This document shows positions 1 through 64,000 of a DNA stretch of 64,000 nucleotides, one piece after another; position 1 is the stretch's first letter, and every line of letters begins with the position of its first letter. The notes below the pieces were generated by a model that searched no databases, was not told the origin of the DNA, and was given only the letters and a program-made list of their open reading frames with translations. The stretch is from Tractidigestivibacter montrealensis. GTDB lineage: Bacteria; Actinomycetota; Coriobacteriia; Coriobacteriales; Atopobiaceae. A program made the position numbers and the translations under genes. Location of the stretch: assembly GCF_024741235.1 (NCBI RefSeq), contig NZ_JANSKA010000004.1, positions 186,001 through 250,000 on the forward strand. The letters run 5' to 3'.

Positions 1-43
1 GCTCCTCCCTGCGGGAAGGAGCCAAAGATGGAGAGGATGTCCC

Positions 44-424
44 ATGGCAGATGTAAAGATCTATCGCTGCAAGCACTGTGGCAACATCGTCGTGAAGATC
101 GTTGATGGCGGCCCCACGCCCGTGTGCTGCGGCGAGCCTATGGAGGAGCTTGTTGCCAACACCACCGACGCCGCCGTCGAGAAGCACGTTCCTGCGCTGA
201 CCGTCGAGGGCGACCGCCTTGTTGCCCACGTTGGCTCCGTCGAGCACCCCATGACTCCCGAGCACTACATCGAGTGGCTGCTCTTTGCCGACGGCACCAA
301 GACCGTCATCCGCTACCTCAAGCCGGGCGAGGCCCCCGAGGCACGCTTCCATCTGGGCGAGGATGGCAAGGCCACGGTTTACGCCTACTGCAACCTCCAT
401 GGCCTCTGGAAGGCTGAGCTCTAG
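44..424 (+). CDS. dfx: Desulfoferrodoxin (superoxide reductase)
   Basis: A 126-aa cytosolic iron protein that reduces superoxide to hydrogen peroxide without making oxygen, as used by anaerobes. The N-terminal desulforedoxin domain shows CKHCG (about residue 9) and a CC pair (about 28) that would hold one iron. The C-terminal superoxide-reductase domain has HVPAL, the HPMTPEHYIEW block and the final CNLHGLW with the Cys and His ligands of the catalytic centre. Length and order match two-iron desulfoferrodoxins. The ATG lies behind a GGAGAGG ribosome site. It stands alone and is followed by a hairpin terminator. Confidence 0.95.
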   Translation: MADVKIYRCKHCGNIVVKIVDGGPTPVCCGEPMEELVANTTDAAVEKHVPALTVEGDRLVAHVGSVEHPMTPEHYIEWLLFADGTKTVIRYLKPGEAPEARFHLGEDGKATVYAYCNLHGLWKAEL

Positions 425-458
425 GCCAAGCTGGCTTCTCAACCGCTCTACGGTTCGT

Positions 459-498
459 CGTGCCGCCCTGGCAGTGCCGGGGCGGCACGCTTCTCTTT
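459..498 (+). terminator. Intrinsic terminator after desulfoferrodoxin
   Basis: A 10-bp perfect stem (CGTGCCGCCC at 459-468 with GGGCGGCACG at 480-489) is followed by CTTCTCTTT. It separates dfx from the next gene. Confidence 0.75.
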
Positions 499-568
499 GG
501 GTAGTGCGGGCAAGCTTGGCGGGGATACAATCGATAGCAGGTTACGAAAGGTAGGGGAAGGTCCAAGC

Positions 569-2479
569 ATGAAGATCGCGGTTGCCCAGATGAGGACCAC
601 GGCAGGCGAGCTCGAGCGCACCACGGAGCGCATGATCGAGTACGCAAAGAGAGCGGCCAGCGAGAAGGCCGAACTCGTGGTGTTTCCCGCCGCCGCCCTT
701 ATGGGTATTTGGCCACCCGATCCGCCCAGCCGGGACGGACTCTTGCTCGACCTTGCGGAGTCCCTGGTGAAGATTGCCGACGAGGCTCCATGCCCCTGCA
801 TCGTGCCGGTTGTCTCTGATATCGACGGGCGGCCTGCCCCCGAAGCGATTCTCGTACGCGATGGGCAGATCACGCCGCTCAAGCTCTCAGCGATGATGCG
901 TTCATCACTTGAGCAACGTGTGCCCCAGCGTTTTCAGGAAGGCGAGGAGGGCAGGGGCCCCGCGTCTGACCTTGCCATCTTTGAGCTAGACGGCGTCCGC
1001 TTTGGGCTTGCCCTCTCCTTTGACGACCTCGATGACTTCGACACCTATGACTTTGACCTTGATGTTCTGCTCTACCTCGACAGCTGCGGATTTGTCTTGG
1101 ACGACCCCTCCTCGGGCATGGGCATGGCAATCACCGAGAGCCGCTTTATAGACGATGCCGAGGCAACGGGCGCTTGGATCGTTGGCGTGGGATCGCTTGG
1201 AACCTACGGTGAGCAGGTGTGCATTGGTGGGAGCTTCGTCCTTACCTCGTGGGGCGAGCTTGCGGCCCAGGCGGCATCGTTCGACGAGGACTTTCTCGTC
1301 GCAGACGTCAACCCCGACTATGGCGGCCCCCTCGACCATCCGCTTGCCCCGGAGGTCTTCGATCGACCACTCGTGGGCTGGAACGCGCTTGTGCAGGGGC
1401 TCTCGGAGACCATCGACCAGATGGGCTTCACCCAGGCGGCCGTGCTCGTAGACGGCACGCTTGGCTCAAGTGCCGTGGCTACCCTGGTGACCGATGCCCT
1501 TGGCCCCACCAACGTACATGCCCTGCTCGTGACTGGGGCTAACGACAGGCTTGACGCGTCTGCCCGAAAGCTCGTCGAGAACCTCAGGTTGCCCGTTCGC
1601 GAGCTCCCCATGGCCGCGCTCTCGCCGGACCGCGCGCTTGCGGCAGACCTCGCAAAGGCCCATTTGGCGGCTCTGGCGCGCGAGGAGGGCGTCATGCCGC
1701 TCTCGAACCTCGACAAGACAGCCATGGCACTTGAGATCATGCCCGGCATGCTCGCCCCCGCAGGGCTTGCCCCCCTGGGGGACGTCTACCGCTCCACCGT
1801 GCTCGATCTTGTGCACACGAGAAACACCATTTCGCCGGTCATCTCGCGTGACTCCTGCCGTGCCTTCGAGGTGCCCGCCATCCCAGGCGTCGAGGAATGC
1901 GGCCCTACGCCCGAGCAGCGGCTGGGGTTCGTCGACTACGTGCTCGCCAGCCACATCGAGTGGGCGCGAGCCCTCTCCGATATCGCTGATATCGAGGGGC
2001 ACCCCCAGGTGGTCTCGGCCATCCTTGACCGTCTTGCAACGTGCCAGCCAGGTCGAATGTCCTGCTGCCTGGTCATCGTGATGTCCACTTGCACGCTCGA
2101 CGACGCGCCATGGCCCTTGGGCATGGCGTGGCGTGACCGTCCGCGCACCAAGGAAGAACGCGCTGGCAACTTGATGGAGGGTGCGGTCTCGCTTGGCAAG
2201 GACGTGGACGAGGCAATTGCCAAGCGCTCGTCGGCGGATACGGAGGGCGAGCGCCAGACGCGTGCGGCCGAGGATGCGCGCAAGGCCGCTGCGGAGAAGC
2301 ACGACCCCGAGCAGGACATGCGCGGAGTTGTGAACCTCCTCCGAGACCTCTCGCTCACGGGTGGCCTTGCCGCCGACCAACCGGATGGCCGTGGAGGAAA
2401 GCACGGTCAGGGCGGTCGTCCAGGCCGCGGTGGAATGCCGGGTGGCGGCTCCGGCTGGCGCACCTTCTCGGAGAACTGA
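569..2479 (+). CDS. NAD+ synthetase-like protein with degenerate active sites
   Basis: 636 aa with the architecture of glutamine-dependent NAD+ synthetase: a nitrilase-type amidase domain (about 1-265), an NAD-synthase domain (about 285-560), and a charged, Gly/Arg-rich tail (about 590-636). Key residues look lost. The amidase glutamate (FPE in the family) is FPAAALMG here (Ala 41). The nucleophile region reads LALSFDDL with Ser where Cys is expected. The ATP/pyrophosphate loop SGGxDS is replaced by DGTLGS, and the NKxE region reads NLDKTA, although GLAPLGDVY is kept. This suggests a pseudoenzyme or a changed function rather than working NadE. The ATG at 569 follows AGGGGAAG and begins the family-typical MKIAVAQM; TACAAT at 526-531 may be its -10 box. 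The fold is fairly sure, the activity doubtful. Confidence 0.8.
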   Translation: MKIAVAQMRTTAGELERTTERMIEYAKRAASEKAELVVFPAAALMGIWPPDPPSRDGLLLDLAESLVKIADEAPCPCIVPVVSDIDGRPAPEAILVRDGQITPLKLSAMMRSSLEQRVPQRFQEGEEGRGPASDLAIFELDGVRFGLALSFDDLDDFDTYDFDLDVLLYLDSCGFVLDDPSSGMGMAITESRFIDDAEATGAWIVGVGSLGTYGEQVCIGGSFVLTSWGELAAQAASFDEDFLVADVNPDYGGPLDHPLAPEVFDRPLVGWNALVQGLSETIDQMGFTQAAVLVDGTLGSSAVATLVTDALGPTNVHALLVTGANDRLDASARKLVENLRLPVRELPMAALSPDRALAADLAKAHLAALAREEGVMPLSNLDKTAMALEIMPGMLAPAGLAPLGDVYRSTVLDLVHTRNTISPVISRDSCRAFEVPAIPGVEECGPTPEQRLGFVDYVLASHIEWARALSDIADIEGHPQVVSAILDRLATCQPGRMSCCLVIVMSTCTLDDAPWPLGMAWRDRPRTKEERAGNLMEGAVSLGKDVDEAIAKRSSADTEGERQTRAAEDARKAAAEKHDPEQDMRGVVNLLRDLSLTGGLAADQPDGRGGKHGQGGRPGRGGMPGGGSGWRTFSEN

Positions 2480-2514
2480 GAATGCCCTTCCCTTGGGTGC
2501 GTGGTATGCTAGAA

Positions 2515-2530
2515 TAGAACGAACGTTCTA
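2515..2530 (+). promoter_or_regulatory. LexA (SOS) box upstream of ruvCAB
   Basis: TAGAAC-GAAC-GTTCTA is a perfectly symmetrical outer palindrome around four bases and fits the Gram-positive GAAC-N4-GTTC LexA site. It lies 31 bases before the ruvC start and overlaps or directly follows possible -10 boxes (TATGCT at 2505-2510, TAGAAT at 2510-2515), so LexA bound here would block transcription. Confidence 0.8.
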
Positions 2531-2560
2531 ACAATTCCACGCGTGGGGAGGTGCAACCGC

Positions 2561-3214
2561 TTGATTATCTTGGGCATAGATCCCGGCCTTGCCAACACGG
2601 GCTGGGGCGTGGTCGAGACGCGCGGCTCTGTGTGCAGGGCACGTGCGTATGGTTGCGTCTCCACCTCCTCGGCCGAGTCCATCGATCGCCGCCTGGGAAA
2701 GATCTACGAGGGCATCTCCAAGGCCATAGAGACCTACGCGCCCAGTCAGCTTGCCATCGAGAAGATCTTCTTTGGCGAGAACTCCCGCTCTGCACTTGCA
2801 ACGGCACACGCGCGTGGCGCAGCCCTTGTCGCCGCTGCAGAGGCCGGGCTCGAGCTGGGGGAGTACACGCCCATGCAGATCAAGCAGGCAGTGGTGGGTA
2901 CGGGGTCTGCGGACAAGCGCCAGGTGATCTTTATGGTGAGGAACATCCTTGCCCTTGATCACGACCCGCGCCCGGACCACTGCGCGGACGCATTGGCGGC
3001 GGCCATCTGCCATGCCAACCTTACGCGAACGCATCGGCTCACGCGCGAGGGAGCGGCCGTGCAGGTCTTCGAGCAGGAGAGGGCACAGGAGGAGCTTGAC
3101 GCCGCCACGGCGCGCAGCGTCACGGCGGCTGCCACGGCGGCACGTCTCGCAGGCGCACGTGGAGAGGCATCGCCTCTTGGCCACGTCCGGCAGAGCAGGA
3201 GGAACACCCAATGA
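2561..3214 (+). CDS. ruvC: Holliday junction endonuclease RuvC
   Basis: Resolves Holliday junctions during recombinational repair together with RuvAB. The N-terminus IILGIDPGLANTGWG carries the first catalytic Asp, IEKIFFGEN the Glu, and DHDPRPDHCADALAAA the C-terminal acidic pair. The TTG at 2561 is preferred because GGGGAGGT (2545-2552) sits 8 bases upstream and the protein then begins directly with the beta strand; a GTG at 2543 would overlap that ribosome site. About 217 aa, with an Ala/Arg-rich tail longer than usual. It overlaps ruvA by 4 bases (ATGA), so translation is coupled. Confidence 0.95.
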   Translation: MIILGIDPGLANTGWGVVETRGSVCRARAYGCVSTSSAESIDRRLGKIYEGISKAIETYAPSQLAIEKIFFGENSRSALATAHARGAALVAAAEAGLELGEYTPMQIKQAVVGTGSADKRQVIFMVRNILALDHDPRPDHCADALAAAICHANLTRTHRLTREGAAVQVFEQERAQEELDAATARSVTAAATAARLAGARGEASPLGHVRQSRRNTQ

Positions 3215-3843
3215 TCGTGCAGCTCACGGGCACCCTCGTCGAAGTTCTGCCCTCTCATGTGGTCATCGACGTGGGTGGCGTTGGCTATGAGCTAGGCGTC
3301 TCGGCAACCACCGCGGCATCGCTGCCAGCTGTTGGCGAGGCTGGCGTTACCGTGCTCACGCGCATGCTCGTGAAGGAGAACTCCGTTGAGCTCTATGGCT
3401 TTGCCACGCGCGAGGAACGCGCCGTGTTTGACAAGCTCGTTGCCGTCTCTGGTGTGGGACCAAAGCTCGCGCTTGCGGTGCTCTCCACATTCTCGCCGGC
3501 AACGCTCGCATCCATCGTCACCCTCCAGGACGAGGGACGCATGGCGCAGGTGCCTGGCGTTGGACGCAAGAAGGCCCAGCGGCTCCTCGTCGAGCTGCAG
3601 GATGTCTTTGCCAAGGACGCAATCCTGCGCGGTCTTGTGGGCATGAGCGAACCCGCGGCAGGCCAGTCCAAGGTGCCAGACACCTCGCAATCCGTAACTG
3701 AGGAGGCAACTGCCGCGCTTCTATCCATGGGCTTCTCGCCGCAGGAGACAGAGATTGCTCTCGATGGGCATGAGGAGGCTGGCGCTGTGACGGTCGAGAA
3801 GGCCATTCAGTTTGCGCTCAAGAGGATTGGGGGCAACCTGTGA
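3211..3843 (+). CDS. ruvA: Holliday junction DNA helicase subunit RuvA
   Basis: 210-aa junction-binding subunit that loads RuvB. It starts [12 protein letters not shown] with the OB-fold domain, followed by two helix-hairpin-helix motifs ([13 protein letters not shown] and [12 protein letters not shown]) and a C-terminal domain III (about 160-210, [14 protein letters not shown]) that contacts RuvB. Start ATG overlaps the ruvC stop and its own TGA overlaps the ruvB GTG, so ruvC-ruvA-ruvB form one translationally coupled operon under the SOS box. Confidence 0.97.
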
Positions 3844-4907
3844 CGTGGGAGGCTCAGGAAGAGGATCTCTTCGACGACGTGCCGGGTTCCGGCAACGGCC
3901 ATGGGGGGCCGCGTCCCGTGACGGGCGAGCTCACGGCAGATGACCTCGACGTCGACCGTAGCCTTCGCCCAACCACGCTTGACGAGTACTGCGGCCAGGA
4001 GCGTGTGCGTGACAACCTCCGCGTGCTCATTGCCGCCGCCAAGGACCGTCACGAGACGCTCGATCATGTGCTCTTCTCTGGCCCTCCGGGCCTGGGAAAG
4101 ACCACGCTTGCCAATGTGGTTGCCAACGAGATGGGCGCCCGGCTGCGAACCACGTCGGGGCCGGCTATCGCTCGCACGGGAGACCTTGCCGCCATACTCA
4201 CCAACCTCGAGGAGGGCGACGTCCTCTTTGTGGACGAGATACACCGCCTCAACCACCAGGTCGAGGAGGTCCTCTACCCCGCAATGGAGGACTTCTTCCT
4301 CGACATTGTCATTGGCAAGGGTCCGGCAGCGCGCTCCATCCGTCTTGACGTTCCGCATTTCACGCTCATTGGTGCAACCACGCGTACAGGGCTTCTCACG
4401 GGACCCTTGCGCGACCGCTTTGGCATCTCATACCGCCTGGACTACTACACCGTCGACGAGCTCAAGCGCATTGTCCAGCGTTCGGCGGCCATCCTTGGCG
4501 TCCAGATTGACGAGCAGGGGGCGGCAGAGATAGCCTCGCGATCGCGCGGAACGCCGCGCCTGGCAAACCGCCTGCTCAAGCGCGTTCGTGACTACGCCCA
4601 GGTGAGGGCTGGAGGTGCCATCACGTGGGAGGTCGCTGCCAAGGCGCTCTCGTTCTTCGAGATAGACGAGATGGGCCTTGACTGGATGGACAAGAAGATC
4701 CTCACTGCGCTCACGAGCACCTTCAGAGGCCGTCCTGTGGGGCTCACTACCATTGCCTCCGCGGTGGGGGAGGACCCATCCACTCTCGAGGACGTCTACG
4801 AGCCGTATCTCCTGCAGCGCGGTCTCATTGTCCGCACGCCTCAGGGACGCCAAGCTACCCCTGCCGCGTTTGAGCATCTAAAGGTGCCGCTACCACCGCA
4901 GCGTTAG
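3840..4907 (+). CDS. ruvB: Holliday junction branch-migration ATPase RuvB
   Basis: 355-aa AAA+ motor that drives branch migration with RuvA. Visible are [15 protein letters not shown], Walker [19 protein letters not shown], Walker [12 protein letters not shown], sensor 1 [11 protein letters not shown], the arginine-finger region [16 protein letters not shown], and the winged-helix C-terminus ending in a FEHL block. The GTG start overlaps the ruvA TGA (GTGA). The N-terminal 30 residues are acidic and less conserved. Confidence 0.97.
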
Positions 4908-4946
4908 AATCTATGCCGCGTTAGCGTTCGCAGAGAGGATGGCACC

Positions 4947-5360
4947 ATGCTAGAGAGGGACTACATTACCGAGCTCATCTCGCAGTTCGTCGAGGCGGTA
5001 ACAAGGGCGTTGGGGCTTGCTGTCGAGAAGGGCGACCCCGCCTCTTGCCAGGAGGTCGAGCAGCAGGTCGCGGACCTCGTTGACCTCGACGTCCAGACGG
5101 CCATGGCCCTCTCACCGGACTCGCTCGTCACCATGCTCGTGCTCTCCGGCATGGGAGACTCAGTCGCCGCCTACGTCTGCTACGCGCTCGACCGCGTTTC
5201 TCGCGTGTACGAGGCTCAGGGCAACGATGACCTTGCCGGCCTTCGACGCCTGCAGGCCAAGGCGGTGGCAGAGAGCTTTGGCTGCGACCTTTCGACGCCT
5301 CCTGAGGAGCTTGCTGCCCTTGACGCCGAACTCTTTGGCTCTGCAGACAAGGACTTCTAG
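4947..5360 (+). CDS. Small helical protein of unknown function
   Basis: 137 aa, acidic, apparently all-helical, with no signal peptide or membrane segment. It begins MLERDYITELISQFVEAVTRAL, which recalls the N-terminus of the small DUF6483-type proteins (low certainty). No catalytic motif is seen. It starts 39 bases after ruvB on the same strand behind AGAGAGGATGG, so it may share ruv transcripts, but nothing links it to repair. Confidence 0.7.
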   Translation: MLERDYITELISQFVEAVTRALGLAVEKGDPASCQEVEQQVADLVDLDVQTAMALSPDSLVTMLVLSGMGDSVAAYVCYALDRVSRVYEAQGNDDLAGLRRLQAKAVAESFGCDLSTPPEELAALDAELFGSADKDF

Positions 5361-5422
5361 TCTTACCTGGGCATCCTTGCGGTGCTGTTTTGGTGTTCAT
5401 CGTCTTACAAGCGCCTAATATA

Positions 5423-5475
5423 TTGAACATTCAGTTTACCTTTGGCATACTGAAGCCTAACATACTGAAGCCTAA
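5423..5475 (+). promoter_or_regulatory. Promoter with tandem 15-bp repeats before the LicC-LicA fusion
   Basis: TTGAAC (5423-5428), a 17-base spacer and CATACT (5446-5451) form a good sigma-70-type promoter. The -10 box lies inside the first of two perfect tandem copies of CATACTGAAGCCTAA (5446-5460 and 5461-5475), followed by a degenerate start of a third (CAAACTAG). Placement over the -10 and start region suggests a repressor operator, plausibly for the HTH domain of the next gene or of its paralogue at 10931. Confidence 0.6.
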
Positions 5476-5504
5476 CAAACTAGGTTTTTCTCGCCGGAGG
5501 TTCT

Positions 5505-7316
5505 ATGGCGCTCTCCAGAAGCATGTTCAAGGTCCTTGTTGCGCTTGCAAAGTCAAACACTCATATGACCCAGCGTCAGCTGAGCGCCGCCTCGGGTCTC
5601 TCCCTTGGAACGGTGAATGGCGTCCTGCATGAGGCGGAGGACGCTGGACTTATTGCGGACGGTATGCTCACCATCGACGGGCTCAAGTCGCTGAAGCCCT
5701 ACGAGGTTGAAAACGCCATTATCATGGCCGCGGGCCTTTCCTCTCGCCTCGCCCCCATCTCCTACGAGAAGCCCAAGGGTCTTCTCCGCGTTCGCGGAGA
5801 GGTCCTCATCGAGCGGCAGATCCGCCAACTCCAGGAGGCGGGCGTTACCGACATCACCGTGGTGGTGGGCTACAAGAAGGAGTACTTCTTCTATCTGGCA
5901 AGTAAGTTTGGCGTGCGCATCAAGGTCAACCCGCAATATGCGACGAGGAACAACAGCTACACCCTGTGGCTTGTGCGCGACCGCCTCGACAACACCTACG
6001 TGTGCTCGTCAGATGACTACTTCGAGGAGAATCCTTTCGAGCACTATGTCTACGAGGCCTACTATGCCACCCAGTACGTTGCTGGCCCAACCGAGGAGTG
6101 GTGCGTGACCACGGGTTCGTCAGACCGTATCACCCAAGTTAGCGTGGGGGGTACGGACGCCTGGACAATGCTCGGCCACGCATACTTCGACCGTGCGTTC
6201 TCCACAAGCTTTGTCCCGCTTCTCGATGATGCCGTGCGTCGGCCCGAGTTGGCAGACAGGCTTTGGGAAGACATCTTCCGTGCCCACACAGACGAGCTGC
6301 ACATGGCCGCTCGGCGCTATCCCGGAGCCTCGATTCACGAGTTTGACACCCTTGATCAGGTGAGCGGCTTTGACCCTGCCTTCATCGAGAACGTTGACTC
6401 TAACATCTTCGACAACGTCGTCTCGGTCCTGGGCTGTGAGAAGTCACAGATTCATGGCTTCTATCCCTTGAAGCAGGGCCTCACTAACCTCTCGTGCCAC
6501 TTCTCGGTGGGAGAGGGAGCGGCCGAGCAGGAGTACGTGTACCGCCACCCCGGCCTAGGGACCGAGAAGATGGTCGACCGAGCCGCCGAGGAGGCGGGCC
6601 TGCGCCTTGCGCGCGAGCTTGGCCTTGACAGCACCTTCATCTACGAGGACCAGAAGCAGGGCTGGAAGATCTCGCGCTTCGTGCCAAACGCCCGCTCCCT
6701 TGACCCGCATGACCCTGTGCAGCTCAAGCGCGCTATGCAGATGTGCCGCAGGTTCCATCAGAGCAAAGCCACGCTCAACCGCAGCTTTGACTTTGTCGAG
6801 GAGGGGCTGGGGTACGAGAGGCTCCTTGCCGAGCGAGGCTCTATTGAAATCCCTGGCTATGATGATCTCAAGGAAAAGGTGCTGAGGCTCAAGGGCTACG
6901 CCGAGAGGGACGGCTTCTCTCGTTGCGTCTCGCACAACGACTTCTTCTACCTCAACTTCCTCGTCGACGAGCGGGACGAGTACAGTCTCATCGACTGGGA
7001 GTATGCGGGAATGTCGGACGAGGCAAGCGATTTTGGCACCTTCACGGTGTGCTGCGAGCTCTCCAACGAAGAGGCCGAGAACGCCCTGTATGACTACTTT
7101 GGTCGTACGCCAACCACACGCGAGCGTCGTCACTTCTGGAGCTACGTGGTCTTTGCGGGATGGTGCTGGTATGTGTGGTCGCTCGAGAAGGAGGCAGAGG
7201 GCGACAACGTGGGCGAGTGGCTTCTCATCTACTATCGCTACGCGCAGGACAACGTGGACCGCGTGCTCTCCTGGTACGAGGGCGACGAGCGCGGGGGCGA
7301 GCGCGAGGCATCGTAG
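5505..7316 (+). CDS. HTH-LicC-LicA fusion: regulator, cytidylyltransferase and choline kinase
   Basis: 603 aa with three parts. Residues 1-65 are a MarR-like winged helix (LTQRQL-type helices, MTQRQLSAASGLSLGTVNGV). Residues about 69-300 are a LicC-type nucleotidyltransferase (AIIMAAGLSSRLAP, KPKGLLRV, NNSYTLW, TEEWCV, HEFDTLDQV). Residues about 310-590 are a LicA-type choline/ethanolamine kinase with the HNDFFYLN catalytic loop (about 476) and LIDWEYAG metal site (about 495). The kinase would phosphorylate choline or a similar alcohol, and the LicC part would make the CDP derivative used by LicD. The HTH suggests self-regulation through the upstream repeats. Start ATG follows GGAGG. The exact alcohol (choline, ethanolamine, aminoethylphosphonate) cannot be read from sequence. 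Confidence 0.85.
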   Translation: MALSRSMFKVLVALAKSNTHMTQRQLSAASGLSLGTVNGVLHEAEDAGLIADGMLTIDGLKSLKPYEVENAIIMAAGLSSRLAPISYEKPKGLLRVRGEVLIERQIRQLQEAGVTDITVVVGYKKEYFFYLASKFGVRIKVNPQYATRNNSYTLWLVRDRLDNTYVCSSDDYFEENPFEHYVYEAYYATQYVAGPTEEWCVTTGSSDRITQVSVGGTDAWTMLGHAYFDRAFSTSFVPLLDDAVRRPELADRLWEDIFRAHTDELHMAARRYPGASIHEFDTLDQVSGFDPAFIENVDSNIFDNVVSVLGCEKSQIHGFYPLKQGLTNLSCHFSVGEGAAEQEYVYRHPGLGTEKMVDRAAEEAGLRLARELGLDSTFIYEDQKQGWKISRFVPNARSLDPHDPVQLKRAMQMCRRFHQSKATLNRSFDFVEEGLGYERLLAERGSIEIPGYDDLKEKVLRLKGYAERDGFSRCVSHNDFFYLNFLVDERDEYSLIDWEYAGMSDEASDFGTFTVCCELSNEEAENALYDYFGRTPTTRERRHFWSYVVFAGWCWYVWSLEKEAEGDNVGEWLLIYYRYAQDNVDRVLSWYEGDERGGEREAS

Positions 7317-7469
7317 CTGCTCGCGCGTGTTGGGGCGCCATCGCACAACGGCTGTGTCCAAATTTGCATATTCCGTTCATGTTCTTGTGGCATTGCGTGT
7401 AGTATGAACACCATAACTCTCTTTACAGACAGTTGATGTGTTCATGACAAAACGCATGGCGGTGACTGT

Positions 7470-8501
7470 ATGGCGCGACGCATTCATAATGACGATGCCT
7501 CTCCTGGAATTTCTCGCAGGGGCTTCTTCGAACTTGCCGGTGGTGCTGCCGCTTGTATAGGGCTTGGTGCCCTTGCTGGTGCGGGAGGAACATCGAGCAA
7601 CTCCGTTGTCATCTATTCGTGCTGCGAGGGCATTCGTAACGAGACGCAGATGACAGCCCTGCGGCAGGCTTTTCCCAACTACGATATTCGCATGCACTAC
7701 ATCACCACGGGAAACTGCGCTGCCAGGCTTCGCATGGAGGGGGCGTCATCCGAGGCGGACATCGTACTGGATTTTGAGGGCGGCTACATCAACCAGGTGT
7801 CAGACAGCCTCGAGGTCCTCTCGGACTTTGACGAGTCCATGTACTGCGAGGACCTTCTCGATCCGGATGACCGCTACTTTCCCTTTTCCCGCGAGAGTGC
7901 CTGCATCGCCACGAACGACAACATCCTGTCAGAGCGAGGAATTCCAACTCCTACCTCCTACCAGGACCTCTTGGATCCCGTCTATGCCGGTGTGGTATCC
8001 ATGCCCAACCCCAAGACCTCCGGCACAGGCTACAACTTCCTCAAGAGCCTCGTGAATGCATGGGGTGAGGATGCCGCCTTTGACTACTTCGACGCGCTGG
8101 CGGAGAACGTCTACCAGTTCACGTCCTCGGGTTCTGGCCCTGTGAACGCTTTGGTGCAGGGTGAGGCAGCGGTTGGGCTTGGCATGACCTATCACGCGGT
8201 ATCCGAGATAAACGAGGGTGCTCCACTCTCTGTCCACTTCTTTGAAGAGGGGTCACCCTGGGACGTGTACGGATCCGGAATCATCCAAGGACGAGCAGGC
8301 CGTCAGGCAGTCCATGACGTATTTGGGTGGCTCTGCACCGAGGGCGTGCGCATAGACAATGCAACCTATGTGCCCGATCAAGTGCTGGTAGGCGTATCGC
8401 CAGAGATTCCCAATTATCCCAAGGACGTCAAGTACGCCGACATGACCGGCATAACCGACGTGGACGAGAAGATGCGTCTGCTCGAGAGATGGAGCCACTG
8501 A
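7470..8501 (+). CDS. ABC importer substrate-binding protein (iron/phosphonate/polyamine-like class)
   Basis: 343 aa. A twin-arginine signal (SRRGFFELAGGAAACIG) without a clear lipobox Cys is followed by a periplasmic-binding fold: VVIYSCCEG, then TTGNCAARLRMEG and EADIVL, resembling the AfuA/FbpA/PhnS class that binds iron, 2-aminoethylphosphonate or similar small anions. It is first of three importer genes placed between two LicC genes, so a choline-like, phosphocholine-like or aminoethylphosphonate-like ligand is an inference from context; ferric iron remains possible. A possible promoter is TTCATG-N18-TAGTAT in the 150-bp gap upstream. Confidence 0.8.
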   Translation: MARRIHNDDASPGISRRGFFELAGGAAACIGLGALAGAGGTSSNSVVIYSCCEGIRNETQMTALRQAFPNYDIRMHYITTGNCAARLRMEGASSEADIVLDFEGGYINQVSDSLEVLSDFDESMYCEDLLDPDDRYFPFSRESACIATNDNILSERGIPTPTSYQDLLDPVYAGVVSMPNPKTSGTGYNFLKSLVNAWGEDAAFDYFDALAENVYQFTSSGSGPVNALVQGEAAVGLGMTYHAVSEINEGAPLSVHFFEEGSPWDVYGSGIIQGRAGRQAVHDVFGWLCTEGVRIDNATYVPDQVLVGVSPEIPNYPKDVKYADMTGITDVDEKMRLLERWSH

Positions 8502-8506
8502 TTGCC

Positions 8507-9298
8507 ATGACCATCAAAAGCCAAGAGACAACCGCACCCCATAAGCTCACCGTCAAAGGAATCAAGAAGTCCTTTGACGGCCGCGAAGTGCTCCATGGAA
8601 TTACTTTCGACGTGCATGGGGGAGAGTTTCTCTCGATACTGGGCCCCTCTGGCTGCGGAAAGTCGACCCTCCTGCGCATCCTCATTGGTCTTGAGCATCC
8701 GGATGCTGGCAGCGTGCTTCTCGATGGCGAGAACATCACGGATGCCGCCCCAAGTAAGCGCCACATGGGCATAGTCTTCCAGGATTATGCGCTCTTTGAG
8801 AACATGACCGCGCTGGGTAACGTCGAGTATGCACTGCGCTTCGACCCCACCCGGCGCGTGCGTCGGTCGCAGATTGCGCTCGATGCGCTTGCGAGCCTGG
8901 GCATGGCGGACTTTGCCAACAAGCCAGTCGCTGGTCTCTCTGGTGGCCAGATGCAGCGCGTGTCCATTGCGCGCACGCTTGCCTTGAGCCCCGAGGTCAT
9001 ACTCCTCGACGAGCCAACGAGCGGACTCGACGCTGACGCGCGCCTTGCGCTGCGCTCGCAGCTCAAGAACATTCAGCGTGACCATGGGACCACGATGATC
9101 TTCATCACGCACGACCAAGAGGAGGCATTCGCACTTGCCGACCGTGTCATGGTAATGGGGGAAGGCTCAATCCACCAGCTCGACGAGCCCCTTCACATCG
9201 TCGAGAACCCCGCGGACAGCTACGTTCGCGACTTTGTGGTGGCAAACCTCAAGGCCAAGTACGACTCGCTTGCGAGGTTCGCCTCGCCGTTGGAATAG
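8507..9298 (+). CDS. ABC importer ATPase
   Basis: 263 aa. Walker A GPSGCGKSTLLRIL, Q-loop FQDYALFE, signature LSGGQMQRVSIARTLA, Walker B VILLDEPTSGLD and the switch His in FITHDQEEA are all present. It resembles PotA/FbpC/PhnT ATPases but ends after the nucleotide-binding domain, without the usual C-terminal TOBE regulatory domain. The start could be ATG 8507 or the in-frame ATG 8489, which overlaps the previous gene; neither has a strong ribosome site at ideal spacing. It powers the permease encoded next. Confidence 0.88.
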   Translation: MTIKSQETTAPHKLTVKGIKKSFDGREVLHGITFDVHGGEFLSILGPSGCGKSTLLRILIGLEHPDAGSVLLDGENITDAAPSKRHMGIVFQDYALFENMTALGNVEYALRFDPTRRVRRSQIALDALASLGMADFANKPVAGLSGGQMQRVSIARTLALSPEVILLDEPTSGLDADARLALRSQLKNIQRDHGTTMIFITHDQEEAFALADRVMVMGEGSIHQLDEPLHIVENPADSYVRDFVVANLKAKYDSLARFASPLE

Positions 9299-9307
9299 GG
9301 GGTCGTT

Positions 9308-10909
9308 GTGGCTCGTCAAACCAGCTCAAAAGGCATGGGACTCCTCAAGATAGCGCTCCTCCTCTTCTTCCTGCTGGCGGTTGTGCTTCCCCTGGTAGGG
9401 ATGTTCTCGCGCCTGGCAGATCCGCAGGTACGGGAGGTCTTTGGGACCCCGGCGTTTGCAAGCGCATGCGTCAACTCCCTTGTGGTCGCGGCAATCACCA
9501 CAGTTGTCTCGGTGCTTGCTGCTCTCCTCATGTCGTGGGTGCTCTGCAGGACCGCAATCCAGGGGAAGAGCGTCTTTGCCGTTCTCCTCACGGTTCCTAT
9601 GCTTGTCCCCTCGCTCGCTCACGGCATGAGTCTGGTGTATCTTCTGGGGTCAAACGGGATACTCACGAACCTGCTGCATGGATCGTGGTCCATCTATGGG
9701 TTTCCGGGCATTGTGATGGGGTCGTTTCTCTACTCGTTCCCGCCGGCCTTTCTCATGATCTATGACGTGATGCGCTACGAGGATGCAACGCCCTACCAGG
9801 CAGCGGACGTCCTGGGCATTCCCAAGCCCAGTCAGTTCGCCCACATCACGCTTCCCTTTTTGAGAAAGCCGCTCATCTCTGCTGCGTTTGCGACCTTTGC
9901 TCTTGTGATTACGGACTACGGTGTGCCGCTGATGGTGGGAGGCAAGGTCACGACGCTTCCCGTGCTCATGTATCAGAATGCAGTGGGGCTTCTCGACTTT
10001 GACACCGGTGCTGCCATTGGCTTTGTCCTGCTCATCCCCGCTGTTATTGACTTTCTTGTCGACGTGCTTGCACGGGATCGTGCCAGCGCGCGCTATGTCT
10101 CGCGTGGGTTTGATCTCAAGCCAAATGCGGTTCGGGATGCCGTGGGCTACGTTGCGGCAGTTATCGTCACACTGGCGCTTCTTGCTCCCATCGCCACCTT
10201 CTGCATGGTGTCATTTGCGACGAAATATCCCCTTGACCTCACGCCCACCCTTGCCAATATTGGCCGAGCCTTCACCATGGGGGCGGGTTCCTACTGGGTG
10301 AACTCACTCTTCATTGCCTTTGTCGTCTCCATCCTGGGGACCATCCTTGCCTATCTCGTTGCCTACATTACGGCTCGCGTCGGTGGCGTATCCGCGCGTC
10401 TCCTTCACCTGGCGTCTGTCACCACCCTTGCCGTGCCAGGCATTGTCCTTGGACTCTCGTTTGCTCTTGCCTTCAAGGGATCTCTCATCTACGGGACGTT
10501 TGCCATCCTCATCTTGGTGAACTTGGTCCACTTCATCGCGTCGCCGTATCTCATGGCCTATAACTCTCTCTCCAAGGTGAACAAGAACCTCGAAGCGGTT
10601 GGCCAGACCTTGGGGGTGGGGCGTGCACGCATCGTGCTGGACGTTCTCGTGCCGGCGACGGCGGACACGATTGCCGAGATGTTCTCGTTCTTCTTTGTCA
10701 ACTGCATGGTGACCATCTCTGCTGTCTCCTTCCTCTCTACCACGCTTGACATGCCGCTTGCGCTCCTGGTGACCGACCTCGACGCACAACGTCTGGTAGA
10801 GTGCTCTGCATTTGTCTCCGTTCTCATCCTTGTCACAAACGTTATTGAGAAGGTGGTGGTAGCAGCCATAAGGCGCTACCGCCATACTCAACAGTCAGTT
10901 TCCCGATAG
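9308..10909 (+). CDS. ABC importer permease, two fused transmembrane domains
   Basis: 533 aa with about 12 predicted membrane segments in two halves. Each half has a BPD_transp_1 coupling loop: QAADVLGIPKPSQFAHITLP (about residue 165) and EAVGQTLGVGRARIVLDVLVP (about 430). This fused arrangement is typical of FbpB/PhnU-type importers, so no second permease gene is needed. GTG start, 9 bases after the ATPase stop. The gene is followed after 21 bases by the second HTH-LicC gene, which suggests one transcript. Confidence 0.88.
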   Translation: MARQTSSKGMGLLKIALLLFFLLAVVLPLVGMFSRLADPQVREVFGTPAFASACVNSLVVAAITTVVSVLAALLMSWVLCRTAIQGKSVFAVLLTVPMLVPSLAHGMSLVYLLGSNGILTNLLHGSWSIYGFPGIVMGSFLYSFPPAFLMIYDVMRYEDATPYQAADVLGIPKPSQFAHITLPFLRKPLISAAFATFALVITDYGVPLMVGGKVTTLPVLMYQNAVGLLDFDTGAAIGFVLLIPAVIDFLVDVLARDRASARYVSRGFDLKPNAVRDAVGYVAAVIVTLALLAPIATFCMVSFATKYPLDLTPTLANIGRAFTMGAGSYWVNSLFIAFVVSILGTILAYLVAYITARVGGVSARLLHLASVTTLAVPGIVLGLSFALAFKGSLIYGTFAILILVNLVHFIASPYLMAYNSLSKVNKNLEAVGQTLGVGRARIVLDVLVPATADTIAEMFSFFFVNCMVTISAVSFLSTTLDMPLALLVTDLDAQRLVECSAFVSVLILVTNVIEKVVVAAIRRYRHTQQSVSR

Positions 10910-10930
10910 CCACCTGGAGGTAGGTACGTC

Positions 10931-11818
10931 ATGACACACAAGGAGTTCCTCGTTCTCTCCACCATCGCAACGGCCCCGGCGCCGCTTACCCAGCGCGCCG
11001 TGGCGGCGCAGGCTGGGATGTCTGTGGGGAGTGTGAACGAGGCGGTCTCTAATCTCACCGAACAGGGGCTTGTCGCAGACAGGCATATCACCGACGAGGG
11101 CCTTGACGCGCTTGAGCCCTATCGCGTGAAGCGCGCTGTGCTCATTGCTGCCGGCTTTGGCTCCCGCATGGTGCCCATCACGCTCAACACCCCCAAGCCG
11201 CTGGTGCGCGTGGGCGGCAAGCGCATCATCGACACCATTCTCGACGCGGTCTACGCGGCCGGCATCACCGAGGTCTATGTGGTTAGGGGCTATCTTGGCG
11301 AGCAGTTCGACCAGCTCCTCTACAAGTACCCCACCATCAAGCTCATCGATAACCCCCTCTACAACGAGGCAAACAACATCTCGAGCATGGTTGCTGCTAA
11401 GGACTACCTCCAGAGCGCCTACGTCTTTGAGTCCGATCTGCTGCTGAGAAACCCCAGCCTTATAACCCGTTACCAGGATCGGTCCAACTACCTGGGTATC
11501 CCCATGGAGCGCTCTGACGACTGGTGCTTCGAAGTCAAGAATGGTGTCATCAAGGACCTGGGTATTGGCGGCGAGGGTGGCGTCTGGCAGATGGTGGGCG
11601 TCTCTTACTGGACGCCTGAGGACGGCAAGAAGCTTGCGGAGGACATTCCTGCTACGTTTGCGATGCCTGGCGGCAAGGAGCGTTTCTGGGACGAGGCCCC
11701 GCTCAAGTACTTTGCTGACAAGTACAAGGTTTATGCCCGGGAGTGCTCGCTCTCTGACGTGACGGAAATCGACTCGTTCCGCGAGCTTGAGGCGATAGAC
11801 CCCGCTTACGACTGCTAA
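10931..11818 (+). CDS. licC: HTH-LicC: winged-helix plus choline-phosphate cytidylyltransferase-like protein
   Basis: 295 aa. Residues 1-60 are a winged helix (LTQRAVAAQAGMSVGSVNEAV) very like that of the gene at 5505. Residues about 68-290 match LicC: AVLIAAGFGSRM, TPKPLVRVGGKRIID, NEANNISSM, SDDWCFEV, GVSYWTPEDG, RFWDE and TEIDSFRELEAID, in the order of the pneumococcal enzyme. It should transfer CMP from CTP to phosphocholine or a related phospho-alcohol. There is no kinase domain, so substrate would come from the LicA part of the protein at 5505 or directly by import. GGAGGTAGG precedes the ATG. Confidence 0.87.
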   Translation: MTHKEFLVLSTIATAPAPLTQRAVAAQAGMSVGSVNEAVSNLTEQGLVADRHITDEGLDALEPYRVKRAVLIAAGFGSRMVPITLNTPKPLVRVGGKRIIDTILDAVYAAGITEVYVVRGYLGEQFDQLLYKYPTIKLIDNPLYNEANNISSMVAAKDYLQSAYVFESDLLLRNPSLITRYQDRSNYLGIPMERSDDWCFEVKNGVIKDLGIGGEGGVWQMVGVSYWTPEDGKKLAEDIPATFAMPGGKERFWDEAPLKYFADKYKVYARECSLSDVTEIDSFRELEAIDPAYDC

Positions 11819-11827
11819 GCTAGGTTC

Positions 11828-12976
11828 ATGTCACGAACCTACGCCATATTTTCTGCGCAGTACCTCCCACACGTGGGAGGCGTGGAGACGTTTACCGCAA
11901 ACCTCGCCCATCAGCTCGTCCTAGGTGGTGACGGGGTTTGTGTGGTGACGTCTGCCCGTGACGATGCGCCAGAGGTCGAGACCCAGGAAGACGGCGTGCG
12001 CATCGTTCGCCTGCCCAGTATGCAGCTCATGGGTGGTAGGCTTCCGCTCTCACGCCATGGCTCGCGCGAGCGTTCGCTCCTCTCTGCCGTTTCCGGTCTG
12101 GGCGTAGATCGCGTCCTCGTGAACACCCGCTTCTACGGCACGTCGGTCACGGGACTTCGATTTGCACGGGACATCCACGTTCCAGCAGTACTTCTTGACC
12201 ACGGCTCGGCGTGGCTCACCTTTGGTCGTGGGGAGGCGCTTGACGCCGCAGCTCATGCGTGGGAGCGCCGCATGACCGCCAAAGACGTCTCGCTTGGTGC
12301 AACCTTTGCCGGCATAAGCGAGAAGAGCGCTGCGTGGCTTGCGACCTTTGGCATCAAGACGTCGCTGGTCATTCCCAACGCCATCGACGGGGCGGCGTTT
12401 CGCGGCGAGTCATCTGGCAGGGACTTCCGCTTCGAGCTTGGCATTCCGGAAGACAAGACGCTCGTTGCCTTCGTGGGCAGGCTTGCGCCCGAGAAGGGGC
12501 CAGAGCGGCTCCTGGCTGCCATGGAGCTGCTGGGCGAGAGGTGCGCCTGCGTCCTTGCGGGCGAGGGTACGCTGCGTCCCCAGCTCGAGCGAGGCCTCCC
12601 TGCCAATGCTCACCTCGTGGGCAACCTTGGTCACGCCGACCTCTCCGCCCTGCTCTCACAGGCAGACGTCTTCTGCCTTCCTACGCGCTCTGAGGGCTTC
12701 TGCACGTCTCTTCTCGAGGCGGGTGCCTGGGGCGTTCCCTGCGTGGTGCCAGACGTGGGCGGCGCGCGCGAGGTGCTTTGCCACGACGGCAAAACCTTTG
12801 GGCTTATCGCACCAGATCGCGAGCCTGCAACCATGGCGGACGGCATCCGCCAGGTTGTGGCAGCTTGGACGTCCGAACAGGCGCGGGAGCTTCGCGCGCA
12901 TGTCGAGCGCGACCTGTCCTGGCCACAGACGGTGCGGGCTCTGGAACGTGCCTATATGTCGTCTCGAATCGGTTGA
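11828..12976 (+). CDS. Glycosyltransferase family 4
   Basis: 382-aa GT-B enzyme. The N-terminal acceptor domain has YLPHVGGVETFTANLAHQL. The donor half has VAFVGRLAPEKGPERLL, LVGNLGHADL and PTRSEGFCTSLLEAGAWG with the EX7E pair of GT4 retaining enzymes. It lies 9 bases after licC and probably adds a sugar to the surface glycan built by this cluster. Donor and acceptor cannot be told from sequence. Confidence 0.9.
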   Translation: MSRTYAIFSAQYLPHVGGVETFTANLAHQLVLGGDGVCVVTSARDDAPEVETQEDGVRIVRLPSMQLMGGRLPLSRHGSRERSLLSAVSGLGVDRVLVNTRFYGTSVTGLRFARDIHVPAVLLDHGSAWLTFGRGEALDAAAHAWERRMTAKDVSLGATFAGISEKSAAWLATFGIKTSLVIPNAIDGAAFRGESSGRDFRFELGIPEDKTLVAFVGRLAPEKGPERLLAAMELLGERCACVLAGEGTLRPQLERGLPANAHLVGNLGHADLSALLSQADVFCLPTRSEGFCTSLLEAGAWGVPCVVPDVGGAREVLCHDGKTFGLIAPDREPATMADGIRQVVAAWTSEQARELRAHVERDLSWPQTVRALERAYMSSRIG

Positions 12977-13144
12977 CGGTCGCATTTTTCGGCAGTCGCT
13001 AGTTTTCAGAATCTTTCATCATATTTGGAGCTTTCTCTTCGTTCTGCGACGCCCTTACTGGCTGATTACATCTCCGTGCAAAAATGAATTCTCCATTCCG
13101 GCAGCGGAACCATCGCGCATATCATCAATCGGAGATCTGTCACC

Positions 13145-14014
13145 ATGGCAACCGTTTGCGTGTTCACGCCAACCTTCAACCGTGCCTACATCTTGCCCAA
13201 GCTCTACAAGAGCCTGGTAGCCCAAACCTCGCGCGATTTCTCCTGGCTCGTGGTCGATGACGGGTCGACAGACAACACCTCCACGCTGGTTCGCAGCTGG
13301 CAGGCAGAGGGGCTTGTGCCCATCACCTACATCTACCAGGAGAACGGTGGCAAGCAGCGTGCCACTAACACAGGTATGGAGCACTGCTCAGACGAGCTTT
13401 TCTTCGTGGTGGATTCCGATGACCATCTGGTTCCCACGGCAATCGAACAGATAATGGACGTGTGGCAGGGCGCGCGGGAGGATGCCACCCTCGCGGGTAT
13501 CGTTGCCCTGCGGGGCACAGATGAGAACACACCACTGGGAACACGCATGCCGGCAGGTGTGACCAGGGTCAAGATGTGGGACCTGCTCCACAAATACCGC
13601 TTCAAGGGCGACACCTCGCTCATCCACCGCACGGAAATCGTGCGCCAGCACCCCTACGAGGTGGCGCCTGGCGAGAAGTTCGTAGCCGAGTCGATGGCCT
13701 TCTTTGCGATTGACGATGACTACGACATGCTCACCTACGACCATGTGCTCACCATTTGCCACTATCTGCCAGATGGCTACACGCAGAACTTCGTCGAGAA
13801 CACCAAGAAGAACCCCATTGGCTACATGCGCCACAAGCGCGACAGTGCGAGAAGGGCGACAAACCCCTACGACGCCTGCCGAGAGACCACGCTCTACCTG
13901 GTTGGATGCATGCTTGCCCATCACAGAGGCGGCGTGCGAGAGGCACCCAACGTGCCGCTTGCCGTGCTCTGCTACCTGCCCGCAAAGCTCGCGTGTGCCA
14001 CCGTCTTCCGATAG
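13145..14014 (+). CDS. Glycosyltransferase family 2 (paralogue 1)
   Basis: 289-aa GT-A enzyme: VFTPTFNRAYILPKLY at the start, WLVVDDGSTD, the donor/metal motif FFVVDSDDHLVP (about 95), and a conserved GDTSLIHRTE region. It is closely similar along its length to the protein at 16063 (shared FTPT-NRAYILP, VDDGSTD, VALRGTDE, CHYLPDG, KNPIGYM/ENPIGYR blocks), so the two arose by duplication. Preceded by a 168-bp AT-richer gap that probably holds its promoter. Confidence 0.9.
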   Translation: MATVCVFTPTFNRAYILPKLYKSLVAQTSRDFSWLVVDDGSTDNTSTLVRSWQAEGLVPITYIYQENGGKQRATNTGMEHCSDELFFVVDSDDHLVPTAIEQIMDVWQGAREDATLAGIVALRGTDENTPLGTRMPAGVTRVKMWDLLHKYRFKGDTSLIHRTEIVRQHPYEVAPGEKFVAESMAFFAIDDDYDMLTYDHVLTICHYLPDGYTQNFVENTKKNPIGYMRHKRDSARRATNPYDACRETTLYLVGCMLAHHRGGVREAPNVPLAVLCYLPAKLACATVFR

Positions 14015-14040
14015 ACCGCTCATAGATCTAGGTGTGTGTC

Positions 14041-15057
14041 ATGAAGATTAGCGTCATCATCCCCGTCTACAACTCACAGGACTACCTGCGCGAATGCGTG
14101 CGAAGCATCACGTCGCAGACCTACCGCGACCTCGAGGTGCTTCTCGTCGACGATGGCTCAACCGATGGCTCTGGCGACCTCTGTGACGCTCTGGCTGCCG
14201 AGGACCAGCGCGTCGTTGCGATTCACAAGCCAAATGGCGGTACCTCCTCCGCGCGCAACACGGGCGTCGAGCGCGCCACGGGAGACTACCTCACCTTCTG
14301 TGACAACGACGACTTCCTTAGGGACAACCGCTGCCTCGAGCGCGTGGCACAGAGCCTCTCCGCGCGTCCTGTGGATGTCCTCATGCACGACAACTGCATG
14401 TACGATGACTCCAAGGGAGCCGTCATCCCTCCAAAGGAGACAAACCTTGCCGAGAAGATCGCTGGCCTGAGCAAGGGGGATGCACTTCTCGAGTTAATTT
14501 CCCAGGGACTCATGGCTCGTGCCGTGTGGAACAAGGTTGTGCGCACCGAGCTCGTGCGAGCGAATGGCATTGCGTTCCCCGAGGGAATGCGCAACGAGGA
14601 TACCGATTGGTCTGCCAGCGTCCTCGAACACGCCAAGAGTGTGGGATGGCTCGACGATCCCTACTACTGCTACCGCAAGGGAACCGCCTACGCCCAGACG
14701 TCAAAGCCAGTAACGCGCAGCATGACCGATGACCTTGCAATAGTGATCGAAAAGCACGTTGCTGCCATTGACGAGCTGGGACTGTCTGGTACCGAGGCGC
14801 GCTCAATCCGCGCCTATCTAGCCTATCCGTTCATAGTGTGGATGGGGCAGGCGGCGGCACTGGGGGAGTGCCGCAAGGACGACCGCACGTCCCTTGAGAT
14901 GTGCGCCCACGCACCCCTTCTCCTTACTGCTGACGAGGACCGCGCTGTGCACCTTGCCTCCCTCTCCTATCACATTTTTGGCTTCTGGGGCACGGCGCGG
15001 CTATTGGGCATTGCGTTTAGATTGACGCGGCTCTCGGGCCTTCGTCACCAGTCCTGA
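14041..15057 (+). CDS. Glycosyltransferase family 2
   Basis: 338-aa GT-A enzyme starting MKISVIIPVYNSQDYL, with VLLVDDGSTDGSG, NGGTSSARNTGVERATGDYLT-type acceptor loop and the CDNDDFL metal motif (about 90). The ATG at 14041 gives the standard GT2 N-terminus; a GTG nine bases earlier is possible. It probably acts at the cytosolic membrane face on lipid-linked glycan. It ends just before the convergent licD-like gene. Confidence 0.9.
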   Translation: MKISVIIPVYNSQDYLRECVRSITSQTYRDLEVLLVDDGSTDGSGDLCDALAAEDQRVVAIHKPNGGTSSARNTGVERATGDYLTFCDNDDFLRDNRCLERVAQSLSARPVDVLMHDNCMYDDSKGAVIPPKETNLAEKIAGLSKGDALLELISQGLMARAVWNKVVRTELVRANGIAFPEGMRNEDTDWSASVLEHAKSVGWLDDPYYCYRKGTAYAQTSKPVTRSMTDDLAIVIEKHVAAIDELGLSGTEARSIRAYLAYPFIVWMGQAAALGECRKDDRTSLEMCAHAPLLLTADEDRAVHLASLSYHIFGFWGTARLLGIAFRLTRLSGLRHQS

Positions 15058-15060
15058 CGT

Positions 15061-15888
15061 CTAGAGCCAGCGGGCGTCCACGTAGTGAGGGATGCGCTGG
15101 TCCTCTGGCGGCGGCGTCATGTAGTCTCCATACCAGCGCGTGAGGCAAATGTCGTAGTCTCTCGGGCCGTCAAACTGATCGCCCTCGAAGTCATAGGGGC
15201 ACGTGTCGAATACGATGGATTTGGGCATGCGCTCGTTCGGCCCCACCGCCCAGGCGATATTGGCAGCCTCCCTGCTTTCCGCTAGGGGAACCGCACGGGC
15301 GATGTCATCTGTCTGCTGGGCAATCTGGTAGATGTCCTCCTTGGGCATGATGGCTTTGAGCACGCGCTTCCCCAAGAGGCTCACAGTCGAGGAACCCTCG
15401 TGAATGTTGGCCGTTAGATAGTCGTACTTGCGCCTGAGTTTGGCCACATCTTCAAATGGCTTGTCGCTTTGGCCAATGCCATCAGCGGGGAACACGTCCA
15501 CCCATACCCCCGTGCGGCACCAGCGCTCGTCAACGTAGTGCTCGATAACCTCCGTGCGCACGTCCACCACCTTGATGAAGGGATAGATGGACGAGTGGTC
15601 CCGATACCAGATGATCTTGTAGTACGGCTTGGAGGAGAGCTTGGCAAACGCTTCCGGCAGGCGCTCGTAGTCTTCTCTCGGCATCAAGAGGTCGATGTCG
15701 TCATCCCAGGGGATGAAGCCGTGATGGCGTATTGCACCCAAGAGCGTACCGTACGCCATGATGCACTTCAGGCCTTCCTCATGGCACACGCGGAAGAGTT
15801 CCCGCATGATGTCCAGCTCGATGGCCTTCATCTTGTCGGTGCCAATGCGCTTTTGTTCCATCTTGTCCCCGTTCAGGTTCCTTTCCAT
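15061..15888 (-). CDS. LicD family phosphotransferase 1
   Basis: LicD proteins transfer phosphocholine (or related groups) from CDP-linked donors to surface glycans. The signature GTLLGAIRHHGFIPWDDDIDLLM, with the Asp cluster that binds metal, is at about residue 45-70, and the C-terminus has RWYGDYMTPPPEDQR as in the family. About 275 aa. The start is uncertain: ATG 15888 (or adjacent GTG 15891) has little ribosome site, and an internal ATG at 15861 follows GGGG. It is the only gene read leftwards inside the glycosyltransferase block and faces the GT2 at 14041. Confidence 0.9.
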   Translation of the reverse strand: MERNLNGDKMEQKRIGTDKMKAIELDIMRELFRVCHEEGLKCIMAYGTLLGAIRHHGFIPWDDDIDLLMPREDYERLPEAFAKLSSKPYYKIIWYRDHSSIYPFIKVVDVRTEVIEHYVDERWCRTGVWVDVFPADGIGQSDKPFEDVAKLRRKYDYLTANIHEGSSTVSLLGKRVLKAIMPKEDIYQIAQQTDDIARAVPLAESREAANIAWAVGPNERMPKSIVFDTCPYDFEGDQFDGPRDYDICLTRWYGDYMTPPPEDQRIPHYVDARWL

Positions 15889-16062
15889 CACCTGATAGAT
15901 TGTAAGCTCTCGATTAAGGGGAATCGGGTGTGCAAATGGCGCTCTCTGTTGAATTTCCGCTTGGCACCCATCGCCGCCCTTGCATCAAGCCGTCCATGCG
16001 AGAATTGCTAAATGCCCGTGCAGGCCGCCTGCTGCATCTTGTCATTCGACCGGAGCATCCGC

Positions 16063-16950
16063 ATGAAAACAGTTTGTGTGTTCACACCAACCTATAACCG
16101 CGCCTACATCCTTCCGACGCTCTACGAGAGTCTTGTCTCGCAGACATCGCAGGACTTCATGTGGCTTATTGTGGACGATGGCTCTACCGATGGCACCTGC
16201 TCGCTGGTTTCCTCATGGAAGCAGGAGGGCAAGGTCGACATTACCTACGTCAAGAAGGAGAACGGTGGAAAGCCTCGTGCAATCAACACTGGCGTCGCAC
16301 TGTGCGAGTGCCCTCTCTTCTTCTGCGTCGACTCCGACGACCACTTGGTTCCCGGTGCCGTTGCGCGCATAGTCGATGACTACGAAGCGATTCGCGATGA
16401 CAACCGCATTGCCGGCATTGTGGCGCTCAGGGGTACCGACGAGCACACTCCCATGGTCACCTGGATTCCAGATGGCCTCACCGAGGTCAAGTACTGGGAT
16501 CTCTTCGAGAAGTACCACTTTGCCGGTGACACCTCCCTCATCCACAAGACTAAGGTGCTGCGAAAGTACCCGTACGACGTAGCGCCAGGGGAGAAGTTCA
16601 TCGCAGAGACCTCTGTGTACTACCGCCTCGATGATCACTATCTCATGAGGACGGACAACACCATCCTCACCATCTGCCACTACCTTCCGGATGGCCTTAC
16701 CAAGAACTTTGCAAAGAACGCGCGCGAGAACCCCATTGGCTACCGCAAGCACAAGCTCTATTGCGCGCAGCGCTCCCAGACGCTGGTTGGAAAGTTTAGG
16801 GAGACTACGCTCTATCTTGTTGGCTGTCGCATGTCAGGGGAGAGGGGTGGCCTCTCGAAGGTCCCCAACAAGGTGATTGGCGTCTTGTGCGAGCTTCCCG
16901 CAAGCATTGCCTACCACACCATATTTGGAGGAAAGAAGGCCAATGGCTAA
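16063..16950 (+). CDS. Glycosyltransferase family 2 (paralogue 2)
   Basis: 295 aa, starting MKTVCVFTPTYNRAYILPTL behind CGGAGC (7 bases). It has WLIVDDGSTDGT, FFCVDSDDHLVP and GDTSLIHKTK, and aligns end to end with the protein at 13145. The gene overlaps the following flippase by 8 bases, so glycan assembly and export are likely co-expressed. An upstream in-frame ATG at 16012 is rejected because it lacks a ribosome site and would add residues before the conserved start. Confidence 0.9.
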   Translation: MKTVCVFTPTYNRAYILPTLYESLVSQTSQDFMWLIVDDGSTDGTCSLVSSWKQEGKVDITYVKKENGGKPRAINTGVALCECPLFFCVDSDDHLVPGAVARIVDDYEAIRDDNRIAGIVALRGTDEHTPMVTWIPDGLTEVKYWDLFEKYHFAGDTSLIHKTKVLRKYPYDVAPGEKFIAETSVYYRLDDHYLMRTDNTILTICHYLPDGLTKNFAKNARENPIGYRKHKLYCAQRSQTLVGKFRETTLYLVGCRMSGERGGLSKVPNKVIGVLCELPASIAYHTIFGGKKANG

Positions 16951-18166
16951 GGGTCTCTCGCTCAAGAAGAACATCGCCTGGAACTCCGCCGGCTCCATCG
17001 TGCGGCTGGGCTGCAACTACCTCATCACCATTGCCGTGGTGCGTCTTTCCCATGGCTTCGATGCCGCGGGCGCCCTCTCGCTGGCCATGTCGGTCTCCAA
17101 CCTTGTGGCGCCCTTTGCCGACTTCCGCCTGCGAACGGTGCAGGTGACCGACGTCCGGGGCGAGCACAGTTCCGGTGAGTATGTTGGCTTGCGTCTTCTC
17201 ACGAGTGCCTTAGCCTTCGTGGCTGGCGTTGCCTATGCGGTTCTTACGTGCTCCCTGGATGCCGTGCCGGCAATTGTCGCCTACCTGGTGGCTTCGCTTG
17301 CCGCAAACTTCATCGAGGGTCTCCACGCAATAGATCAGCGGCACCTTCGCATGGACTACATCGGCCGCTCCTACATGATGCAGGGCATCTCCAACCTAGT
17401 CCTTTTCTCTGTGGTGCTGTGGTTCAGCGATTCTCTGGTGCTGGCCTGCATCTCCATGGCCGTCTCCACGCTGGCAATCTGCGGTATCTACGATATGCCG
17501 CGAGCCTCTGGCTTTGAGTCCATCAAGCCCGTCATCGACCTGCGCTCTGCCGCCCGTACGCTTGCAACACTGCTGCCGCTGGTCATAGCACAGGTGTGCT
17601 CGAGTGCTGTCCTTACGGTCCCTAAGCAGTACCTCGCAGCGAGTGTGAGCACGGCTGCTCTGGGCATCTACTCTTCTGTGGCGTCTCCGGCGGCAATTGT
17701 CCAGATGGGGGCCTCCTACATCTACAGCCCCCTCATGGGCGAGTTCGCACAGCGCTTCAAGGATGACAAGGCATCCGCGCTCAAGCTCTTCAGGCGCACC
17801 ATCCAGGGCATTGTGGGTATCACGGTGGTCTTCTCGGTGCTCATTCTTATCTTTGGCGAGTGGGTGCTTGGTCTTCTCTACGGTCAGGAGATAGTCGAGT
17901 ACAGCTACCTTCTTGGCCCAGCGGTGCTCTGTACTTTTGTGACTGCCTTTGCCTGGTTCATGAACGACCTGCTGCTCTCGCTCAGAGACTACAAGGCAAG
18001 CTTCCTCGGCAACGTTGTGGCCACCGTTGTCTCGCTTGCGGTCACCATTCCCGTGGTGGACCTTTTTGGCATGAACGGCGTAAGCTGGGTTGGCGTGGGC
18101 TCCTACCTCATGGCCGTCCTCTCGCTGGTGGCGTTCTTTGTGCGCGACTGCAAGAGGCTCGATTAG
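16943..18166 (+). CDS. Lipid-linked oligosaccharide flippase (Wzx/TacF-like)
   Basis: 407-aa membrane protein with about 12 hydrophobic segments, starting MAKGLSLKKNIAWNSAGSI, typical of the polysaccharide transporter (PST/MATE) family. It would flip the lipid-linked repeat unit made by the neighbouring transferases. In pneumococcus the relative TacF accepts only choline-bearing units, which suits this neighbourhood but is not shown here. The ATG follows GGAGGAAAG and overlaps the previous stop. The TAG stop lies 8 bases before the first 29-bp palindrome. Confidence 0.87.
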   Translation: MAKGLSLKKNIAWNSAGSIVRLGCNYLITIAVVRLSHGFDAAGALSLAMSVSNLVAPFADFRLRTVQVTDVRGEHSSGEYVGLRLLTSALAFVAGVAYAVLTCSLDAVPAIVAYLVASLAANFIEGLHAIDQRHLRMDYIGRSYMMQGISNLVLFSVVLWFSDSLVLACISMAVSTLAICGIYDMPRASGFESIKPVIDLRSAARTLATLLPLVIAQVCSSAVLTVPKQYLAASVSTAALGIYSSVASPAAIVQMGASYIYSPLMGEFAQRFKDDKASALKLFRRTIQGIVGITVVFSVLILIFGEWVLGLLYGQEIVEYSYLLGPAVLCTFVTAFAWFMNDLLLSLRDYKASFLGNVVATVVSLAVTIPVVDLFGMNGVSWVGVGSYLMAVLSLVAFFVRDCKRLD

Positions 18167-18173
18167 ACAAAGA

Positions 18174-18202
18174 TGAGACAAAGGGACAGTCCCTTTGTCT
18201 CA
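18174..18202. repeat. 29-bp palindrome, copy 1
   Basis: TGAGACAAAGGGAC, a central A, then the exact complement arm. It lies 8 bases after the flippase stop. The flippase end TAGACAAAGA looks like a damaged further half-copy of TGAGACAAAG. It can act as a bidirectional hairpin. Confidence 0.9.
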
Positions 18203-18261
18203 CGGGCGAAGAGGAGAGAGGGTCTGCCGAACAGGACGAGCAGTACACGAGGGGAGAGGAA

Positions 18262-18290
18262 TGAGACAAAGAGACTGTCCCTTTGTCTCA
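18262..18290. repeat. 29-bp palindrome, copy 2 (one mismatch)
   Basis: Same element as copy 1, with one arm change (AAAGAGAC against GTCCCTTT). It is 59 bases from copy 1. The two enclose a purine-rich, non-coding-looking spacer just upstream of the second licD. Confidence 0.88.
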
Positions 18291-18309
18291 TTACAAGGGG
18301 AGGAAGAAG

Positions 18310-19167
18310 ATGGATGAGATGCGGCCGTATCCCGAGGGCGCTCTCGAGAGGCTGCAAGATGCCGAACGCAGCATTCTGGGTGTCGTGGATGCGCTCTGCC
18401 GCGAGAACGGCATCGACTACTTCATCGATTCGGGGACCTGCCTGGGCGCGGTTCGCCATGGAGGCTTCATCCCCTGGGATGACGACACGGACATTGGCAT
18501 GGCCTATGAGGACTACCAACGCTTTGTCGAGCTCGCCCCCAGGGCACTGCCCAAGGGTTATTCGCTTGCCACGTGTCAGAACACTCCGGGCCTCACGTCG
18601 CTCTGGGTCAAGGTCTTTCTCGACGGTACGCGCTTCATCGATGATGTCTCCATGGAGGCCGGCTGCAACCAGGCAATCTTTCTCGACGTCTTTCCCTTCT
18701 TCCGCCAGGAAGCCAATCCTGCGCGTGCCCGGGCGCAGAAGGCAACGTGCCTCCGGCTCCAGCGCATGAGCTACCTTCACGGCATCGCGCACCCCAAGAT
18801 TCCGACAGACACTTCCATGCGTGGCCTTAAGGCAACGGCATGTTCCGTGCTCCATCACACTATCGCTCAGGCGTGGAAGCCGCAGGAGCTCTCATGCCGG
18901 CTCATTGAGGCTGCGCAGCCCAAGGAACCCTTGGAGCGCTGGTTCAATGCCACCTATCCCCTGGAGGGGCTCTACGACACTTCCGATATCTTCCCCACGA
19001 AAGACATCGCCTTCGACGGGATGACCCTACGGGCACCGCATGATTGCGACGCGTATCTGCGCGTGCTTTATGGCGATTATCACCAGCTCCCGCCTGCTGA
19101 AGACCGCTACACCCATCTCCCCCGCATCCTCGACTTTGGGGACGGGGTCAACGTGATGGAGCAGTAA
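18310..19167 (+). CDS. LicD family phosphotransferase 2
   Basis: 285 aa with the LicD core GTCLGAVRHGGFIPWDDDTDIGM (about residue 35-60, two Asp pairs for metal), a KVFLDGTRF block and a C-terminal VLYGDYHQLPPAEDR. Starts at the ATG behind AGGGGAGGAAG (2-3 bases of that run are shared with the repeat flank). Together with the gene at 15061 it gives two LicD enzymes to match two LicC enzymes, so each pair may decorate a different position or use a different head group. Confidence 0.9.
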   Translation: MDEMRPYPEGALERLQDAERSILGVVDALCRENGIDYFIDSGTCLGAVRHGGFIPWDDDTDIGMAYEDYQRFVELAPRALPKGYSLATCQNTPGLTSLWVKVFLDGTRFIDDVSMEAGCNQAIFLDVFPFFRQEANPARARAQKATCLRLQRMSYLHGIAHPKIPTDTSMRGLKATACSVLHHTIAQAWKPQELSCRLIEAAQPKEPLERWFNATYPLEGLYDTSDIFPTKDIAFDGMTLRAPHDCDAYLRVLYGDYHQLPPAEDRYTHLPRILDFGDGVNVMEQ

Positions 19168-19191
19168 AAGCTTTGACGCCTCTGCTTAGTG

Positions 19192-19548
19192 CTAACGCTT
19201 GTTCTGGGGGTTGTCGCCAAACTCCTTCTTGCTGAGCGCGACCTCCTGAGAGAGCTGCTCGACCTTGTCTGTAAGGCGCGACACATCGCAGGCAAGGTTG
19301 AAAAGCTTGAGCAGCATGAGCGCGATGACCACGAGGAATACGAAGTTGCTGGGCGAGAGGAACCCCAGGAGATCTGAGAAGTAGTACGCGATTCCCGGGA
19401 AGATTGCCAGAATAAGGAGAAGCACGGCAGCGCAGACCCAATAGACCGAGTCGGCGATGCGAATCTTTGACCTTCTCACCTTGCGCACAACGATGGAGAG
19501 GGCAAACAGTGCCCCAATGATGAGGGCTATACGAAGAACGATGGACAT
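19192..19548 (-). CDS. DUF2304 membrane protein
   Basis: 118 aa with three hydrophobic segments (about 4-20, 35-55, 65-85) and a charged coiled C-terminus (SRLTDKVEQLSQEVALSKKE). DUF2304 proteins are regularly encoded beside polyprenyl-phosphate GT2 enzymes and may anchor or assist them. Here it begins 8 bases after the GT2 at 19557 ends, on the same strand, which supports that pairing. Function unproven. Confidence 0.85.
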   Translation of the reverse strand: MSIVLRIALIIGALFALSIVVRKVRRSKIRIADSVYWVCAAVLLLILAIFPGIAYYFSDLLGFLSPSNFVFLVVIALMLLKLFNLACDVSRLTDKVEQLSQEVALSKKEFGDNPQNKR

Positions 19549-19556
19549 GGCAGTTC

Positions 19557-20237
19557 CTATCTAAACCACTGGAAGAGCAGGATGGAGAGGCACGTGCGCG
19601 CCATATAGGAAATCGAGGACATGAAGTGCAGGTAGCTCGTGCCGCCTTGCCTTTCTCGCATCTCTGCGGGTACCTCGATGACCTTTGCGCCCCTGCGGAT
19701 GAGAAGCGCAATGGTATCTGGCTCGGGCGCCAGGTCGAACCCGCGAGCGAGCCGCTCGATCATGGCCCGGTTGTACATGCGCATGCCGGACGTTGGATCG
19801 GTGATGGTGGCGCCCGTTGTCTGGTGGATGATCGCGGTGATGAGCTTTGCCCCTGCGCCGCGTGCACCCACTGCGCCGCCACCTGCGAGGTTGCGCGAGG
19901 CAATCACGATGTCTGCGCCCTCTTCCTCGAGGGTCTTTGCCATGGTGGGGATGTACTCGGGTATATGCTGGCCGTCTGAGTCGATCTGCACGGCGGCGTC
20001 ATAGCCATGGCGCAGGGCATACTTCATGCCCGCCTTCACGGCGGAGGTAAGGCCGCAGTTCACGGGGAGATCGATGTGGTTGAGTGCCAGCTCGTCGCAG
20101 ATGCGCGGCGTGGCGTCGCTCGAGCCGTCGTTGACGACGAGGTAGTCAACGTCTGGGCAGGTGCTAGTCAGCTCTCGTACGGTGTTTGCGAGACACTCTT
20201 CCTCGTTGTACGCGGGCACGATTGCAAGGACTCTCAC
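19557..20237 (-). CDS. Polyprenyl-phosphate glycosyltransferase (GT2, DPM1-like)
   Basis: About 226 aa. Begins VRVLAIVPAYNEEECLANTV (GTG 20237 behind GAGGGAACGG), then YLVVNDGSSD, AVQIDSDGQHIPEY and a GMRMYNRAM acceptor region, ending in a hydrophobic segment. The family transfers a sugar from a nucleotide donor to undecaprenyl phosphate. Longer upstream reading to 20378 is rejected: it lacks a ribosome site and precedes the conserved N-terminus. It is the fifth glycosyltransferase of the surface cluster. Confidence 0.88.
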   Translation of the reverse strand: MRVLAIVPAYNEEECLANTVRELTSTCPDVDYLVVNDGSSDATPRICDELALNHIDLPVNCGLTSAVKAGMKYALRHGYDAAVQIDSDGQHIPEYIPTMAKTLEEEGADIVIASRNLAGGGAVGARGAGAKLITAIIHQTTGATITDPTSGMRMYNRAMIERLARGFDLAPEPDTIALLIRRGAKVIEVPAEMRERQGGTSYLHFMSSISYMARTCLSILLFQWFR

Positions 20238-20327
20238 GATTCCGTTCCCTCTCGTCTTATCCCAAAGCAGGTGCCCGTCCATGGTATCGCAGCATGCGCC
20301 CGCGTCATGGAAAGCCCCACGATGCAC

Positions 20328-20357
20328 AAAAAACTCCCCCACCATACGGAGGGGGAG
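20328..20357 (-). terminator. Intrinsic terminator of the cold-shock gene
   Basis: Read leftwards, CTCCCCC and GGGGGAG form a stem with a 10-base loop followed by six Ts (20328-20333). Confidence 0.85.
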
Positions 20358-20401
20358 CCAAGTCCCACAAATCCCCAAAGGGGTATGAGTTGGGCTATGA
20401 A

Positions 20402-20605
20402 CTAGAGCTTGTGGACGTTGGAAGCCTGGAGCTTGCCGTTCTGGCCGGTGGTGATGTCAAACTCGACAGCCTGGCCCTCGTCCAGGGTCTTGAAGCCGTC
20501 CATCTGAATCTCGGAGTAGTGGACGAACAGGTCGTCGCCATCCTCACGAGAGATGAAGCCATAGCCCTTGTCGGGGTTGAACCACTTAACAGTACCCTTT
20601 GCCAT
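20402..20605 (-). CDS. Cold-shock protein (CspA family)
   Basis: 67-aa single cold-shock domain with RNP1 KGYGFISRE and RNP2 LFVHYSEI, starting [12 protein letters not shown]. It binds single-stranded RNA/DNA and acts as an RNA chaperone. The ATG at 20605 follows AAAGAAAGG. Roughly 80 bases of leader lie between a TAATAT box (20689-20694, read leftwards) and the start, consistent with the structured leaders of cold-shock mRNAs. Monocistronic, with its own terminator. Confidence 0.95.
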
Positions 20606-20786
20606 GTCGTGCCTTTCTTTCTTTGCCCCGCAGGACAAAAAGCTGCGCTCTCGCGCGATACCTTGTGGCCCCAACAGCCACGGGTGCTATATTACCCCAA
20701 TGGTTCTGGGAATAGCCCATAAATCCCCAAGTGGTAATCAATGGCCACTTCCGGTCCCATGCACGCCGCTCGCAAAATAGTAGTTG

Positions 20787-21473
20787 CTACCTCTCGTTCG
20801 CAAGCGCTTCTCGCCAGTTTGAGATGGAACAGTCCGCTGCAGCAACGACCTCACGTTCGTTCTGGAGGGGGTTGTTGCTCAGTACTGCACAGGTGCGCAT
20901 TCCGGCTCGCTTTGCGGAGCAGATCCCCTGGAGGAGGTCCTCGAAGACCATGCAGTCCCCGGGCTTCGCAGAGATGCGCCTTGCCGCTTCGAGGTAGATG
21001 TCGGGGTGATCCTTGCCGCACCCAACCTCCTTAGCGCATACCACGGCATCGAAGAGGTCGTAGACGTCCACGTTCGTCTTCATGGCGCCAAGCACGTCGG
21101 GGTCGTTGGTGGTCGCGAGCGCCAGGGGCACGCCTTCGCTTCTCAGCGCTGCAAGGTACTCCCTCGCGCCTGGCCGCAGGCGTACCTGGGTGGCGTAGAG
21201 CGCACGGCCCATGGAGTTCCACTCATCGCAGATCTCCTCGACCGTGTCCTTGAGGCCGTAGCGCTCGATGCACCAGCGCGCGCCGCCCGCAAAGCCAAGC
21301 ATAGTGAGCGTGCGGCCAACATCTGGCGTATAGCTGATGCCACGCGACCTCAAGAAGGCGATGTCCACCTGTTTCCAGAGGTCGTGCGTCAGAGCGAGGG
21401 TGTCGTCAAAGTCAAAGATGGCTGCCGAGAAGCTCGGTGGCCACAGTGGGTTCGAGGTGGTCTGCTCGTGCAT
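20787..21473 (-). CDS. HAD-family phosphatase (phosphoglucomutase/phosphatase-like)
   Basis: 228 aa. HAD motif I FDFDDTLALT (nucleophile and acid/base Asp), motif II LALATTND, motif III Lys in CGKDHPD, motif IV VFEDLLQGICSAKRAG. The helical cap between residues 30 and 100 places it in subfamily IA, with sugar-phosphate or nucleotide phosphatases. It follows the TPR gene by 47 bases on the same strand. Substrate unknown. Confidence 0.88.
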   Translation of the reverse strand: MHEQTTSNPLWPPSFSAAIFDFDDTLALTHDLWKQVDIAFLRSRGISYTPDVGRTLTMLGFAGGARWCIERYGLKDTVEEICDEWNSMGRALYATQVRLRPGAREYLAALRSEGVPLALATTNDPDVLGAMKTNVDVYDLFDAVVCAKEVGCGKDHPDIYLEAARRISAKPGDCMVFEDLLQGICSAKRAGMRTCAVLSNNPLQNEREVVAAADCSISNWREALANER

Positions 21474-21520
21474 GTGTGTGCTGTCTCCTAGGTTTCTGGC
21501 TGGGCTTCGCGCTGCCTGCG

Positions 21521-23866
21521 CTAGCGGTCTGGCTCGTCCTCGATGGAGCGGAGCATGCCGTAGTACACGTCATCGTGCGTCATGAGCCCCAGAATGGTCA
21601 TGAACTCCCGGGCCACCGAGAATATCTCGGCATCGAGGGAGGCACGCATGCCCTCGAAGAAGGCGTCGGTGACCTTCTCGGTGGGCGCTATCGCGATGTC
21701 GCGAGCCGCAAGCGCCGCGCGCACCTGCTCCTCGCTGAGAGGCTCGCTCGAGGTGGCGGTGCCCTGCAGCTGCAAGACTATGGCCGAGAGCTGCGAGGCC
21801 ATCTGGGTGGCGATGCCAGGCATGAACGAGAGTGCCCGCTGGTAACAGGCGCGGGCAGCTCGTATGTCCTGGCGGTTCCACTCGTAGCTAGCCATGCGGA
21901 AGTAGCCAAGCCCCACGCCCTCGGGGTCGTGGGCAAGCTCAAGGAGGTGCCCCACCTCCACCATGGCATCGTCCGTTCGGCCATCGGCATCAAGGCACTG
22001 TGCCAGTTGCAGCCGCGAGTGGATACTCAGGGGTGCCAGCTCCACGGCACGGCGGGCTCGCTCTGTGGCCCGAGGTAGACGGCCTTCGGCAAGCGCTGCC
22101 ACGGAGGCCACGAGCTGGGCCTCTAGGTAGGCATCGGGCGCAAGGCGCGTCTCGTGGGAGCCGTCCCAAAGCAGGCGGTTGTAGAGCACGCGGTCAACGT
22201 AGCTGCCAAACGCGCGCCACTCCACCGTGGGCGTGTCCTCGTAGGCTCGCGCCTGCTCCACAGGCGCGAGGGCGTCAAGCACGCAGGAGAGCGCCCCTGC
22301 CGTGTCCTTCTGGGCAAGCAGCTCCTTGGACTTCTCGACGGCTTCGAAGAGCGCGTTGCCGTTTACGAACTCGTCTTGGATGGCCTGGGGGTCATCATCG
22401 GGGAGCGTGCCGTCTATGAGCTTGCCCACGCAGCGGCGAGCGGCCTCCCTTACGGTTGCGTCGTCGTCCTTGCCCGCAAGCTCCATGATGGCGCGGACGT
22501 TCTCCTCGGTCGAGGACGAGAGGCGCCGCGCGATTTGCGAAGCAACCTCGACACGCTTGCTCTCTTCGACAATGCCAAGCTGGTTCACGCGACTTGCCCC
22601 CAGCGCCGTGGCAAAGGGGTCTGCAAGCACACGTGTTGAGAGCTCAACGGTCTCGTAGCGCCTGGTGGGGCAGAACTGCTCGCCCTCAAGCGAGAAACCC
22701 TGCCTTACGGGCGAGATCTGGCCGTCCTTCTCGTCGAGCGTGGCGTCGAAGCCTTGGTAGGTTGCCACGGGATCAAAGGTTCCCGTGAGGGGGATTACCG
22801 AGAAGCCCTCGCGGTCGAAGCACACGGAGTAGTAGCAGTCGTGCGACTGTGGGGTGTCAACGGTGCCCGCAACCCACACGTGCCGTATGAGCGAGCTGCA
22901 GCGAAACGCACAGGCTGCCAGCAGGATGCCAACGCGAAGGTTGTAGTCGGTGGCTGCGCGACGGCGCATTTCGGGCGTTGACGGAACAATCCCCAAACCG
23001 TCGACCCACACATGGGCGGGCATGGCGGAAGGTGGCGTGAGGTCGACCACGATGGCCACGTTGCCGTCGGCCACGTTTGTTCGGAAGCTCGCCTGAAGGC
23101 GATAGGGCACCTGGAAGTGCTCGATGCCCGTCGAGATGCCCTTGCGCACCGCCCACTCGCCGTTGGGGCGCTCCTCCTCGCGCGTGGGAAGGCCGTCTGC
23201 GATGGTAGGAATCTGTGACGTGACGGAGGTGGCGATGCGCTGCCTAAACCTCACGAGCTCGCCTACCGGCACGTCGTCCGCGTCATCGAAGAACGTCGAG
23301 GCGAGAAGTGCCGCGTTGAGTGCCGCCTCAATGCGAAGCACCTTGAGCTTTGCCGCATAGCTCAGCTCTGGGTCATTCACGCGCAGGTAGAAGAGGTGCG
23401 AGGTGTGCGGTCGGACCACGCCTACCGATGGCATGGCAACGTCCGGGGCAAGAAGTCCCGCATCGTCAAGCGCGTCGGCGAGAAACAGCTCGAGGTTAGA
23501 AGGTGGGAGCGCGTCCTGTGCGGAGGAGGGCACGATGATCTGACCTTCTCCGGTACTCTGGTCATCGCGTTGACGCGAGCGGATGTCCGCCACAACAAGG
23601 CCAAGGTCTGAGAGGGGGTCGTCAGAAGCCATGAGCCGCTGGGACAGCACGTCGATGTCGAGCGTCGTCGTGACTCGCGGATGGCCCGCATCGACGGCTG
23701 CGGCAAAGCGGGCACCTAGCCTGGGCGCCGCGACCTTCCCTTCAGAGATTGCCTGACCTGCGGAGTCCTGGTCCTGCGGGGCGACCTGCCGCCCAAAGGC
23801 ATGCGATAGTGCCTGCGTGAAGTCGCGCGCCCAGTGCGGCCAGCGCTCGTCGTCAGTCTCCTCCAT
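21521..23866 (-). CDS. Large TPR-containing cytosolic protein of unknown function
   Basis: About 781 aa, acidic, no signal peptide or membrane segment. The C-terminal third contains tetratricopeptide-like helices (ATERARRAVELAPLSIHSRL, IRAARACYQRALSFMPG), and residues about 480-620 look like HEAT/TPR-type helical repeats. The N-terminal half has beta-rich stretches and no known motif. The ATG at 23866 is chosen because of an ideal AGGAGGT six bases upstream; a start at 23890 lacks one. Likely a scaffold or regulator. Confidence 0.75.
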   Translation of the reverse strand: MEETDDERWPHWARDFTQALSHAFGRQVAPQDQDSAGQAISEGKVAAPRLGARFAAAVDAGHPRVTTTLDIDVLSQRLMASDDPLSDLGLVVADIRSRQRDDQSTGEGQIIVPSSAQDALPPSNLELFLADALDDAGLLAPDVAMPSVGVVRPHTSHLFYLRVNDPELSYAAKLKVLRIEAALNAALLASTFFDDADDVPVGELVRFRQRIATSVTSQIPTIADGLPTREEERPNGEWAVRKGISTGIEHFQVPYRLQASFRTNVADGNVAIVVDLTPPSAMPAHVWVDGLGIVPSTPEMRRRAATDYNLRVGILLAACAFRCSSLIRHVWVAGTVDTPQSHDCYYSVCFDREGFSVIPLTGTFDPVATYQGFDATLDEKDGQISPVRQGFSLEGEQFCPTRRYETVELSTRVLADPFATALGASRVNQLGIVEESKRVEVASQIARRLSSSTEENVRAIMELAGKDDDATVREAARRCVGKLIDGTLPDDDPQAIQDEFVNGNALFEAVEKSKELLAQKDTAGALSCVLDALAPVEQARAYEDTPTVEWRAFGSYVDRVLYNRLLWDGSHETRLAPDAYLEAQLVASVAALAEGRLPRATERARRAVELAPLSIHSRLQLAQCLDADGRTDDAMVEVGHLLELAHDPEGVGLGYFRMASYEWNRQDIRAARACYQRALSFMPGIATQMASQLSAIVLQLQGTATSSEPLSEEQVRAALAARDIAIAPTEKVTDAFFEGMRASLDAEIFSVAREFMTILGLMTHDDVYYGMLRSIEDEPDR

Positions 23867-23940
23867 GCGGCACCTCCTCATTGCCTGCAAACCGGCGGTT
23901 CCGGTCGCGTCTCCGAACTCACCTTATACCCATGGAGTGG

Positions 23941-23979
23941 AAAAGGCACCCCAGAGACCGCAATGGCCTTCGGGGTGCC
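23941..23979 (-). terminator. Terminator downstream of the DUF1015 gene
   Basis: Read leftwards, GGCACCCC (23972-23979) pairs with GGGGTGCC (23945-23952), followed by TTTT. Confidence 0.7.
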
Positions 23980-23990
23980 GGTTTGCGCTC

Positions 23991-25256
23991 CTATGCCTGG
24001 CGCTTCACGGCGCTCCCCAGGATTGGCCTGATGAAGAGCCCGCTTCTCAGCTTTGGCTCGAACCAGGTGGACTTGGGGGGCATGATGCCCTCCTCGTCTG
24101 CCACGGCCATCATGTCGGCTACCGGCGTTGCCCTCAGCGCAAAGGCAAGGCCGCCCTTGCCGACGAGCGGCTCGAGGGCGCCGGCGTCCGGCTGACCGCC
24201 CACAAAGCAGATGCGCGCGTCGCGTCCGGGGTCGGTGATGCCCAGGATGGGACCTAGGACCTGGTTCTGGAGAACCGAGACGTCGAGCTTGCCCACGGCC
24301 GTCTGGGGGACGTCGCCCTGCCATGCAAGCTCGCGCCACGCACCGTCGAGGAAGAGCCCGTAGTGGAGGGCTTCCGTGGGGCGCACGGGTCCCTCGGCGG
24401 ACTCGTCCACGGCAAAGCCCTGGTTGACGAGGCGAGCGAGAAGGTCCTCGGCAGAGAGGCCCGCGGTGTCTGCCACCACGCGGTCGTAGGGGAGGGTCAT
24501 GAGCTGGCTCTCGGGGAAGAGCACGGCCAGGAGGTAGTCGCAGGGCTCGGTGCCGGGGGCGCCCATCGCGTCTCCGTGTTCCTCGCGGAGCGACTTTCGC
24601 ACGCGTGCCGCGGCGGCCGCGCGGTGGTGGCCATCGGCGATGTAGGCGCGCGGGACAAGCGCGAGCATCGTGCGCAGGGCGTCGACGGCAGCAGGCCTGT
24701 TGACGCGCCACACGGTCTCGCGCAGACCCTCTGCGTCGGTGAAGCCGTAGAGCGGGGTTGCCGTCGTTGCGGCGGCGACGATGGTCGAGAGCGTGGGGTC
24801 GTCGCGGTAGGCGAGGAGCACGGGGCCGGTCTGGCAACCGGTGGTTGCAATGTGGTCTGCGCGGTCCTTCTCGTCAACCGGGCGCGTGAACTCGTGACGG
24901 CGGATGGTGCCGGACTCGTAGTCGTCTACCGAGAAGGCCGCAACGATACCCGTCTGCTCGTGGCCGTTGCCGCTCAGGCGGTAGAGGTAGTAGCAGGGGT
25001 CCCCGTCGCGCACGAGCGTGCCGTCGGCAACACGGTCTGCTAGGAGGCTTGCGGCCTTCTGGTAGACATCGGGGGCATGCATGTCGTGGGAGGGGTCGAA
25101 GGCGGTCTCGGGGCGGTCGATGGCGAGAAACGAGTGCGGGCGCTCGGCCACGGCCTCCCGTGCCTCCTCCCTCGTGAAGACGTCATAGGGCAGTGACGCG
25201 AAGTCCTTGGCCTTCTCGGGCTGAGGCCTGTAGCACACGAACGGCTCTGCGCGCAT
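23991..25256 (-). CDS. DUF1015 family protein
   Basis: 421 aa. Carries typical DUF1015 blocks: SLPYDVFTREEA near the N-terminus, YYLYRL, the central IADGHHRAAAA motif (about residue 205), and MPPKSTWFEPKLRSGLFI at the end. The HH motif suggests a metal or phosphate site, but the biochemical role is not established; in other bacteria such genes often sit near serine biosynthesis, which is not seen here. ATG 25256 follows AAGGAG. Transcribed alone, ending in its own terminator. Confidence 0.9.
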   Translation of the reverse strand: MRAEPFVCYRPQPEKAKDFASLPYDVFTREEAREAVAERPHSFLAIDRPETAFDPSHDMHAPDVYQKAASLLADRVADGTLVRDGDPCYYLYRLSGNGHEQTGIVAAFSVDDYESGTIRRHEFTRPVDEKDRADHIATTGCQTGPVLLAYRDDPTLSTIVAAATTATPLYGFTDAEGLRETVWRVNRPAAVDALRTMLALVPRAYIADGHHRAAAAARVRKSLREEHGDAMGAPGTEPCDYLLAVLFPESQLMTLPYDRVVADTAGLSAEDLLARLVNQGFAVDESAEGPVRPTEALHYGLFLDGAWRELAWQGDVPQTAVGKLDVSVLQNQVLGPILGITDPGRDARICFVGGQPDAGALEPLVGKGGLAFALRATPVADMMAVADEEGIMPPKSTWFEPKLRSGLFIRPILGSAVKRQA

Positions 25257-25403
25257 GTCGCTCCTTCGTTGCGGTCTTGATACGGGATGGAGTCCTGGTA
25301 GCTCCACGAGCAGATTCTAGCGCGCGGAGCCCGTGGCTTCAGGTACCGTAGACGCTTAGAAACCCGTATGTGACAGGCAGGACGAGGCCGGGGGAGAGCA
25401 TCG

Positions 25404-26099
25404 ATGGCATCCGGAGAAGTTACAAGGCGGTTCTCGCGTGGGATGGACGTGAGCGGTCGCAGGCTTGTGGTGTTTGACTTTGACGGCACGCTCTCGGATA
25501 CCATTGCGGGCATCATCGCCACGGCCCGCACCGTCCTCCGCGAACACGGTCTGAGCGGCGAAGACATGGGAGACCTCAGACGCCTTGTGGGGCCGCCCTT
25601 CCCCGAGGCCTTCTCGATGGTCTATGGCTACTCGGCAGAGGAGGCCGCGCGGATTACCGAGGAGTACCGCGCCATCTACAACACGCTGGGCGCCGAGGCG
25701 TTTCCCGCCATCCCGGGCATGGTGGAGCTTGCGGATTCGCTCCATGCCGCCGGCAAGGTGCTTGCCGTTGCCTCGTCAAAGCGTGCGGCCTTGCTCGAGC
25801 GCGGCATGCGTGAGTCTGGCCTTGCTGCTCACTTCGACGTCTACCTGGGAAAACTCGATGACGGCACCGACACCAAGCCGCAGACCATCCGGCGCGCGAT
25901 GGACCGCACGGGGCTTGGGCCCCATGACGCGGTGATGGTGGGCGATCGGTTCTACGACGTTGACGCCGCGACGGAGGTGGGCATTCCCTGCGTTGGCGTT
26001 CACTATGCGCGCACGTGCGAGGTGGCAGAGCTCTGGGACGCCGGGGCGGTTGCCGTTGCCGAGACCGTAGGGGAGCTTGGGCACATACTTCTGGGGTGA
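25404..26099 (+). CDS. HAD-family hydrolase (phosphoglycolate phosphatase-like)
   Basis: 231 aa. Motif I VVFDFDGTLSDT, motif II LAVASSKR, motif III Lys in TDTKPQTI, and motif IV VMVGDRFYDVDAA, with an alpha-helical cap at about 30-95, as in Gph/PpaX phosphatases. ATG at 25404 behind GGGGGAGAG; the internal ATG of MDVSGRR (25443) is an alternative. It is divergent from the DUF1015 gene. Physiological substrate unknown. Confidence 0.88.
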   Translation: MASGEVTRRFSRGMDVSGRRLVVFDFDGTLSDTIAGIIATARTVLREHGLSGEDMGDLRRLVGPPFPEAFSMVYGYSAEEAARITEEYRAIYNTLGAEAFPAIPGMVELADSLHAAGKVLAVASSKRAALLERGMRESGLAAHFDVYLGKLDDGTDTKPQTIRRAMDRTGLGPHDAVMVGDRFYDVDAATEVGIPCVGVHYARTCEVAELWDAGAVAVAETVGELGHILLG

Positions 26100-26216
26100 G
26101 GCATGGGGCGCCCGCCGAATTTTGGGCTCCCAGCGCATCCAACCAGCTGATGTGGGGTAGAACAGAGAGCATCACGGCCGCGGGACGGGCTCGTCCCGCT
26201 TCTGAAGGGAGACATC

Positions 26217-26570
26217 ATGGCAGACTTCGATATCACGGACGGCTTCCGCAAGGTCTTCCTGGCAAGCGTGGGCGCAGTCGCCACCACCGCCGAGAAGTCC
26301 CAGGAGATCATCGACGGCTTCGTCAAGAAGGGCGAGCTTACCGTTGCCCAGGGCAAGGCCATCAACGAGGAGCTTACCCGCAAGGCAAAGGAGGTCGTTG
26401 GCGACACGTCCGACGCCGCCCTGCGCGCCAAGATGGAGGCTATGACCCCCGAGGAGCGTGCGGACTTTGCCAAGAAGGTCGCCTCTATGGCTTCTGACAT
26501 CGACGCAGACGTCGTCGAGCCGGATTCCGTCGAGGACGCCCCCGTCGATGATGGTGACGCCAAGGAGTAG
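26217..26570 (+). CDS. Phasin-like small helical protein
   Basis: 117 aa, two long amphipathic helices followed by an acidic Asp/Glu tail. The pattern GFRKVFLASVGAVATTAEKSQEI..VKKGELTVAQGK matches the phasin/PhaF-like family often found in Firmicutes and Actinobacteria beside UbiB kinases, where no polyester granules are involved. It ends 5 bases before the UbiB gene, whose ribosome site AAGGAG lies in its last codons, so the two are coupled. Might regulate or scaffold the kinase at the membrane; this is inference. Confidence 0.8.
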   Translation: MADFDITDGFRKVFLASVGAVATTAEKSQEIIDGFVKKGELTVAQGKAINEELTRKAKEVVGDTSDAALRAKMEAMTPEERADFAKKVASMASDIDADVVEPDSVEDAPVDDGDAKE

Positions 26571-26575
26571 AACCT

Positions 26576-28339
26576 GTGCCAGAAGTTCACGACACAAGGG
26601 ATGTCACAAAGGGGAGCTCGCCACATACCAGTGACGAGCTCCTTGACGCGTGGTACAAGAGCGTGAGCGAGGACGGCTTCGAGGACGACGACGCGCAGAC
26701 CATCGGTCTGTTTGGTGGTCGCAGCAAGACGTCTGACGGGTACGAGTCGTCGCGCAGCTCGCGGCTCAAGCGCGTCCGCGAGATTCTCTCGATTGTGCGT
26801 CGCTATGACATCTTCCACGGCCTCACGCCAAAGAGTCTGCGTCACATGCTCGAGGAGCTTGGCCCCACCTTCGTGAAGGCGGGACAGATTCTCTCCATGC
26901 GCTCGGAGATACTGCCCGAGAGTTTCTGTCGAGAGCTTACCAAGCTCCGCTCGGATGTCGAGCCCATGGACCGCGACACGGTGCTCCAGGCGCTTCGCGA
27001 CGAGTACGACACTCCCATTGAGGACATCTTCGACGCCATCGACGATGTTCCTTTGGGCTCCGCCTCCGTGGCCCAGGTGCACAAGGCACGTCTCGTCACG
27101 GGCGAGATGGTCGCCATCAAGGTGCAGCGCCCACACGTCCAGGAGACCATGGCACAAGACATCGCCATCATGCGCTCGCTCGTGGGGTTCATGGACCGTT
27201 TCATGTCGGGGAGCCAGTTCCTGGACATGCAGTCGGTAGTGGACGAGCTTTGGCAGTCCTTCCGCGACGAGACAGACTTCCTTGTGGAAGCCAGAAACCT
27301 CGAGGAGTTTAGGCGCAACAACGCGGACTGCAAGTTTGTCGACTGCCCCAAGCCCTATCCCAAGCTCTGCACCAAGCACGTCGTGGTCATGGACTACATC
27401 GAGGGCATTCCCATCGACAAGACGGCAAAGCTGGTCGCTGCCGGCTACGACCTCGAGGAGATAGGCACCAAGCTCGTCGACAACTACACGCGCCAGATGA
27501 TCGATGACGGCTTCTTCCACGCGGACCCCCATCCCGGCAACCTCATCGTCCGCGGCGGGCAGATCGTCTACATCGACCTGGGAATCATGGGGCGTCTCTC
27601 CTCGCATGACCGCAAGGCCATGTCGGACATGGTAAAGGCCGTCGCACTGAGGGACTCTGCCGGGCTAGCCGACGGTCTCCTGCGCTTCTCGATATCTGAC
27701 ACTTCCGCCGTCGACCACGCGCACCTCCTGGACGATCTCGACATGATCATTGCCGACTACGGCGAGGCTGACCTCGCAGACCTTGACGTTGGCTCCTTCG
27801 TGAACTCTCTCATCTCTATGGCGAGAAAGAACGGCGTCGAGCTTCCCGGCACGGTCACCATGCTGGCACGCTCCCTCGTGACGCTCGAGGGCGTGGTCGA
27901 CGAGTTTCTCCCTGGTGTCTCGATCATCGAGATCATCACGGCCCACATCAAGGCTCACACCACGCCAGAGGACCTCATCGAGCACGAGGTCAAGGGCTTC
28001 ACGCGCGAGGGAACGCGCGCCGCGCATGGACTTCTCGGCGCGGCCTCGCAGGCGGACCTTGCCATGAAGATGCTCACCCGCGGCCAGCTGCGGCTTAACC
28101 TGGACGTGGCGGGAACAGAGGACCCTATCAACGACTTTGCCCACATTGCCAACAGGCTCTCGATGAGCGTGATGGTGGCGGGCCTCTTCATTGGCTCGTC
28201 GGTGGTCTACTATGCGCGCATCCAGCCCGTTATCTTTGGCATTCCCATCATCGGCTTTGTGGGCTACCTTGCTGCCCTCATCCTGGGCATATGGGTTGCC
28301 CGTAGCATCATCAAGGACGACCGTCGCCGCAGGCGATGA
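26576..28339 (+). CDS. AarF/UbiB family atypical kinase
   Basis: 587 aa. Contains the family KxGQ motif (FVKAGQILSMRSEILP), the Ala-rich loop PLGSASVAQVHKA, VAIKVQRP with the ATP Lys, catalytic HADPHPGNL and metal site YIDLGIMG, then two C-terminal membrane helices (about 530-580). UbiB-like ATPases are linked to isoprenoid-lipid or quinone handling; the substrate here is unknown. GTG start behind AAGGAG. Its TGA stop is the first three bases of a 29-bp palindrome. Confidence 0.9.
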   Translation: MPEVHDTRDVTKGSSPHTSDELLDAWYKSVSEDGFEDDDAQTIGLFGGRSKTSDGYESSRSSRLKRVREILSIVRRYDIFHGLTPKSLRHMLEELGPTFVKAGQILSMRSEILPESFCRELTKLRSDVEPMDRDTVLQALRDEYDTPIEDIFDAIDDVPLGSASVAQVHKARLVTGEMVAIKVQRPHVQETMAQDIAIMRSLVGFMDRFMSGSQFLDMQSVVDELWQSFRDETDFLVEARNLEEFRRNNADCKFVDCPKPYPKLCTKHVVVMDYIEGIPIDKTAKLVAAGYDLEEIGTKLVDNYTRQMIDDGFFHADPHPGNLIVRGGQIVYIDLGIMGRLSSHDRKAMSDMVKAVALRDSAGLADGLLRFSISDTSAVDHAHLLDDLDMIIADYGEADLADLDVGSFVNSLISMARKNGVELPGTVTMLARSLVTLEGVVDEFLPGVSIIEIITAHIKAHTTPEDLIEHEVKGFTREGTRAAHGLLGAASQADLAMKMLTRGQLRLNLDVAGTEDPINDFAHIANRLSMSVMVAGLFIGSSVVYYARIQPVIFGIPIIGFVGYLAALILGIWVARSIIKDDRRRRR

Positions 28340-28365
28340 GACAAAGGGACAGTCCCTTTGTCTCA
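28337..28365. repeat. 29-bp palindrome, copy 3
   Basis: Perfect arms TGAGACAAAGGGAC and complement around A. The first TGA is the stop of the UbiB gene. Symmetry extends four more bases on each side (GCGA/TCGC). It lies between convergent genes and could serve as terminator for both. Confidence 0.92.
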
Positions 28366-28374
28366 TCGCGTATG

Positions 28375-29934
28375 CTAACGTGCCATGGCGCGTGGGGCGG
28401 GTAGCGTTTGTGTGCCGTTCACCGCAAGATCAATGACGCGATAAGCACCGTCGTAGATGCCCGCCTTGGCGGCGTCCTCGATGCGGTCGCACATAAAGCC
28501 GAGAAGCCCACGCTCGCGCTGGAACGAGTCGATCATCGAGAGCACCTCTGCGGTGTCGTCCATCTCATACGTGCCGTCGCCAACCTCCGCTGCGCGGATG
28601 GCGCCCCAGGCCTCGTGGCCTCCCACGCGGTGGATCATGAGCTTGGGCACGGGGTAGAACGAGAACTCGCTCGGCTTGGTGACCAGCACATCCGAGCAGC
28701 GCATGAGCAGGTTGGACGAGTAGACCGCCGTGAAGATGTCCTTGTCGCAGAAGGCGTGCACGCCGCTCACGTCACCGTCGAGTGCCGCCGTTGCAAACCG
28801 CGCTACCTCGTCTATGCCCTCGAAGTGGGGGAGCGCCTCGCTGCGAAGGCCGTCCACGCTTTTGAGCAGCGCGTCCCACACCTTCTTGTGGTCTCCCACG
28901 TTGACAAAGACCACGGCCTCCCCACGCCTCACATAGGGGAGGAGATGCTCCACGATTGCCGCGAAGAGCTCCTGCTGGGCTCCTGCGCCGCCAACGGAGA
29001 GCAGGTAGCGCACGGGGCCGCCTCCCATGACGCGGTTCCTGCGTCGCGAGCAGTCTGCGGGGATGTTGGAGACAAGCTCGTGGTCAACGTAGTGGCCTGT
29101 GTAGTAGATTGACCCTTCGGGCATGGGCTTGAGCTGGCGTGCGGGGTCCATGCCGCGAAGCTGGTGATACCCCAGGTAGGCGCTGGGCGTCTGCACCGTG
29201 TGGATTGAGCCCTCCGCAAGGTGGAGCGCCATGGGCCAGTTGTCGGGGATGGCGTTCACCACGTGAGTCATGCCCGCGTGCACAGCTGCCTGCGAGGGCC
29301 AGACATGCGTTCCCACGTAGGGGATGTCCTTGTCGATGTCGTGGAAGAGGGGCACACAGAGCTCGGCGTTCTTCTGGTCCGCCGCGTTGTACGAGAGCTT
29401 GCGGAAACCCTCCGAGTTGAGCGGCTCCCACACGAGCTTGTTGAAGGCCCCAACGCGCTGAGAGATTCTCGACCCCTTGGAGTAGAGGTCGTTCTGGTAG
29501 CGGATGACCTTGGAGCCCGTGGCGTCCTTGAAGGAGGCAAGGTCAAGCCAGTAGGGCGTGTAGCCCATGGCATGCGCGGCAGACGCCATGGCCATCGAGA
29601 TGCGATAGTGCCCAAAGCCCATGCGGATGTTTCCCACTATGACCGGGGCGCCGGTTGCGCCTTCCACGGTGCGGTCTGTGGCGGGTGGCTTGGGGGCCTG
29701 TGTGGCGTCTGCGTAGATGTCGAGAGGCGTGCCGTCGGGCGAGATGACGAGGTTCCTCACGCCGAGCATCTCGCCAATCACCGGTGTGGGAGCAGCCGAG
29801 AGGTGACAGACGGTCTTGGAGTCGTCGCCAAAGCGACGGAGGTAGCGCTCCTTCGATTGGACCGCCTTCTGGTACGTTGCATCGTCCTGCTCGTTGCCAA
29901 AGACGCTTCTCGCCCGGTCTGTCGACGATTCCAT
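28375..29934 (-). CDS. Unrecognised GT-B-like protein
   Basis: 519 aa, soluble. VGNIRMGFGHYRISMAMASA (about residue 100) resembles the Gly/His loop of MurG/MGDG-synthase-like GT-B enzymes, and LSVGGAGAQQELFAAI plus the late KPSEFSFYPVPKLMIH recall a donor-binding half. No family is recognised with confidence. The ATG follows a perfect AAGGAGG and the gene is divergent from a TetR regulator with two palindromic operators in between, so it is probably the regulator's main target. Possibly a glycolipid glycosyltransferase. Confidence 0.75.
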   Translation of the reverse strand: MESSTDRARSVFGNEQDDATYQKAVQSKERYLRRFGDDSKTVCHLSAAPTPVIGEMLGVRNLVISPDGTPLDIYADATQAPKPPATDRTVEGATGAPVIVGNIRMGFGHYRISMAMASAAHAMGYTPYWLDLASFKDATGSKVIRYQNDLYSKGSRISQRVGAFNKLVWEPLNSEGFRKLSYNAADQKNAELCVPLFHDIDKDIPYVGTHVWPSQAAVHAGMTHVVNAIPDNWPMALHLAEGSIHTVQTPSAYLGYHQLRGMDPARQLKPMPEGSIYYTGHYVDHELVSNIPADCSRRRNRVMGGGPVRYLLSVGGAGAQQELFAAIVEHLLPYVRRGEAVVFVNVGDHKKVWDALLKSVDGLRSEALPHFEGIDEVARFATAALDGDVSGVHAFCDKDIFTAVYSSNLLMRCSDVLVTKPSEFSFYPVPKLMIHRVGGHEAWGAIRAAEVGDGTYEMDDTAEVLSMIDSFQRERGLLGFMCDRIEDAAKAGIYDGAYRVIDLAVNGTQTLPAPRAMAR

Positions 29935-29963
29935 CGAATCCTCCTTGACCCTGTATGGACAGA

Positions 29964-30004
29964 GGTGATAGCCTCGCTATCAAGTTGATAGTAAGACTAT
30001 CACC
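29964..30004. promoter_or_regulatory. Double palindromic operator between divergent genes
   Basis: Two copies of GATAG-N5-CTATC (29967-29981 and 29987-30001), centred 20 bases apart (two helical turns), inside a larger outer palindrome GGTGATAG...CTATCACC. This is the expected layout for two TetR dimers on one face of DNA, controlling both the TetR gene and the gene at 28375. Confidence 0.8.
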
Positions 30005-30025
30005 CAGGGGAACGGAGCGTCAAGG

Positions 30026-30700
30026 ATGGCACAGGGTGAGTCAACGGCAGGTCTTGCGCCTGCGGTGCCACAGGAAAGGAGCCTTACGGGCGACGCGCGT
30101 ATGGATCGCGCCGTCGAGTGCGCAGCCGGCCTCTTCCTTAAGCGACGCATCGCGGACGTGCGCATGACCGACGTCGCAGATGCGGCAGGAGTTGGCGTGG
30201 CCACGCTCTACCGTCGTTTCTCGACCAAGACGCGCCTTGCCCTTGTGGTAGGAACGCTCCTTTGGCGGCGCTTCAACGAGCGCATTGTGGCGCTTGTCGA
30301 GTCGGATGCGTTTCTCGGCATGAGTGGCGCGGACAGGCTCGAGCGCATGCTGCGCCTCTATGCAGAGGGCTACGTGGAGAACGCCGGCTTTGTGCTTTTC
30401 ATCGACGACCTCGACGGGCTTCTCGTCACCGAGGGGGCGCCGCTTGACGCGGTTGCCGCCTACGGGCGCGAGGTGGACTCGTTCTACCTCATCTTTGCCG
30501 ACGCGTACCAGCTGGGACTCCAGGATGGCTCCGTTGCGCGCGAGGTGGACTTTCCGGTCTTCTACTGGAGCGTCGCCCATGCGCTCATGGGCGTGGCGCA
30601 GAAGCTCGCGCGCGGCGAGGTCATCCCCTCGGATGACTTCTCCTCGGGGGCTCAGGAGCTTGAGTGCATCGTTGACATGGCAGTGCGTGCGCTGAGATGA
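30026..30700 (+). CDS. TetR family transcriptional regulator
   Basis: 224 aa. Helix-turn-helix at about 30-75 (VRMTDVADAAGVGVATLYRRFSTK-type), followed by an all-helical ligand domain without recognised specificity. It probably represses itself and the divergent gene through the GATAG-N5-CTATC sites. The stop TGA is the start of palindrome copy 4. The sugar transporter follows 45 bases later, so it might also be in its transcript. Confidence 0.9.
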   Translation: MAQGESTAGLAPAVPQERSLTGDARMDRAVECAAGLFLKRRIADVRMTDVADAAGVGVATLYRRFSTKTRLALVVGTLLWRRFNERIVALVESDAFLGMSGADRLERMLRLYAEGYVENAGFVLFIDDLDGLLVTEGAPLDAVAAYGREVDSFYLIFADAYQLGLQDGSVAREVDFPVFYWSVAHALMGVAQKLARGEVIPSDDFSSGAQELECIVDMAVRALR

Positions 30701-30726
30701 GACAAAGGGACTGTCCCTTTGTCTCA
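30698..30726. repeat. 29-bp palindrome, copy 4
   Basis: TGAGACAAAGGGAC, central T instead of A, then the complement arm. Its first TGA is the stop codon of the TetR gene. Here it stands between two genes in the same direction, 19 bases before the transporter start. Confidence 0.92.
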
Positions 30727-30745
30727 TGGCGAGAGGGGAGTAGGG

Positions 30746-32146
30746 ATGGCGGGGGAGAAGGCTTCGGGGACCAGGCTTGCGGACAGGCGGGTCATCAGGC
30801 TCTTTGCGATAGGGCAGCTGGGATGGGCGATACTCTCGGGCATCGTCAGCAACTGGCTCGTCTACTTCTACATGCCCTCCGACACCATGCTCTCGCGTGG
30901 AATGGCGGTCTTTATCACCCAGGGAGCCGTGTTTGCGGGGCTCACGGTCATTGGAATCATCACGGGGTGCGGCAGGCTCCTTGACGGCTTCATCGACCCC
31001 TTTATTGCCGCGCAGTCTGACAGGCTGAAAAGCCCTCTTGGCCGCCGGATCCCGTTCATGCGCGGTGCCGCCATCCCCTTTGGCGTGATGACGGTCCTCG
31101 TCTTTGTGCTGCCGGGTACGGGCAGCGAGACTCTGAATAACGTGCTGCTCTTCTGCTGTCTCATGCTCTTCTACATCACGCTCTCGCTCTACTGCACACC
31201 CTTCAACGCGCTCATTCCCGAGCTTGGACGCACGCAGGAGCTGAGAATCGACCTCTCCACGCACATCTCGGTCACCTACTTCATTGGTACGGCGCTCGCG
31301 TACCTTGTGACCACGGTCGCTGCCTACCTCGAACCTGCGATGGGTATTGCCGGCGCCTTCAGGGTTACGGTTGCCGTGCTCGCCGCCGTTGCCGTTGCCT
31401 GCATGCTTGTGCCCGCCTTTGGCATCGACGAGACCCTCTACGCCAAGGCCGAGCCCTCCTCAACTCCCATGTTCCAGTCCGTTGCCAAGACATTCAAGAA
31501 CCATGACTTCCAGGTCTTCGAACTCTCCGACGTGCTCTACTGGGTTGCCATCACCATGTTCCAGACCGGCATGACCTACTACATCACCGAGCTCATGGGT
31601 TTGCCGGACTCGCTCTCCTTTGTCTTTTTCGCCGCAATGACGCTCATCTCGCTGCTGTTCTATGCTCCCGTGAACATGCTGGCCAAGCGCCACGGGAAGA
31701 AGCGCATAGTCGCGTTTGGCTTTTTCTTCTTCTGTGCGGCGTTCGCAGTCACCTCGGTGTGCGGCATGTTTGGCATCCCGGGTATGGTGTGGGGCATGCT
31801 CGTGGCGGTGCTTGCTGCCGTGCCCATGGCCATCCTTGGCATCCTTCCCCAGGCGGTGTTGGCAGACATCGCGGAGTGCGACGCCGTGGAGACGGGCGAG
31901 AGGCGCGAGGGCATGTTCTACGCGGCTCGCACCTTCTCGATGACCTTGGGTCAGACGCTTGCGATGATCCTCTTCACCTCCATCTCCATCCTCGGCGAGA
32001 ACGGCATGGGCTACCGGGCCACCGCGATTGTTGCCACGGCGTTCTGCCTCATAGGAGGCCTTGTCTTTACGCGCTACAACGAGCGGCGCGTGCTTGGGAC
32101 TATTGGGGGCGCCTCTGGTGAGGCCAGGGGAGGCGACAGGGCGTGA
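30746..32146 (+). CDS. GPH-family sugar:cation symporter (MelB-like)
   Basis: 466-aa membrane protein with about 12 segments. GCGRLLDGFIDPFIAAQSDR and the loop PLGRRIPFM match the signature region of glycoside-pentoside-hexuronide symporters, which take up galactosides or similar sugars with H+ or Na+. ATG 30746 gives the usual N-terminus (RLFAIGQLGWAILSGI). It overlaps the alpha-galactosidase gene by 4 bases (GTGA), so uptake and hydrolysis are coupled; alpha-galactosides are the likely substrates. Confidence 0.9.
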   Translation: MAGEKASGTRLADRRVIRLFAIGQLGWAILSGIVSNWLVYFYMPSDTMLSRGMAVFITQGAVFAGLTVIGIITGCGRLLDGFIDPFIAAQSDRLKSPLGRRIPFMRGAAIPFGVMTVLVFVLPGTGSETLNNVLLFCCLMLFYITLSLYCTPFNALIPELGRTQELRIDLSTHISVTYFIGTALAYLVTTVAAYLEPAMGIAGAFRVTVAVLAAVAVACMLVPAFGIDETLYAKAEPSSTPMFQSVAKTFKNHDFQVFELSDVLYWVAITMFQTGMTYYITELMGLPDSLSFVFFAAMTLISLLFYAPVNMLAKRHGKKRIVAFGFFFFCAAFAVTSVCGMFGIPGMVWGMLVAVLAAVPMAILGILPQAVLADIAECDAVETGERREGMFYAARTFSMTLGQTLAMILFTSISILGENGMGYRATAIVATAFCLIGGLVFTRYNERRVLGTIGGASGEARGGDRA

Positions 32147-33729
32147 CGGCGCTTCTCGGTGAGCCTACCTTCTGTGTGCGCTGGCACACGGCGTCTGACC
32201 AGGGACGCGTGGCCCATGTGCAGGCATCTGGCTTGGTGACCGGTACGGATGCGGCAACGCTCGGTATCTCACTTGTGCGCGACGGGGAGTGCTGGCGGCT
32301 GTGCGCGGAGCCCCGGCGTGAGGTTGTGATCGACGCCGTGGAGGCAACGCTGCCCGCGGCGCTGGGTGAGGCAACGGCGCTCTACCTGAACGGCTACAAC
32401 TCCTGGACAGACTCCGTGGAGCGCAGCCCGCGCGATCGCATGCGCAACTTCTCCGTGCCACGCGTGGCCATTCGTCACTGGGTGCTCGACGCCTCGGGCG
32501 ACTACCGCTTTGTGGAGGAGGACGAGAGACCCGGTCACCAGCATGGCTTTACCTATGGCTACGTGCGGCGGGATGGCGAGGCTGCCCTGGTGGGCTCGCT
32601 TGGAGAGGGCACGGGGATGACGCTCATCCGCGAGGACCTGCCCGCGGGAGTGCTTCTCGTGGGCAAGGAGCCGCCGGCGGTTCTCGTGAGTGCTGGCGAT
32701 AGGTGCTGCCTTTTGGGGCTTGCTGTGGTGCGGGCGGGGAGCGTTGACGAGGCGGCTGGCCGCTGGCTTGCGCTCTGTGGTATCGCCGCCCCGCCCTGCT
32801 CGCCGCTTGTGGGCTACACCAGCTGGTATCGCCACTACACGGACATCTCGGAGCCATGCCTGCTGCACGACTTGGATGCGCTTGCGGACTGCCTTGAGGG
32901 CTACGACCTGGGTACGCGCCGTTCAACCTTCCAGATGGATGACGGCTACACGCGCGTGGGGGACTGGCTCCAACCGGATGCCGAGAAGTTCCCGCACGGC
33001 CTTGTCGCCGTGGCCGCTGCCGCTCGTGAGCGCGGGCTCATGCCGGGCATCTGGGTTGCGCCCTTCGTGTGCGAGCGCGAGTCCCAGCTCTTCTCGGCGC
33101 ATCCGGACTGGCTGCTTCGTGACGAGAAGGGCGAGCTTGTGGTGACCGGCTCGCACTGGTCCGGGCACGTGGCACTCGATACGCTGAATCCTGAGGTGCG
33201 GGAATACGTGGCACGCGTCATGGCAACGCTCACCGGCGAGTGGGGATTCTCGCTTCTCAAGTGCGACTTCCTCTATGCGGCGTGCATGCTCCCGCATGGC
33301 GGCATGAACCGAGGTCAGCTCATGGCTGACGCCATCGACCTCATGCGCCAGAGCGCAGCGCCTGGCACGTGGTTTGACCTGTGCGGCGTTCCGGTTGGCT
33401 CTGCCTTGGGGCGCACGGAGTTCTGCCGCATTGGCTGCGACGTGGGGCTGGACTGGGACGGGGCCGCCTACATGCGTGGCACCGGCCGCGAGCGGGTGAG
33501 CACCAAGAACAGCCTTGCAAACACGCGCGGTCGTGCGCATCTCGACGGCAGGGCGTTTAGGTGCGATCCGGACGTCTTCTTCCTGCGGCCGGGCGTGCGC
33601 CTTAACGACGCGCAGCGCTCGGAGCTTCTCGAGGCAGACGCCATGCTTGGCGGCGTGCTCTTTACCTCGGACGACATGTCGCTTTGGGACGCCGACCAAC
33701 GCGCTCTCTTCTCGCGCGCGTTGGGATGA
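32143..33729 (+). CDS. Alpha-galactosidase-like glycoside hydrolase (GH36 type)
   Basis: 528 aa, cytosolic. The (beta/alpha)8 core shows STFQMDDGYTRVGDW, GIWVAPFVCER, the nucleophile LLKCDFLYA (KxD) and the acid/base region CRIGCDVGLDWD. It is shorter than the usual 700-aa GH36 enzymes because the N-terminal beta domain is reduced. It would release galactose from melibiose- or raffinose-type sugars brought in by the coupled symporter. The TGA stop belongs to palindrome copy 5. Confidence 0.87.
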   Translation: MTALLGEPTFCVRWHTASDQGRVAHVQASGLVTGTDAATLGISLVRDGECWRLCAEPRREVVIDAVEATLPAALGEATALYLNGYNSWTDSVERSPRDRMRNFSVPRVAIRHWVLDASGDYRFVEEDERPGHQHGFTYGYVRRDGEAALVGSLGEGTGMTLIREDLPAGVLLVGKEPPAVLVSAGDRCCLLGLAVVRAGSVDEAAGRWLALCGIAAPPCSPLVGYTSWYRHYTDISEPCLLHDLDALADCLEGYDLGTRRSTFQMDDGYTRVGDWLQPDAEKFPHGLVAVAAAARERGLMPGIWVAPFVCERESQLFSAHPDWLLRDEKGELVVTGSHWSGHVALDTLNPEVREYVARVMATLTGEWGFSLLKCDFLYAACMLPHGGMNRGQLMADAIDLMRQSAAPGTWFDLCGVPVGSALGRTEFCRIGCDVGLDWDGAAYMRGTGRERVSTKNSLANTRGRAHLDGRAFRCDPDVFFLRPGVRLNDAQRSELLEADAMLGGVLFTSDDMSLWDADQRALFSRALG

Positions 33730-33755
33730 GACAAAGGGACAGTCCCTTTGTCTCA
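33727..33755. repeat. 29-bp palindrome, copy 5, shared stop codons
   Basis: Perfect palindrome. The TGA on the + strand stops the alpha-galactosidase gene and the TGA on the - strand stops the convergent GNAT-fusion gene. Symmetry extends five bases on each side (TGGGA/TCCCA), giving a 39-bp hairpin. Confidence 0.93.
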
Positions 33756-34871
33756 TCCCAGGACGTTTGCCATGATGTCGTGCGTGAGCTGATAGACACC
33801 AGGCATCTTGGACTCGCGCGGGCCGGCCACGTTGAGCGTCATGGCGCACGTGCCAAGTGAGCGGAGCCACGCAAGCGCCTCCGTGGCGTCCTCGCTTACC
33901 CTTGCCCCCTCGAGGACCAGCACCGGCCTGCCCATGCGTTCGGCGAAGATGGCCGTCATCTCCGTGCCGCTTCGGGGCTCCAGGCCACCAGGCGAGACGA
34001 TGAGCGTCGCGTGGCTGTCACGCACGTTCCATGCGGTGCGCTCGACATAGCCCTGGCTGGGGCCTTCGCGAAGCTCGGGGTAGAGGGCGAGAAGGCCCGG
34101 CGGTTCGGGCAGATCCTCCGCAAGGCCGCCGGGAGGGCACCAGCCGCAGATGGGGACGTTCTGCTCGCGCGCCGCATCGAGGCCACCGCGGTCGGCGCCG
34201 GTCTGGCCACCGGAGCGCACGAGCGAGATGAGCGGCAGACGGTCGATGATGCCTGCCGCCTCGGACTGCTGGCGCGCGATGGTTCCGGCGTCCGTTGGGT
34301 CTGCGGCAAGCGAGACCTCCCACTCCCTGCGCGTGATGCGCTGCACGTGCTCGGTGTGCGTGATGCCAAGACGGTCAACGGTGCCATCGACGTGGTGGTG
34401 CGGGCGGAGCCCCGCCTTCTCCTGGACCCGGCGGCTGCCCTCGTTGCCCTCGTGGTAGCTTGCGCGCACGGCCTCGAGGTTCTCGACGAGAAACGCGTGG
34501 CGTAGCACTTCACGCACGGCCTCGGTCATGTAGCCGTGGCCCCACCAGGGCCGTGCGATCCAGTAGCCTATCTCGGCCTCGTCTGCGGGCAGGTCTGTGA
34601 GGCCCTGCGCGCTGTGGCGGAGCGCTATTGCGCCCACCGGCTCGTCTGCTAGCGTGCCCTTGCGACCGTGGAGCGTGATGGCCCAGGAGTCAGGCACCAT
34701 GAGGATGTCGTGCAGGACCTGGCGACTCTCGTCCTGCGACTGGTGGGGAGCCCAGCCCGCGTGCGGTCCCACCTCGGGGTCGCTGGCGTATCGGAAAAGA
34801 GCGGTGACGTCATCCTCGCGCCATGGGCGCATGACGAGATGGGCCGTTGTGAGCGTGGTGGGCCAGCGCAT
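33753..34871 (-). CDS. GNAT acetyltransferase fused to a molybdenum-carrier/SLOG-like domain
   Basis: 372 aa. Residues 1-185 are a RimJ/RimL-type GNAT domain (TTAHLVMRPWREDDV, AEIGYWIARPWWGHGYMTEAV, RRVQEKAGL). Residues about 215-370 match the putative molybdenum-carrier/YpsA-like Rossmann domain (LVRSGGQTGADRGGLDAA, GWCPPGG, SGTEMTAIFAE, GRPVLVLEG). The two are normally separate proteins. Start ATG 34871 behind GGGAG. It ends inside palindrome copy 5. Function of the fusion unknown; nucleotide or ligand modification is possible. Confidence 0.85.
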   Translation of the reverse strand: MRWPTTLTTAHLVMRPWREDDVTALFRYASDPEVGPHAGWAPHQSQDESRQVLHDILMVPDSWAITLHGRKGTLADEPVGAIALRHSAQGLTDLPADEAEIGYWIARPWWGHGYMTEAVREVLRHAFLVENLEAVRASYHEGNEGSRRVQEKAGLRPHHHVDGTVDRLGITHTEHVQRITRREWEVSLAADPTDAGTIARQQSEAAGIIDRLPLISLVRSGGQTGADRGGLDAAREQNVPICGWCPPGGLAEDLPEPPGLLALYPELREGPSQGYVERTAWNVRDSHATLIVSPGGLEPRSGTEMTAIFAERMGRPVLVLEGARVSEDATEALAWLRSLGTCAMTLNVAGPRESKMPGVYQLTHDIMANVLG

Positions 34872-35054
34872 GGGTTTCTCCCGGGGGTTGTGCTGCCGAA
34901 TGTCCACCACCATAGCGCAGTCGGCCTTGCCTGCAGGTGCTGTTAAGAACGAATTGGACGTTTTAAGGTCCGCGTCTGCCCCAAATGTCGAATTTCTTCT
35001 CGTCAGCTCATTGCTGGTGGCGTTGTTGGAGCGGGGGTTGGTCGTGTCGCTATG

Positions 35055-35897
35055 CTACAGCTCGTAGAACCGGGGCTCGCCCTGCTCGTACGTGCATGCC
35101 TGCGAGAAGCCCAGCGCACGCAGGCGGTCCTGTGCAATCCGTAGGTAGGCGCCCAGGTGCTCCGGCTTGTGCGAGTCGGACCCCAGCGTGACGATGCGTC
35201 CACCAAGGTCGCGGTATAGCTGCAGCACGTCGTCGGTTGGCTGCGGCCCATCAAGCCCGTAGCGCCAACCGGATGTGTTCACCTCGATGCCGTGGCCGTC
35301 GGCAATGACTCGCGAGAGGATCTCTGCCACAATGTCGCGGACCGCAGAGAAGGGGAGAGGACAGCCTGGCGTGGGATCGTAGCGCCTGATGAGGTCGAGG
35401 TGCGCCACCACGGAGTAGCCGTGGAACTGCTCGACCACCCCGAGAAGCTCTTCGTAGTACGCCATCGTGAACTGCTCCTGCGTGCGGCCCTCCTGAAACG
35501 CGCCGTTCCAGAACTCCCTGTCTCCCACCTGGTGGATGGAGAGCAGCGTGAAGTCAAGCTGGTCGCCGTAGCTGTGGAGCAGGCGCTCGTAGGCGGTGAT
35601 GGTGTGGGTCTGCACGCCCAGCTCGAGACCGCGCGCAATGCGGATTTTCGTGCCGTAGCGCTCGCGAACTCGCTCGAGCTCCCCAAAGTAGGCAGGGTAG
35701 GGGCAGTTGGTGACGGGGTGGCCGTCCTCAAAGCGCGCGCCGGCTGGCTGGTCCCAGTCCGGCTTCACGCCGTAGTCCACGTGCTCCGTGAAGCACAGCC
35801 CGTCGAGGTTGATGCGAATGGCATCCCTCACGACCTGCTCCATGGGGTAGGTGGAGTCATCGGAGTATGCGGAGTGAACGTGGTAGTCAGCAAGCAT
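35055..35897 (-). CDS. Histidinol-phosphatase, PHP type (HisJ-like)
   Basis: 280 aa. PHP metal motifs are visible: DYHVHSAYSDD at the N-terminus, FTEHVDYG, the conserved Glu in ARGLELGVQ, VVAHLDLIRR and GSDSHKPEHLG near the C-terminus. The family hydrolyses histidinol phosphate to histidinol; no other his gene is in this window, so another phosphoester is possible. ATG 35897 follows GAGGAG. It starts 14 bases after the MFS gene ends and is probably co-transcribed with it. Confidence 0.88.
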   Translation of the reverse strand: MLADYHVHSAYSDDSTYPMEQVVRDAIRINLDGLCFTEHVDYGVKPDWDQPAGARFEDGHPVTNCPYPAYFGELERVRERYGTKIRIARGLELGVQTHTITAYERLLHSYGDQLDFTLLSIHQVGDREFWNGAFQEGRTQEQFTMAYYEELLGVVEQFHGYSVVAHLDLIRRYDPTPGCPLPFSAVRDIVAEILSRVIADGHGIEVNTSGWRYGLDGPQPTDDVLQLYRDLGGRIVTLGSDSHKPEHLGAYLRIAQDRLRALGFSQACTYEQGEPRFYEL

Positions 35898-35911
35898 GGG
35901 GTTCTCCTCGA

Positions 35912-37093
35912 TCACTGTCGGGCTGCGGACGCGTGACTCGCCATCACACGGCTATCGCAGCGTATCAGGCATGCGGTCATAATCGCAAGAAGGGTAGCTG
36001 CGGCCACGGGAAGCAGGACCGGAGAGACCTGCTCCACAAGAAGACCCATGAGCGGCGGAAATGCCATCGAGCCCACGTATGCGCAGGCCATTTGGAGCCC
36101 CATCAGAGACTGCGCGTTCTCGTCACCAAAGCGCTCGGGGGTAAGCTGGATCATCTGCGGGTAGATAGGTGCGCAACCCAGGCCGAGGAGGGCCAGTCCC
36201 GCACCAAGGCCAACTTCCTCTGGGAAAATAAACAGAATGACAACCCCAAGTGCCATGATCGTCTCGCCAAGTCTGAGGAGTTGCCTTCCGTCAAGCCGCA
36301 GCGTCAGCACGCCCGAGAGGAACCTTCCTACCGTGATGCCGGCATAGAAGAGCGAGGCGAGAAGAGCCGCCGTCTGGGCAGATACGCCATGCCCCAACAC
36401 CAGGAACGTCGAAGCCCACAGGCCACAGGACGACTCCAACGCGCAGTAGCAGAGAAACCCCGCCATCGCGAGCTTCACGCCGGGAAGGGAGAGAAGCTCG
36501 CGACGTGAGAGCGCGGCGTGCTTCTCGCCAGCGTCTACTGCGTCCGCGCGGTCATGCCACAGCGGGAGACTCAGGGCGATGGCCACCACGAGAATCACTT
36601 GGAGAATGCCAACAATGCGGTAGCCTCCCGGCCAGCCGGCAGAGCCGCCCATCTGCCAGGACATGATTAAGGGGCCGCCTGCAGCGCCAAGGCCCCAGCA
36701 GCAATGCAGCCAGTTTATGTGCCGTGCCGCAAAGTGCGTTGCCACATAGGCATTGAGCGCCGCGTCGACGGCGCCCGCGCCAAGGCCGTATGGGATGGCC
36801 CAAAGTATGAGCTGCCAAAATGCGCCAGATGCCGAGAAGCCAAAGAGCGCCGCTGCGGTGAGTGCCACCGAGACCGCGGTGAGCCTGCCGGTGCCCAGCT
36901 TACGTACCAGCTGCACGGTCAGCAGACTGGAGGTGATGGTCCCCAGGCAGATGACCATCGAGACTACGCCTGCCAGCGAGACGTTGGCGTCGACGCTTGC
37001 GTGCATGGCTGGCCATGCCGCCCCTAGAAGGCCGTCGGGGAGCCCCAGGCTAACAAATGCCAGGTAGATGATGCCGAGAAGTGCGTTGGTCAT
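35912..37093 (-). CDS. Major facilitator superfamily transporter
   Basis: 393 aa with about 12 membrane helices. Starts MTNALLGIIYLAFVSLGLPDG, a pattern seen in the fucose-permease-like and YfkF-like MFS groups; no substrate-specific motif. ATG 37093 is chosen over a GTG at 37132 that has no ribosome site. Divergent from an AraC regulator, which probably controls it. Ligand unknown, perhaps a sugar or small metabolite. Confidence 0.87.
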   Translation of the reverse strand: MTNALLGIIYLAFVSLGLPDGLLGAAWPAMHASVDANVSLAGVVSMVICLGTITSSLLTVQLVRKLGTGRLTAVSVALTAAALFGFSASGAFWQLILWAIPYGLGAGAVDAALNAYVATHFAARHINWLHCCWGLGAAGGPLIMSWQMGGSAGWPGGYRIVGILQVILVVAIALSLPLWHDRADAVDAGEKHAALSRRELLSLPGVKLAMAGFLCYCALESSCGLWASTFLVLGHGVSAQTAALLASLFYAGITVGRFLSGVLTLRLDGRQLLRLGETIMALGVVILFIFPEEVGLGAGLALLGLGCAPIYPQMIQLTPERFGDENAQSLMGLQMACAYVGSMAFPPLMGLLVEQVSPVLLPVAAATLLAIMTACLIRCDSRVMASHASAARQ

Positions 37094-37125
37094 GAGTTGA
37101 CGATCCCTGTCCGATTTGCGGATGT

Positions 37126-37139
37126 TTATCACATGATAA
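37126..37139. promoter_or_regulatory. Palindrome in the MFS/AraC divergent promoter region
   Basis: TTATCACATGATAA is symmetrical and lies in an unusually AT-rich 117-bp gap. Leftwards, TTGTAC followed 17 bases later by AATTAT could be the MFS promoter, with the palindrome next to its -10. Regulator binding is inferred. Confidence 0.45.
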
Positions 37140-37210
37140 TTGTGAGACGGACATTCTTGTACAATTTATCCGCCATAAAGTATCGCGTATCGGACATCTG
37201 GAGCACATGG

Positions 37211-38119
37211 ATGATATATACGAGATGCCCTCTCAACCTTAGCGGCAATGACCATGAGGACGTTAAGTCTGTCTCGCCCGATTTCCCTGCCGAAGGCTAC
37301 GACGAGCTGCTGAATCAGGAGCCCGGGTGTGACGTTCCTTGGCATTGGCACGAGGAGCTTGAGGCCATTGTGGTGCGCGACGGCGCCATGCGGCTCCTTG
37401 CTTCCGGTCGCTCCTTTGTAGTCGAGAGGGGCTGTGGCGTCTTTATTAATTGCAACGTGCTTCATGCCTGTAAGGGTGAGCCTACGTGTCGGATTCGCTC
37501 GGTGACCTTTGATTCCAGTTTGGTCGCTGGCGGACAGGCGTTGGCGATACACCGTAAGTACCTTGCCCCAATAGTGGGAAACGAAGCCCATCCTATTGTG
37601 CTTCTGCCCTCCAATACCCCAGCGGGCGTGCACGGATGTACACGCATAGAGGATGCCGTGAGGGCTTTTGAGTCTGGCGGACAAGGCTTTGAGATAGACG
37701 CTCGTTTTGCACTCTCGCATCTTATGCTCGATGTGCTCGCACTTGCCGGTGAGGAGGCGGACGGAGGGCGTCCGAGGGCCTCCGCCAGAAGGGTAAGAGA
37801 AATGTGCCGGTTCATCGAGACCCATTTGGGAGATGACATTGGCATATCGGACATTGCCCACGCGGCAAGTATTGGGGAGCGTGAGGCGCTTAGGTGCTTC
37901 AGACAAGAGCTGGGAACAACGCCTTCTTCCTATCTTGCCGAGCAGCGACTGGAACATGCGGCGCGTATCCTATCGGAGAGCCCGGATGAACCCGTCTCGC
38001 AGGTAGCGTGCCACGTAGGCATGAAATCGGCATCGAACTTCTCGCTAAGGTTTCGCGAGTACTTTGGTTGCGCTCCGAGAGAGTGGCGCAAGAGAGTGAC
38101 AGCCGGACAGTCCGTGTGA
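37211..38119 (+). CDS. AraC family transcriptional regulator
   Basis: 302 aa. An N-terminal cupin-like sensor (CDVPWHWHEELEAIVVRDG, about residues 35-115) is followed by the C-terminal double helix-turn-helix (about 195-300: DIGISDIAHAASIGEREALR and EPVSQVACHVGMKSASNFS, RFREYFGCAPREWR). ATG 37211 follows CTGGAG; an earlier ATG would start inside the promoter region. Probably activates the divergent MFS-HisJ genes when a small ligand binds. The gene is somewhat AT-richer than its neighbours. Confidence 0.9.
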   Translation: MIYTRCPLNLSGNDHEDVKSVSPDFPAEGYDELLNQEPGCDVPWHWHEELEAIVVRDGAMRLLASGRSFVVERGCGVFINCNVLHACKGEPTCRIRSVTFDSSLVAGGQALAIHRKYLAPIVGNEAHPIVLLPSNTPAGVHGCTRIEDAVRAFESGGQGFEIDARFALSHLMLDVLALAGEEADGGRPRASARRVREMCRFIETHLGDDIGISDIAHAASIGEREALRCFRQELGTTPSSYLAEQRLEHAARILSESPDEPVSQVACHVGMKSASNFSLRFREYFGCAPREWRKRVTAGQSV

Positions 38120-38174
38120 TTCCCTCAGCTCGTCGCCGGAGGGCCTCTATTAGTTCCATTTGCAACACGGGAAG

Positions 38175-38203
38175 CCTTCCGGCGACAAATAGTCGCCGGA
38201 AGG
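38175..38203. repeat. Perfect 12-bp-stem hairpin in a palindrome cluster
   Basis: CCTTCCGGCGAC, loop AAATA, GTCGCCGGAAGG. No T-tract on either side. Related imperfect copies lie around it: GTCGCCGGAGGG near 38131, TTTCGGCGGC...GCCGTAGGG near 38238-38265, and the terminator at 38297. The 247-bp gap after the AraC gene holds nothing else. Confidence 0.75.
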
Positions 38204-38287
38204 GTAATTCTGGTGCAGGCTGCATCATATTGCGTCTTTCGGCGGCAAGACGCACGCCGTAGGGAAGTGCTTCCGCGCGCTTCTCGC

Positions 38288-38326
38288 ATAAAAGAACCCC
38301 TCCGGCGCCGCAAGACGCCGGAGGGG
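38288..38326 (-). terminator. Terminator of the MarR-ABC exporter operon
   Basis: Read leftwards, CCCCTCCGGCG and CGCCGGAGGGG form an 11-bp stem followed by TTCTTTTAT. Confidence 0.85.
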
Positions 38327-38366
38327 CAAAAAGGCGAGACTATCGCCGCCGCCGGAGTAGCAGGCG

Positions 38367-40340
38367 CTACTCCAGCTCGAACGCTCCGGTGTAGAGCTGG
38401 TAGTACGTGCCGTGCTTGGCGATGAGCTCGTCGTGCGTGCCGCGCTCGATGATGCGGCCGTGGTCGAGCACGATGATCACGTCGGAGTTGCGCACGGTGG
38501 AGAGCCGGTGCGCAATCACGAACGTGGTACGTCCGTACATGAGGGCGTCCATGCCGCGCTGCACGATCTGCTCGGTGCGCGTGTCGATGGAGGACGTTGC
38601 CTCGTCCAGGATCATGACCGGCGGGTCTGCCACGGCCGCACGGGCAATGGAGAGCAGCTGGCGCTGGCCCTGCGAGAGCTGGGCGGCATTGTCGGTGAGC
38701 ATCGTGTTGTAGCCTTCCGGCAGGCGCTGGATGAAGCTGTCGGCACCGGCAAGCTTGGCGGCGCCAATGCACTCCTCGTCGGTGGCGTCCAGGCGTCCGT
38801 AGCGGATGTTGTCCATCACCGTGCCCGTGAAGAGGTTGGTGTCCTGCAGGACCATGCCCAGCGAGCGGCGGAGGTCCGCCTTCTTGATCTTGTTGATGTT
38901 GATGCCGTCGTAGCGGATCTTGCCGTCGGCAATGTCGTAGAAGCGGTTGAGCAGGTTGGTGATTGTCGTCTTGCCCGCGCCCGTGGCGCCCACGAAGGCC
39001 ACCTTCTGTCCGGGCTTGGCGTAGAGCGAGATGCCATGGAGAACGGTGTGGTCGGGCGTATAGCCAAAGTCCACGTCAAAGAGGCGCATGTCGCCCGCAA
39101 GTGGCGTGTAGGTCACGGTGCCGTCGTGGTGGGGGTGCTTCCAGGCCCAGCTCTCCGTGCGCTCGGCGCACTCCTCAAGCTCGCCTGCGGCATTCTTGCG
39201 TACGTTCACCAGGGTGACGTAGCCCTCGTCCTCCTCGGGCTCCTCGTCAATGAGCGAGAAGATGCGCTCGGCACCCGCAAGGCCCATGACCACGAAGTTG
39301 ATCTGCTGGGAGACCTGGCCAATGGAGCCCGAGAAGCGCTTCGTTAGGTTGAGGAACGGCACCACGATGTCGATGGAGAGCGCGACGCCCGCGATGGAGG
39401 GGTTGGGCGTTCCCGCAGCGAGCATGGCGCAGCCAGCCAGCGCAACCACCACGTATGAGAGGTTGCCCATGTTCATGAGGATGGGGCCAAGCGTGTTGCC
39501 ATAGATGTTCGCCCGCTTTGAGGCGTCGAAGAGCTCGTCGTTGACCTCGTCGAAGCCCCTCTCGGTGGCAGCTTCGTGCGTGAAGACCTTGATGACTTTC
39601 TGGCCGTTCATGGCCTCCTCGCCGAAGCCCTCCTCGGCAGCGAGCGCGCGCTGCTGTGCGAGGAAGAAGTGCGCCGAACGTCCGCCCAGGACACGCGTGA
39701 TCACGACCATCAGGACGACCATCGCAAGCACCACGAGCGTGAGGGGGAACGAGTACCAGAGCATGATGACGAGAACCGAGACCATTGCCGTGAGCATGGT
39801 GATGAGGTTTGGCACGGCAACGCCAATGAGCTGGCGGAGGGTGTCCACATCGTTGGTGTAGTGCGACATGATGTCGCCGTGCTTGTGCGTGTCAAAGTAG
39901 CGAATGGGCAGGTCCTCCATGTGGTCGAACATCTGGTTGCGGACCTTCATGAGGGTGCCCTGGCAGATTACAGCCGTGAGCTGGGCCTGAGCGATGTTCG
40001 CGCCCAGGGCAATCACATAGCAGCCAATGAGACTCAAAACGATGCGCGTGATTTGGACCTGTGCAGCTGCCCAGTCTCCCGTGCTCACGAAATCCTGTAC
40101 CACGGCGATGGCCTGCTGCATGAAGACGGAAGGCAGCGACGAGAGGATCGAGGCGGTGAGAATGCAGAGCACCTGTGCGGTTACGTGAACTGGGTAGTAG
40201 TGGAAGGTGAGCGCCAACGTGCGCCCGAGCGTCTTCCCGGGGTTTGCAGCCCCATGGCCGCGGCTGGGGCCATCAGTGTGCTTTGACTTTGCGGCCTGCT
40301 CAGAAGGAGACTTCATTGCCTGGTCTTTCTCTTTACTCAT
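38367..40340 (-). CDS. ABC exporter half-transporter, subunit 2
   Basis: 657 aa. A charged N-terminal tail (MSKEKDQAM...) is followed by six membrane helices (about 60-350) and an ATPase domain: Walker A GATGAGKTTITNLLNR, signature LSQGQRQLLSIARA and Walker B VMILDEATSSIDTRTE, with the switch His IAHRLST. It pairs with the upstream ABC protein as a heterodimeric multidrug/lipid exporter of the BmrCD/LmrCD kind. Start ATG behind AAGGAGG overlaps the previous gene by 8 bases. The composite signature LSQGQ is the better-conserved site. Confidence 0.92.
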   Translation of the reverse strand: MSKEKDQAMKSPSEQAAKSKHTDGPSRGHGAANPGKTLGRTLALTFHYYPVHVTAQVLCILTASILSSLPSVFMQQAIAVVQDFVSTGDWAAAQVQITRIVLSLIGCYVIALGANIAQAQLTAVICQGTLMKVRNQMFDHMEDLPIRYFDTHKHGDIMSHYTNDVDTLRQLIGVAVPNLITMLTAMVSVLVIMLWYSFPLTLVVLAMVVLMVVITRVLGGRSAHFFLAQQRALAAEEGFGEEAMNGQKVIKVFTHEAATERGFDEVNDELFDASKRANIYGNTLGPILMNMGNLSYVVVALAGCAMLAAGTPNPSIAGVALSIDIVVPFLNLTKRFSGSIGQVSQQINFVVMGLAGAERIFSLIDEEPEEDEGYVTLVNVRKNAAGELEECAERTESWAWKHPHHDGTVTYTPLAGDMRLFDVDFGYTPDHTVLHGISLYAKPGQKVAFVGATGAGKTTITNLLNRFYDIADGKIRYDGININKIKKADLRRSLGMVLQDTNLFTGTVMDNIRYGRLDATDEECIGAAKLAGADSFIQRLPEGYNTMLTDNAAQLSQGQRQLLSIARAAVADPPVMILDEATSSIDTRTEQIVQRGMDALMYGRTTFVIAHRLSTVRNSDVIIVLDHGRIIERGTHDELIAKHGTYYQLYTGAFELE

Positions 40341-42207
40341 CGTTCGCCTCCTTCTTGGGCTCGACGGCGTCCTTGGAGATGGTCTCCATGGCCTCGTCGT
40401 GCGACTGCTTGTTCTGTGTCGTGTACGTCTCGCGGTAGATCTCGTTGGTTCGGAGCAGCTCTTCGTGCGTGCCCACGGCGTCAATGCGCCCGTCGCGCAT
40501 GACCACGATACGGTCAGCGTCCTCCACCGAGCTGGTGCGCTGGGCGATTATGACCTTGGTGGTCTCGGGGATGAAGTTCTTGAACCCCTCGCGGATGAGA
40601 CGGTCGGTCTTGGTGTCCACGGCGCTCGTGGAGTCGTCGAGAATCAAGATCTTGGGATTCTTGAGCAGTGCGCGCGCAATGCAGAGACGCTGCTTCTGGC
40701 CGCCCGAGACGTTGGTTCCCCCCTGCTCGATGTAGGTGTCGTACTTCTTGGGGAACTGCTGGACGAACTCGTCTGCCTGCGCGAGCTTGCAGGCCTCGAG
40801 CATCTGCGCGTCGGTTGCGTTGGGGTTGCCCCAGCGGAGGTTGTCCTTGATGGTGCCTGAGAAGAGGACGTTTCGCTGGAGCACGACCGCCACCTCGTTG
40901 CGGAGGGTGTCAAGGTCGTACTCGCGCACGTCTCGGCCGCCAACGCGCACGGTGCCCTTGGTTGCGTCGTAGAGACGGCAGATGAGCTGAACGAGCGTCG
41001 ACTTCGAGGAGCCCGTGCCGCCGATGATGCCGATGACCTCGCCACTCTTGATGTGCAGGTCGATGTCGTCTAGCGCCATGCGGTCTGCCTTGGCCGAGTA
41101 CTCAAAGCTCACGTGGTCGAAGTCGATGGAGCCGTCAGGGACTTCCATGACGGGGTTCTTGGGGTTCTTGAGGTCGGGCTCCTCGCGCAGGACCTGGCAG
41201 ATGCGTCGCGCAGACTCGTCTGCCATCGTGATCATCACGAAGACCATCGAGAGCATCATGAGGCTGATGAGCATCGAGAAGCCATATGTAATGAGGGCGG
41301 AGAGCTGCCCCACGCCCATGAGCTGGCCCTGGCTGGAAACGATTGCCTGGGACCCAAAGAAGATGACGAAGGTGTAGATGACGTCGATGGCCAGCGTCAT
41401 GAGGGGCTGGTTCCATGCCAGGATGCGCTCGACGTGAACAAAGTCGTGGTAGAGCGTGCCGGACGCCTCGTTGAACTTTTCCTTCTCGTGGTCCTCTCGG
41501 ACGTAGGACTTCACCACGCGAATGCCCTGGACGTTCTCTTCCACAGAGTCATTCAGGCGGTCGTACTTCCTGAAGATGCGGCGGAAGATGGGCATCACGG
41601 TGAGCGAGATCTTGAAGATGCCCCAGCCGAGGACAAAGGCAACGATCACGTAGATCACGGCCATGGGGCCGCCCGAGACGAACGCCATCACGATGGAGAA
41701 GATCGCCATGAGCGGGCAGCGGATCGCCATGCGGATGATCATCATGTACGCCTGCTGGACGTTGGTGACGTCGGTCGTGAGTCGGGTCACGAGCGAGCTC
41801 GTGGAGAACCGGTCAATGTTGGAGAACGAGAACCCCTGGATCTTGTGGAACACGTCGTGCCTGAGGTTCTTGGCAAGGCCAGTGGCTGCAATCGAGCAGG
41901 TGACGCCGGCTGCGGTTCCAAAGGCGAGCGAGGCGAGCGCCATGATGATGAGAATCGCCGCGTGCCCGGCGATTGCGGAGACGCCGCCCCCAAGCGCGAG
42001 GGCATCGATGAGCTGTGCCGTCACGAATGGGATTGCGCACTCAAGCACAACCTCCCCGGTGACGAGAAACGGCGTCGCCCAGGCGGGCTTGCCAAACTCC
42101 CTCAGCGACCCAGCAAGCGTTGAGATGATCTCCTTGAGCCCGTACTGGGGAAGCGAGGATTGCTCGCCTGCATTCAATGTTTTTTTCAGCTTCTTGCGTA
42201 TGCTCAC
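40333..42207 (-). CDS. ABC exporter half-transporter, subunit 1
   Basis: 624 aa, six membrane helices (about 35-320) and an ATPase with Walker A GGTGSSKSTLVQLICR, signature VSGGQKQRLCIARA and Walker B ILILDDSTSAVDTKT, where the catalytic Glu is Asp, as in the degenerate half of heterodimeric exporters. The H-loop reads IAQRTSS with Gln for His, again typical of the degenerate site. GTG start overlaps the MarR stop. Partner of the gene at 38367; drug, peptide or lipid export is likely. Confidence 0.92.
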   Translation of the reverse strand: MSIRKKLKKTLNAGEQSSLPQYGLKEIISTLAGSLREFGKPAWATPFLVTGEVVLECAIPFVTAQLIDALALGGGVSAIAGHAAILIIMALASLAFGTAAGVTCSIAATGLAKNLRHDVFHKIQGFSFSNIDRFSTSSLVTRLTTDVTNVQQAYMMIIRMAIRCPLMAIFSIVMAFVSGGPMAVIYVIVAFVLGWGIFKISLTVMPIFRRIFRKYDRLNDSVEENVQGIRVVKSYVREDHEKEKFNEASGTLYHDFVHVERILAWNQPLMTLAIDVIYTFVIFFGSQAIVSSQGQLMGVGQLSALITYGFSMLISLMMLSMVFVMITMADESARRICQVLREEPDLKNPKNPVMEVPDGSIDFDHVSFEYSAKADRMALDDIDLHIKSGEVIGIIGGTGSSKSTLVQLICRLYDATKGTVRVGGRDVREYDLDTLRNEVAVVLQRNVLFSGTIKDNLRWGNPNATDAQMLEACKLAQADEFVQQFPKKYDTYIEQGGTNVSGGQKQRLCIARALLKNPKILILDDSTSAVDTKTDRLIREGFKNFIPETTKVIIAQRTSSVEDADRIVVMRDGRIDAVGTHEELLRTNEIYRETYTTQNKQSHDEAMETISKDAVEPKKEANDE

Positions 42208-42716
42208 TTTTCCACCGCCCTGTCTTTCTCCTCGATGTCCTGCCAATGCTCCATGAGAAGGTCGAGCATGCCTAGGAGCTGGCCCTTCTCGTCCTCGGTG
42301 AGCACCGAGAGCGCCTCTGCCTCGAACTTTGCGTGCTTCTCGGCACATACCTTGGCCTCGGCCTGTCCGTTCTCAGTCAAGGTGACGTCAAGCTGGCGCT
42401 TGTCGCTCTCGGAACGCGTGCGGGTGATGAGGCCCTCGAACTCGAGCTTGGCGAGAACCTCGGAGACTGCGGCAGAGCTTATGGGCACGGTGTCCTGAAG
42501 CTCTCTCTGGCTTATGGTGCCGCCCTCGCGCAGGATGCGCTCGAGCATGCGCTGCTTGCCGCTGCGCCCTCCGGCGTGGAGGTGCAGGAAGTGCCCAAAG
42601 TAGCCCAGGTCCCTCATAATACGAGACTCCGCCGAGGCAGAGAGCTCCTTGGGCGGCCGGCACCTCCCGGGTTGCTGTGTTTCAGACGTAGTGATCTCTC
42701 CCTTATCTCTTACCAC
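42204..42716 (-). CDS. MarR family regulator of the ABC exporter
   Basis: 170 aa if started at GTG 42716; an ATG at 42617 behind GCGGAG would give the more usual 137 aa. Winged helix: GTISQRELQDTVPISSAAVSEVLAKLEFEGLI then the wing RTRSESDKRQLDVTLTENG. First gene of the operon with two ABC half-transporters, translationally coupled by GTGA. A MarR-type palindrome overlaps its promoter, so it should repress the operon until an inducer, perhaps the exported compound, binds. Confidence 0.88.
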   Translation of the reverse strand: MVRDKGEITTSETQQPGRCRPPKELSASAESRIMRDLGYFGHFLHLHAGGRSGKQRMLERILREGGTISQRELQDTVPISSAAVSEVLAKLEFEGLITRTRSESDKRQLDVTLTENGQAEAKVCAEKHAKFEAEALSVLTEDEKGQLLGMLDLLMEHWQDIEEKDRAVEK

Positions 42717-42733
42717 TTGATGTTGACGAGAGA

Positions 42734-42770
42734 AGATTAGGTACCTAACAAAAAAGTGTCAAGGTACTTA
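42734..42770 (-). promoter_or_regulatory. MarR-controlled promoter with overlapping operator
   Basis: Read leftwards, TTGACA (42757-42762), a 17-base spacer and TAATCT (42734-42739) make a near-consensus promoter. The perfect palindrome TTAGGTACCTAA (42737-42748) overlaps the -10 box and an imperfect copy AAGGTACTTA (42761-42770) overlaps the -35, fitting autorepression. Transcription would start about 11 bases before the GTG. Confidence 0.8.
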
Positions 42771-42887
42771 GCAAATTACCATATCTGGTAGACACAATCG
42801 CTCCGAACCGGTGCCAACCAAGGTGACCTTACACAAATGAAGTACCGTCTACCTGCAGCGATACTGTGGCATTACAAATGCTCGCAC

Positions 42888-42909
42888 CAAATGTAAGGCA
42901 AATGTAATG
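42888..42909 (+). promoter_or_regulatory. Pho-box-like tandem 11-bp repeat before pstS
   Basis: CAAATGTAAGG and CAAATGTAATG lie directly in tandem, 10 of 11 bases alike, the 11-bp period of PhoB/PhoP sites. TAATGC at 42926-42931 can be the -10 box, with no good -35, as expected for an activated promoter. The rest of this 320-bp gap holds only the divergent MarR promoter. Confidence 0.65.
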
Positions 42910-43036
42910 TGCGGTCAGGGTGTCGTAATGCATTGCCAACGAGGCAGGGGAGAGCCAGACCAACCCATAGCATGCAAGTTGACAAGGCCCGCCGGGGGAA
43001 TGGGACGGCGCGGTCACACCCTCTGGAAGGAGAAGC

Positions 43037-43966
43037 ATGTCCGATAGTCTCTCTCGTCGTTCTTTCCTCTCGCTTGCAGGTGGCACTGCCGTTGCCCTTG
43101 CCGGCCTGGGGCTCGTCGGCTGCGGCGGTTCAAGCAGCTCCAGCAGCTCTGACTCCAGCGCCAAGTCCCTCTCCGGCACCGTGAACTGCTCCGGCGCCAC
43201 CTCGTTCCAACCGCTGGTCGAGGCCGCCGCCAAGAAGTTCGAGGACGAGAACCCCGACGTGACCATCGCCATCACCGGTGGCGGTTCTGGCCAGGGCCTC
43301 TCCGACGTCCGAGACGGCAAGGCGCAGATCGGCCGCTCCGACGTCTTTGCCGAGGAGAAGCTCGATGCCTCCGACGCCAAGGCTCTTACCGACAACACCG
43401 TGTGCGTGGTTGGCATGGGCCCCATCGTGAACTCCAACGTCGACGTTGACGACCTCACCACCGACCAGCTCAAGGGCATCTTCACCGGCCAGATCACCGA
43501 CTGGTCCGAGGTCGGCGGCACCGCTGGCAAGATTCAGGTCATCGAGCGCAAGGCTGGCTCCGGCACCCGTGCCACCTTCGAAGCCGCCGTCCTCGGTGGC
43601 GAGTCCGCTCCCGCCGACTTTGCCCCCGTTGCCGAGGAGGACTCCTCGGGCACCGTTGTCGAGAAGATCCAGCAGACCGAGGGTGCCATCTCCTACCTGG
43701 CCTTCTCCTACTTCGACGACACCAAGTTCAAGGCTCTGAAGGTCGACGGCGTCGAGGCCAAGGCAGAGAACGTCTGCAACGGCTCATTCAAGATCTGGGC
43801 GTACGAGCACATGTACACAAAGGACACCGACGAGGTCACCCAGGCCTTCATCGACTACATGATGTCTGACGAGGTCCAAGGCAGCATAGTTGAGGAGCAG
43901 GGCTTCATCCCCGCCAACGACATGAAGGTCAAGAAGGACGCGTCGGGCACCATCACCAACGCGTAA
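43037..43966 (+). CDS. pstS: Phosphate ABC transporter substrate-binding lipoprotein PstS
   Basis: 309 aa. Twin-arginine-like signal RRSFLSLAGGTAVALAG with lipobox LVGCGG (about residue 30), a Ser-rich linker, then the phosphate-binding fold: GATSFQPLVEAAA, GGGSGQGLSDV, IGRSDVFAEE, and RKAGSGTRATFE, which carry the phosphate contacts. AAGGAGAAGC precedes the ATG. First gene of an eight-gene phosphate operon, with a hairpin after it. Confidence 0.95.
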   Translation: MSDSLSRRSFLSLAGGTAVALAGLGLVGCGGSSSSSSSDSSAKSLSGTVNCSGATSFQPLVEAAAKKFEDENPDVTIAITGGGSGQGLSDVRDGKAQIGRSDVFAEEKLDASDAKALTDNTVCVVGMGPIVNSNVDVDDLTTDQLKGIFTGQITDWSEVGGTAGKIQVIERKAGSGTRATFEAAVLGGESAPADFAPVAEEDSSGTVVEKIQQTEGAISYLAFSYFDDTKFKALKVDGVEAKAENVCNGSFKIWAYEHMYTKDTDEVTQAFIDYMMSDEVQGSIVEEQGFIPANDMKVKKDASGTITNA

Positions 43967-43984
43967 CTTCCGAGCAAAACCGTG

Positions 43985-44014
43985 GGGGCGTCCGTGCTTG
44001 GGTGCGGATGCCCC
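43985..44014 (+). other. Intercistronic hairpin between pstS and pstC
   Basis: GGGGCGTCCG and CGGATGCCCC form a 10-bp stem (one wobble) followed by TTGTCTGT, a weak T-rich end. It may stop part of transcription or protect the pstS message, giving more binding protein than permease. Confidence 0.55.
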
Positions 44015-44041
44015 TTGTCTGTACAGGTAGAAAGGCTACTC

Positions 44042-44944
44042 ATGGCTAAACGCCTCATGCCGAAGAAGCAGCTCGAGGGGGTGGGACTCACCCTCACCGG
44101 CGCGTGCGTGCTCCTCGTTGCCCTCATCGTTATCACGCTCATCTTCATGGTCGCCAAGCAGGGCCTATCCGCCTTCTTTGTGGACGGCATCAACTTCTTC
44201 TCGTTTATCTCGGGCACCAGCTGGGTCCCCTCCGATGGCGTCTATGGAGCGCTCCCGCTGATCGTGACTTCCTTTGGGGTCATGCTCCTGGCAACGCTCT
44301 TCACGCTGCCCATAGCGCTTGGTAGCGCCATCTTTGTGGTGGAGGTCCAGCCCGGTTTTGGCCACCGCGTCTTCCAGCCGCTGGTCGAGCTCCTGATGGG
44401 CATCCCCTCGGTTGTCTACGGCCTTATCGGCCTCACGGTGGTCAACTCGGCGATGCGTGCAATCTTTGGCGAGGCAGCGGGAACCGGCGCGGGCATCCTT
44501 TCCGGCGGCATTGTGCTTGCCGTGATGATTCTCCCAACGGTTACCACGCTCTCCATCGATGGCCTGGCGGCCGTCCCCAACGAGTACCGCGAAGGCTCCT
44601 ATGCCCTGGGCTGCACTCGCTGGCAGACGGTTTGGCACGTTGTTCTCAAGAGTGCCATGCCCTCCCTCATGACTGCCGTCATTCTCGGCATGACCCGCGC
44701 CTTTGGTGAGGCTCTCGCCGTCCAGATGGTCATCGGCGGCGTCGAGAAGGTCATGCCCGCCGGTCTCCTTTCTCCTGCGGCAACGCTCACCACGGCTCTC
44801 ACCTCGGGCTTCTCTAACGCAACCACGGGCTCCATCCAGTACCACGCCCTCTGGGCGCTGGGCCTACTGCTCATGGCAATGTCTCTAGTCTTTATCCTGA
44901 TCATCCACATCATTGGCGCAAGGGGGGCGAAGAACCGTGGCTAG
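44042..44944 (+). CDS. pstC: Phosphate ABC transporter permease PstC
   Basis: 300 aa with six membrane helices. MGIPSVVYGLIG and the coupling loop EYREGSYALGCTRWQTVWHVVL are typical. ATG 44042 begins MAKRLMPKKQ behind GAAAGG; an upstream ATG at 43982 lies in the hairpin and is rejected. The stop overlaps the pstA start by 8 bases. Partners PstA and the PstB ATPases. Confidence 0.95.
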   Translation: MAKRLMPKKQLEGVGLTLTGACVLLVALIVITLIFMVAKQGLSAFFVDGINFFSFISGTSWVPSDGVYGALPLIVTSFGVMLLATLFTLPIALGSAIFVVEVQPGFGHRVFQPLVELLMGIPSVVYGLIGLTVVNSAMRAIFGEAAGTGAGILSGGIVLAVMILPTVTTLSIDGLAAVPNEYREGSYALGCTRWQTVWHVVLKSAMPSLMTAVILGMTRAFGEALAVQMVIGGVEKVMPAGLLSPAATLTTALTSGFSNATTGSIQYHALWALGLLLMAMSLVFILIIHIIGARGAKNRG

Positions 44945-45884
44945 CGAGACTACCGCAAAGCAGGTCGGCAACGATCTTGGCGTCGACCTCGACGATCACG
45001 TCAAGAGGATTGGCAGGCAGGACCGCGTGGCAACGGGCATCCTTACCGTTATCGTTGCCTTCGTCCTTCTCCTCCTTGCCTCGATCGTGGCATTCATCCT
45101 CGTCAAGGGCCTGGGCAAGGCGCTGACGCCGGGCTTCCTCACCACTTCGCCCTTGGCAGACGAGAACCCCGGCATCTCCACCGAGATCTTCGACTCGTTC
45201 TACATGCTCTTCATCACGCTGCTCATTAGCGTGCCCATCTCGCTCGGCGCGGCCACCTTCCTTGTGGAGTACGCACCTGACAACTGGGCGACCAAGGCTG
45301 CGAGCACGGCCATCGAGACCCTCTCGAGCCTTCCCTCCATTGTCGTGGGCATGTTCGGCTCGCTCTTCTTCGTGGTCACGCTCGGCTGGGGCATCTCGAT
45401 CATCGCGGGTGCCATGGCCCTCACCATGTTCAACATCCCCATCCTCGTCCGCGTGATCCAGCAGGCACTGCAGGACGTTCCGCGCTCGCAGCGTGACGCT
45501 GCACTTGCCATGGGCCTCACCCGCTGGGAGACCACGCGCCACGTGCTGCTCCCGGCGGCCATGCCTGCCATCGTCACGGGCATCGTGATTTCCGCCGGCC
45601 GTGTGTTTGGCGAGGCGGCTGCCCTAATCTTCACCTCCGGCTCCGCCGCTGTGAACATCAACTTCGCAAGCGCGAACCTCTCGAGCCCGCGTAACCCCTG
45701 GAACATCTTCAGGCCTGCCGAGACCCTGGCCGTCCACATCTGGAAGCTCAAGATGGAGCCTACCCCTGGCAACGACGAGATCGTGTGGGGCACCGCAGCC
45801 GTCCTTATCATCTGCGTGCTGCTTTTCAACATCCTTGCGCGCGTCCTGGGCAAGGCGCTTGCCAAGAAGATGACGAGCGAATGA
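44937..45884 (+). CDS. pstA: Phosphate ABC transporter permease PstA
   Basis: 315 aa, six membrane helices, with LSSLPSIVVGMFGSLFF and coupling loop RSQRDAALAMGLTRWETTRHVLL. GTG 44937 (AGGGGGG upstream) starts VASETTAKQVGND; the first 35 residues are a cytosolic extension. Stop and next start overlap as ATGA. Confidence 0.93.
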   Translation: MASETTAKQVGNDLGVDLDDHVKRIGRQDRVATGILTVIVAFVLLLLASIVAFILVKGLGKALTPGFLTTSPLADENPGISTEIFDSFYMLFITLLISVPISLGAATFLVEYAPDNWATKAASTAIETLSSLPSIVVGMFGSLFFVVTLGWGISIIAGAMALTMFNIPILVRVIQQALQDVPRSQRDAALAMGLTRWETTRHVLLPAAMPAIVTGIVISAGRVFGEAAALIFTSGSAAVNINFASANLSSPRNPWNIFRPAETLAVHIWKLKMEPTPGNDEIVWGTAAVLIICVLLFNILARVLGKALAKKMTSE

Positions 45885-46684
45885 TGGAGAACGAGAAAAT
45901 GACACCCACTTCGGGCGAGGGTAGCGCCCTCCTCTACACCAAAGACGTCACGGTCAAATACGACTACACGCATGAGGCCCTGCACCCAACGTCGCTCTCC
46001 TTCGACGCTGGCACGGTCACGGCGCTCATTGGGCCCTCGGGCTGCGGCAAGTCCACGTACCTGCGCTGCCTGAACCTCATGAACCGAGAGATTCCTCGCT
46101 GCGTGGTCGAGGGCGAGATCCACTACCACGACCATGACGTGAACACGCCCGACGAGAACCTCTTCGAGCTGCGCAAGTCCATCGGCATGGTGTTCCAGCA
46201 GCCCACGCCGTTCAGGAAGTCCATCCGCGAGAACATCCTCTTCGCTCCCAAGCGCCATGGGCGCATCAAGAGCCGTGAGGAGGCAGACGAGCTGGTGGAG
46301 ACGTCACTCAGGCAGGCAGCCCTCTGGGACGAGGTCAAGGACAAGCTCAACCAGAGCGGCCTTGGTCTCTCCGGCGGCCAGCAGCAGCGCCTGTGCATCG
46401 CGCGCACGCTTGCCATGAAGCCCGACGTCGTCCTCTTCGACGAGCCCTGCTCGGCGCTCGACCCCATTTCCACCTACTCCATCGAGGAGACCATCAGGTC
46501 CATCGCCTCGACGGGCATCTGCTGCATCATCGTGACGCACAACATGGAGCAGGCCACGCGCGTCTCCGACCGAACAGCCTTCTTCTACGTGGGCAACATG
46601 GTCGAGACGGGGACGACCAAGCAGATCTTCTCGGCGCCCAATGACCAGCGGCTTGCCAACTACCTGTCCGGACGCTTTGGTTAA
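45881..46684 (+). CDS. pstB: Phosphate ABC transporter ATPase PstB, copy 1
   Basis: 267 aa. Walker A GPSGCGKSTYLRCLN, Q-loop MVFQQPTPF, signature [16 protein letters not shown], Walker B VVLFDEPCSALDPIS, switch His VTHNMEQAT. It starts at the double ATG overlapping the pstA stop. DEPCSALD with Cys is a small departure from the usual DEPTSALD. It is a tandem paralogue of the next gene, with an 84-bp stretch 98% identical between them. Confidence 0.93.
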   Translation: MMENEKMTPTSGEGSALLYTKDVTVKYDYTHEALHPTSLSFDAGTVTALIGPSGCGKSTYLRCLNLMNREIPRCVVEGEIHYHDHDVNTPDENLFELRKSIGMVFQQPTPFRKSIRENILFAPKRHGRIKSREEADELVETSLRQAALWDEVKDKLNQSGLGLSGGQQQRLCIARTLAMKPDVVLFDEPCSALDPISTYSIEETIRSIASTGICCIIVTHNMEQATRVSDRTAFFYVGNMVETGTTKQIFSAPNDQRLANYLSGRFG

Positions 46685-47490
46685 TGGAGCTGATGATGGA
46701 GAAAGAGTTCACGCAAACGCAGCACAGGAGCGTGGCGGACGTGTCCCCCGTCATCTCCGTGAAGCACTTCAACCTCTGGTACACGGACTTCCAGGCGCTC
46801 AAGGACATCTCGCTGGACATCCCCGAGCACCGTGCCACGGCCTTCATTGGCCCCTCGGGCTGTGGCAAGTCGACCCTGCTGCGCACCTTCAACCGCATGT
46901 GCGACTTTGTCGAGGGCGTGCGCACCGAGGGGGTTGTGGAGTTCAAGGGCCAGGACATCTTCAAGACCGACGCCAACGCCCTTCGTGTGCACGTTGGCAT
47001 GGTGTTCCAGCACCCCAACCCGTTCCCCATGAGCATTCGCGAGAACATCCTCTACGGTCCGGCGCGCATGAAGCGCCTCTCCCGCGACGAGGGTGACCAG
47101 ATCGTGGAGCGCTGCCTCACCCGGGCGGCGCTCTGGGACGAGGTCAAGGACAAGCTCAACCAGAGCGGCCTTGGCCTCTCGGGCGGCCAGCAGCAGCGCC
47201 TGTGCATCGCGCGCGCCCTGGCAACGAGCCCGGACGTCCTGCTCATGGACGAGCCCACAAGCGCCCTCGACCCCATCTCAACTTCGATGGTGGAGGAGCT
47301 CATGGTGGAGCTCTCCCGTGACCACACCGTGGTTGTCGTGACGCATAATATGCAGCAGGCAACGCGCGTGGCGGACAAGACCGCCTTCTTCTACCTGGGC
47401 CAGCTCATCGAGGAGGCCCCCACGGCAGAGCTCTTCTCCAACCCGCGCGAGACCCGTACGCAAGAATACCTCTCAGGGAGGTTCAGCTAA
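46684..47490 (+). CDS. pstB: Phosphate ABC transporter ATPase PstB, copy 2
   Basis: 268 aa. Walker A GPSGCGKSTLLRTFNRM, Q-loop MVFQHPNPF, signature [16 protein letters not shown], Walker B VLLMDEPTSALDPIS, switch His VTHNMQQAT. It is the more canonical copy. The ATG overlaps the previous TAA, and its own TAA overlaps the phoU ATG. Two PstB proteins could form homo- or heterodimers with PstCA or serve different conditions. Confidence 0.93.
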   Translation: MELMMEKEFTQTQHRSVADVSPVISVKHFNLWYTDFQALKDISLDIPEHRATAFIGPSGCGKSTLLRTFNRMCDFVEGVRTEGVVEFKGQDIFKTDANALRVHVGMVFQHPNPFPMSIRENILYGPARMKRLSRDEGDQIVERCLTRAALWDEVKDKLNQSGLGLSGGQQQRLCIARALATSPDVLLMDEPTSALDPISTSMVEELMVELSRDHTVVVVTHNMQQATRVADKTAFFYLGQLIEEAPTAELFSNPRETRTQEYLSGRFS

Positions 47491-48179
47491 TGACCATCCA
47501 GACCCGCTCCAAGCTCACCGCTCAGCTCAAGGACATCGAGGACCTGCTCGTTCGCTTCAAGGACAAGTGCGCGGCCGACATCCGCGCCACCGGCCTCGCC
47601 GCTACCGGCGACAAGGGCGCCCAGGAGGGCCTGGCCCGAGGGCGCAAGGCAGAGGACCGTCTGCGCTCCTCGATCGAGTCCTCCTGCCTCGATGTGCTTC
47701 TCCTCCAGCAGCCACTCATCGGCGATGACATGCGCTTTGTCACCGGCTCCTTCAGGATTGTCTCGGACCTCTCGCACATCGATGGCATGACGCGCGACGC
47801 CAGCTTCCTGGTGTCAGAGGTTCCCGAGAAGGCCACGTCCAAGTTCACCAGCGAGTTCACCCAGATGGCCGATGCCACGGCAAAGATGGTCGAGAAGGCC
47901 ATCGACGCCTTCTGCAACTCCGACGTTTCCGCGGCCCAGGAGGTCATTCAGGACGACGCCGCCGTCAACCTCATCTACGGGGACGTGACGGAAAAGCTCG
48001 TGGCCCAGATCCGCGAGGGCAAGTCCTCTGCCCGCTACCTCCCCGAGGTCCTCATGGTGGCCAAGTACTTCGAGCGCATTGGCGACCTTGCCAAACGCAT
48101 TGCCTCTTGGGCCATCTTCCGCGTGACGGGCGAGCACGTGACTGAGAAGGGCGTCGATCCCATCCCGACCGACGACTAG
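47490..48179 (+). CDS. phoU: Phosphate signalling protein PhoU
   Basis: 229 aa, all-helical, two three-helix bundles with acidic metal-binding faces (RIVSDLSHIDGMTRD and MVAKYFERIGDLAKRI carry the E/DxxxD patterns). It relays the state of the Pst transporter to PhoR and limits phosphate uptake. AGGGAGG lies before the ATG. Located between pstB and the two-component genes, as expected. Confidence 0.95.
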   Translation: MTIQTRSKLTAQLKDIEDLLVRFKDKCAADIRATGLAATGDKGAQEGLARGRKAEDRLRSSIESSCLDVLLLQQPLIGDDMRFVTGSFRIVSDLSHIDGMTRDASFLVSEVPEKATSKFTSEFTQMADATAKMVEKAIDAFCNSDVSAAQEVIQDDAAVNLIYGDVTEKLVAQIREGKSSARYLPEVLMVAKYFERIGDLAKRIASWAIFRVTGEHVTEKGVDPIPTDD

Positions 48180-48221
48180 ACTCTCTGTTTGACAGCGCAA
48201 GGGAAGGGACGGGTTTAGTCG

Positions 48222-48932
48222 ATGCCAGAGAAGGCGGCACCGGTCTCGGGCGTGGTGTACTACGTCGAGGACGACAAGAACATTCGCGAGCTCACGGTCT
48301 ACGCGCTGCGCCAGGCGGGGCTCGATGCAGTTGGGTGTGACGATGACTCCGAGTTCAGGCGCCTGTGCGCCGAGAGGAGGCCGGACGCCGTGCTTCTCGA
48401 CATCATGCTTCCCGATGCTGACGGCCTGGACATCCTGGCGCGCATTCGCCACACGCCGGGTATCACCCGCGTGCCCGTGATGATGCTCACGGCGAAGGAC
48501 TCCGAGCTTGACAAGGTGCGTGCCCTTGACGGTGGTGCCGACGACTACCTCTCGAAGCCCTTTGGCATGATGGAGCTGGTGAGCCGCACCCGTGCCCTTC
48601 TCAGGCGCGCTGGCCGCTTGTCCGACAGCATGCCCGAGCGCAAGGCGCTCTCTGTCGAGAACCTCACGCTCTGGCCAGACCGCCGCGAGGCGACCATCGA
48701 TGGCGAGCCCCTGTCGCTCACAATGCGCGAGTTCGATCTTCTCGAGTTCCTCATGAGGAGTCCCGGCGTGGTCTTCTCGCGCGAGACCCTGCTCCAGCGC
48801 GTGTGGGGCTGGGACTTTGACGGCGGCTCCCGCACCGTCGACGTGCACGTGCAGCAGATTCGCGCCAAGCTCGGGGATTCCTCGGATCTCATCGAGACCG
48901 TACGCGGCGTTGGCTACCGCATGCGCGGGTAG
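48222..48932 (+). CDS. phoP: Response regulator, OmpR family (PhoP/RegX3-like)
   Basis: 236 aa. Receiver domain with DD at about 14-15, phospho-acceptor in VLLDIMLPDADG, conserved Thr in MLTAKDS and Lys in YLSKPFG. The C-terminal winged helix (about 135-236) has LSLTMREFDLLEFLMRSPG and VDVHVQQIRAKLGD. It most likely binds the tandem repeat before pstS. Followed after 9 bases by its kinase. Confidence 0.93.
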   Translation: MPEKAAPVSGVVYYVEDDKNIRELTVYALRQAGLDAVGCDDDSEFRRLCAERRPDAVLLDIMLPDADGLDILARIRHTPGITRVPVMMLTAKDSELDKVRALDGGADDYLSKPFGMMELVSRTRALLRRAGRLSDSMPERKALSVENLTLWPDRREATIDGEPLSLTMREFDLLEFLMRSPGVVFSRETLLQRVWGWDFDGGSRTVDVHVQQIRAKLGDSSDLIETVRGVGYRMRG

Positions 48933-48941
48933 GCGAGGCCG

Positions 48942-50345
48942 GTGCCAGATGGAACCAATGGAGTCGTGAGCGGAACCCATTCGCTTCGCAGGGGCGTCTT
49001 TGTGTCGTTTGCCGTCTCGTGTTCGGTTGTGGCGGTCGTTTTGCTCCTTGCGCTCTCGCTGTTTTACCAGTCGTCCGTCCTTGCCGACGTCAAGGGGATG
49101 CTCGCGCGCGAGTGCGACACCGTTGCAACGGCAATCGATGATGGGGGAACCGCCAAGGAGGAGATTGCCCTTCTCTCCTCAATCGACTTTGGCGAGGAGC
49201 GCGCGACGCTGGTGGCGCCCGACGGCACCGTACTCTATGACTCGCAGGTGGATGCCGCCACGCTTGAGAACCACGCCGACCGGCCGGAGATTGCCGAGGC
49301 GCTCAAGGACGGCGAGGGTGAGTCTGACCGCGACTCGGATACGCTGGGCTATGTGAGCCTTTATCATGCGCGCCGCCTTCCCTCGGGTGATGTTGTGCGT
49401 CTGGGGCTGGACCGCAGCAGCGTCGGGCGCATAGTTGGCCAGGACCTTTTCATCTTGGCCATCGTTGTTGGGTGTCTGGTTGTTGTTGCGTGGTTCGTCT
49501 CGCGCGTCATCGCCAATAGGCTTGTGCGTCCCATCCTGGAGATTGACCCCGAGGCCGAGGAGGCGAAGGCCCCCTATGTGGAGCTCGAACCGTTGGTCTC
49601 GCGCCTGAACGAGCAGCACCACGACCTTGTCGAGCGCATGGACCAGGTCCAGAGCGCCAGCGACATGCGCCGCGAGTTCACCGCCAACGTGACGCACGAG
49701 CTCAAGACGCCCATCGCTGCCATTTCCGGCGCCTCCGAGCTCATTCGCGATGGCATCGTGCGCCCGGAGGACATCCCCAACTTTGCAAGCCGGATCTACG
49801 ACGACGCGCAGCGTCTCTCGGCCTTGGTGAGCGACATTCTCACGCTATCCAAGTTGGATGAGACGGAGCGCTCCCAGGATCGGCAGCTCTTTGGCAGCGT
49901 CGAGCCCGTTGACCTGCTCTCCGTTGCCTCGGACGTCTGCCAGCGCTACGAGCAGCGTGCCCGCGACGCAGGCGTGAAGCTCAAGCTGGACGGCGTGTCC
50001 ACCACCATTAAGGGCAACGCACGCCTGCTTGACGAGTTGATTGGCAACCTTGTCTCTAACGCCATCAGGTACAACCGTCGCGGCGGCAGCGTCTTTGTGT
50101 GGGTGCTGCCGCAGGACGGCAAGCCGTGCGTTCGCGTGAGCGACACGGGCATCGGGATTCCTCAGGAGGACCAGGCCAAGGTCTTTGAACGCTTTTATCG
50201 TGTTGACAAGGGACGTAGCCGCGAGAAGGGCGGCACCGGCCTTGGGCTTGCAATCGTGAAGCACGCTGCGGCCTTCCACGACGCGACAATCGATCTCAAG
50301 AGCGAGCTCGGCAAGGGCACCCAAATCACAGTGACGTTTCCGTGA
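48942..50345 (+). CDS. phoR: Sensor histidine kinase (PhoR-like)
   Basis: 467 aa. First membrane segment about 20-45, an extracytoplasmic loop with a short sensor region (about 46-165), second segment about 168-190, HAMP-like linker, dimerisation domain with phospho-His in FTANVTHELKTPIAAI, and ATPase boxes LVSNAIRYNRRGG, VSDTGIGIPQED and GGTGLGLAIVKHA. GTG start. It should phosphorylate the regulator at 48222 when phosphate is low. Its TGA stop is the start of palindrome copy 6. Confidence 0.93.
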   Translation: MPDGTNGVVSGTHSLRRGVFVSFAVSCSVVAVVLLLALSLFYQSSVLADVKGMLARECDTVATAIDDGGTAKEEIALLSSIDFGEERATLVAPDGTVLYDSQVDAATLENHADRPEIAEALKDGEGESDRDSDTLGYVSLYHARRLPSGDVVRLGLDRSSVGRIVGQDLFILAIVVGCLVVVAWFVSRVIANRLVRPILEIDPEAEEAKAPYVELEPLVSRLNEQHHDLVERMDQVQSASDMRREFTANVTHELKTPIAAISGASELIRDGIVRPEDIPNFASRIYDDAQRLSALVSDILTLSKLDETERSQDRQLFGSVEPVDLLSVASDVCQRYEQRARDAGVKLKLDGVSTTIKGNARLLDELIGNLVSNAIRYNRRGGSVFVWVLPQDGKPCVRVSDTGIGIPQEDQAKVFERFYRVDKGRSREKGGTGLGLAIVKHAAAFHDATIDLKSELGKGTQITVTFP

Positions 50346-50371
50346 GACAAAGGGACAGTCCCTTTGTCTCA
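50343..50371. repeat. 29-bp palindrome, copy 6, shared stop codons
   Basis: Perfect palindrome TGAGACAAAGGGAC-A-complement. The + strand TGA stops phoR and the - strand TGA stops the convergent thrB. It is the whole intergenic region between them. Confidence 0.93.
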
Positions 50372-51283
50372 CTGGCGGACCGTTGTGCCGTGCTCGCTCG
50401 CGCGTAGCGTGCGAACCCACAGCGCGGGCATGGCCTCGCCCACGGCGCGGGCAACGCTTGCCGCGCGCTCGTCACCGTCGGCAATCGCCATCATCGTGGC
50501 ACCCGAGCCCGAGATGAGGAACGTGCATGCGCCGTTCTCGTGCGCCGCGTCGTGCAGCATCTGGTAGTCGGGGATGAGCGGCGCACGGTATGGCTCGTGG
50601 ATGCGGTCGTGGCAGCAGGCGCGAATGGCGTCGGGGTCACCCTTGGCCATGGCGCTCACCATGGCAAGGCAGCGACCCACCTGCCAGGAGACGGTGCTGG
50701 TGGGGACCATGGCGGGCAGCGCTCGCCGCGCGTCGCGCGTGAGAACGCGGTAGGGGGGAGCCATGCAGACAAAGCGCAGGTTGTCGGCAACAACCCAGCG
50801 CGTGGTGACCGTCGTTGGCCCCTCGACGTAGGAGCTCACGAGACCGCCCATCACGGCAGGGGCAACGTTGTCCGGGTGGCCCTCGATGGCAGTGGCGAGA
50901 GAGAGCGTGCGCTCGCGGTCGAGCGGCAGGCCCGCAAGCGCCTGGGCTGCTGCGATGCCCGCAACCACGCATGTGGAGCTGGAGCCAAGCCCGCCAGATG
51001 CGGGAATGGTGCAGGACTCCGTGATGTGGAGCGGTTGCGGCTCAAGGCCAAACTCCCTGCATCCGCAGAGGTAGGAGGTCCAGACCAGGTTGTCCTCGCC
51101 GGCAAGCTCGGGTGCGCATCCGTCGATCTTCAGGGAGTCTGCGTGTTCGAAGGAAAACTCGGCAGAGAGGTCAAGCGCAAGCCCCAGCACGTCAAAGCCC
51201 ACACCCAGGTTGGCAGAGGTTGCGGGGACGCTTACACGCACGGTACCAGTCACGCCTGCCTGCCCCTTCTCGGCCGCGCTCAC
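50369..51283 (-). CDS. thrB: Homoserine kinase
   Basis: 304-aa GHMP kinase that phosphorylates homoserine using ATP. RVSVPATSANLGVGFDVLGLAL is at the N-terminus, the ATP loop IPASGGLGSSSTCVVAGIAA at about 95-115, and FLISGSGATMMAIAD near the C-terminus. The GTG at 51283 overlaps the thrC stop as GTGA, so the two are coupled. A start at 51340 is rejected because it would lie deep in thrC and precede the conserved domain. Confidence 0.94.
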   Translation of the reverse strand: MSAAEKGQAGVTGTVRVSVPATSANLGVGFDVLGLALDLSAEFSFEHADSLKIDGCAPELAGEDNLVWTSYLCGCREFGLEPQPLHITESCTIPASGGLGSSSTCVVAGIAAAQALAGLPLDRERTLSLATAIEGHPDNVAPAVMGGLVSSYVEGPTTVTTRWVVADNLRFVCMAPPYRVLTRDARRALPAMVPTSTVSWQVGRCLAMVSAMAKGDPDAIRACCHDRIHEPYRAPLIPDYQMLHDAAHENGACTFLISGSGATMMAIADGDERAASVARAVGEAMPALWVRTLRASEHGTTVRQ

Positions 51284-52764
51284 AGGAAGATCCTTGCGCA
51301 CGCGGACTCCACGAAGGCGCCCATCTTGTCCCGGTCGCACACGTCGTCGTGAAGGCTCTCGGCATCGCGCAGGCTCGAGAGCTGTACGGGCGCGGCGGTG
51401 CCGGTTATGTGCTCGAGCGAGTCCATGCTCGCAAAGCCGTTCATGCCCGAGGCGTCAACGCCAAGCGCCCCCAGAACGTCTGCCGGGAATTTGTAGGGGC
51501 TTGCCGTGGAGAGGCACACCCGCGTCGAGCCGTCCTGGGGCAGCGCGTCCATGACGTGCTTTGCCACGGCAGTGTGCGGGTCGATGAGTTTGTGGCTCTC
51601 CTCCCAGGTGGTGCGGATTGTCTCGCGGGCCATCTCGTCGTCCGCGCGGCCGCAGCCAAAGGTCTCCTGGATGCTTGCGAGAAGCTCCGGTGGAACGGTG
51701 TAGGCGCCCTTCTCGGCGAGGTCCGCCATGAGGAACGAGACAAGCTCAACATCTCCGTTGGAGGCAAAGTAGAGCAGGCGCTCCAGGTTGGAGGAAACCA
51801 GGATGTCCATGGAAGGCGAGATGGTCTTCACAAACGGACGGCGCTTGTCGTACGTGCCCGTGGTGAGGAAGTCCGTGAGGACGTCGTTTGCGTTCGATGC
51901 CACGACCAGCCTGCGCACGGGCAGACCCATGCGCTTGGCATAATAACCGGCCAAGACGTCGCCAAAGTTGCCCGTGGGGACAACGTAGGTAACCTCGTCG
52001 CCCTGGGAGATGGCGCCCGCCCGCACAAGCTGCGCGTAAGAGTCGAAGTAGTACGTCACCTGGGGCGCAAGGCGGCCAACATTGATGGAGTTGGCGCTCG
52101 AGAGCACCACGTTGCGCGCCGAGAGGCGCTCTGCGAGGCTGCGGTCCGAGAAGATGCGCTTGACCTCGGACTGCGCGTCGTCGAAGTTACCGCGAATGGC
52201 GCATACGGCAACGTTGCCGCCAATCTGCGTGACCATCTGGAGGCGCTGGATGTCGGAGACCTTGCCCCAGGGATAGAAGACGCAGACGCCCGTGTGGGGT
52301 ACGTCCGAGAACCCGTCGAGCGCAGCCTTGCCGGTGTCTCCCGAGGTTGCCGTCACAATCATCACGTCATGGCCGTCGCCCTCGCGCGCAACGCCCATGA
52401 GCTGCGGCAGCATCTGCAGGGCAACGTCCTTGAAGGCGCAGGTGGGGCCATGGAAGAGCTCGAGGAGCCAGTCGGTGCCCAAAGGCGTGACGGGGCAAAT
52501 GGCCGGGGTGTCCCACTGGGCGCCGTAGGCCGCGCGCACGCAGCCGGCAAGCTCCTCGGCAGTGTAGTCGGGCAGGAGCGTCCCAAGCACACGCTCGGCA
52601 GTCTGGGTGAAGCTGCTGGCGCACACCTGAGCAAGATCGAGCTTTTCCGCACCAAGCGCGTCGGAGACGTAGAGGCCTCCGTCAGGCGCTAGGCCGGCGA
52701 GAATTGCTTGCTTGCTTGTTACCAATTCCCCGCGCGAACGGGTGCTGTGGTAGAACGTTTCCAC
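51280..52764 (-). CDS. thrC: Threonine synthase
   Basis: 494-aa PLP enzyme converting O-phosphohomoserine to threonine. Starts METFYHSTRS, with FHGPTCAFKDVALQ holding the PLP Lys, TATSGDTGKAALDG the phosphate cup, and VPTGNFGDVLAGY. GTG start follows AAGGAGCCGACC. First gene of the leftward thrC-thrB pair, divergent from hom-lysC-asd. Confidence 0.95.
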   Translation of the reverse strand: METFYHSTRSRGELVTSKQAILAGLAPDGGLYVSDALGAEKLDLAQVCASSFTQTAERVLGTLLPDYTAEELAGCVRAAYGAQWDTPAICPVTPLGTDWLLELFHGPTCAFKDVALQMLPQLMGVAREGDGHDVMIVTATSGDTGKAALDGFSDVPHTGVCVFYPWGKVSDIQRLQMVTQIGGNVAVCAIRGNFDDAQSEVKRIFSDRSLAERLSARNVVLSSANSINVGRLAPQVTYYFDSYAQLVRAGAISQGDEVTYVVPTGNFGDVLAGYYAKRMGLPVRRLVVASNANDVLTDFLTTGTYDKRRPFVKTISPSMDILVSSNLERLLYFASNGDVELVSFLMADLAEKGAYTVPPELLASIQETFGCGRADDEMARETIRTTWEESHKLIDPHTAVAKHVMDALPQDGSTRVCLSTASPYKFPADVLGALGVDASGMNGFASMDSLEHITGTAAPVQLSSLRDAESLHDDVCDRDKMGAFVESACARIFL

Positions 52765-52800
52765 GGTCGGCTCCTTGCGTCGTTAGGCCTTGTATTGTGT

Positions 52801-52847
52801 CCAGCACGTATGATAGCTGGTACCGTGCATGGCAGTGCGTCGCACGG
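52801..52847. promoter_or_regulatory. Divergent control region between thrC and hom
   Basis: Inverted repeat CCAGC-N10-GCTGG (52801-52820) encloses a TATGAT -10-like box (52809-52814). It is followed by a hairpin CCGTGC...GCACGG (52823-52847) in the hom leader. The layout suggests a shared operator and a leader structure; no -35 box is clear, and no leader peptide rich in Thr codons is seen. Confidence 0.4.
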
Positions 52848-52884
52848 CAAGCGCCGACACACAGTTGAAAGAGATTGGAAGCCG

Positions 52885-54015
52885 ATGAAGATAGCCATCC
52901 TGGGATACGGCACCGTTGGCCGTGGCGTTGCGCAGATCATCGAGGAGCGCGTGCCCGAGGTCGAGGTCGCCCGCATTCTCGAGCTGCCCGACCGTCTCAC
53001 CGACCCGCGCATGACCCCCAACTATCAGGACATTGTCGATGACCCTGCCATCGAGCTCGTGGTGGAGTGCATGGGCGGCATCGAGCCCGCCCACACCTTC
53101 ATCCTGCAGGCACTCAATGCCGGAAAGCACGTGGTGACGTCGAACAAGGCCGTTGTTGCGGCCCACTTTGCCGAGTTCGCCGAGGCCGCCTCAAAGGCAG
53201 GTGTTGGCCTTCTCATCGAGGCGTCGGTGGGCGGCGGCATCCCCTGGATCGCGAGCATTGAGAAGGTGCGCCGCATCGAGGACGTCCAGTCCTTCTCGGG
53301 CATCATGAACGGGACCACCAACTACATTGTCTACTCCATGCTCAAGGACGGTGCGGACTTTGCCGAGGTCCTGAGCAAGGCCCAGGAGCTGGGCTTTGCC
53401 GAGAGGGACCCCACCGCCGACATCGATGGCATCGACGTGCGCAACAAGACCATCATCTCGGCATCCGTGGCGTTTGACGTCGCCTGCACGCAGGATCTTC
53501 CCGTCTCGGGCATCAGGAACCTCACCAAGTACGATCTCAGCCTCTTTGGCAGCCGCGACCTCACGGTCAAGCTCATCGGCCGCGGCGTCCAGGCGGATGG
53601 CCGCTATGCCGTCTCGGTCGAGCCGGTGGCTGTGAGCACCTCGACGCTCGAGGCAAACGTGCCTACCAACTTCAACCTCGTGACGCTTGACGCGCCGTCC
53701 ATCGGCGAGCTCAAGTTCTACGGTCAGGGTGCGGGAAGCCTCCCCACGGGCAACGCCATCGTCCAGGACATCCTGGACTGCGTGGCAGGCAGGCGCCCCA
53801 CCTACGACTTCTCGCGCGGCCTCGTGTACGACCCCGCCATGCTCCACGGTCCCTACGTGTTCCGCACCGAGGCCACCATCCCCGGCGCCAAGTTCTACGA
53901 GCCCGGCGCCGTCATCGTGGACGACCTCACCGCAACCCAGGCGCGCGCCCTTCTCGACGATGCCCTGAAGTCTGACCCAACCACGTTCATGGCGGCCGTG
54001 TCCGCGAACAGCTAG
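52885..54015 (+). CDS. hom: Homoserine dehydrogenase (short form without ACT domain)
   Basis: 376 aa. NAD(P)-binding MKIAILGYGTVGRGVAQII, VVECMGG, TSNKAVVAAH, and the catalytic-domain blocks GGGIPWIASIEKV, SGIMNGTTNYI, AERDPTADIDGIDVRNK. Reduces aspartate semialdehyde to homoserine. The usual C-terminal ACT domain for threonine feedback is missing; the protein ends soon after the catalytic domain. The ATG at 52885 gives the canonical N-terminus. It leads the hom-lysC-asd set. Confidence 0.94.
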   Translation: MKIAILGYGTVGRGVAQIIEERVPEVEVARILELPDRLTDPRMTPNYQDIVDDPAIELVVECMGGIEPAHTFILQALNAGKHVVTSNKAVVAAHFAEFAEAASKAGVGLLIEASVGGGIPWIASIEKVRRIEDVQSFSGIMNGTTNYIVYSMLKDGADFAEVLSKAQELGFAERDPTADIDGIDVRNKTIISASVAFDVACTQDLPVSGIRNLTKYDLSLFGSRDLTVKLIGRGVQADGRYAVSVEPVAVSTSTLEANVPTNFNLVTLDAPSIGELKFYGQGAGSLPTGNAIVQDILDCVAGRRPTYDFSRGLVYDPAMLHGPYVFRTEATIPGAKFYEPGAVIVDDLTATQARALLDDALKSDPTTFMAAVSANS

Positions 54016-54026
54016 GAGAGGATCAC

Positions 54027-55364
54027 ATGATCAAGATCTGCAAGTTCGGGGGCTCCAGCGTCGCTACCGCTGACCAGTTCCGCAAGGTCAAGTCCATTGT
54101 CGAGGCGGACCCCGACCGCCGCTTTGTGGTGGTCTCTGCCGTGGGCAAGCGCTTCTCGGGGGACAACAAGATCACGGACCTTCTCCTTCTGGTGAACGCG
54201 CACATCGAGTACCACGTGGACTGCACCTCGCTTCTCGCCGACATCGAGCAGCGCTTTGTCGACATCGCGGACGAGCTGGGCGTCAAGTGGCCCGTGGCCG
54301 AGAAGTTCGAGACCTTCGCTGCCAACATCAAGAAGCACTCGCCCGAGTACGTTGTCTCGCGCGGCGAGTGGTTCACCGCCAACATCATGGCCGAGTACCT
54401 GGGCCTTCCCTTTGTCGATGCGGCTGACGTGATCGTGTTCCACCACGACGGTAACGTGGACATGGAGCGCACCGCCGCGCGTCTCAAGGACTTTGCGCAC
54501 AGGAACGGCGCCTTTGTGCTCCCCGGCTTCTACGGAGCCACCGTCGACGGAGCCATCAAGCTTTTCCAGCGCGGCGGCGGCGACATCACGGGCGCCATCG
54601 CGGCGCGCTGCCTCGACGCCGACGTCTACGAGAACTGGACGGACGTCTCGGGCTTCCTCTCCGCGGATCCCAGGATTGTCGAGAACCCCCGCTCCATCCG
54701 CCGCATCACCTTCGACGAGATGCGCGAGCTCTCCTACATGGGTGCCTCGGTGCTCCAGGAGGAGGCCATCTTCCCGGTGCGCGAGGTCAACATTCCCATC
54801 AAGATCATGAACACCAACCGGCCCCAGGACGCGGGCACCACAATCCGCGAGACCGCCGAGGCCGGCGCAGACGAGCACCTCATCACGGGCATCGCAGGCC
54901 GCAAGGACTTCATGGCCGTGCACGTCAAGAAGGCCCATATGTCCAACGAGGTGGGCGTGGTCTCCCGCGCGCTCTCCATCTTCGAGCGCTACGGCGTCTC
55001 CATCGAGCACATCCCCACGGGCGTCGACTCGTTTGGCGTCGTGGTGGCCGCCGCTGACGTCAAGGACAAGATCTACTCGATCGTCAATGACATCCGCCGC
55101 GAGATTAAGCCCGACGACATCGTGATGGTGGACAAGCTCGCCCTCATCTCGGTGGTGGGCCGCAACATGTCCAAGCGCTCGGGCACCTCGGGCAAGATCT
55201 TCGGCGCGCTGGGCGACGCAGGCATCAACATCCGCATGATTACCCAGAGCTCCGAGGAGATCTCCATCATTGTGGGCGTTGATAACACCGACTTTGATCG
55301 CGCAATCAAGGTCATCTACGAGCGCTTCGTTCGCAACGAGATGGTCTCGGCCGAGAAGGAATAG
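54027..55364 (+). CDS. lysC: Aspartate kinase
   Basis: 445 aa. Kinase domain MIKICKFGGSSVATADQFRK, with FYGATVDGAIKLFQRGGGD-type substrate loop and SADPRIVENPRSIRRI. Two C-terminal ACT domains (about 305-445; VSNEVGVVSRALSIFERYGV-like and VVGRNMSKRSGTSGKIFGAL) should sense lysine or threonine. It carries out the first step from aspartate. Starts 11 bases after hom behind GGAGAGG. As hom lacks an ACT domain, feedback in this operon probably acts here. Confidence 0.94.
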   Translation: MIKICKFGGSSVATADQFRKVKSIVEADPDRRFVVVSAVGKRFSGDNKITDLLLLVNAHIEYHVDCTSLLADIEQRFVDIADELGVKWPVAEKFETFAANIKKHSPEYVVSRGEWFTANIMAEYLGLPFVDAADVIVFHHDGNVDMERTAARLKDFAHRNGAFVLPGFYGATVDGAIKLFQRGGGDITGAIAARCLDADVYENWTDVSGFLSADPRIVENPRSIRRITFDEMRELSYMGASVLQEEAIFPVREVNIPIKIMNTNRPQDAGTTIRETAEAGADEHLITGIAGRKDFMAVHVKKAHMSNEVGVVSRALSIFERYGVSIEHIPTGVDSFGVVVAAADVKDKIYSIVNDIRREIKPDDIVMVDKLALISVVGRNMSKRSGTSGKIFGALGDAGINIRMITQSSEEISIIVGVDNTDFDRAIKVIYERFVRNEMVSAEKE

Positions 55365-55411
55365 CTTTCCGCACACCCGCCCGCACGGGCATAGAGAGAG
55401 GAACCATCACC

Positions 55412-56425
55412 ATGGCAGACAAGACCGTTGCCATTCTCGGCGCCACGGGCGTCGTTGGTACGCAGATGATCCAGTGCCTCGAGGAGAGGAACTTCCCCGT
55501 TGGCAAGCTCGTGCCACTGGCGAGCGCCCGCTCCGTTGGCAAGACCGTCTCCTTTAACGGGGAGGACGTCCCCGTGGTCGAGGCCACGCCCGATGCCTTC
55601 GAGGGCGCCGACATCGTCTTGGGCGCCGCTGGGGACGCAACCGCCAAGGCGCTTCTCCCCGAGGCGGCAAAGCGCGGTGCCGTTTGCGTAGACAACTCGC
55701 ACGCCTTCCGCCTCGACCCCGACGTGCCGCTGGTCATCCCCGAGATCAACGCGGCAGACATCGCCAACCACCCGCGAAACATCATCGCAAATCCCAACTG
55801 CGCCACGATCATCGGACTTGTGCCCACCTGGCCGCTCCACAAGCTTGCCGGCCTGCGCCGTCTGATTGTCTCCACCTACCAGGCGGCCTCTGGCGCCGGC
55901 ATGCCCGGCCTCACCGAGCTCAAGAGAGAGATGAGCGTTGTCGCCAACGGCGGCGAGATGGGCGACACCAGCCCGTTTGCCTACCAACTGGCCGCTAACC
56001 TCATCCCACAGATCGGCTCCTTCAAGGACGAGGGCTACACCTCGGAGGAGTGGAAGATGCAGAACGAGGGGCGCAAGATCATGCACCTTCCCGAGGTCCG
56101 CGTGAACTGCACCTGCGTGCGCGTGCCCGTCATGCGCTCGCACTCCGAGTCCATCACGGCAGAGTTCAACCGTCCCATCTCGCCCGACGAGGCGCGCGAG
56201 GCGCTTGCCTCAGCCCCCGGGGTCAAGGTTGTGGACGACCCAGCCAACCTGCGCTACCCCATGCCGCTCGACACCTCCGACCAGGACCTTGTCTACGTTG
56301 GCCGCATCCGTCGCGACCTCTCGGCCCCTGACGGCGTGAACTCCCTCACGTTCTGGTGCTGCGGCGACCAGATTCGCAAGGGCGCTGCCACTAACGCGGT
56401 CCAGATCGCAGAGTACCTGCTCTAG
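55412..56425 (+). CDS. asd: Aspartate-semialdehyde dehydrogenase
   Basis: 337 aa. NADP-binding AILGATGVVGTQMIQCLEER, active-site Cys in NPNCATIIGLVP (about 130), and the acceptor region SGAGMPGLTEL. The conserved HSESITAEF follows near residue 245. Produces aspartate semialdehyde for threonine, methionine and lysine. GAGAGAGG precedes the ATG. It completes hom-lysC-asd on this strand. Confidence 0.95.
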   Translation: MADKTVAILGATGVVGTQMIQCLEERNFPVGKLVPLASARSVGKTVSFNGEDVPVVEATPDAFEGADIVLGAAGDATAKALLPEAAKRGAVCVDNSHAFRLDPDVPLVIPEINAADIANHPRNIIANPNCATIIGLVPTWPLHKLAGLRRLIVSTYQAASGAGMPGLTELKREMSVVANGGEMGDTSPFAYQLAANLIPQIGSFKDEGYTSEEWKMQNEGRKIMHLPEVRVNCTCVRVPVMRSHSESITAEFNRPISPDEAREALASAPGVKVVDDPANLRYPMPLDTSDQDLVYVGRIRRDLSAPDGVNSLTFWCCGDQIRKGAATNAVQIAEYLL

Positions 56426-56439
56426 GGCGGGGGAGTGCC

Positions 56440-57912
56440 ATGCCACTGCTTTCCAGCTGCTACCTTCCTGGCATCTACGCCGAGGACCACTCCATCGACG
56501 TGCCGCTTGACTGGCGGGGCACCAGCCCTGCAGCCCTTGCCGGTGCGGAGCAGGACGAGTCTTCCGCGCTTGCCATGGAGGGTGCTGCCGAGAAACCCAA
56601 CCCCGCCTTTGTCGGGAAGAGCATCAAGCTCTTCTACCGTGTGCTCTGCTCGCCGGAGAACGTGGGCCGCGACCTGCCGCTCATTGTGTTTCTCCAGGGC
56701 GGCCCCGGTGGCGCGTGCCCGCGCCCGCTCTCTCCCCAGAGCGACGGGTGGATCGAGGAGGCCCTGCGCCACTTCCGCGTGGTCTTGCCCGACCAGCGTG
56801 GATGCGGTCGCTCCTCGCGCGTGGACGGCGCCCGCATTGCCGCCGTGGGTGCTGAGGCTTTAGCCCAGGGCGCGGACCCGGCGCGGCGCCAGGCAGACTA
56901 TCTCAAGCGCTTCCTTGCGGACTCGATCATTAGGGACTTCGAGTACCTGCGGCTTACGGAGTTTGGCGGTCGCAAGTGGGTGACGCTTGGCCAAAGTTAC
57001 GGAGGCTTTCTCACCCTGGCGAACCTCTCCACCTTCCCGGAAGGGGTTGCCGCGAGCTTCACCTGCGGTGGTATCCCCCATGTGCCGGCAAGTGCCGCCG
57101 AGGTCTACGCGCACACGTTTCCGCGCATGGCCGCCAAGACTCGGGCCTACTACGAGCGCTACCCCGAGGACGAGACGCGCGTCTCCCTTGTGGCAGACCG
57201 TCTCGCCGCAGGTGACGTGCTCCTGCCTGATGGCTCGCCCTTCTCGGTAAGGCGTCTGCAGCTGGTGGGTGGCGGTCTTGGCATGAAGCCCGCGCCGGAG
57301 CGCCTGCACGCCCTCTTTGACGTTGCCTTTGGCGATGGCGACGGCTCTTGTGACGATGCCCTTGCCGCGGCGGGTGGAGACGCCTCCCACGTGCGCCTCT
57401 TTGGCGGCTTCCTCGATCAGGTGCAGTCGATGACCTCCTCGTACGCAAGCCCGCTCTATTGGACGCTTCAGGAGTTCATCTACGCGGACGGCACGCTTGA
57501 TGAGCCCATTGGGTGGGCGGCCGCGCGCGAGGCAGCGGGCAGGTCGGAGTTCTCCGAGGGCGCGCGTCCCCTCATGCTCTTTGCCGAGGCGATGTTCCCC
57601 TGGATGTTCAAGGAGGATCCGTCGCTCAAGCCGTTTGCCCCCGCGATGGACGTCCTCATGGCCGACACCGAGTTTGGCCACCTCTACGACCAGGACCAGC
57701 TGGCGAGAAACGAGGTTCCGCTCCAGGCGGCCGTCTACTACGACGATGCCTACGTGGACTCGGGCCTTCAGCTGGACACGCTTTCTCGCGTGGGCGCGAG
57801 CCACGCTTGGGTGACCAACGAGTTCGAGCACGACGGCCTACATGGCAGCGTGGTCTTCAAGCACCTCTACGAGGAGGCGCTCAACCGCGGCGACTTGGCT
57901 GGCGTGAAGTAG
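56440..57912 (+). CDS. Alpha/beta-hydrolase, S33 aminopeptidase-like (proline iminopeptidase type)
   Basis: 490 aa, cytosolic. The oxyanion region FLQGGPGGACPRP (about 85), RVVLPDQRGCGRSS, the nucleophile elbow LGQSYGGFLTL (about 185) and a late His in FEHDGLHGS support a Ser hydrolase of family S33, which removes N-terminal residues, often proline, from peptides. The large cap domain sits at about 215-400. The ATG follows GGGGGAG 14 bases after asd, so it may be in the same transcript. It ends before a bidirectional terminator. Confidence 0.87.
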   Translation: MPLLSSCYLPGIYAEDHSIDVPLDWRGTSPAALAGAEQDESSALAMEGAAEKPNPAFVGKSIKLFYRVLCSPENVGRDLPLIVFLQGGPGGACPRPLSPQSDGWIEEALRHFRVVLPDQRGCGRSSRVDGARIAAVGAEALAQGADPARRQADYLKRFLADSIIRDFEYLRLTEFGGRKWVTLGQSYGGFLTLANLSTFPEGVAASFTCGGIPHVPASAAEVYAHTFPRMAAKTRAYYERYPEDETRVSLVADRLAAGDVLLPDGSPFSVRRLQLVGGGLGMKPAPERLHALFDVAFGDGDGSCDDALAAAGGDASHVRLFGGFLDQVQSMTSSYASPLYWTLQEFIYADGTLDEPIGWAAAREAAGRSEFSEGARPLMLFAEAMFPWMFKEDPSLKPFAPAMDVLMADTEFGHLYDQDQLARNEVPLQAAVYYDDAYVDSGLQLDTLSRVGASHAWVTNEFEHDGLHGSVVFKHLYEEALNRGDLAGVK

Positions 57913-57962
57913 GGGAGAGCTTCTCGGCACTCCTGCGGTGGGGCCGTCACGGCGCTTCAAAG

Positions 57963-58004
57963 AAAAAAGCCCAGGGCACTTTTCGTGCTCTGGGCTTGTC
58001 TTTT
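57963..58004. terminator. Bidirectional terminator between the S33 peptidase and tRNA-Arg
   Basis: GCCCAGGGCAC, loop TTTTC, GTGCTCTGGGC, with TTGTCTTTT on the + side and TTTTTT on the - side. It can end both convergent transcripts. Confidence 0.88.
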
Positions 58005-58005
58005 C

Positions 58006-58082
58006 TGGTGCTCCCTGGGGGATTCGAACCCTCGACATTCGGATTAGAAGTCCGCTACTCTATCCAGCTGAGTTAAGGGAGC
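58006..58082 (-). tRNA. tRNA-Arg (anticodon TCT)
   Basis: Cloverleaf read leftwards: acceptor GCTCCCT/AGGGAGC, anticodon loop CTTCTAA with TCT, T-loop GGTTCGAATCC, and an encoded CCA end. It lies 23 bases after the NUDIX gene on the same strand. Confidence 0.95.
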
Positions 58083-58105
58083 GTTGCCTGTGCGGCTCTG
58101 ACATT

Positions 58106-58735
58106 CTAGCGCAAGTCGCCCGCTGGCTCATCGCCGAGAAGCGCTCGCGCGGCAAGAACCCCCGCGACGGTCTTCCCGTCTTGGATGAGTCCGGCAGAGA
58201 TTGCGTGCATGACCTCGTCCAACGGGATCCAAACCGTGCGTACGACCTCGCCCTCGTCAGGGTGGGCCGTGTCCTGTGAGAGTCCCTGGGCGAGAAACAC
58301 CTCGGTGTGCTCATCCGTGAAGCCGGGAGACCCCAGCACCGTTGCCAGGTGTATGAGCTTCTCGGCACGAAGGCCGGTCTCCTCGGCAAGCTCTCGCGCC
58401 GCGCAGCTTTCGCCCCGCTCGCCTTCCTCGAGCTTTCCCGCCGGGATCTCGAGTGTGACGCGCCCGAGGACCACCCGGTACTGACGCACCAGGCATACCT
58501 TGCCGCTGCGAATGGCTACGACCCCCGCGCCGCCATGGTGGTGCACGACCTCGCGCCACGCATGCGAGCCGTTAGCAAGCTCTACCTCAAGGTGGTCCAC
58601 GGAGAAGATCTTGCCTTGCCAGACGTGCTCGTCCCCGGTCACACGCTCAAGAAGCGAGGGCTCTGGTTCGAGTGCCCTGCGAACCTCGCCAAGATCGGCG
58701 TCCTTGTCGCCAAGCCCCTGGGCCGTGCTGTTCAT
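58106..58735 (-). CDS. NUDIX hydrolase (ADP-ribose pyrophosphatase-like)
   Basis: 209 aa. The Nudix box starts GKLEEGERGESCAAREL and ends AEETGL (about residues 105-127), with the E-rich metal helix. EVVHHHGGAGVVAI and the late FLAQGLSQ are typical of ADP-ribose/sugar-nucleotide pyrophosphatases. ATG 58735 is chosen because of AGGAGGAGCGC before it. Leads into tRNA-Arg, probably in one transcript. Confidence 0.92.
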   Translation of the reverse strand: MNSTAQGLGDKDADLGEVRRALEPEPSLLERVTGDEHVWQGKIFSVDHLEVELANGSHAWREVVHHHGGAGVVAIRSGKVCLVRQYRVVLGRVTLEIPAGKLEEGERGESCAARELAEETGLRAEKLIHLATVLGSPGFTDEHTEVFLAQGLSQDTAHPDEGEVVRTVWIPLDEVMHAISAGLIQDGKTVAGVLAARALLGDEPAGDLR

Positions 58736-58960
58736 GCGCTCCTCCTGGTTCGCCTGCCTTCTGCGCTCCATACCATAGTCGGTTTTCTTTGCGGGTCCAA
58801 CGGTGGAGTTGCGCCATCGCCTTGCGGCCACTGAACTGCACACGGTCGCGATTCAGGTTTGTGGAGTGCTGGGCGTTTGCTCGCCTTGACCCTTACCGTG
58901 TGTAGTTTGGACAACTGTCAGACCGTTGGGCATGCCGTGCGTGGTCGCCCTTCTCGTGCG

Positions 58961-59026
58961 CTGTTGAGGAGAATATCGGCGTTTCATGTGCTTCGTTCTG
59001 AAGCTCCGGTAAAACCTCCTCAACAG
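58961..59026 (+). other. Long inverted repeat in the 449-bp gap before the amino-acid importer
   Basis: CTGTTGAGGAG (58961-58971) pairs perfectly with CTCCTCAACAG (59016-59026) around 44 bases; a further GC palindrome GCCGCCGGCGGC follows at 59028-59039. It has no T-tract. It lies upstream of the promoter at 59083 and might be a separate small RNA, an mRNA leader end or a protein site. The rest of the gap shows no gene. Confidence 0.5.
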
Positions 59027-59082
59027 TGCCGCCGGCGGCAGGCTCCAATTGTTAAACGAAGGATGCATGCCGGCTGAAAGTG

Positions 59083-59111
59083 TTGAACGTGGGCAATGTC
59101 GCAGCTATTCT
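59083..59111 (+). promoter_or_regulatory. Promoter of the amino-acid ABC operon
   Basis: TTGAAC, 17-base spacer, TATTCT. The near-symmetrical TGTACACCTGTACT just after it could be a regulator site. Confidence 0.65.
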
Positions 59112-59184
59112 GTACACCTGTACTCCATCGTACTAAAGCGTCAAACGTCACTTCTCGCGTCACACACCGCAGATGGGAGTAACC

Positions 59185-60069
59185 ATGTCCAACGCCACGC
59201 TCAACCGCCGTCAGTTCATCACAGCCGCTCTGGGAATCACGGGTGCCCTTGGCCTTGCCGCCTGCGGCTCTTCCGCAACCGCCGGCAACTCCGGAGCCAC
59301 CTCCAGCTCGGCCGGCTCCTCCTCGGCCTCCACGTCCTCTTTTGATGGCAACTTTGTTCTGGGCTTTGACCAGGACTTCCCGCCCTACGGCTACGTGGGT
59401 GACGACGGTTCCTACACCGGCTTCGACATCGACCTCGCCCAGGCCGTCTGCGACCGCGAGGGCTGGAAGCTCGTGCCAACGCCCATCTCCTGGGACGCCA
59501 AGGACACGCTGCTCAACTCCGGCCAGATCACCTGCATCTGGAACGGCTTCACCATCGAGGGCCGCGAGGACGGTTACGCCTTCACTGACCCCTACATGGA
59601 GAACCGCCAGGTCGTCGTTGTGCCCGCCTCCTCCGACGTGCAGCAGCTCTCGGACCTTGCTGGCAAGAACGTCATCACCCAGGCAGACTCCGCAGCGCTC
59701 GACGTCCTCTCCGAGGGCGGATCGCAGGAGGAGCTTGGCAAGAGCTTTGGCAACCTCCAGACCATCGACAACTACAACACGGCCTTCATGATGCTCGAGA
59801 GTGGCCAGGTGGATGCCATCGCCATCGACTATCCCGTGGCCGTTTTCAACATTGGTGACAAGACCTCCGAGTTCCGCATCCTCGACGAGAACCTCAACTC
59901 CGAGCACTTTGGTGTTGGCTTCGCGAAGACGGACGACGGCGCCCAGCTCGCCAAGACTGTCGAGGCGGACCTCCAGGCGCTCGACTCCGAGGGCACTGCC
60001 AAGGAGCTCTGCGAGAAGTACGCTGACCAGGGCGTCTCCTACGACCTCTGGTGCCTGCCCAAGGCGTAG
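59185..60069 (+). CDS. Polar amino-acid ABC transporter substrate-binding lipoprotein
   Basis: 294 aa. Signal NRRQFITAALGITGALGLAAC with lipobox LAAC and a Ser/Ala linker, followed by the SBP-3 fold: VLGFDQDFPPYGYVGDDG, YTGFDIDLAQAVCDREG, WDAKDTLLNSGQI and TIEGRE. The exact amino acid is not given by the sequence; the Asp in YTGFDIDLA contacts the alpha-amino group in the family. ATG 59185 follows GGGAG. Confidence 0.92.
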   Translation: MSNATLNRRQFITAALGITGALGLAACGSSATAGNSGATSSSAGSSSASTSSFDGNFVLGFDQDFPPYGYVGDDGSYTGFDIDLAQAVCDREGWKLVPTPISWDAKDTLLNSGQITCIWNGFTIEGREDGYAFTDPYMENRQVVVVPASSDVQQLSDLAGKNVITQADSAALDVLSEGGSQEELGKSFGNLQTIDNYNTAFMMLESGQVDAIAIDYPVAVFNIGDKTSEFRILDENLNSEHFGVGFAKTDDGAQLAKTVEADLQALDSEGTAKELCEKYADQGVSYDLWCLPKA

Positions 60070-60131
60070 GCGCAACTGCGCAATCACGACAACAACAGCG
60101 CACGCAACGGTGCGACAAGGGAGCTGGTAAG

Positions 60132-60785
60132 GTGGACTTTGGAACGATGATGGGGATGCTCCTCTCGGGGTATCGAATCTCGATAATCATTTTTGCGGTG
60201 ACGCTCGTGGGGTCCATTCCCCTGGGCATGCTGGTGGCGTTGGGACGCCTCTCCAAGTTCAAGCCGCTCTCGCTGCTCATGCAGCTCTTCATTTCGGTGC
60301 TGCGCGGCACGCCCCTGATGCTTCAGATGTTCGCCGTCTCCTTCATGCCGTATTACGTGTTTGGCCTCAAGACCGATGCGAACTTCCCCATGATCGCGGT
60401 GCTCATCTCGTTTGTCATCAACTATGCGGCATACTTCGCCGAGATCTACCGCTCGGGTATCCAGTCCATTCCGCGTGGCCAGTACGAGGCCGCCGAGGTC
60501 CTTGGCTACTCCAGCCGCCAGACCTTCCAGCGCATTGTTCTGCCGCAGGTGGTCAAGCGCGTGCTTCCCGCCATGGGCAACGAGGTGGTCACGCTCGTCA
60601 AGGACACCTCGCTGGCCTTCTCGCTGGGCGTCCTCGAGATGTTCACGCAGGCGCGCGCCATCGTCACGAGTCAGCGCACCATGGCTGCCTTCGCCGTTGC
60701 CGCACTCATCTACTGGGTCACCTGCCTCATCATCGAGTACGTCATGAGGCACATCGAGAAGAGGCTGGACTACTACCATGACTAA
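60132..60785 (+). CDS. Polar amino-acid ABC transporter permease
   Basis: 217 aa, five membrane helices. HisM/GlnP family with LFISVLRGTPLMLQMF and the coupling loop QYEAAEVLGYSSRQTFQRIVLPQ. GTG 60132 (GGGAG upstream) is preferred over a start inside the upstream gene. It acts as a homodimer since only one permease gene is present. The end overlaps the ATPase start by 8 bases. Confidence 0.93.
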   Translation: MDFGTMMGMLLSGYRISIIIFAVTLVGSIPLGMLVALGRLSKFKPLSLLMQLFISVLRGTPLMLQMFAVSFMPYYVFGLKTDANFPMIAVLISFVINYAAYFAEIYRSGIQSIPRGQYEAAEVLGYSSRQTFQRIVLPQVVKRVLPAMGNEVVTLVKDTSLAFSLGVLEMFTQARAIVTSQRTMAAFAVAALIYWVTCLIIEYVMRHIEKRLDYYHD

Positions 60786-61620
60786 CGCCGAGAAGCACGA
60801 CGCCCGCGCGTCTCGTCACCAGATTCCCGTGCCCGACGCCTCCGTCTCGCAGATCTTGGGACTGCCTGCCGTCTACGTGAAGGGCGCGCGCAAGTCCTTC
60901 TCGGGTCGAGAGGTGCTCCACGACGTGTCGCTCTCCATTGCGCGAGGGGAGGTCGTCTCGGTCATTGGCCCCTCCGGCGCCGGCAAGTCCACGCTTCTGC
61001 GCTGCCTCACGCTGCTTGACACCTTTGATGCGGGCGAGCTCTACTACGGCAGCCTCCGCGTGACCGAGCAGGACGAGAACGGCAGGGCCAGCTACTCCAA
61101 GGATGCCAGCGCAAAGGCGCGCATGCAATTTGGCATTGTGTTCCAGAACTACAACCTCTTCCCGCACTTCACCGTGATGCGCAACGTCTGCGACGCCCCT
61201 ATTGCGGTGCAGGGGAGAGACCCAGCCAAGGTCGAGGAGGAGGCCAAGCAGATACTTGAGCGCCTGGGTCTGTCGGAGCACGCCGAGAAGGTTCCCAACC
61301 AGCTCTCAGGCGGCCAGCAGCAGCGCGTGGCGATTGCGCGAGCGCTTGCCATGCACCCCAAGGTCCTTTACTTCGACGAGGCAACCTCGGCCCTTGACCC
61401 CAGGCTCACGGCGGACATGCGGCGCATCATCCGCGAACTAGCCGCTGACGGCATGGCCATCGGCACCGTGACCCACGAGATGGGATTCGCCCGTGATGTC
61501 TCGGACCGTGTGGCGTTTCTCCTCGACGGGCGGATTGTGGAGGAGGGTCCTGCCGATGAGGTCATGGACAACCCCACAGACGCCCGCGTGCGGGAGTTCC
61601 TGGCCACGGCGGAGGACTAG
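60778..61620 (+). CDS. Polar amino-acid ABC transporter ATPase
   Basis: 280 aa. An N-terminal extension of about 30 residues is followed by Walker [20 protein letters not shown]-loop [10 protein letters not shown], signature [16 protein letters not shown], Walker [14 protein letters not shown] and switch His VTHEMGFA, as in GlnQ/HisP. The TAG stop at 61618-61620 is not followed by a clear terminator. Confidence 0.94.
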
Positions 61621-61741
61621 TGGCAGGTCCAATAATCTCTTTTTGAAGGTCCTGTGTTGAGACAGTGTGCGTGTGAACTGGTGTTTTGCGAAATTGGTGC
61701 CATTCGAATGTGATTCTCGAAAAAGTTCTTCAAGAAAGTGC

Positions 61742-61769
61742 TTGCATCTGTCTGATTCTTTGTCATAAT
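61742..61769 (+). promoter_or_regulatory. Promoter of the tRNA-His/tRNA-Lys pair
   Basis: TTGCAT, 16-base spacer, CATAAT, about 30 bases before tRNA-His. The preceding 120 bases hold no recognised element. Confidence 0.55.
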
Positions 61770-61798
61770 AAACGAGCGCTTCACGAGGTGGGCCAAAT

Positions 61799-61875
61799 GG
61801 TGGGTGTAGCTCAGTTGGAAGAGCGACGGACCGTGGCTCCGTAGGTCGAGGGTTCGAACCCCTTCACCCACCCCA
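61799..61875 (+). tRNA. tRNA-His (anticodon GTG)
   Basis: Acceptor GTGGGTG/CACCCAC, anticodon loop CCGTGGC, T-loop TTCGAAC, encoded CCA. The extra 5' G(-1) opposite the discriminator C is encoded at 61799, as usual for bacterial tRNA-His. Confidence 0.96.
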
Positions 61876-61891
61876 TCTGAAAGCTGAATAT

Positions 61892-61967
61892 GGGTCGTTA
61901 GCTCAGTTGGTAGAGCAGGGGACTCTTAATCCCAAGGTCGAGGGTTCGACCCCCTCACGACCCACCA
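61892..61967 (+). tRNA. tRNA-Lys (anticodon CTT)
   Basis: Acceptor GGGTCGT/ACGACCC, anticodon loop CTCTTAA, encoded CCA. It lies 16 bases after tRNA-His and shares its promoter and terminator. Confidence 0.96.
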
Positions 61968-61978
61968 CGAATCTGCAG

Positions 61979-62008
61979 CCCAGGGCACGTGTTGTCCTGG
62001 GTTTTTTT
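61979..62008 (+). terminator. Terminator of the tRNA pair
   Basis: CCCAGG...CCTGGG stem with GCAC/GTTGT extension, then seven Ts. Confidence 0.9.
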
Positions 62009-62258
62009 CGTCGCGCAAGATCGTCCGGTCAGCTTCTTCTCGCTTTCGATTGGCTCTTGCCCACACTCTTTTGAAAGCCGTTGGTCATGACCGCGTTTTG
62101 TAGGTGGGTGCGAGGTTTCGATACGGTACACTTGGTGTTAAATTACGCCGGCGCAGGCGCTGCGTGGGGTTTGCGGGGTGAGAACGATTCCACCTCCCTC
62201 GTTGCCCAATTGCGGCATACTGTACCTTGCCGAGGTAACCCGCTGGAAGGAGCTTGCG

Positions 62259-63296
62259 TTGATTTACACCATGACCCTGAACCCCGCGCTCGACTACGTG
62301 ATGCACCCCCTCACGCTGGATATGGGCTACACCAACCGTTCTTCGAGCGAGGAGCTCTACTGCGGTGGCAACGGCATTAACATCTCCACGCTTCTCAACG
62401 AGCTTGACGTAGTCAATGTGGCAATGGGCATTGTCGCGGGCTTCACTGGCGAGTACCTCATCAACGAGCTCCAGGAAGCGGGCATTGCCAGCAACTTCGT
62501 GAAGCTGGATCGTGGCTACACGCGCATCAACGTCAAGCTCAACGGCATCGTCATGACCATGGTCAACGGCATGGGCCCCAAGATTTCGCAGAAGAAGGTC
62601 GACGAGCTTCTCGATCGCATGGACGTCCTGCAGTCCGGTGACACCCTCGTCCTTACGGGCTCCATTCCCAATTCCCTGCCCGAGGACATGTACAACCAGA
62701 TCATGGCCCGTCTCGCCGGTCGTGGCATCCAGTTTGTGGTCGATGCGCCCGGTCAGCTCCTCATGGAGTCCATCAAGGCTCATCCCTTCCTCATTAAGCC
62801 CAACAACCACGAGGTCGGCCGCATCTTCAAGGCGGACCCCATGCCCGAGACGCCTGAGGACTGCCTGCCCTATGCGCAAAAGCTCCAGGAGGGTGGCGCC
62901 CGCAACGTCATTGTCTCCTGCGGTGGCAACGGCTCGCTCCTGCTCGACGAGTATGGCACTGAGCACATGGTGCCCACGGCTCGCGTGCGCCTCGTGAACG
63001 CAACCGGCGCCGGTGACTCCATGGTTGCGGGCTTCCTCGCAAAGGTCACGCGTGGCTTGGACTACGAGAACGCCCTCATCTACGCCTCTGCCTGTGGCAC
63101 GGCAACCGCTGCCAGCAAGGGCATCGCCAAGCGCTCGACCATCGACCGCGTGGTCACGGCCCTCTACAAGAAGATGGGTCGCGAGATGCCGGCGAGCATC
63201 GCGGACGATATCAAAAACGAAAAGGCACGCGCTGAGGCTCAGGCTCTTGCCGCCGAGGGAAACGATGAGGAGAAGCAGTCTCCAGAGGGCGCATAG
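62259..63296 (+). CDS. fruK: PfkB-family kinase, 1-phosphofructokinase-like
   Basis: 345 aa. MTLNPALDYVM, the sugar-binding region CGGNGINISTLL (usual Lys of GGKGIN is Asn), TGSIPNSLPEDMY, KPNNHEVG and the catalytic anion hole NATGAGDSMVAGFLA. Phosphorylates fructose-1-phosphate or tagatose-6-phosphate in this family; the PTS enzyme I gene next door favours the first. TTG 62259 is chosen because of GGAAGGAG 7 bases upstream. The C-terminal 30 residues form a charged tail absent from most relatives. Confidence 0.85.
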   Translation: MIYTMTLNPALDYVMHPLTLDMGYTNRSSSEELYCGGNGINISTLLNELDVVNVAMGIVAGFTGEYLINELQEAGIASNFVKLDRGYTRINVKLNGIVMTMVNGMGPKISQKKVDELLDRMDVLQSGDTLVLTGSIPNSLPEDMYNQIMARLAGRGIQFVVDAPGQLLMESIKAHPFLIKPNNHEVGRIFKADPMPETPEDCLPYAQKLQEGGARNVIVSCGGNGSLLLDEYGTEHMVPTARVRLVNATGAGDSMVAGFLAKVTRGLDYENALIYASACGTATAASKGIAKRSTIDRVVTALYKKMGREMPASIADDIKNEKARAEAQALAAEGNDEEKQSPEGA

Positions 63297-63321
63297 CGCG
63301 TTAGACTGTGTTCGGCTCTTT

Positions 63322-63372
63322 AGCGCCCCACCCGGGGCGCTTGGCATTCTGGGAGGTGGCCGCACAGCGGCC
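63322..63372 (+). other. Two hairpins between fruK and ptsI
   Basis: AGCGCCCC/GGGGCGCT with loop ACCC (63322-63341), then GGCCGC-ACA-GCGGCC (63358-63372), 20 bases before the ptsI start. Only weak T-richness follows the first. May reduce read-through or stabilise the ptsI message. Confidence 0.55.
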
Positions 63373-63391
63373 GGTTATGAGGGGGATTGCA

Positions 63392-64000
63392 ATGTATGAG
63401 GGAGTAAACGCATCTGATGGCATCGGCATTGGCGTGGCCCGTGTAGCCGTCGAGCCTGACCTCTCGTTCACGCCGCATGCGCCGGAGGATCCGGAGGCCG
63501 AGAAGGCCCGCTACGCCGCTGCCGTCGAGAAATTCGTCGAGCAGACCAATGCGCAGATTGAGCGCATGAAGCAGACGGTGGGCGAGGATGCCGCCGCCAT
63601 CATGGGCGCCCACATCGAGTTTGCCGAGGACGAGGGCATCCGCGAGATGGTCACGGGCTCCATCGACTCTGGCATGTGCGCCGAGCAGGCTGTGAGCGAG
63701 GCCTACGGCACCTTCTACACCATGTACGCCAACATGGACGACGAGCTCTTCCGCGAGCGCGCCGCCGACGTTGCGGACGTCAAGACCGGCCTTCTCGCGG
63801 ACCTGCTGGGCAAGGAGGTCGTTGACCTCTCCACGTTGCCCGAAAATTCCATCGTCGTGGTGCACGAGCTCACGCCGTCCATGACTGCCGACATCGACAA
63901 GGAGAACGTCGCGGGCATCGTTACCGAGACCGGTGGCCGCACGTCCCACTCCGCAATCATTGCCCGCGCGCTGGAGATTCCTGCGGTTCTCTCCGTTGCG
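63392..64000 (+). CDS. ptsI: PTS enzyme I (phosphoenolpyruvate-protein phosphotransferase), partial
   Basis: First 203 codons only; the window ends inside the gene. The reading MYEGVNASDGIGIGVARV at the start corresponds to the GI.ASPGIA.G N-terminus. The phospho-carrier His lies in TGGRTSHSAIIARALEIPAV near the end (about residue 188). Enzyme I passes phosphate from PEP to HPr for sugar uptake. The ATG follows GAGGGGG. Linked to the fruK-like gene upstream. Confidence 0.95.
   Translation, partial: MYEGVNASDGIGIGVARVAVEPDLSFTPHAPEDPEAEKARYAAAVEKFVEQTNAQIERMKQTVGEDAAAIMGAHIEFAEDEGIREMVTGSIDSGMCAEQAVSEAYGTFYTMYANMDDELFRERAADVADVKTGLLADLLGKEVVDLSTLPENSIVVVHELTPSMTADIDKENVAGIVTETGGRTSHSAIIARALEIPAVLSVA

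Follow-up and report, generated by a model that had tools for sequence, protein, structure and literature searches.

The locus and its neighbouring genes

The window (i.e., the whole stretch of 64,000 nucleotides of Tractidigestivibacter montrealensis DNA that was analysed) contains, at positions 569 to 2479 of the forward strand, an open reading frame for a protein of 636 amino acids that was recognized by ORF calling, Pfam, and profile alignments as a putative pseudoenzyme derived from the NAD synthetase NadE. The frame starts at the ATG at position 569, with a good ribosome-binding site just upstream, and its stop codon occupies positions 2477 to 2479. On the same strand it is preceded by a desulfoferrodoxin or superoxide reductase-like gene (44 to 424), which is a conserved upstream neighbour, and by a strong terminator-like hairpin of 14 pairs (459 to 489), and it is followed by ruvC (2561 to 3214), ruvA (3211 to 3843), and ruvB (3840 to 4907). 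A LexA/SOS box, GAACGAACGTTC, is located between the pseudoenzyme gene and ruvC (2517 to 2528), and it is the only exact GAACN4GTTC in the 64-kb window. Downstream of ruvB, positions 5505 to 7316 appear, as read by eye only, to encode a two-part protein, in which a choline-kinase-like domain comes after a nucleotidyltransferase.

Related genomes were sorted under arbitrary group codes (f-numbers), of which f1 denotes the Atopobiaceae; all other family names are assignments by inference, with f10 taken as Coriobacteriaceae from its position and gene content, and f2 taken as Eggerthellaceae. The gene order superoxide reductase, pseudoenzyme, ruvC, ruvA, ruvB is found in most Atopobiaceae and in 20 of 20 Coriobacteriaceae loci, and ruvC is located elsewhere in relatives with intact synthetase motifs. 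The LexA box between the pseudoenzyme gene and ruvC is present in 73 of 79 Atopobiaceae and 20 of 20 Coriobacteriaceae loci, and no such box was found 5' of the pseudoenzyme gene in any of 99 loci. Membership of the SOS ruv operon through a shared LexA-controlled promoter was rejected on this basis. Since the box falls after the pseudoenzyme gene and the hairpin separates it from the superoxide reductase gene, the pseudoenzyme gene most likely forms its own non-SOS transcription unit beside an SOS-induced ruvCAB operon. The presence of a LexA box directly 5' of ruvC in 93 of the 99 related loci moreover predicts SOS control of ruvCAB throughout the Atopobiaceae and Coriobacteriaceae.

Several further observations were made in this neighbourhood. 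The RuvC proteins of many Atopobiaceae, including that of the window (2561 to 3214) and those of loci L007-L013 and L044-L066, carry a C-terminal extension of approximately 55 residues with a basic, RQSRRN-like end, which is absent from the other Coriobacteriales RuvC proteins examined. This extension was checked as a possible matching partner of the pseudoenzyme, and it occurs in only part of the family. One complete, one-contig genome (G026) lacks both the pseudoenzyme gene and ruvCAB, next to a flank that is 100% identical to that of its relative G025 (L083), and copies of an element of approximately 400 bp are found nearby. This genome is probably explained by a single recent event that removed a block of over 8 kb, and the co-loss was therefore set aside as a functional signal.

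A NAD synthetase homologue devoid of both catalytic centres

The product of 569-2479 is, as judged from its alignments, a full-length homologue of glutamine-dependent NAD synthetase, comprising a degenerate nitrilase-like domain (residues ~1 to 265), a degenerate NAD synthetase domain (residues ~266 to 530), and a linker with a C-terminal tail (residues 541 to 636). Both Pfam domains were matched (CN_hydrolase, 7e-11; NAD_synthase, 3e-6), and the best solved match of the family profile was 5KHA (E 1.3e-63), aligned over profile positions 2 to 521, i.e., along glutamine-dependent NAD synthetases from end to end. The first-pass annotation, which had proposed a NAD synthetase homologue of preserved length and fold-defining segments, is borne out by these matches. 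PRK13981 (NAD synthase) aligned with residues 1 to 351 at 80 bits, far below the equivalog cut-off of 479, which the synthetase-intact relatives do not reach either (388 to 392 bits).

In nitrilase-type amidases the catalytic triad is Glu-Lys-Cys, represented by Glu45, Lys114, and Cys175 in the human enzyme (PMC6946656). Alignment to intact NadE places Ala41, within FPAAALMG (683 to 706), at the position of the Glu, which is lacking here in every member of the doubly dead clade, and Ser150, within GLALSFDDL (1004 to 1030), at the position of the Cys, where relatives have Thr, Ser, or other residues. The amidase Lys is displaced as well, and the Glu-Lys-Cys triad is thereby absent from the window protein. 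In the synthetase domain, the ATP-pyrophosphatase loop SGGxDS (SGGIDS in intact proteins) is replaced by DGTLGS (D295 to S300; 1451 to 1468), for which the family consensus is DG[ST]LxS. Likewise, DKT (1712 to 1720) is found in place of NKSE, the TGNKSE segment reading SNLDKT, so that most of this region is lost apart from Lys383, which is invariant over 53 aligned members. The core segment GDVYR (1778 to 1792), with an invariant Asp405, is retained, and QARxR, YGDT, and PPSAEL are all missing. These alignments reproduce the three replacements that the first-pass annotation had read from the sequence, and add the amidase Lys and most of NKSE to the losses. No intact catalytic motif was found elsewhere in the 636 residues, and both centres are absent from all of the approximately 80 aligned Atopobiaceae members and from 24 of the 24 Coriobacteriaceae sequences read. 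By its motifs, the window protein is thus classed as a pseudoenzyme, in which the fold-defining segments are kept.

Three states of NadE are encountered in the Coriobacteriales, i.e., single-domain proteins, two-domain proteins with a dead amidase and an intact synthetase, and two-domain proteins in which both sites are dead. Most f2 genomes encode the single-domain, ammonia-type NadE. Families f4 to f9, together with one genome each of f3 (G141) and f2 (G218), have lost the amidase residues and retain SGGxDS, NKSE, and PPSAEL, and a query with canonical NadE detected this protein as the only NadE in most of these genomes, G218 and G150 having a second one. These two-domain synthetases with a dead glutaminase domain (e.g., L212 and L213), which are apparently the sole NadE of several families (f4 to f9), are probably ammonia-dependent. 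Both sites are lost in f1, in f10, and in one f3 genome (G149, where the gene is split over two contigs). Proteins in which both centres are dead group into a single clade (support 98/99) nested among the synthetase-intact proteins, in a tree with weak support for the order in which the intermediate families branch. The existence of amidase-dead, synthetase-intact intermediates in other families indicates that catalysis decayed in two steps, and the simplest account would be that amidase loss was followed by arrival of a NadE of the PRK02628 type, and then by loss of the synthetase.

Purifying selection and an invariant C-terminal tail

A family-wide search, in which some genomes were incomplete, detected the pseudoenzyme as an open frame in 134 of 140 Atopobiaceae genomes, with copies that are 71-95% identical in Tractidigestivibacter scatoligenes, Olsenella species, and close relatives. 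Between close relatives, the dN/dS ratio of the whole gene is 0.07-0.19 and is low in both domains; the pseudoenzyme is under purifying selection. An intact canonical NadE of the PRK02628 type is encoded in 137 of the 140 genomes, that of the window included, and in all four Coriobacteriaceae genomes searched. Its gene is unlinked to that of the pseudoenzyme and evolves more slowly, with within-genus identities to the copy of the window genome of 92-100% versus 71-95% for the pseudoenzyme. The frame conservation, the low dN/dS, and the separate canonical NadE agree with the earlier suggestion of selection for a non-catalytic role.

The Gly/Arg-rich tail that was previously pointed out is indeed present, and its conserved portion is confined to the last four residues. 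Following the synthetase domain, a conserved helix resembling LLxxLRDFSxGGG and a Gly/Arg-rich stretch constitute a variable linker (2189 to 2464), which leads to the tetrapeptide FSEN directly before the stop codon (2465 to 2476). In the alignment of 53 sequences, F633, S634, and N636 are 100% conserved, as compared to a median column uniformity of only 49%, and by this measure no other short stretch of the pseudoenzyme is as tightly constrained as its C-terminal end. The protein ends in FSxN in 78 of 80 Atopobiaceae sequences, the remaining two being truncated, and in FFSxN in 24 of the 24 Coriobacteriaceae sequences read. Even the most divergent member, encoded in G017 next to ruvC (L093:3141-6396), a frame of 1085 residues with long, Asp-rich acidic insertions, still ends in FSIN. 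Because the codons for F, S, and N vary synonymously, and the stop codon varies as well, the constraint on the tail acts on the peptide.

Tails of this type are also found in synthetase-intact relatives, as FSKN in the G141 protein and as FLDN, FLEN, or FLGN in four of the five f5 proteins with intact synthetase motifs, the fifth of which ends in IMRN. Their occurrence in these relatives implies that the tail is independent of synthetase loss and of a second NadE. Since the tail is missing from several other synthetase-intact families (f2, f4, and f6 to f9), dating its origin relies on how the weakly supported branches are ordered, and it may have been gained once and then lost, or gained twice. 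A genome search found the same tail on no other protein of the window genome. The structure predicted for the pseudoenzyme from a nine-sequence alignment had a mean pLDDT of 42, which is too poor for placing the tail.

A proposed non-catalytic adaptor and related systems

Our preferred reading, to which we assign a probability of roughly 55%, is that this NadE-derived pseudoenzyme acts as a non-catalytic adaptor. The homology over two domains, the loss of both centres, the separate NadE, the low dN/dS, the invariant tail, and the presence of the tail in synthetase-intact relatives were counted in its favour, and it is the tail alone among these that points to an adaptor. In such a scheme, the protein would already have had a second, tail-dependent function before synthetase loss (moonlighting); acquisition of the PRK02628-type NadE would have released the synthetase site, after which the protein would have been retained for this second function only. 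The folded core, which has probably remained a dimer as in NadE, would serve as a scaffold, from which a flexible and variable Gly-rich linker would display the F-S-x-N-COOH peptide to a candidate partner that recognizes the free C-terminus through its carboxylate. The full sequence of events, in which loss of one site, a tail function, replacement by a NadE of another type, and loss of the second site result in FSxN being presented to a receptor in two families, is advanced tentatively and is itself more doubtful than the adaptor role. As an alternative to docking, the tail could fold back on the pseudoenzyme itself. Moreover, the invariant polar core residues K383 and D405 in the Atopobiaceae were counted against the adaptor, being compatible with a novel ligand-binding site or with another chemistry.

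Sensing of NAD, deamido-NAD, ATP, or glutamine by a protein that kept binding and lost catalysis, part of which the first-pass annotation had favoured, would fit the invariance of Lys383 and Asp405, and type-2 glutamine-dependent NadE enzymes bind PII and possess an allosteric site for NAD+ (PMC7196632), which makes a sensory ancestor plausible. However, the ATP- and NaAD-binding segments (SGGxDS, QARxR, GNKSE apart from its Lys, and YGDT) are degraded too, so that NAD sensing through the old pocket is unsupported and the sensor is considered unlikely. The same annotation had proposed partnership with a true NadE, and the two proteins co-occur in almost all Atopobiaceae genomes, as would be expected of a regulatory or structural subunit of a hetero-oligomer. 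Yet they are of separate NadE types (PRK13981-like and PRK02628, respectively, for the pseudoenzyme and the canonical NadE), their genes are unlinked, and the conserved tail already occurs in Coriobacteriales relatives in which the homologue of the pseudoenzyme is the only NadE detected, which weakens the proposal and leaves it improbable. Both sensing and partnership are judged less likely than an adaptor.

The conserved gene order, together with the location of ruvC elsewhere in synthetase-intact relatives, could suggest an accessory factor that acts with RuvC, RuvA, and RuvB in Holliday-junction processing. This adjacency leaves a repair role unproven, as ruvCAB has its own LexA box and the pseudoenzyme gene is probably a separate non-SOS unit; moreover, the protein persists where ruvC is non-adjacent or inverted (L047, L050, L070, and L071), and the only complete genome without it probably lost the entire block at once, so that there is little to recommend this role. 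A new enzyme, with the old pocket rebuilt for another reaction, could account for the novel motifs DG[ST]LxS, DKT, GDxYR, and RNTxSPV, which the clade conserves well, but no full set of new catalytic residues can be made out, and the motifs are not the same in Atopobiaceae (DG[ST]L) as in Coriobacteriaceae (xGDLPSS and TKTD), making this quite remote. Finally, the faster divergence relative to canonical NadE might be expected of a decaying, functionless remnant or a sequencing artefact, a reading that is contradicted by the dN/dS values and the conserved tail, besides the widespread open frame, and that is scarcely credible.

Cases for moonlighting are commonly built on single proteins. In this one order of gut bacteria, the stages in between (one centre dead, both dead, with and without the tail) apparently survive, so that the sequence from moonlighting to replacement to catalytic loss becomes directly testable. 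The invariant tail of the proposed adaptor in addition points to a candidate C-terminal peptide receptor in relatives belonging to Olsenella, Atopobium, and Collinsella. For annotation purposes, metabolic models should not treat proteins of the doubly dead group as NadE.

No description of a NadE-derived pseudoenzyme was found in the literature searched. The pseudoenzyme shares its domain order, its core length, and the 2-521 alignment with the dimeric glutamine-dependent NAD synthetases (NadE2-Gln; PRK13981/NF010588; 5KHA, 4F4H, and 3N05), but it lacks the amidase Glu, Lys, and Cys as well as SGGxDS, its NaAD and ATP segments are degraded, and the linker and FSxN tail are added. The octameric glutamine-dependent NadE1 (PRK02628/NF002730, Mycobacterium tuberculosis type), to which the intact NadE of the window genome belongs, is a distant homologue from which the pseudoenzyme is not derived; the pseudoenzyme differs in its subfamily and locus and has lost catalysis. 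The ammonia-dependent, single-domain NadE of f2 (approximately 275 amino acids) has a related synthetase domain and is likewise without a live amidase; unlike the pseudoenzyme, it dropped the amidase domain entirely, kept its synthetase motifs intact, and has no tail. As in pseudoenzymes in general (PMC5106787 and PMC10211241), the fold is conserved, catalysis is lost, and the protein is apparently kept for a non-catalytic role, whereas in this case a bifunctional enzyme lost both of its active sites sequentially, with living intermediates present.
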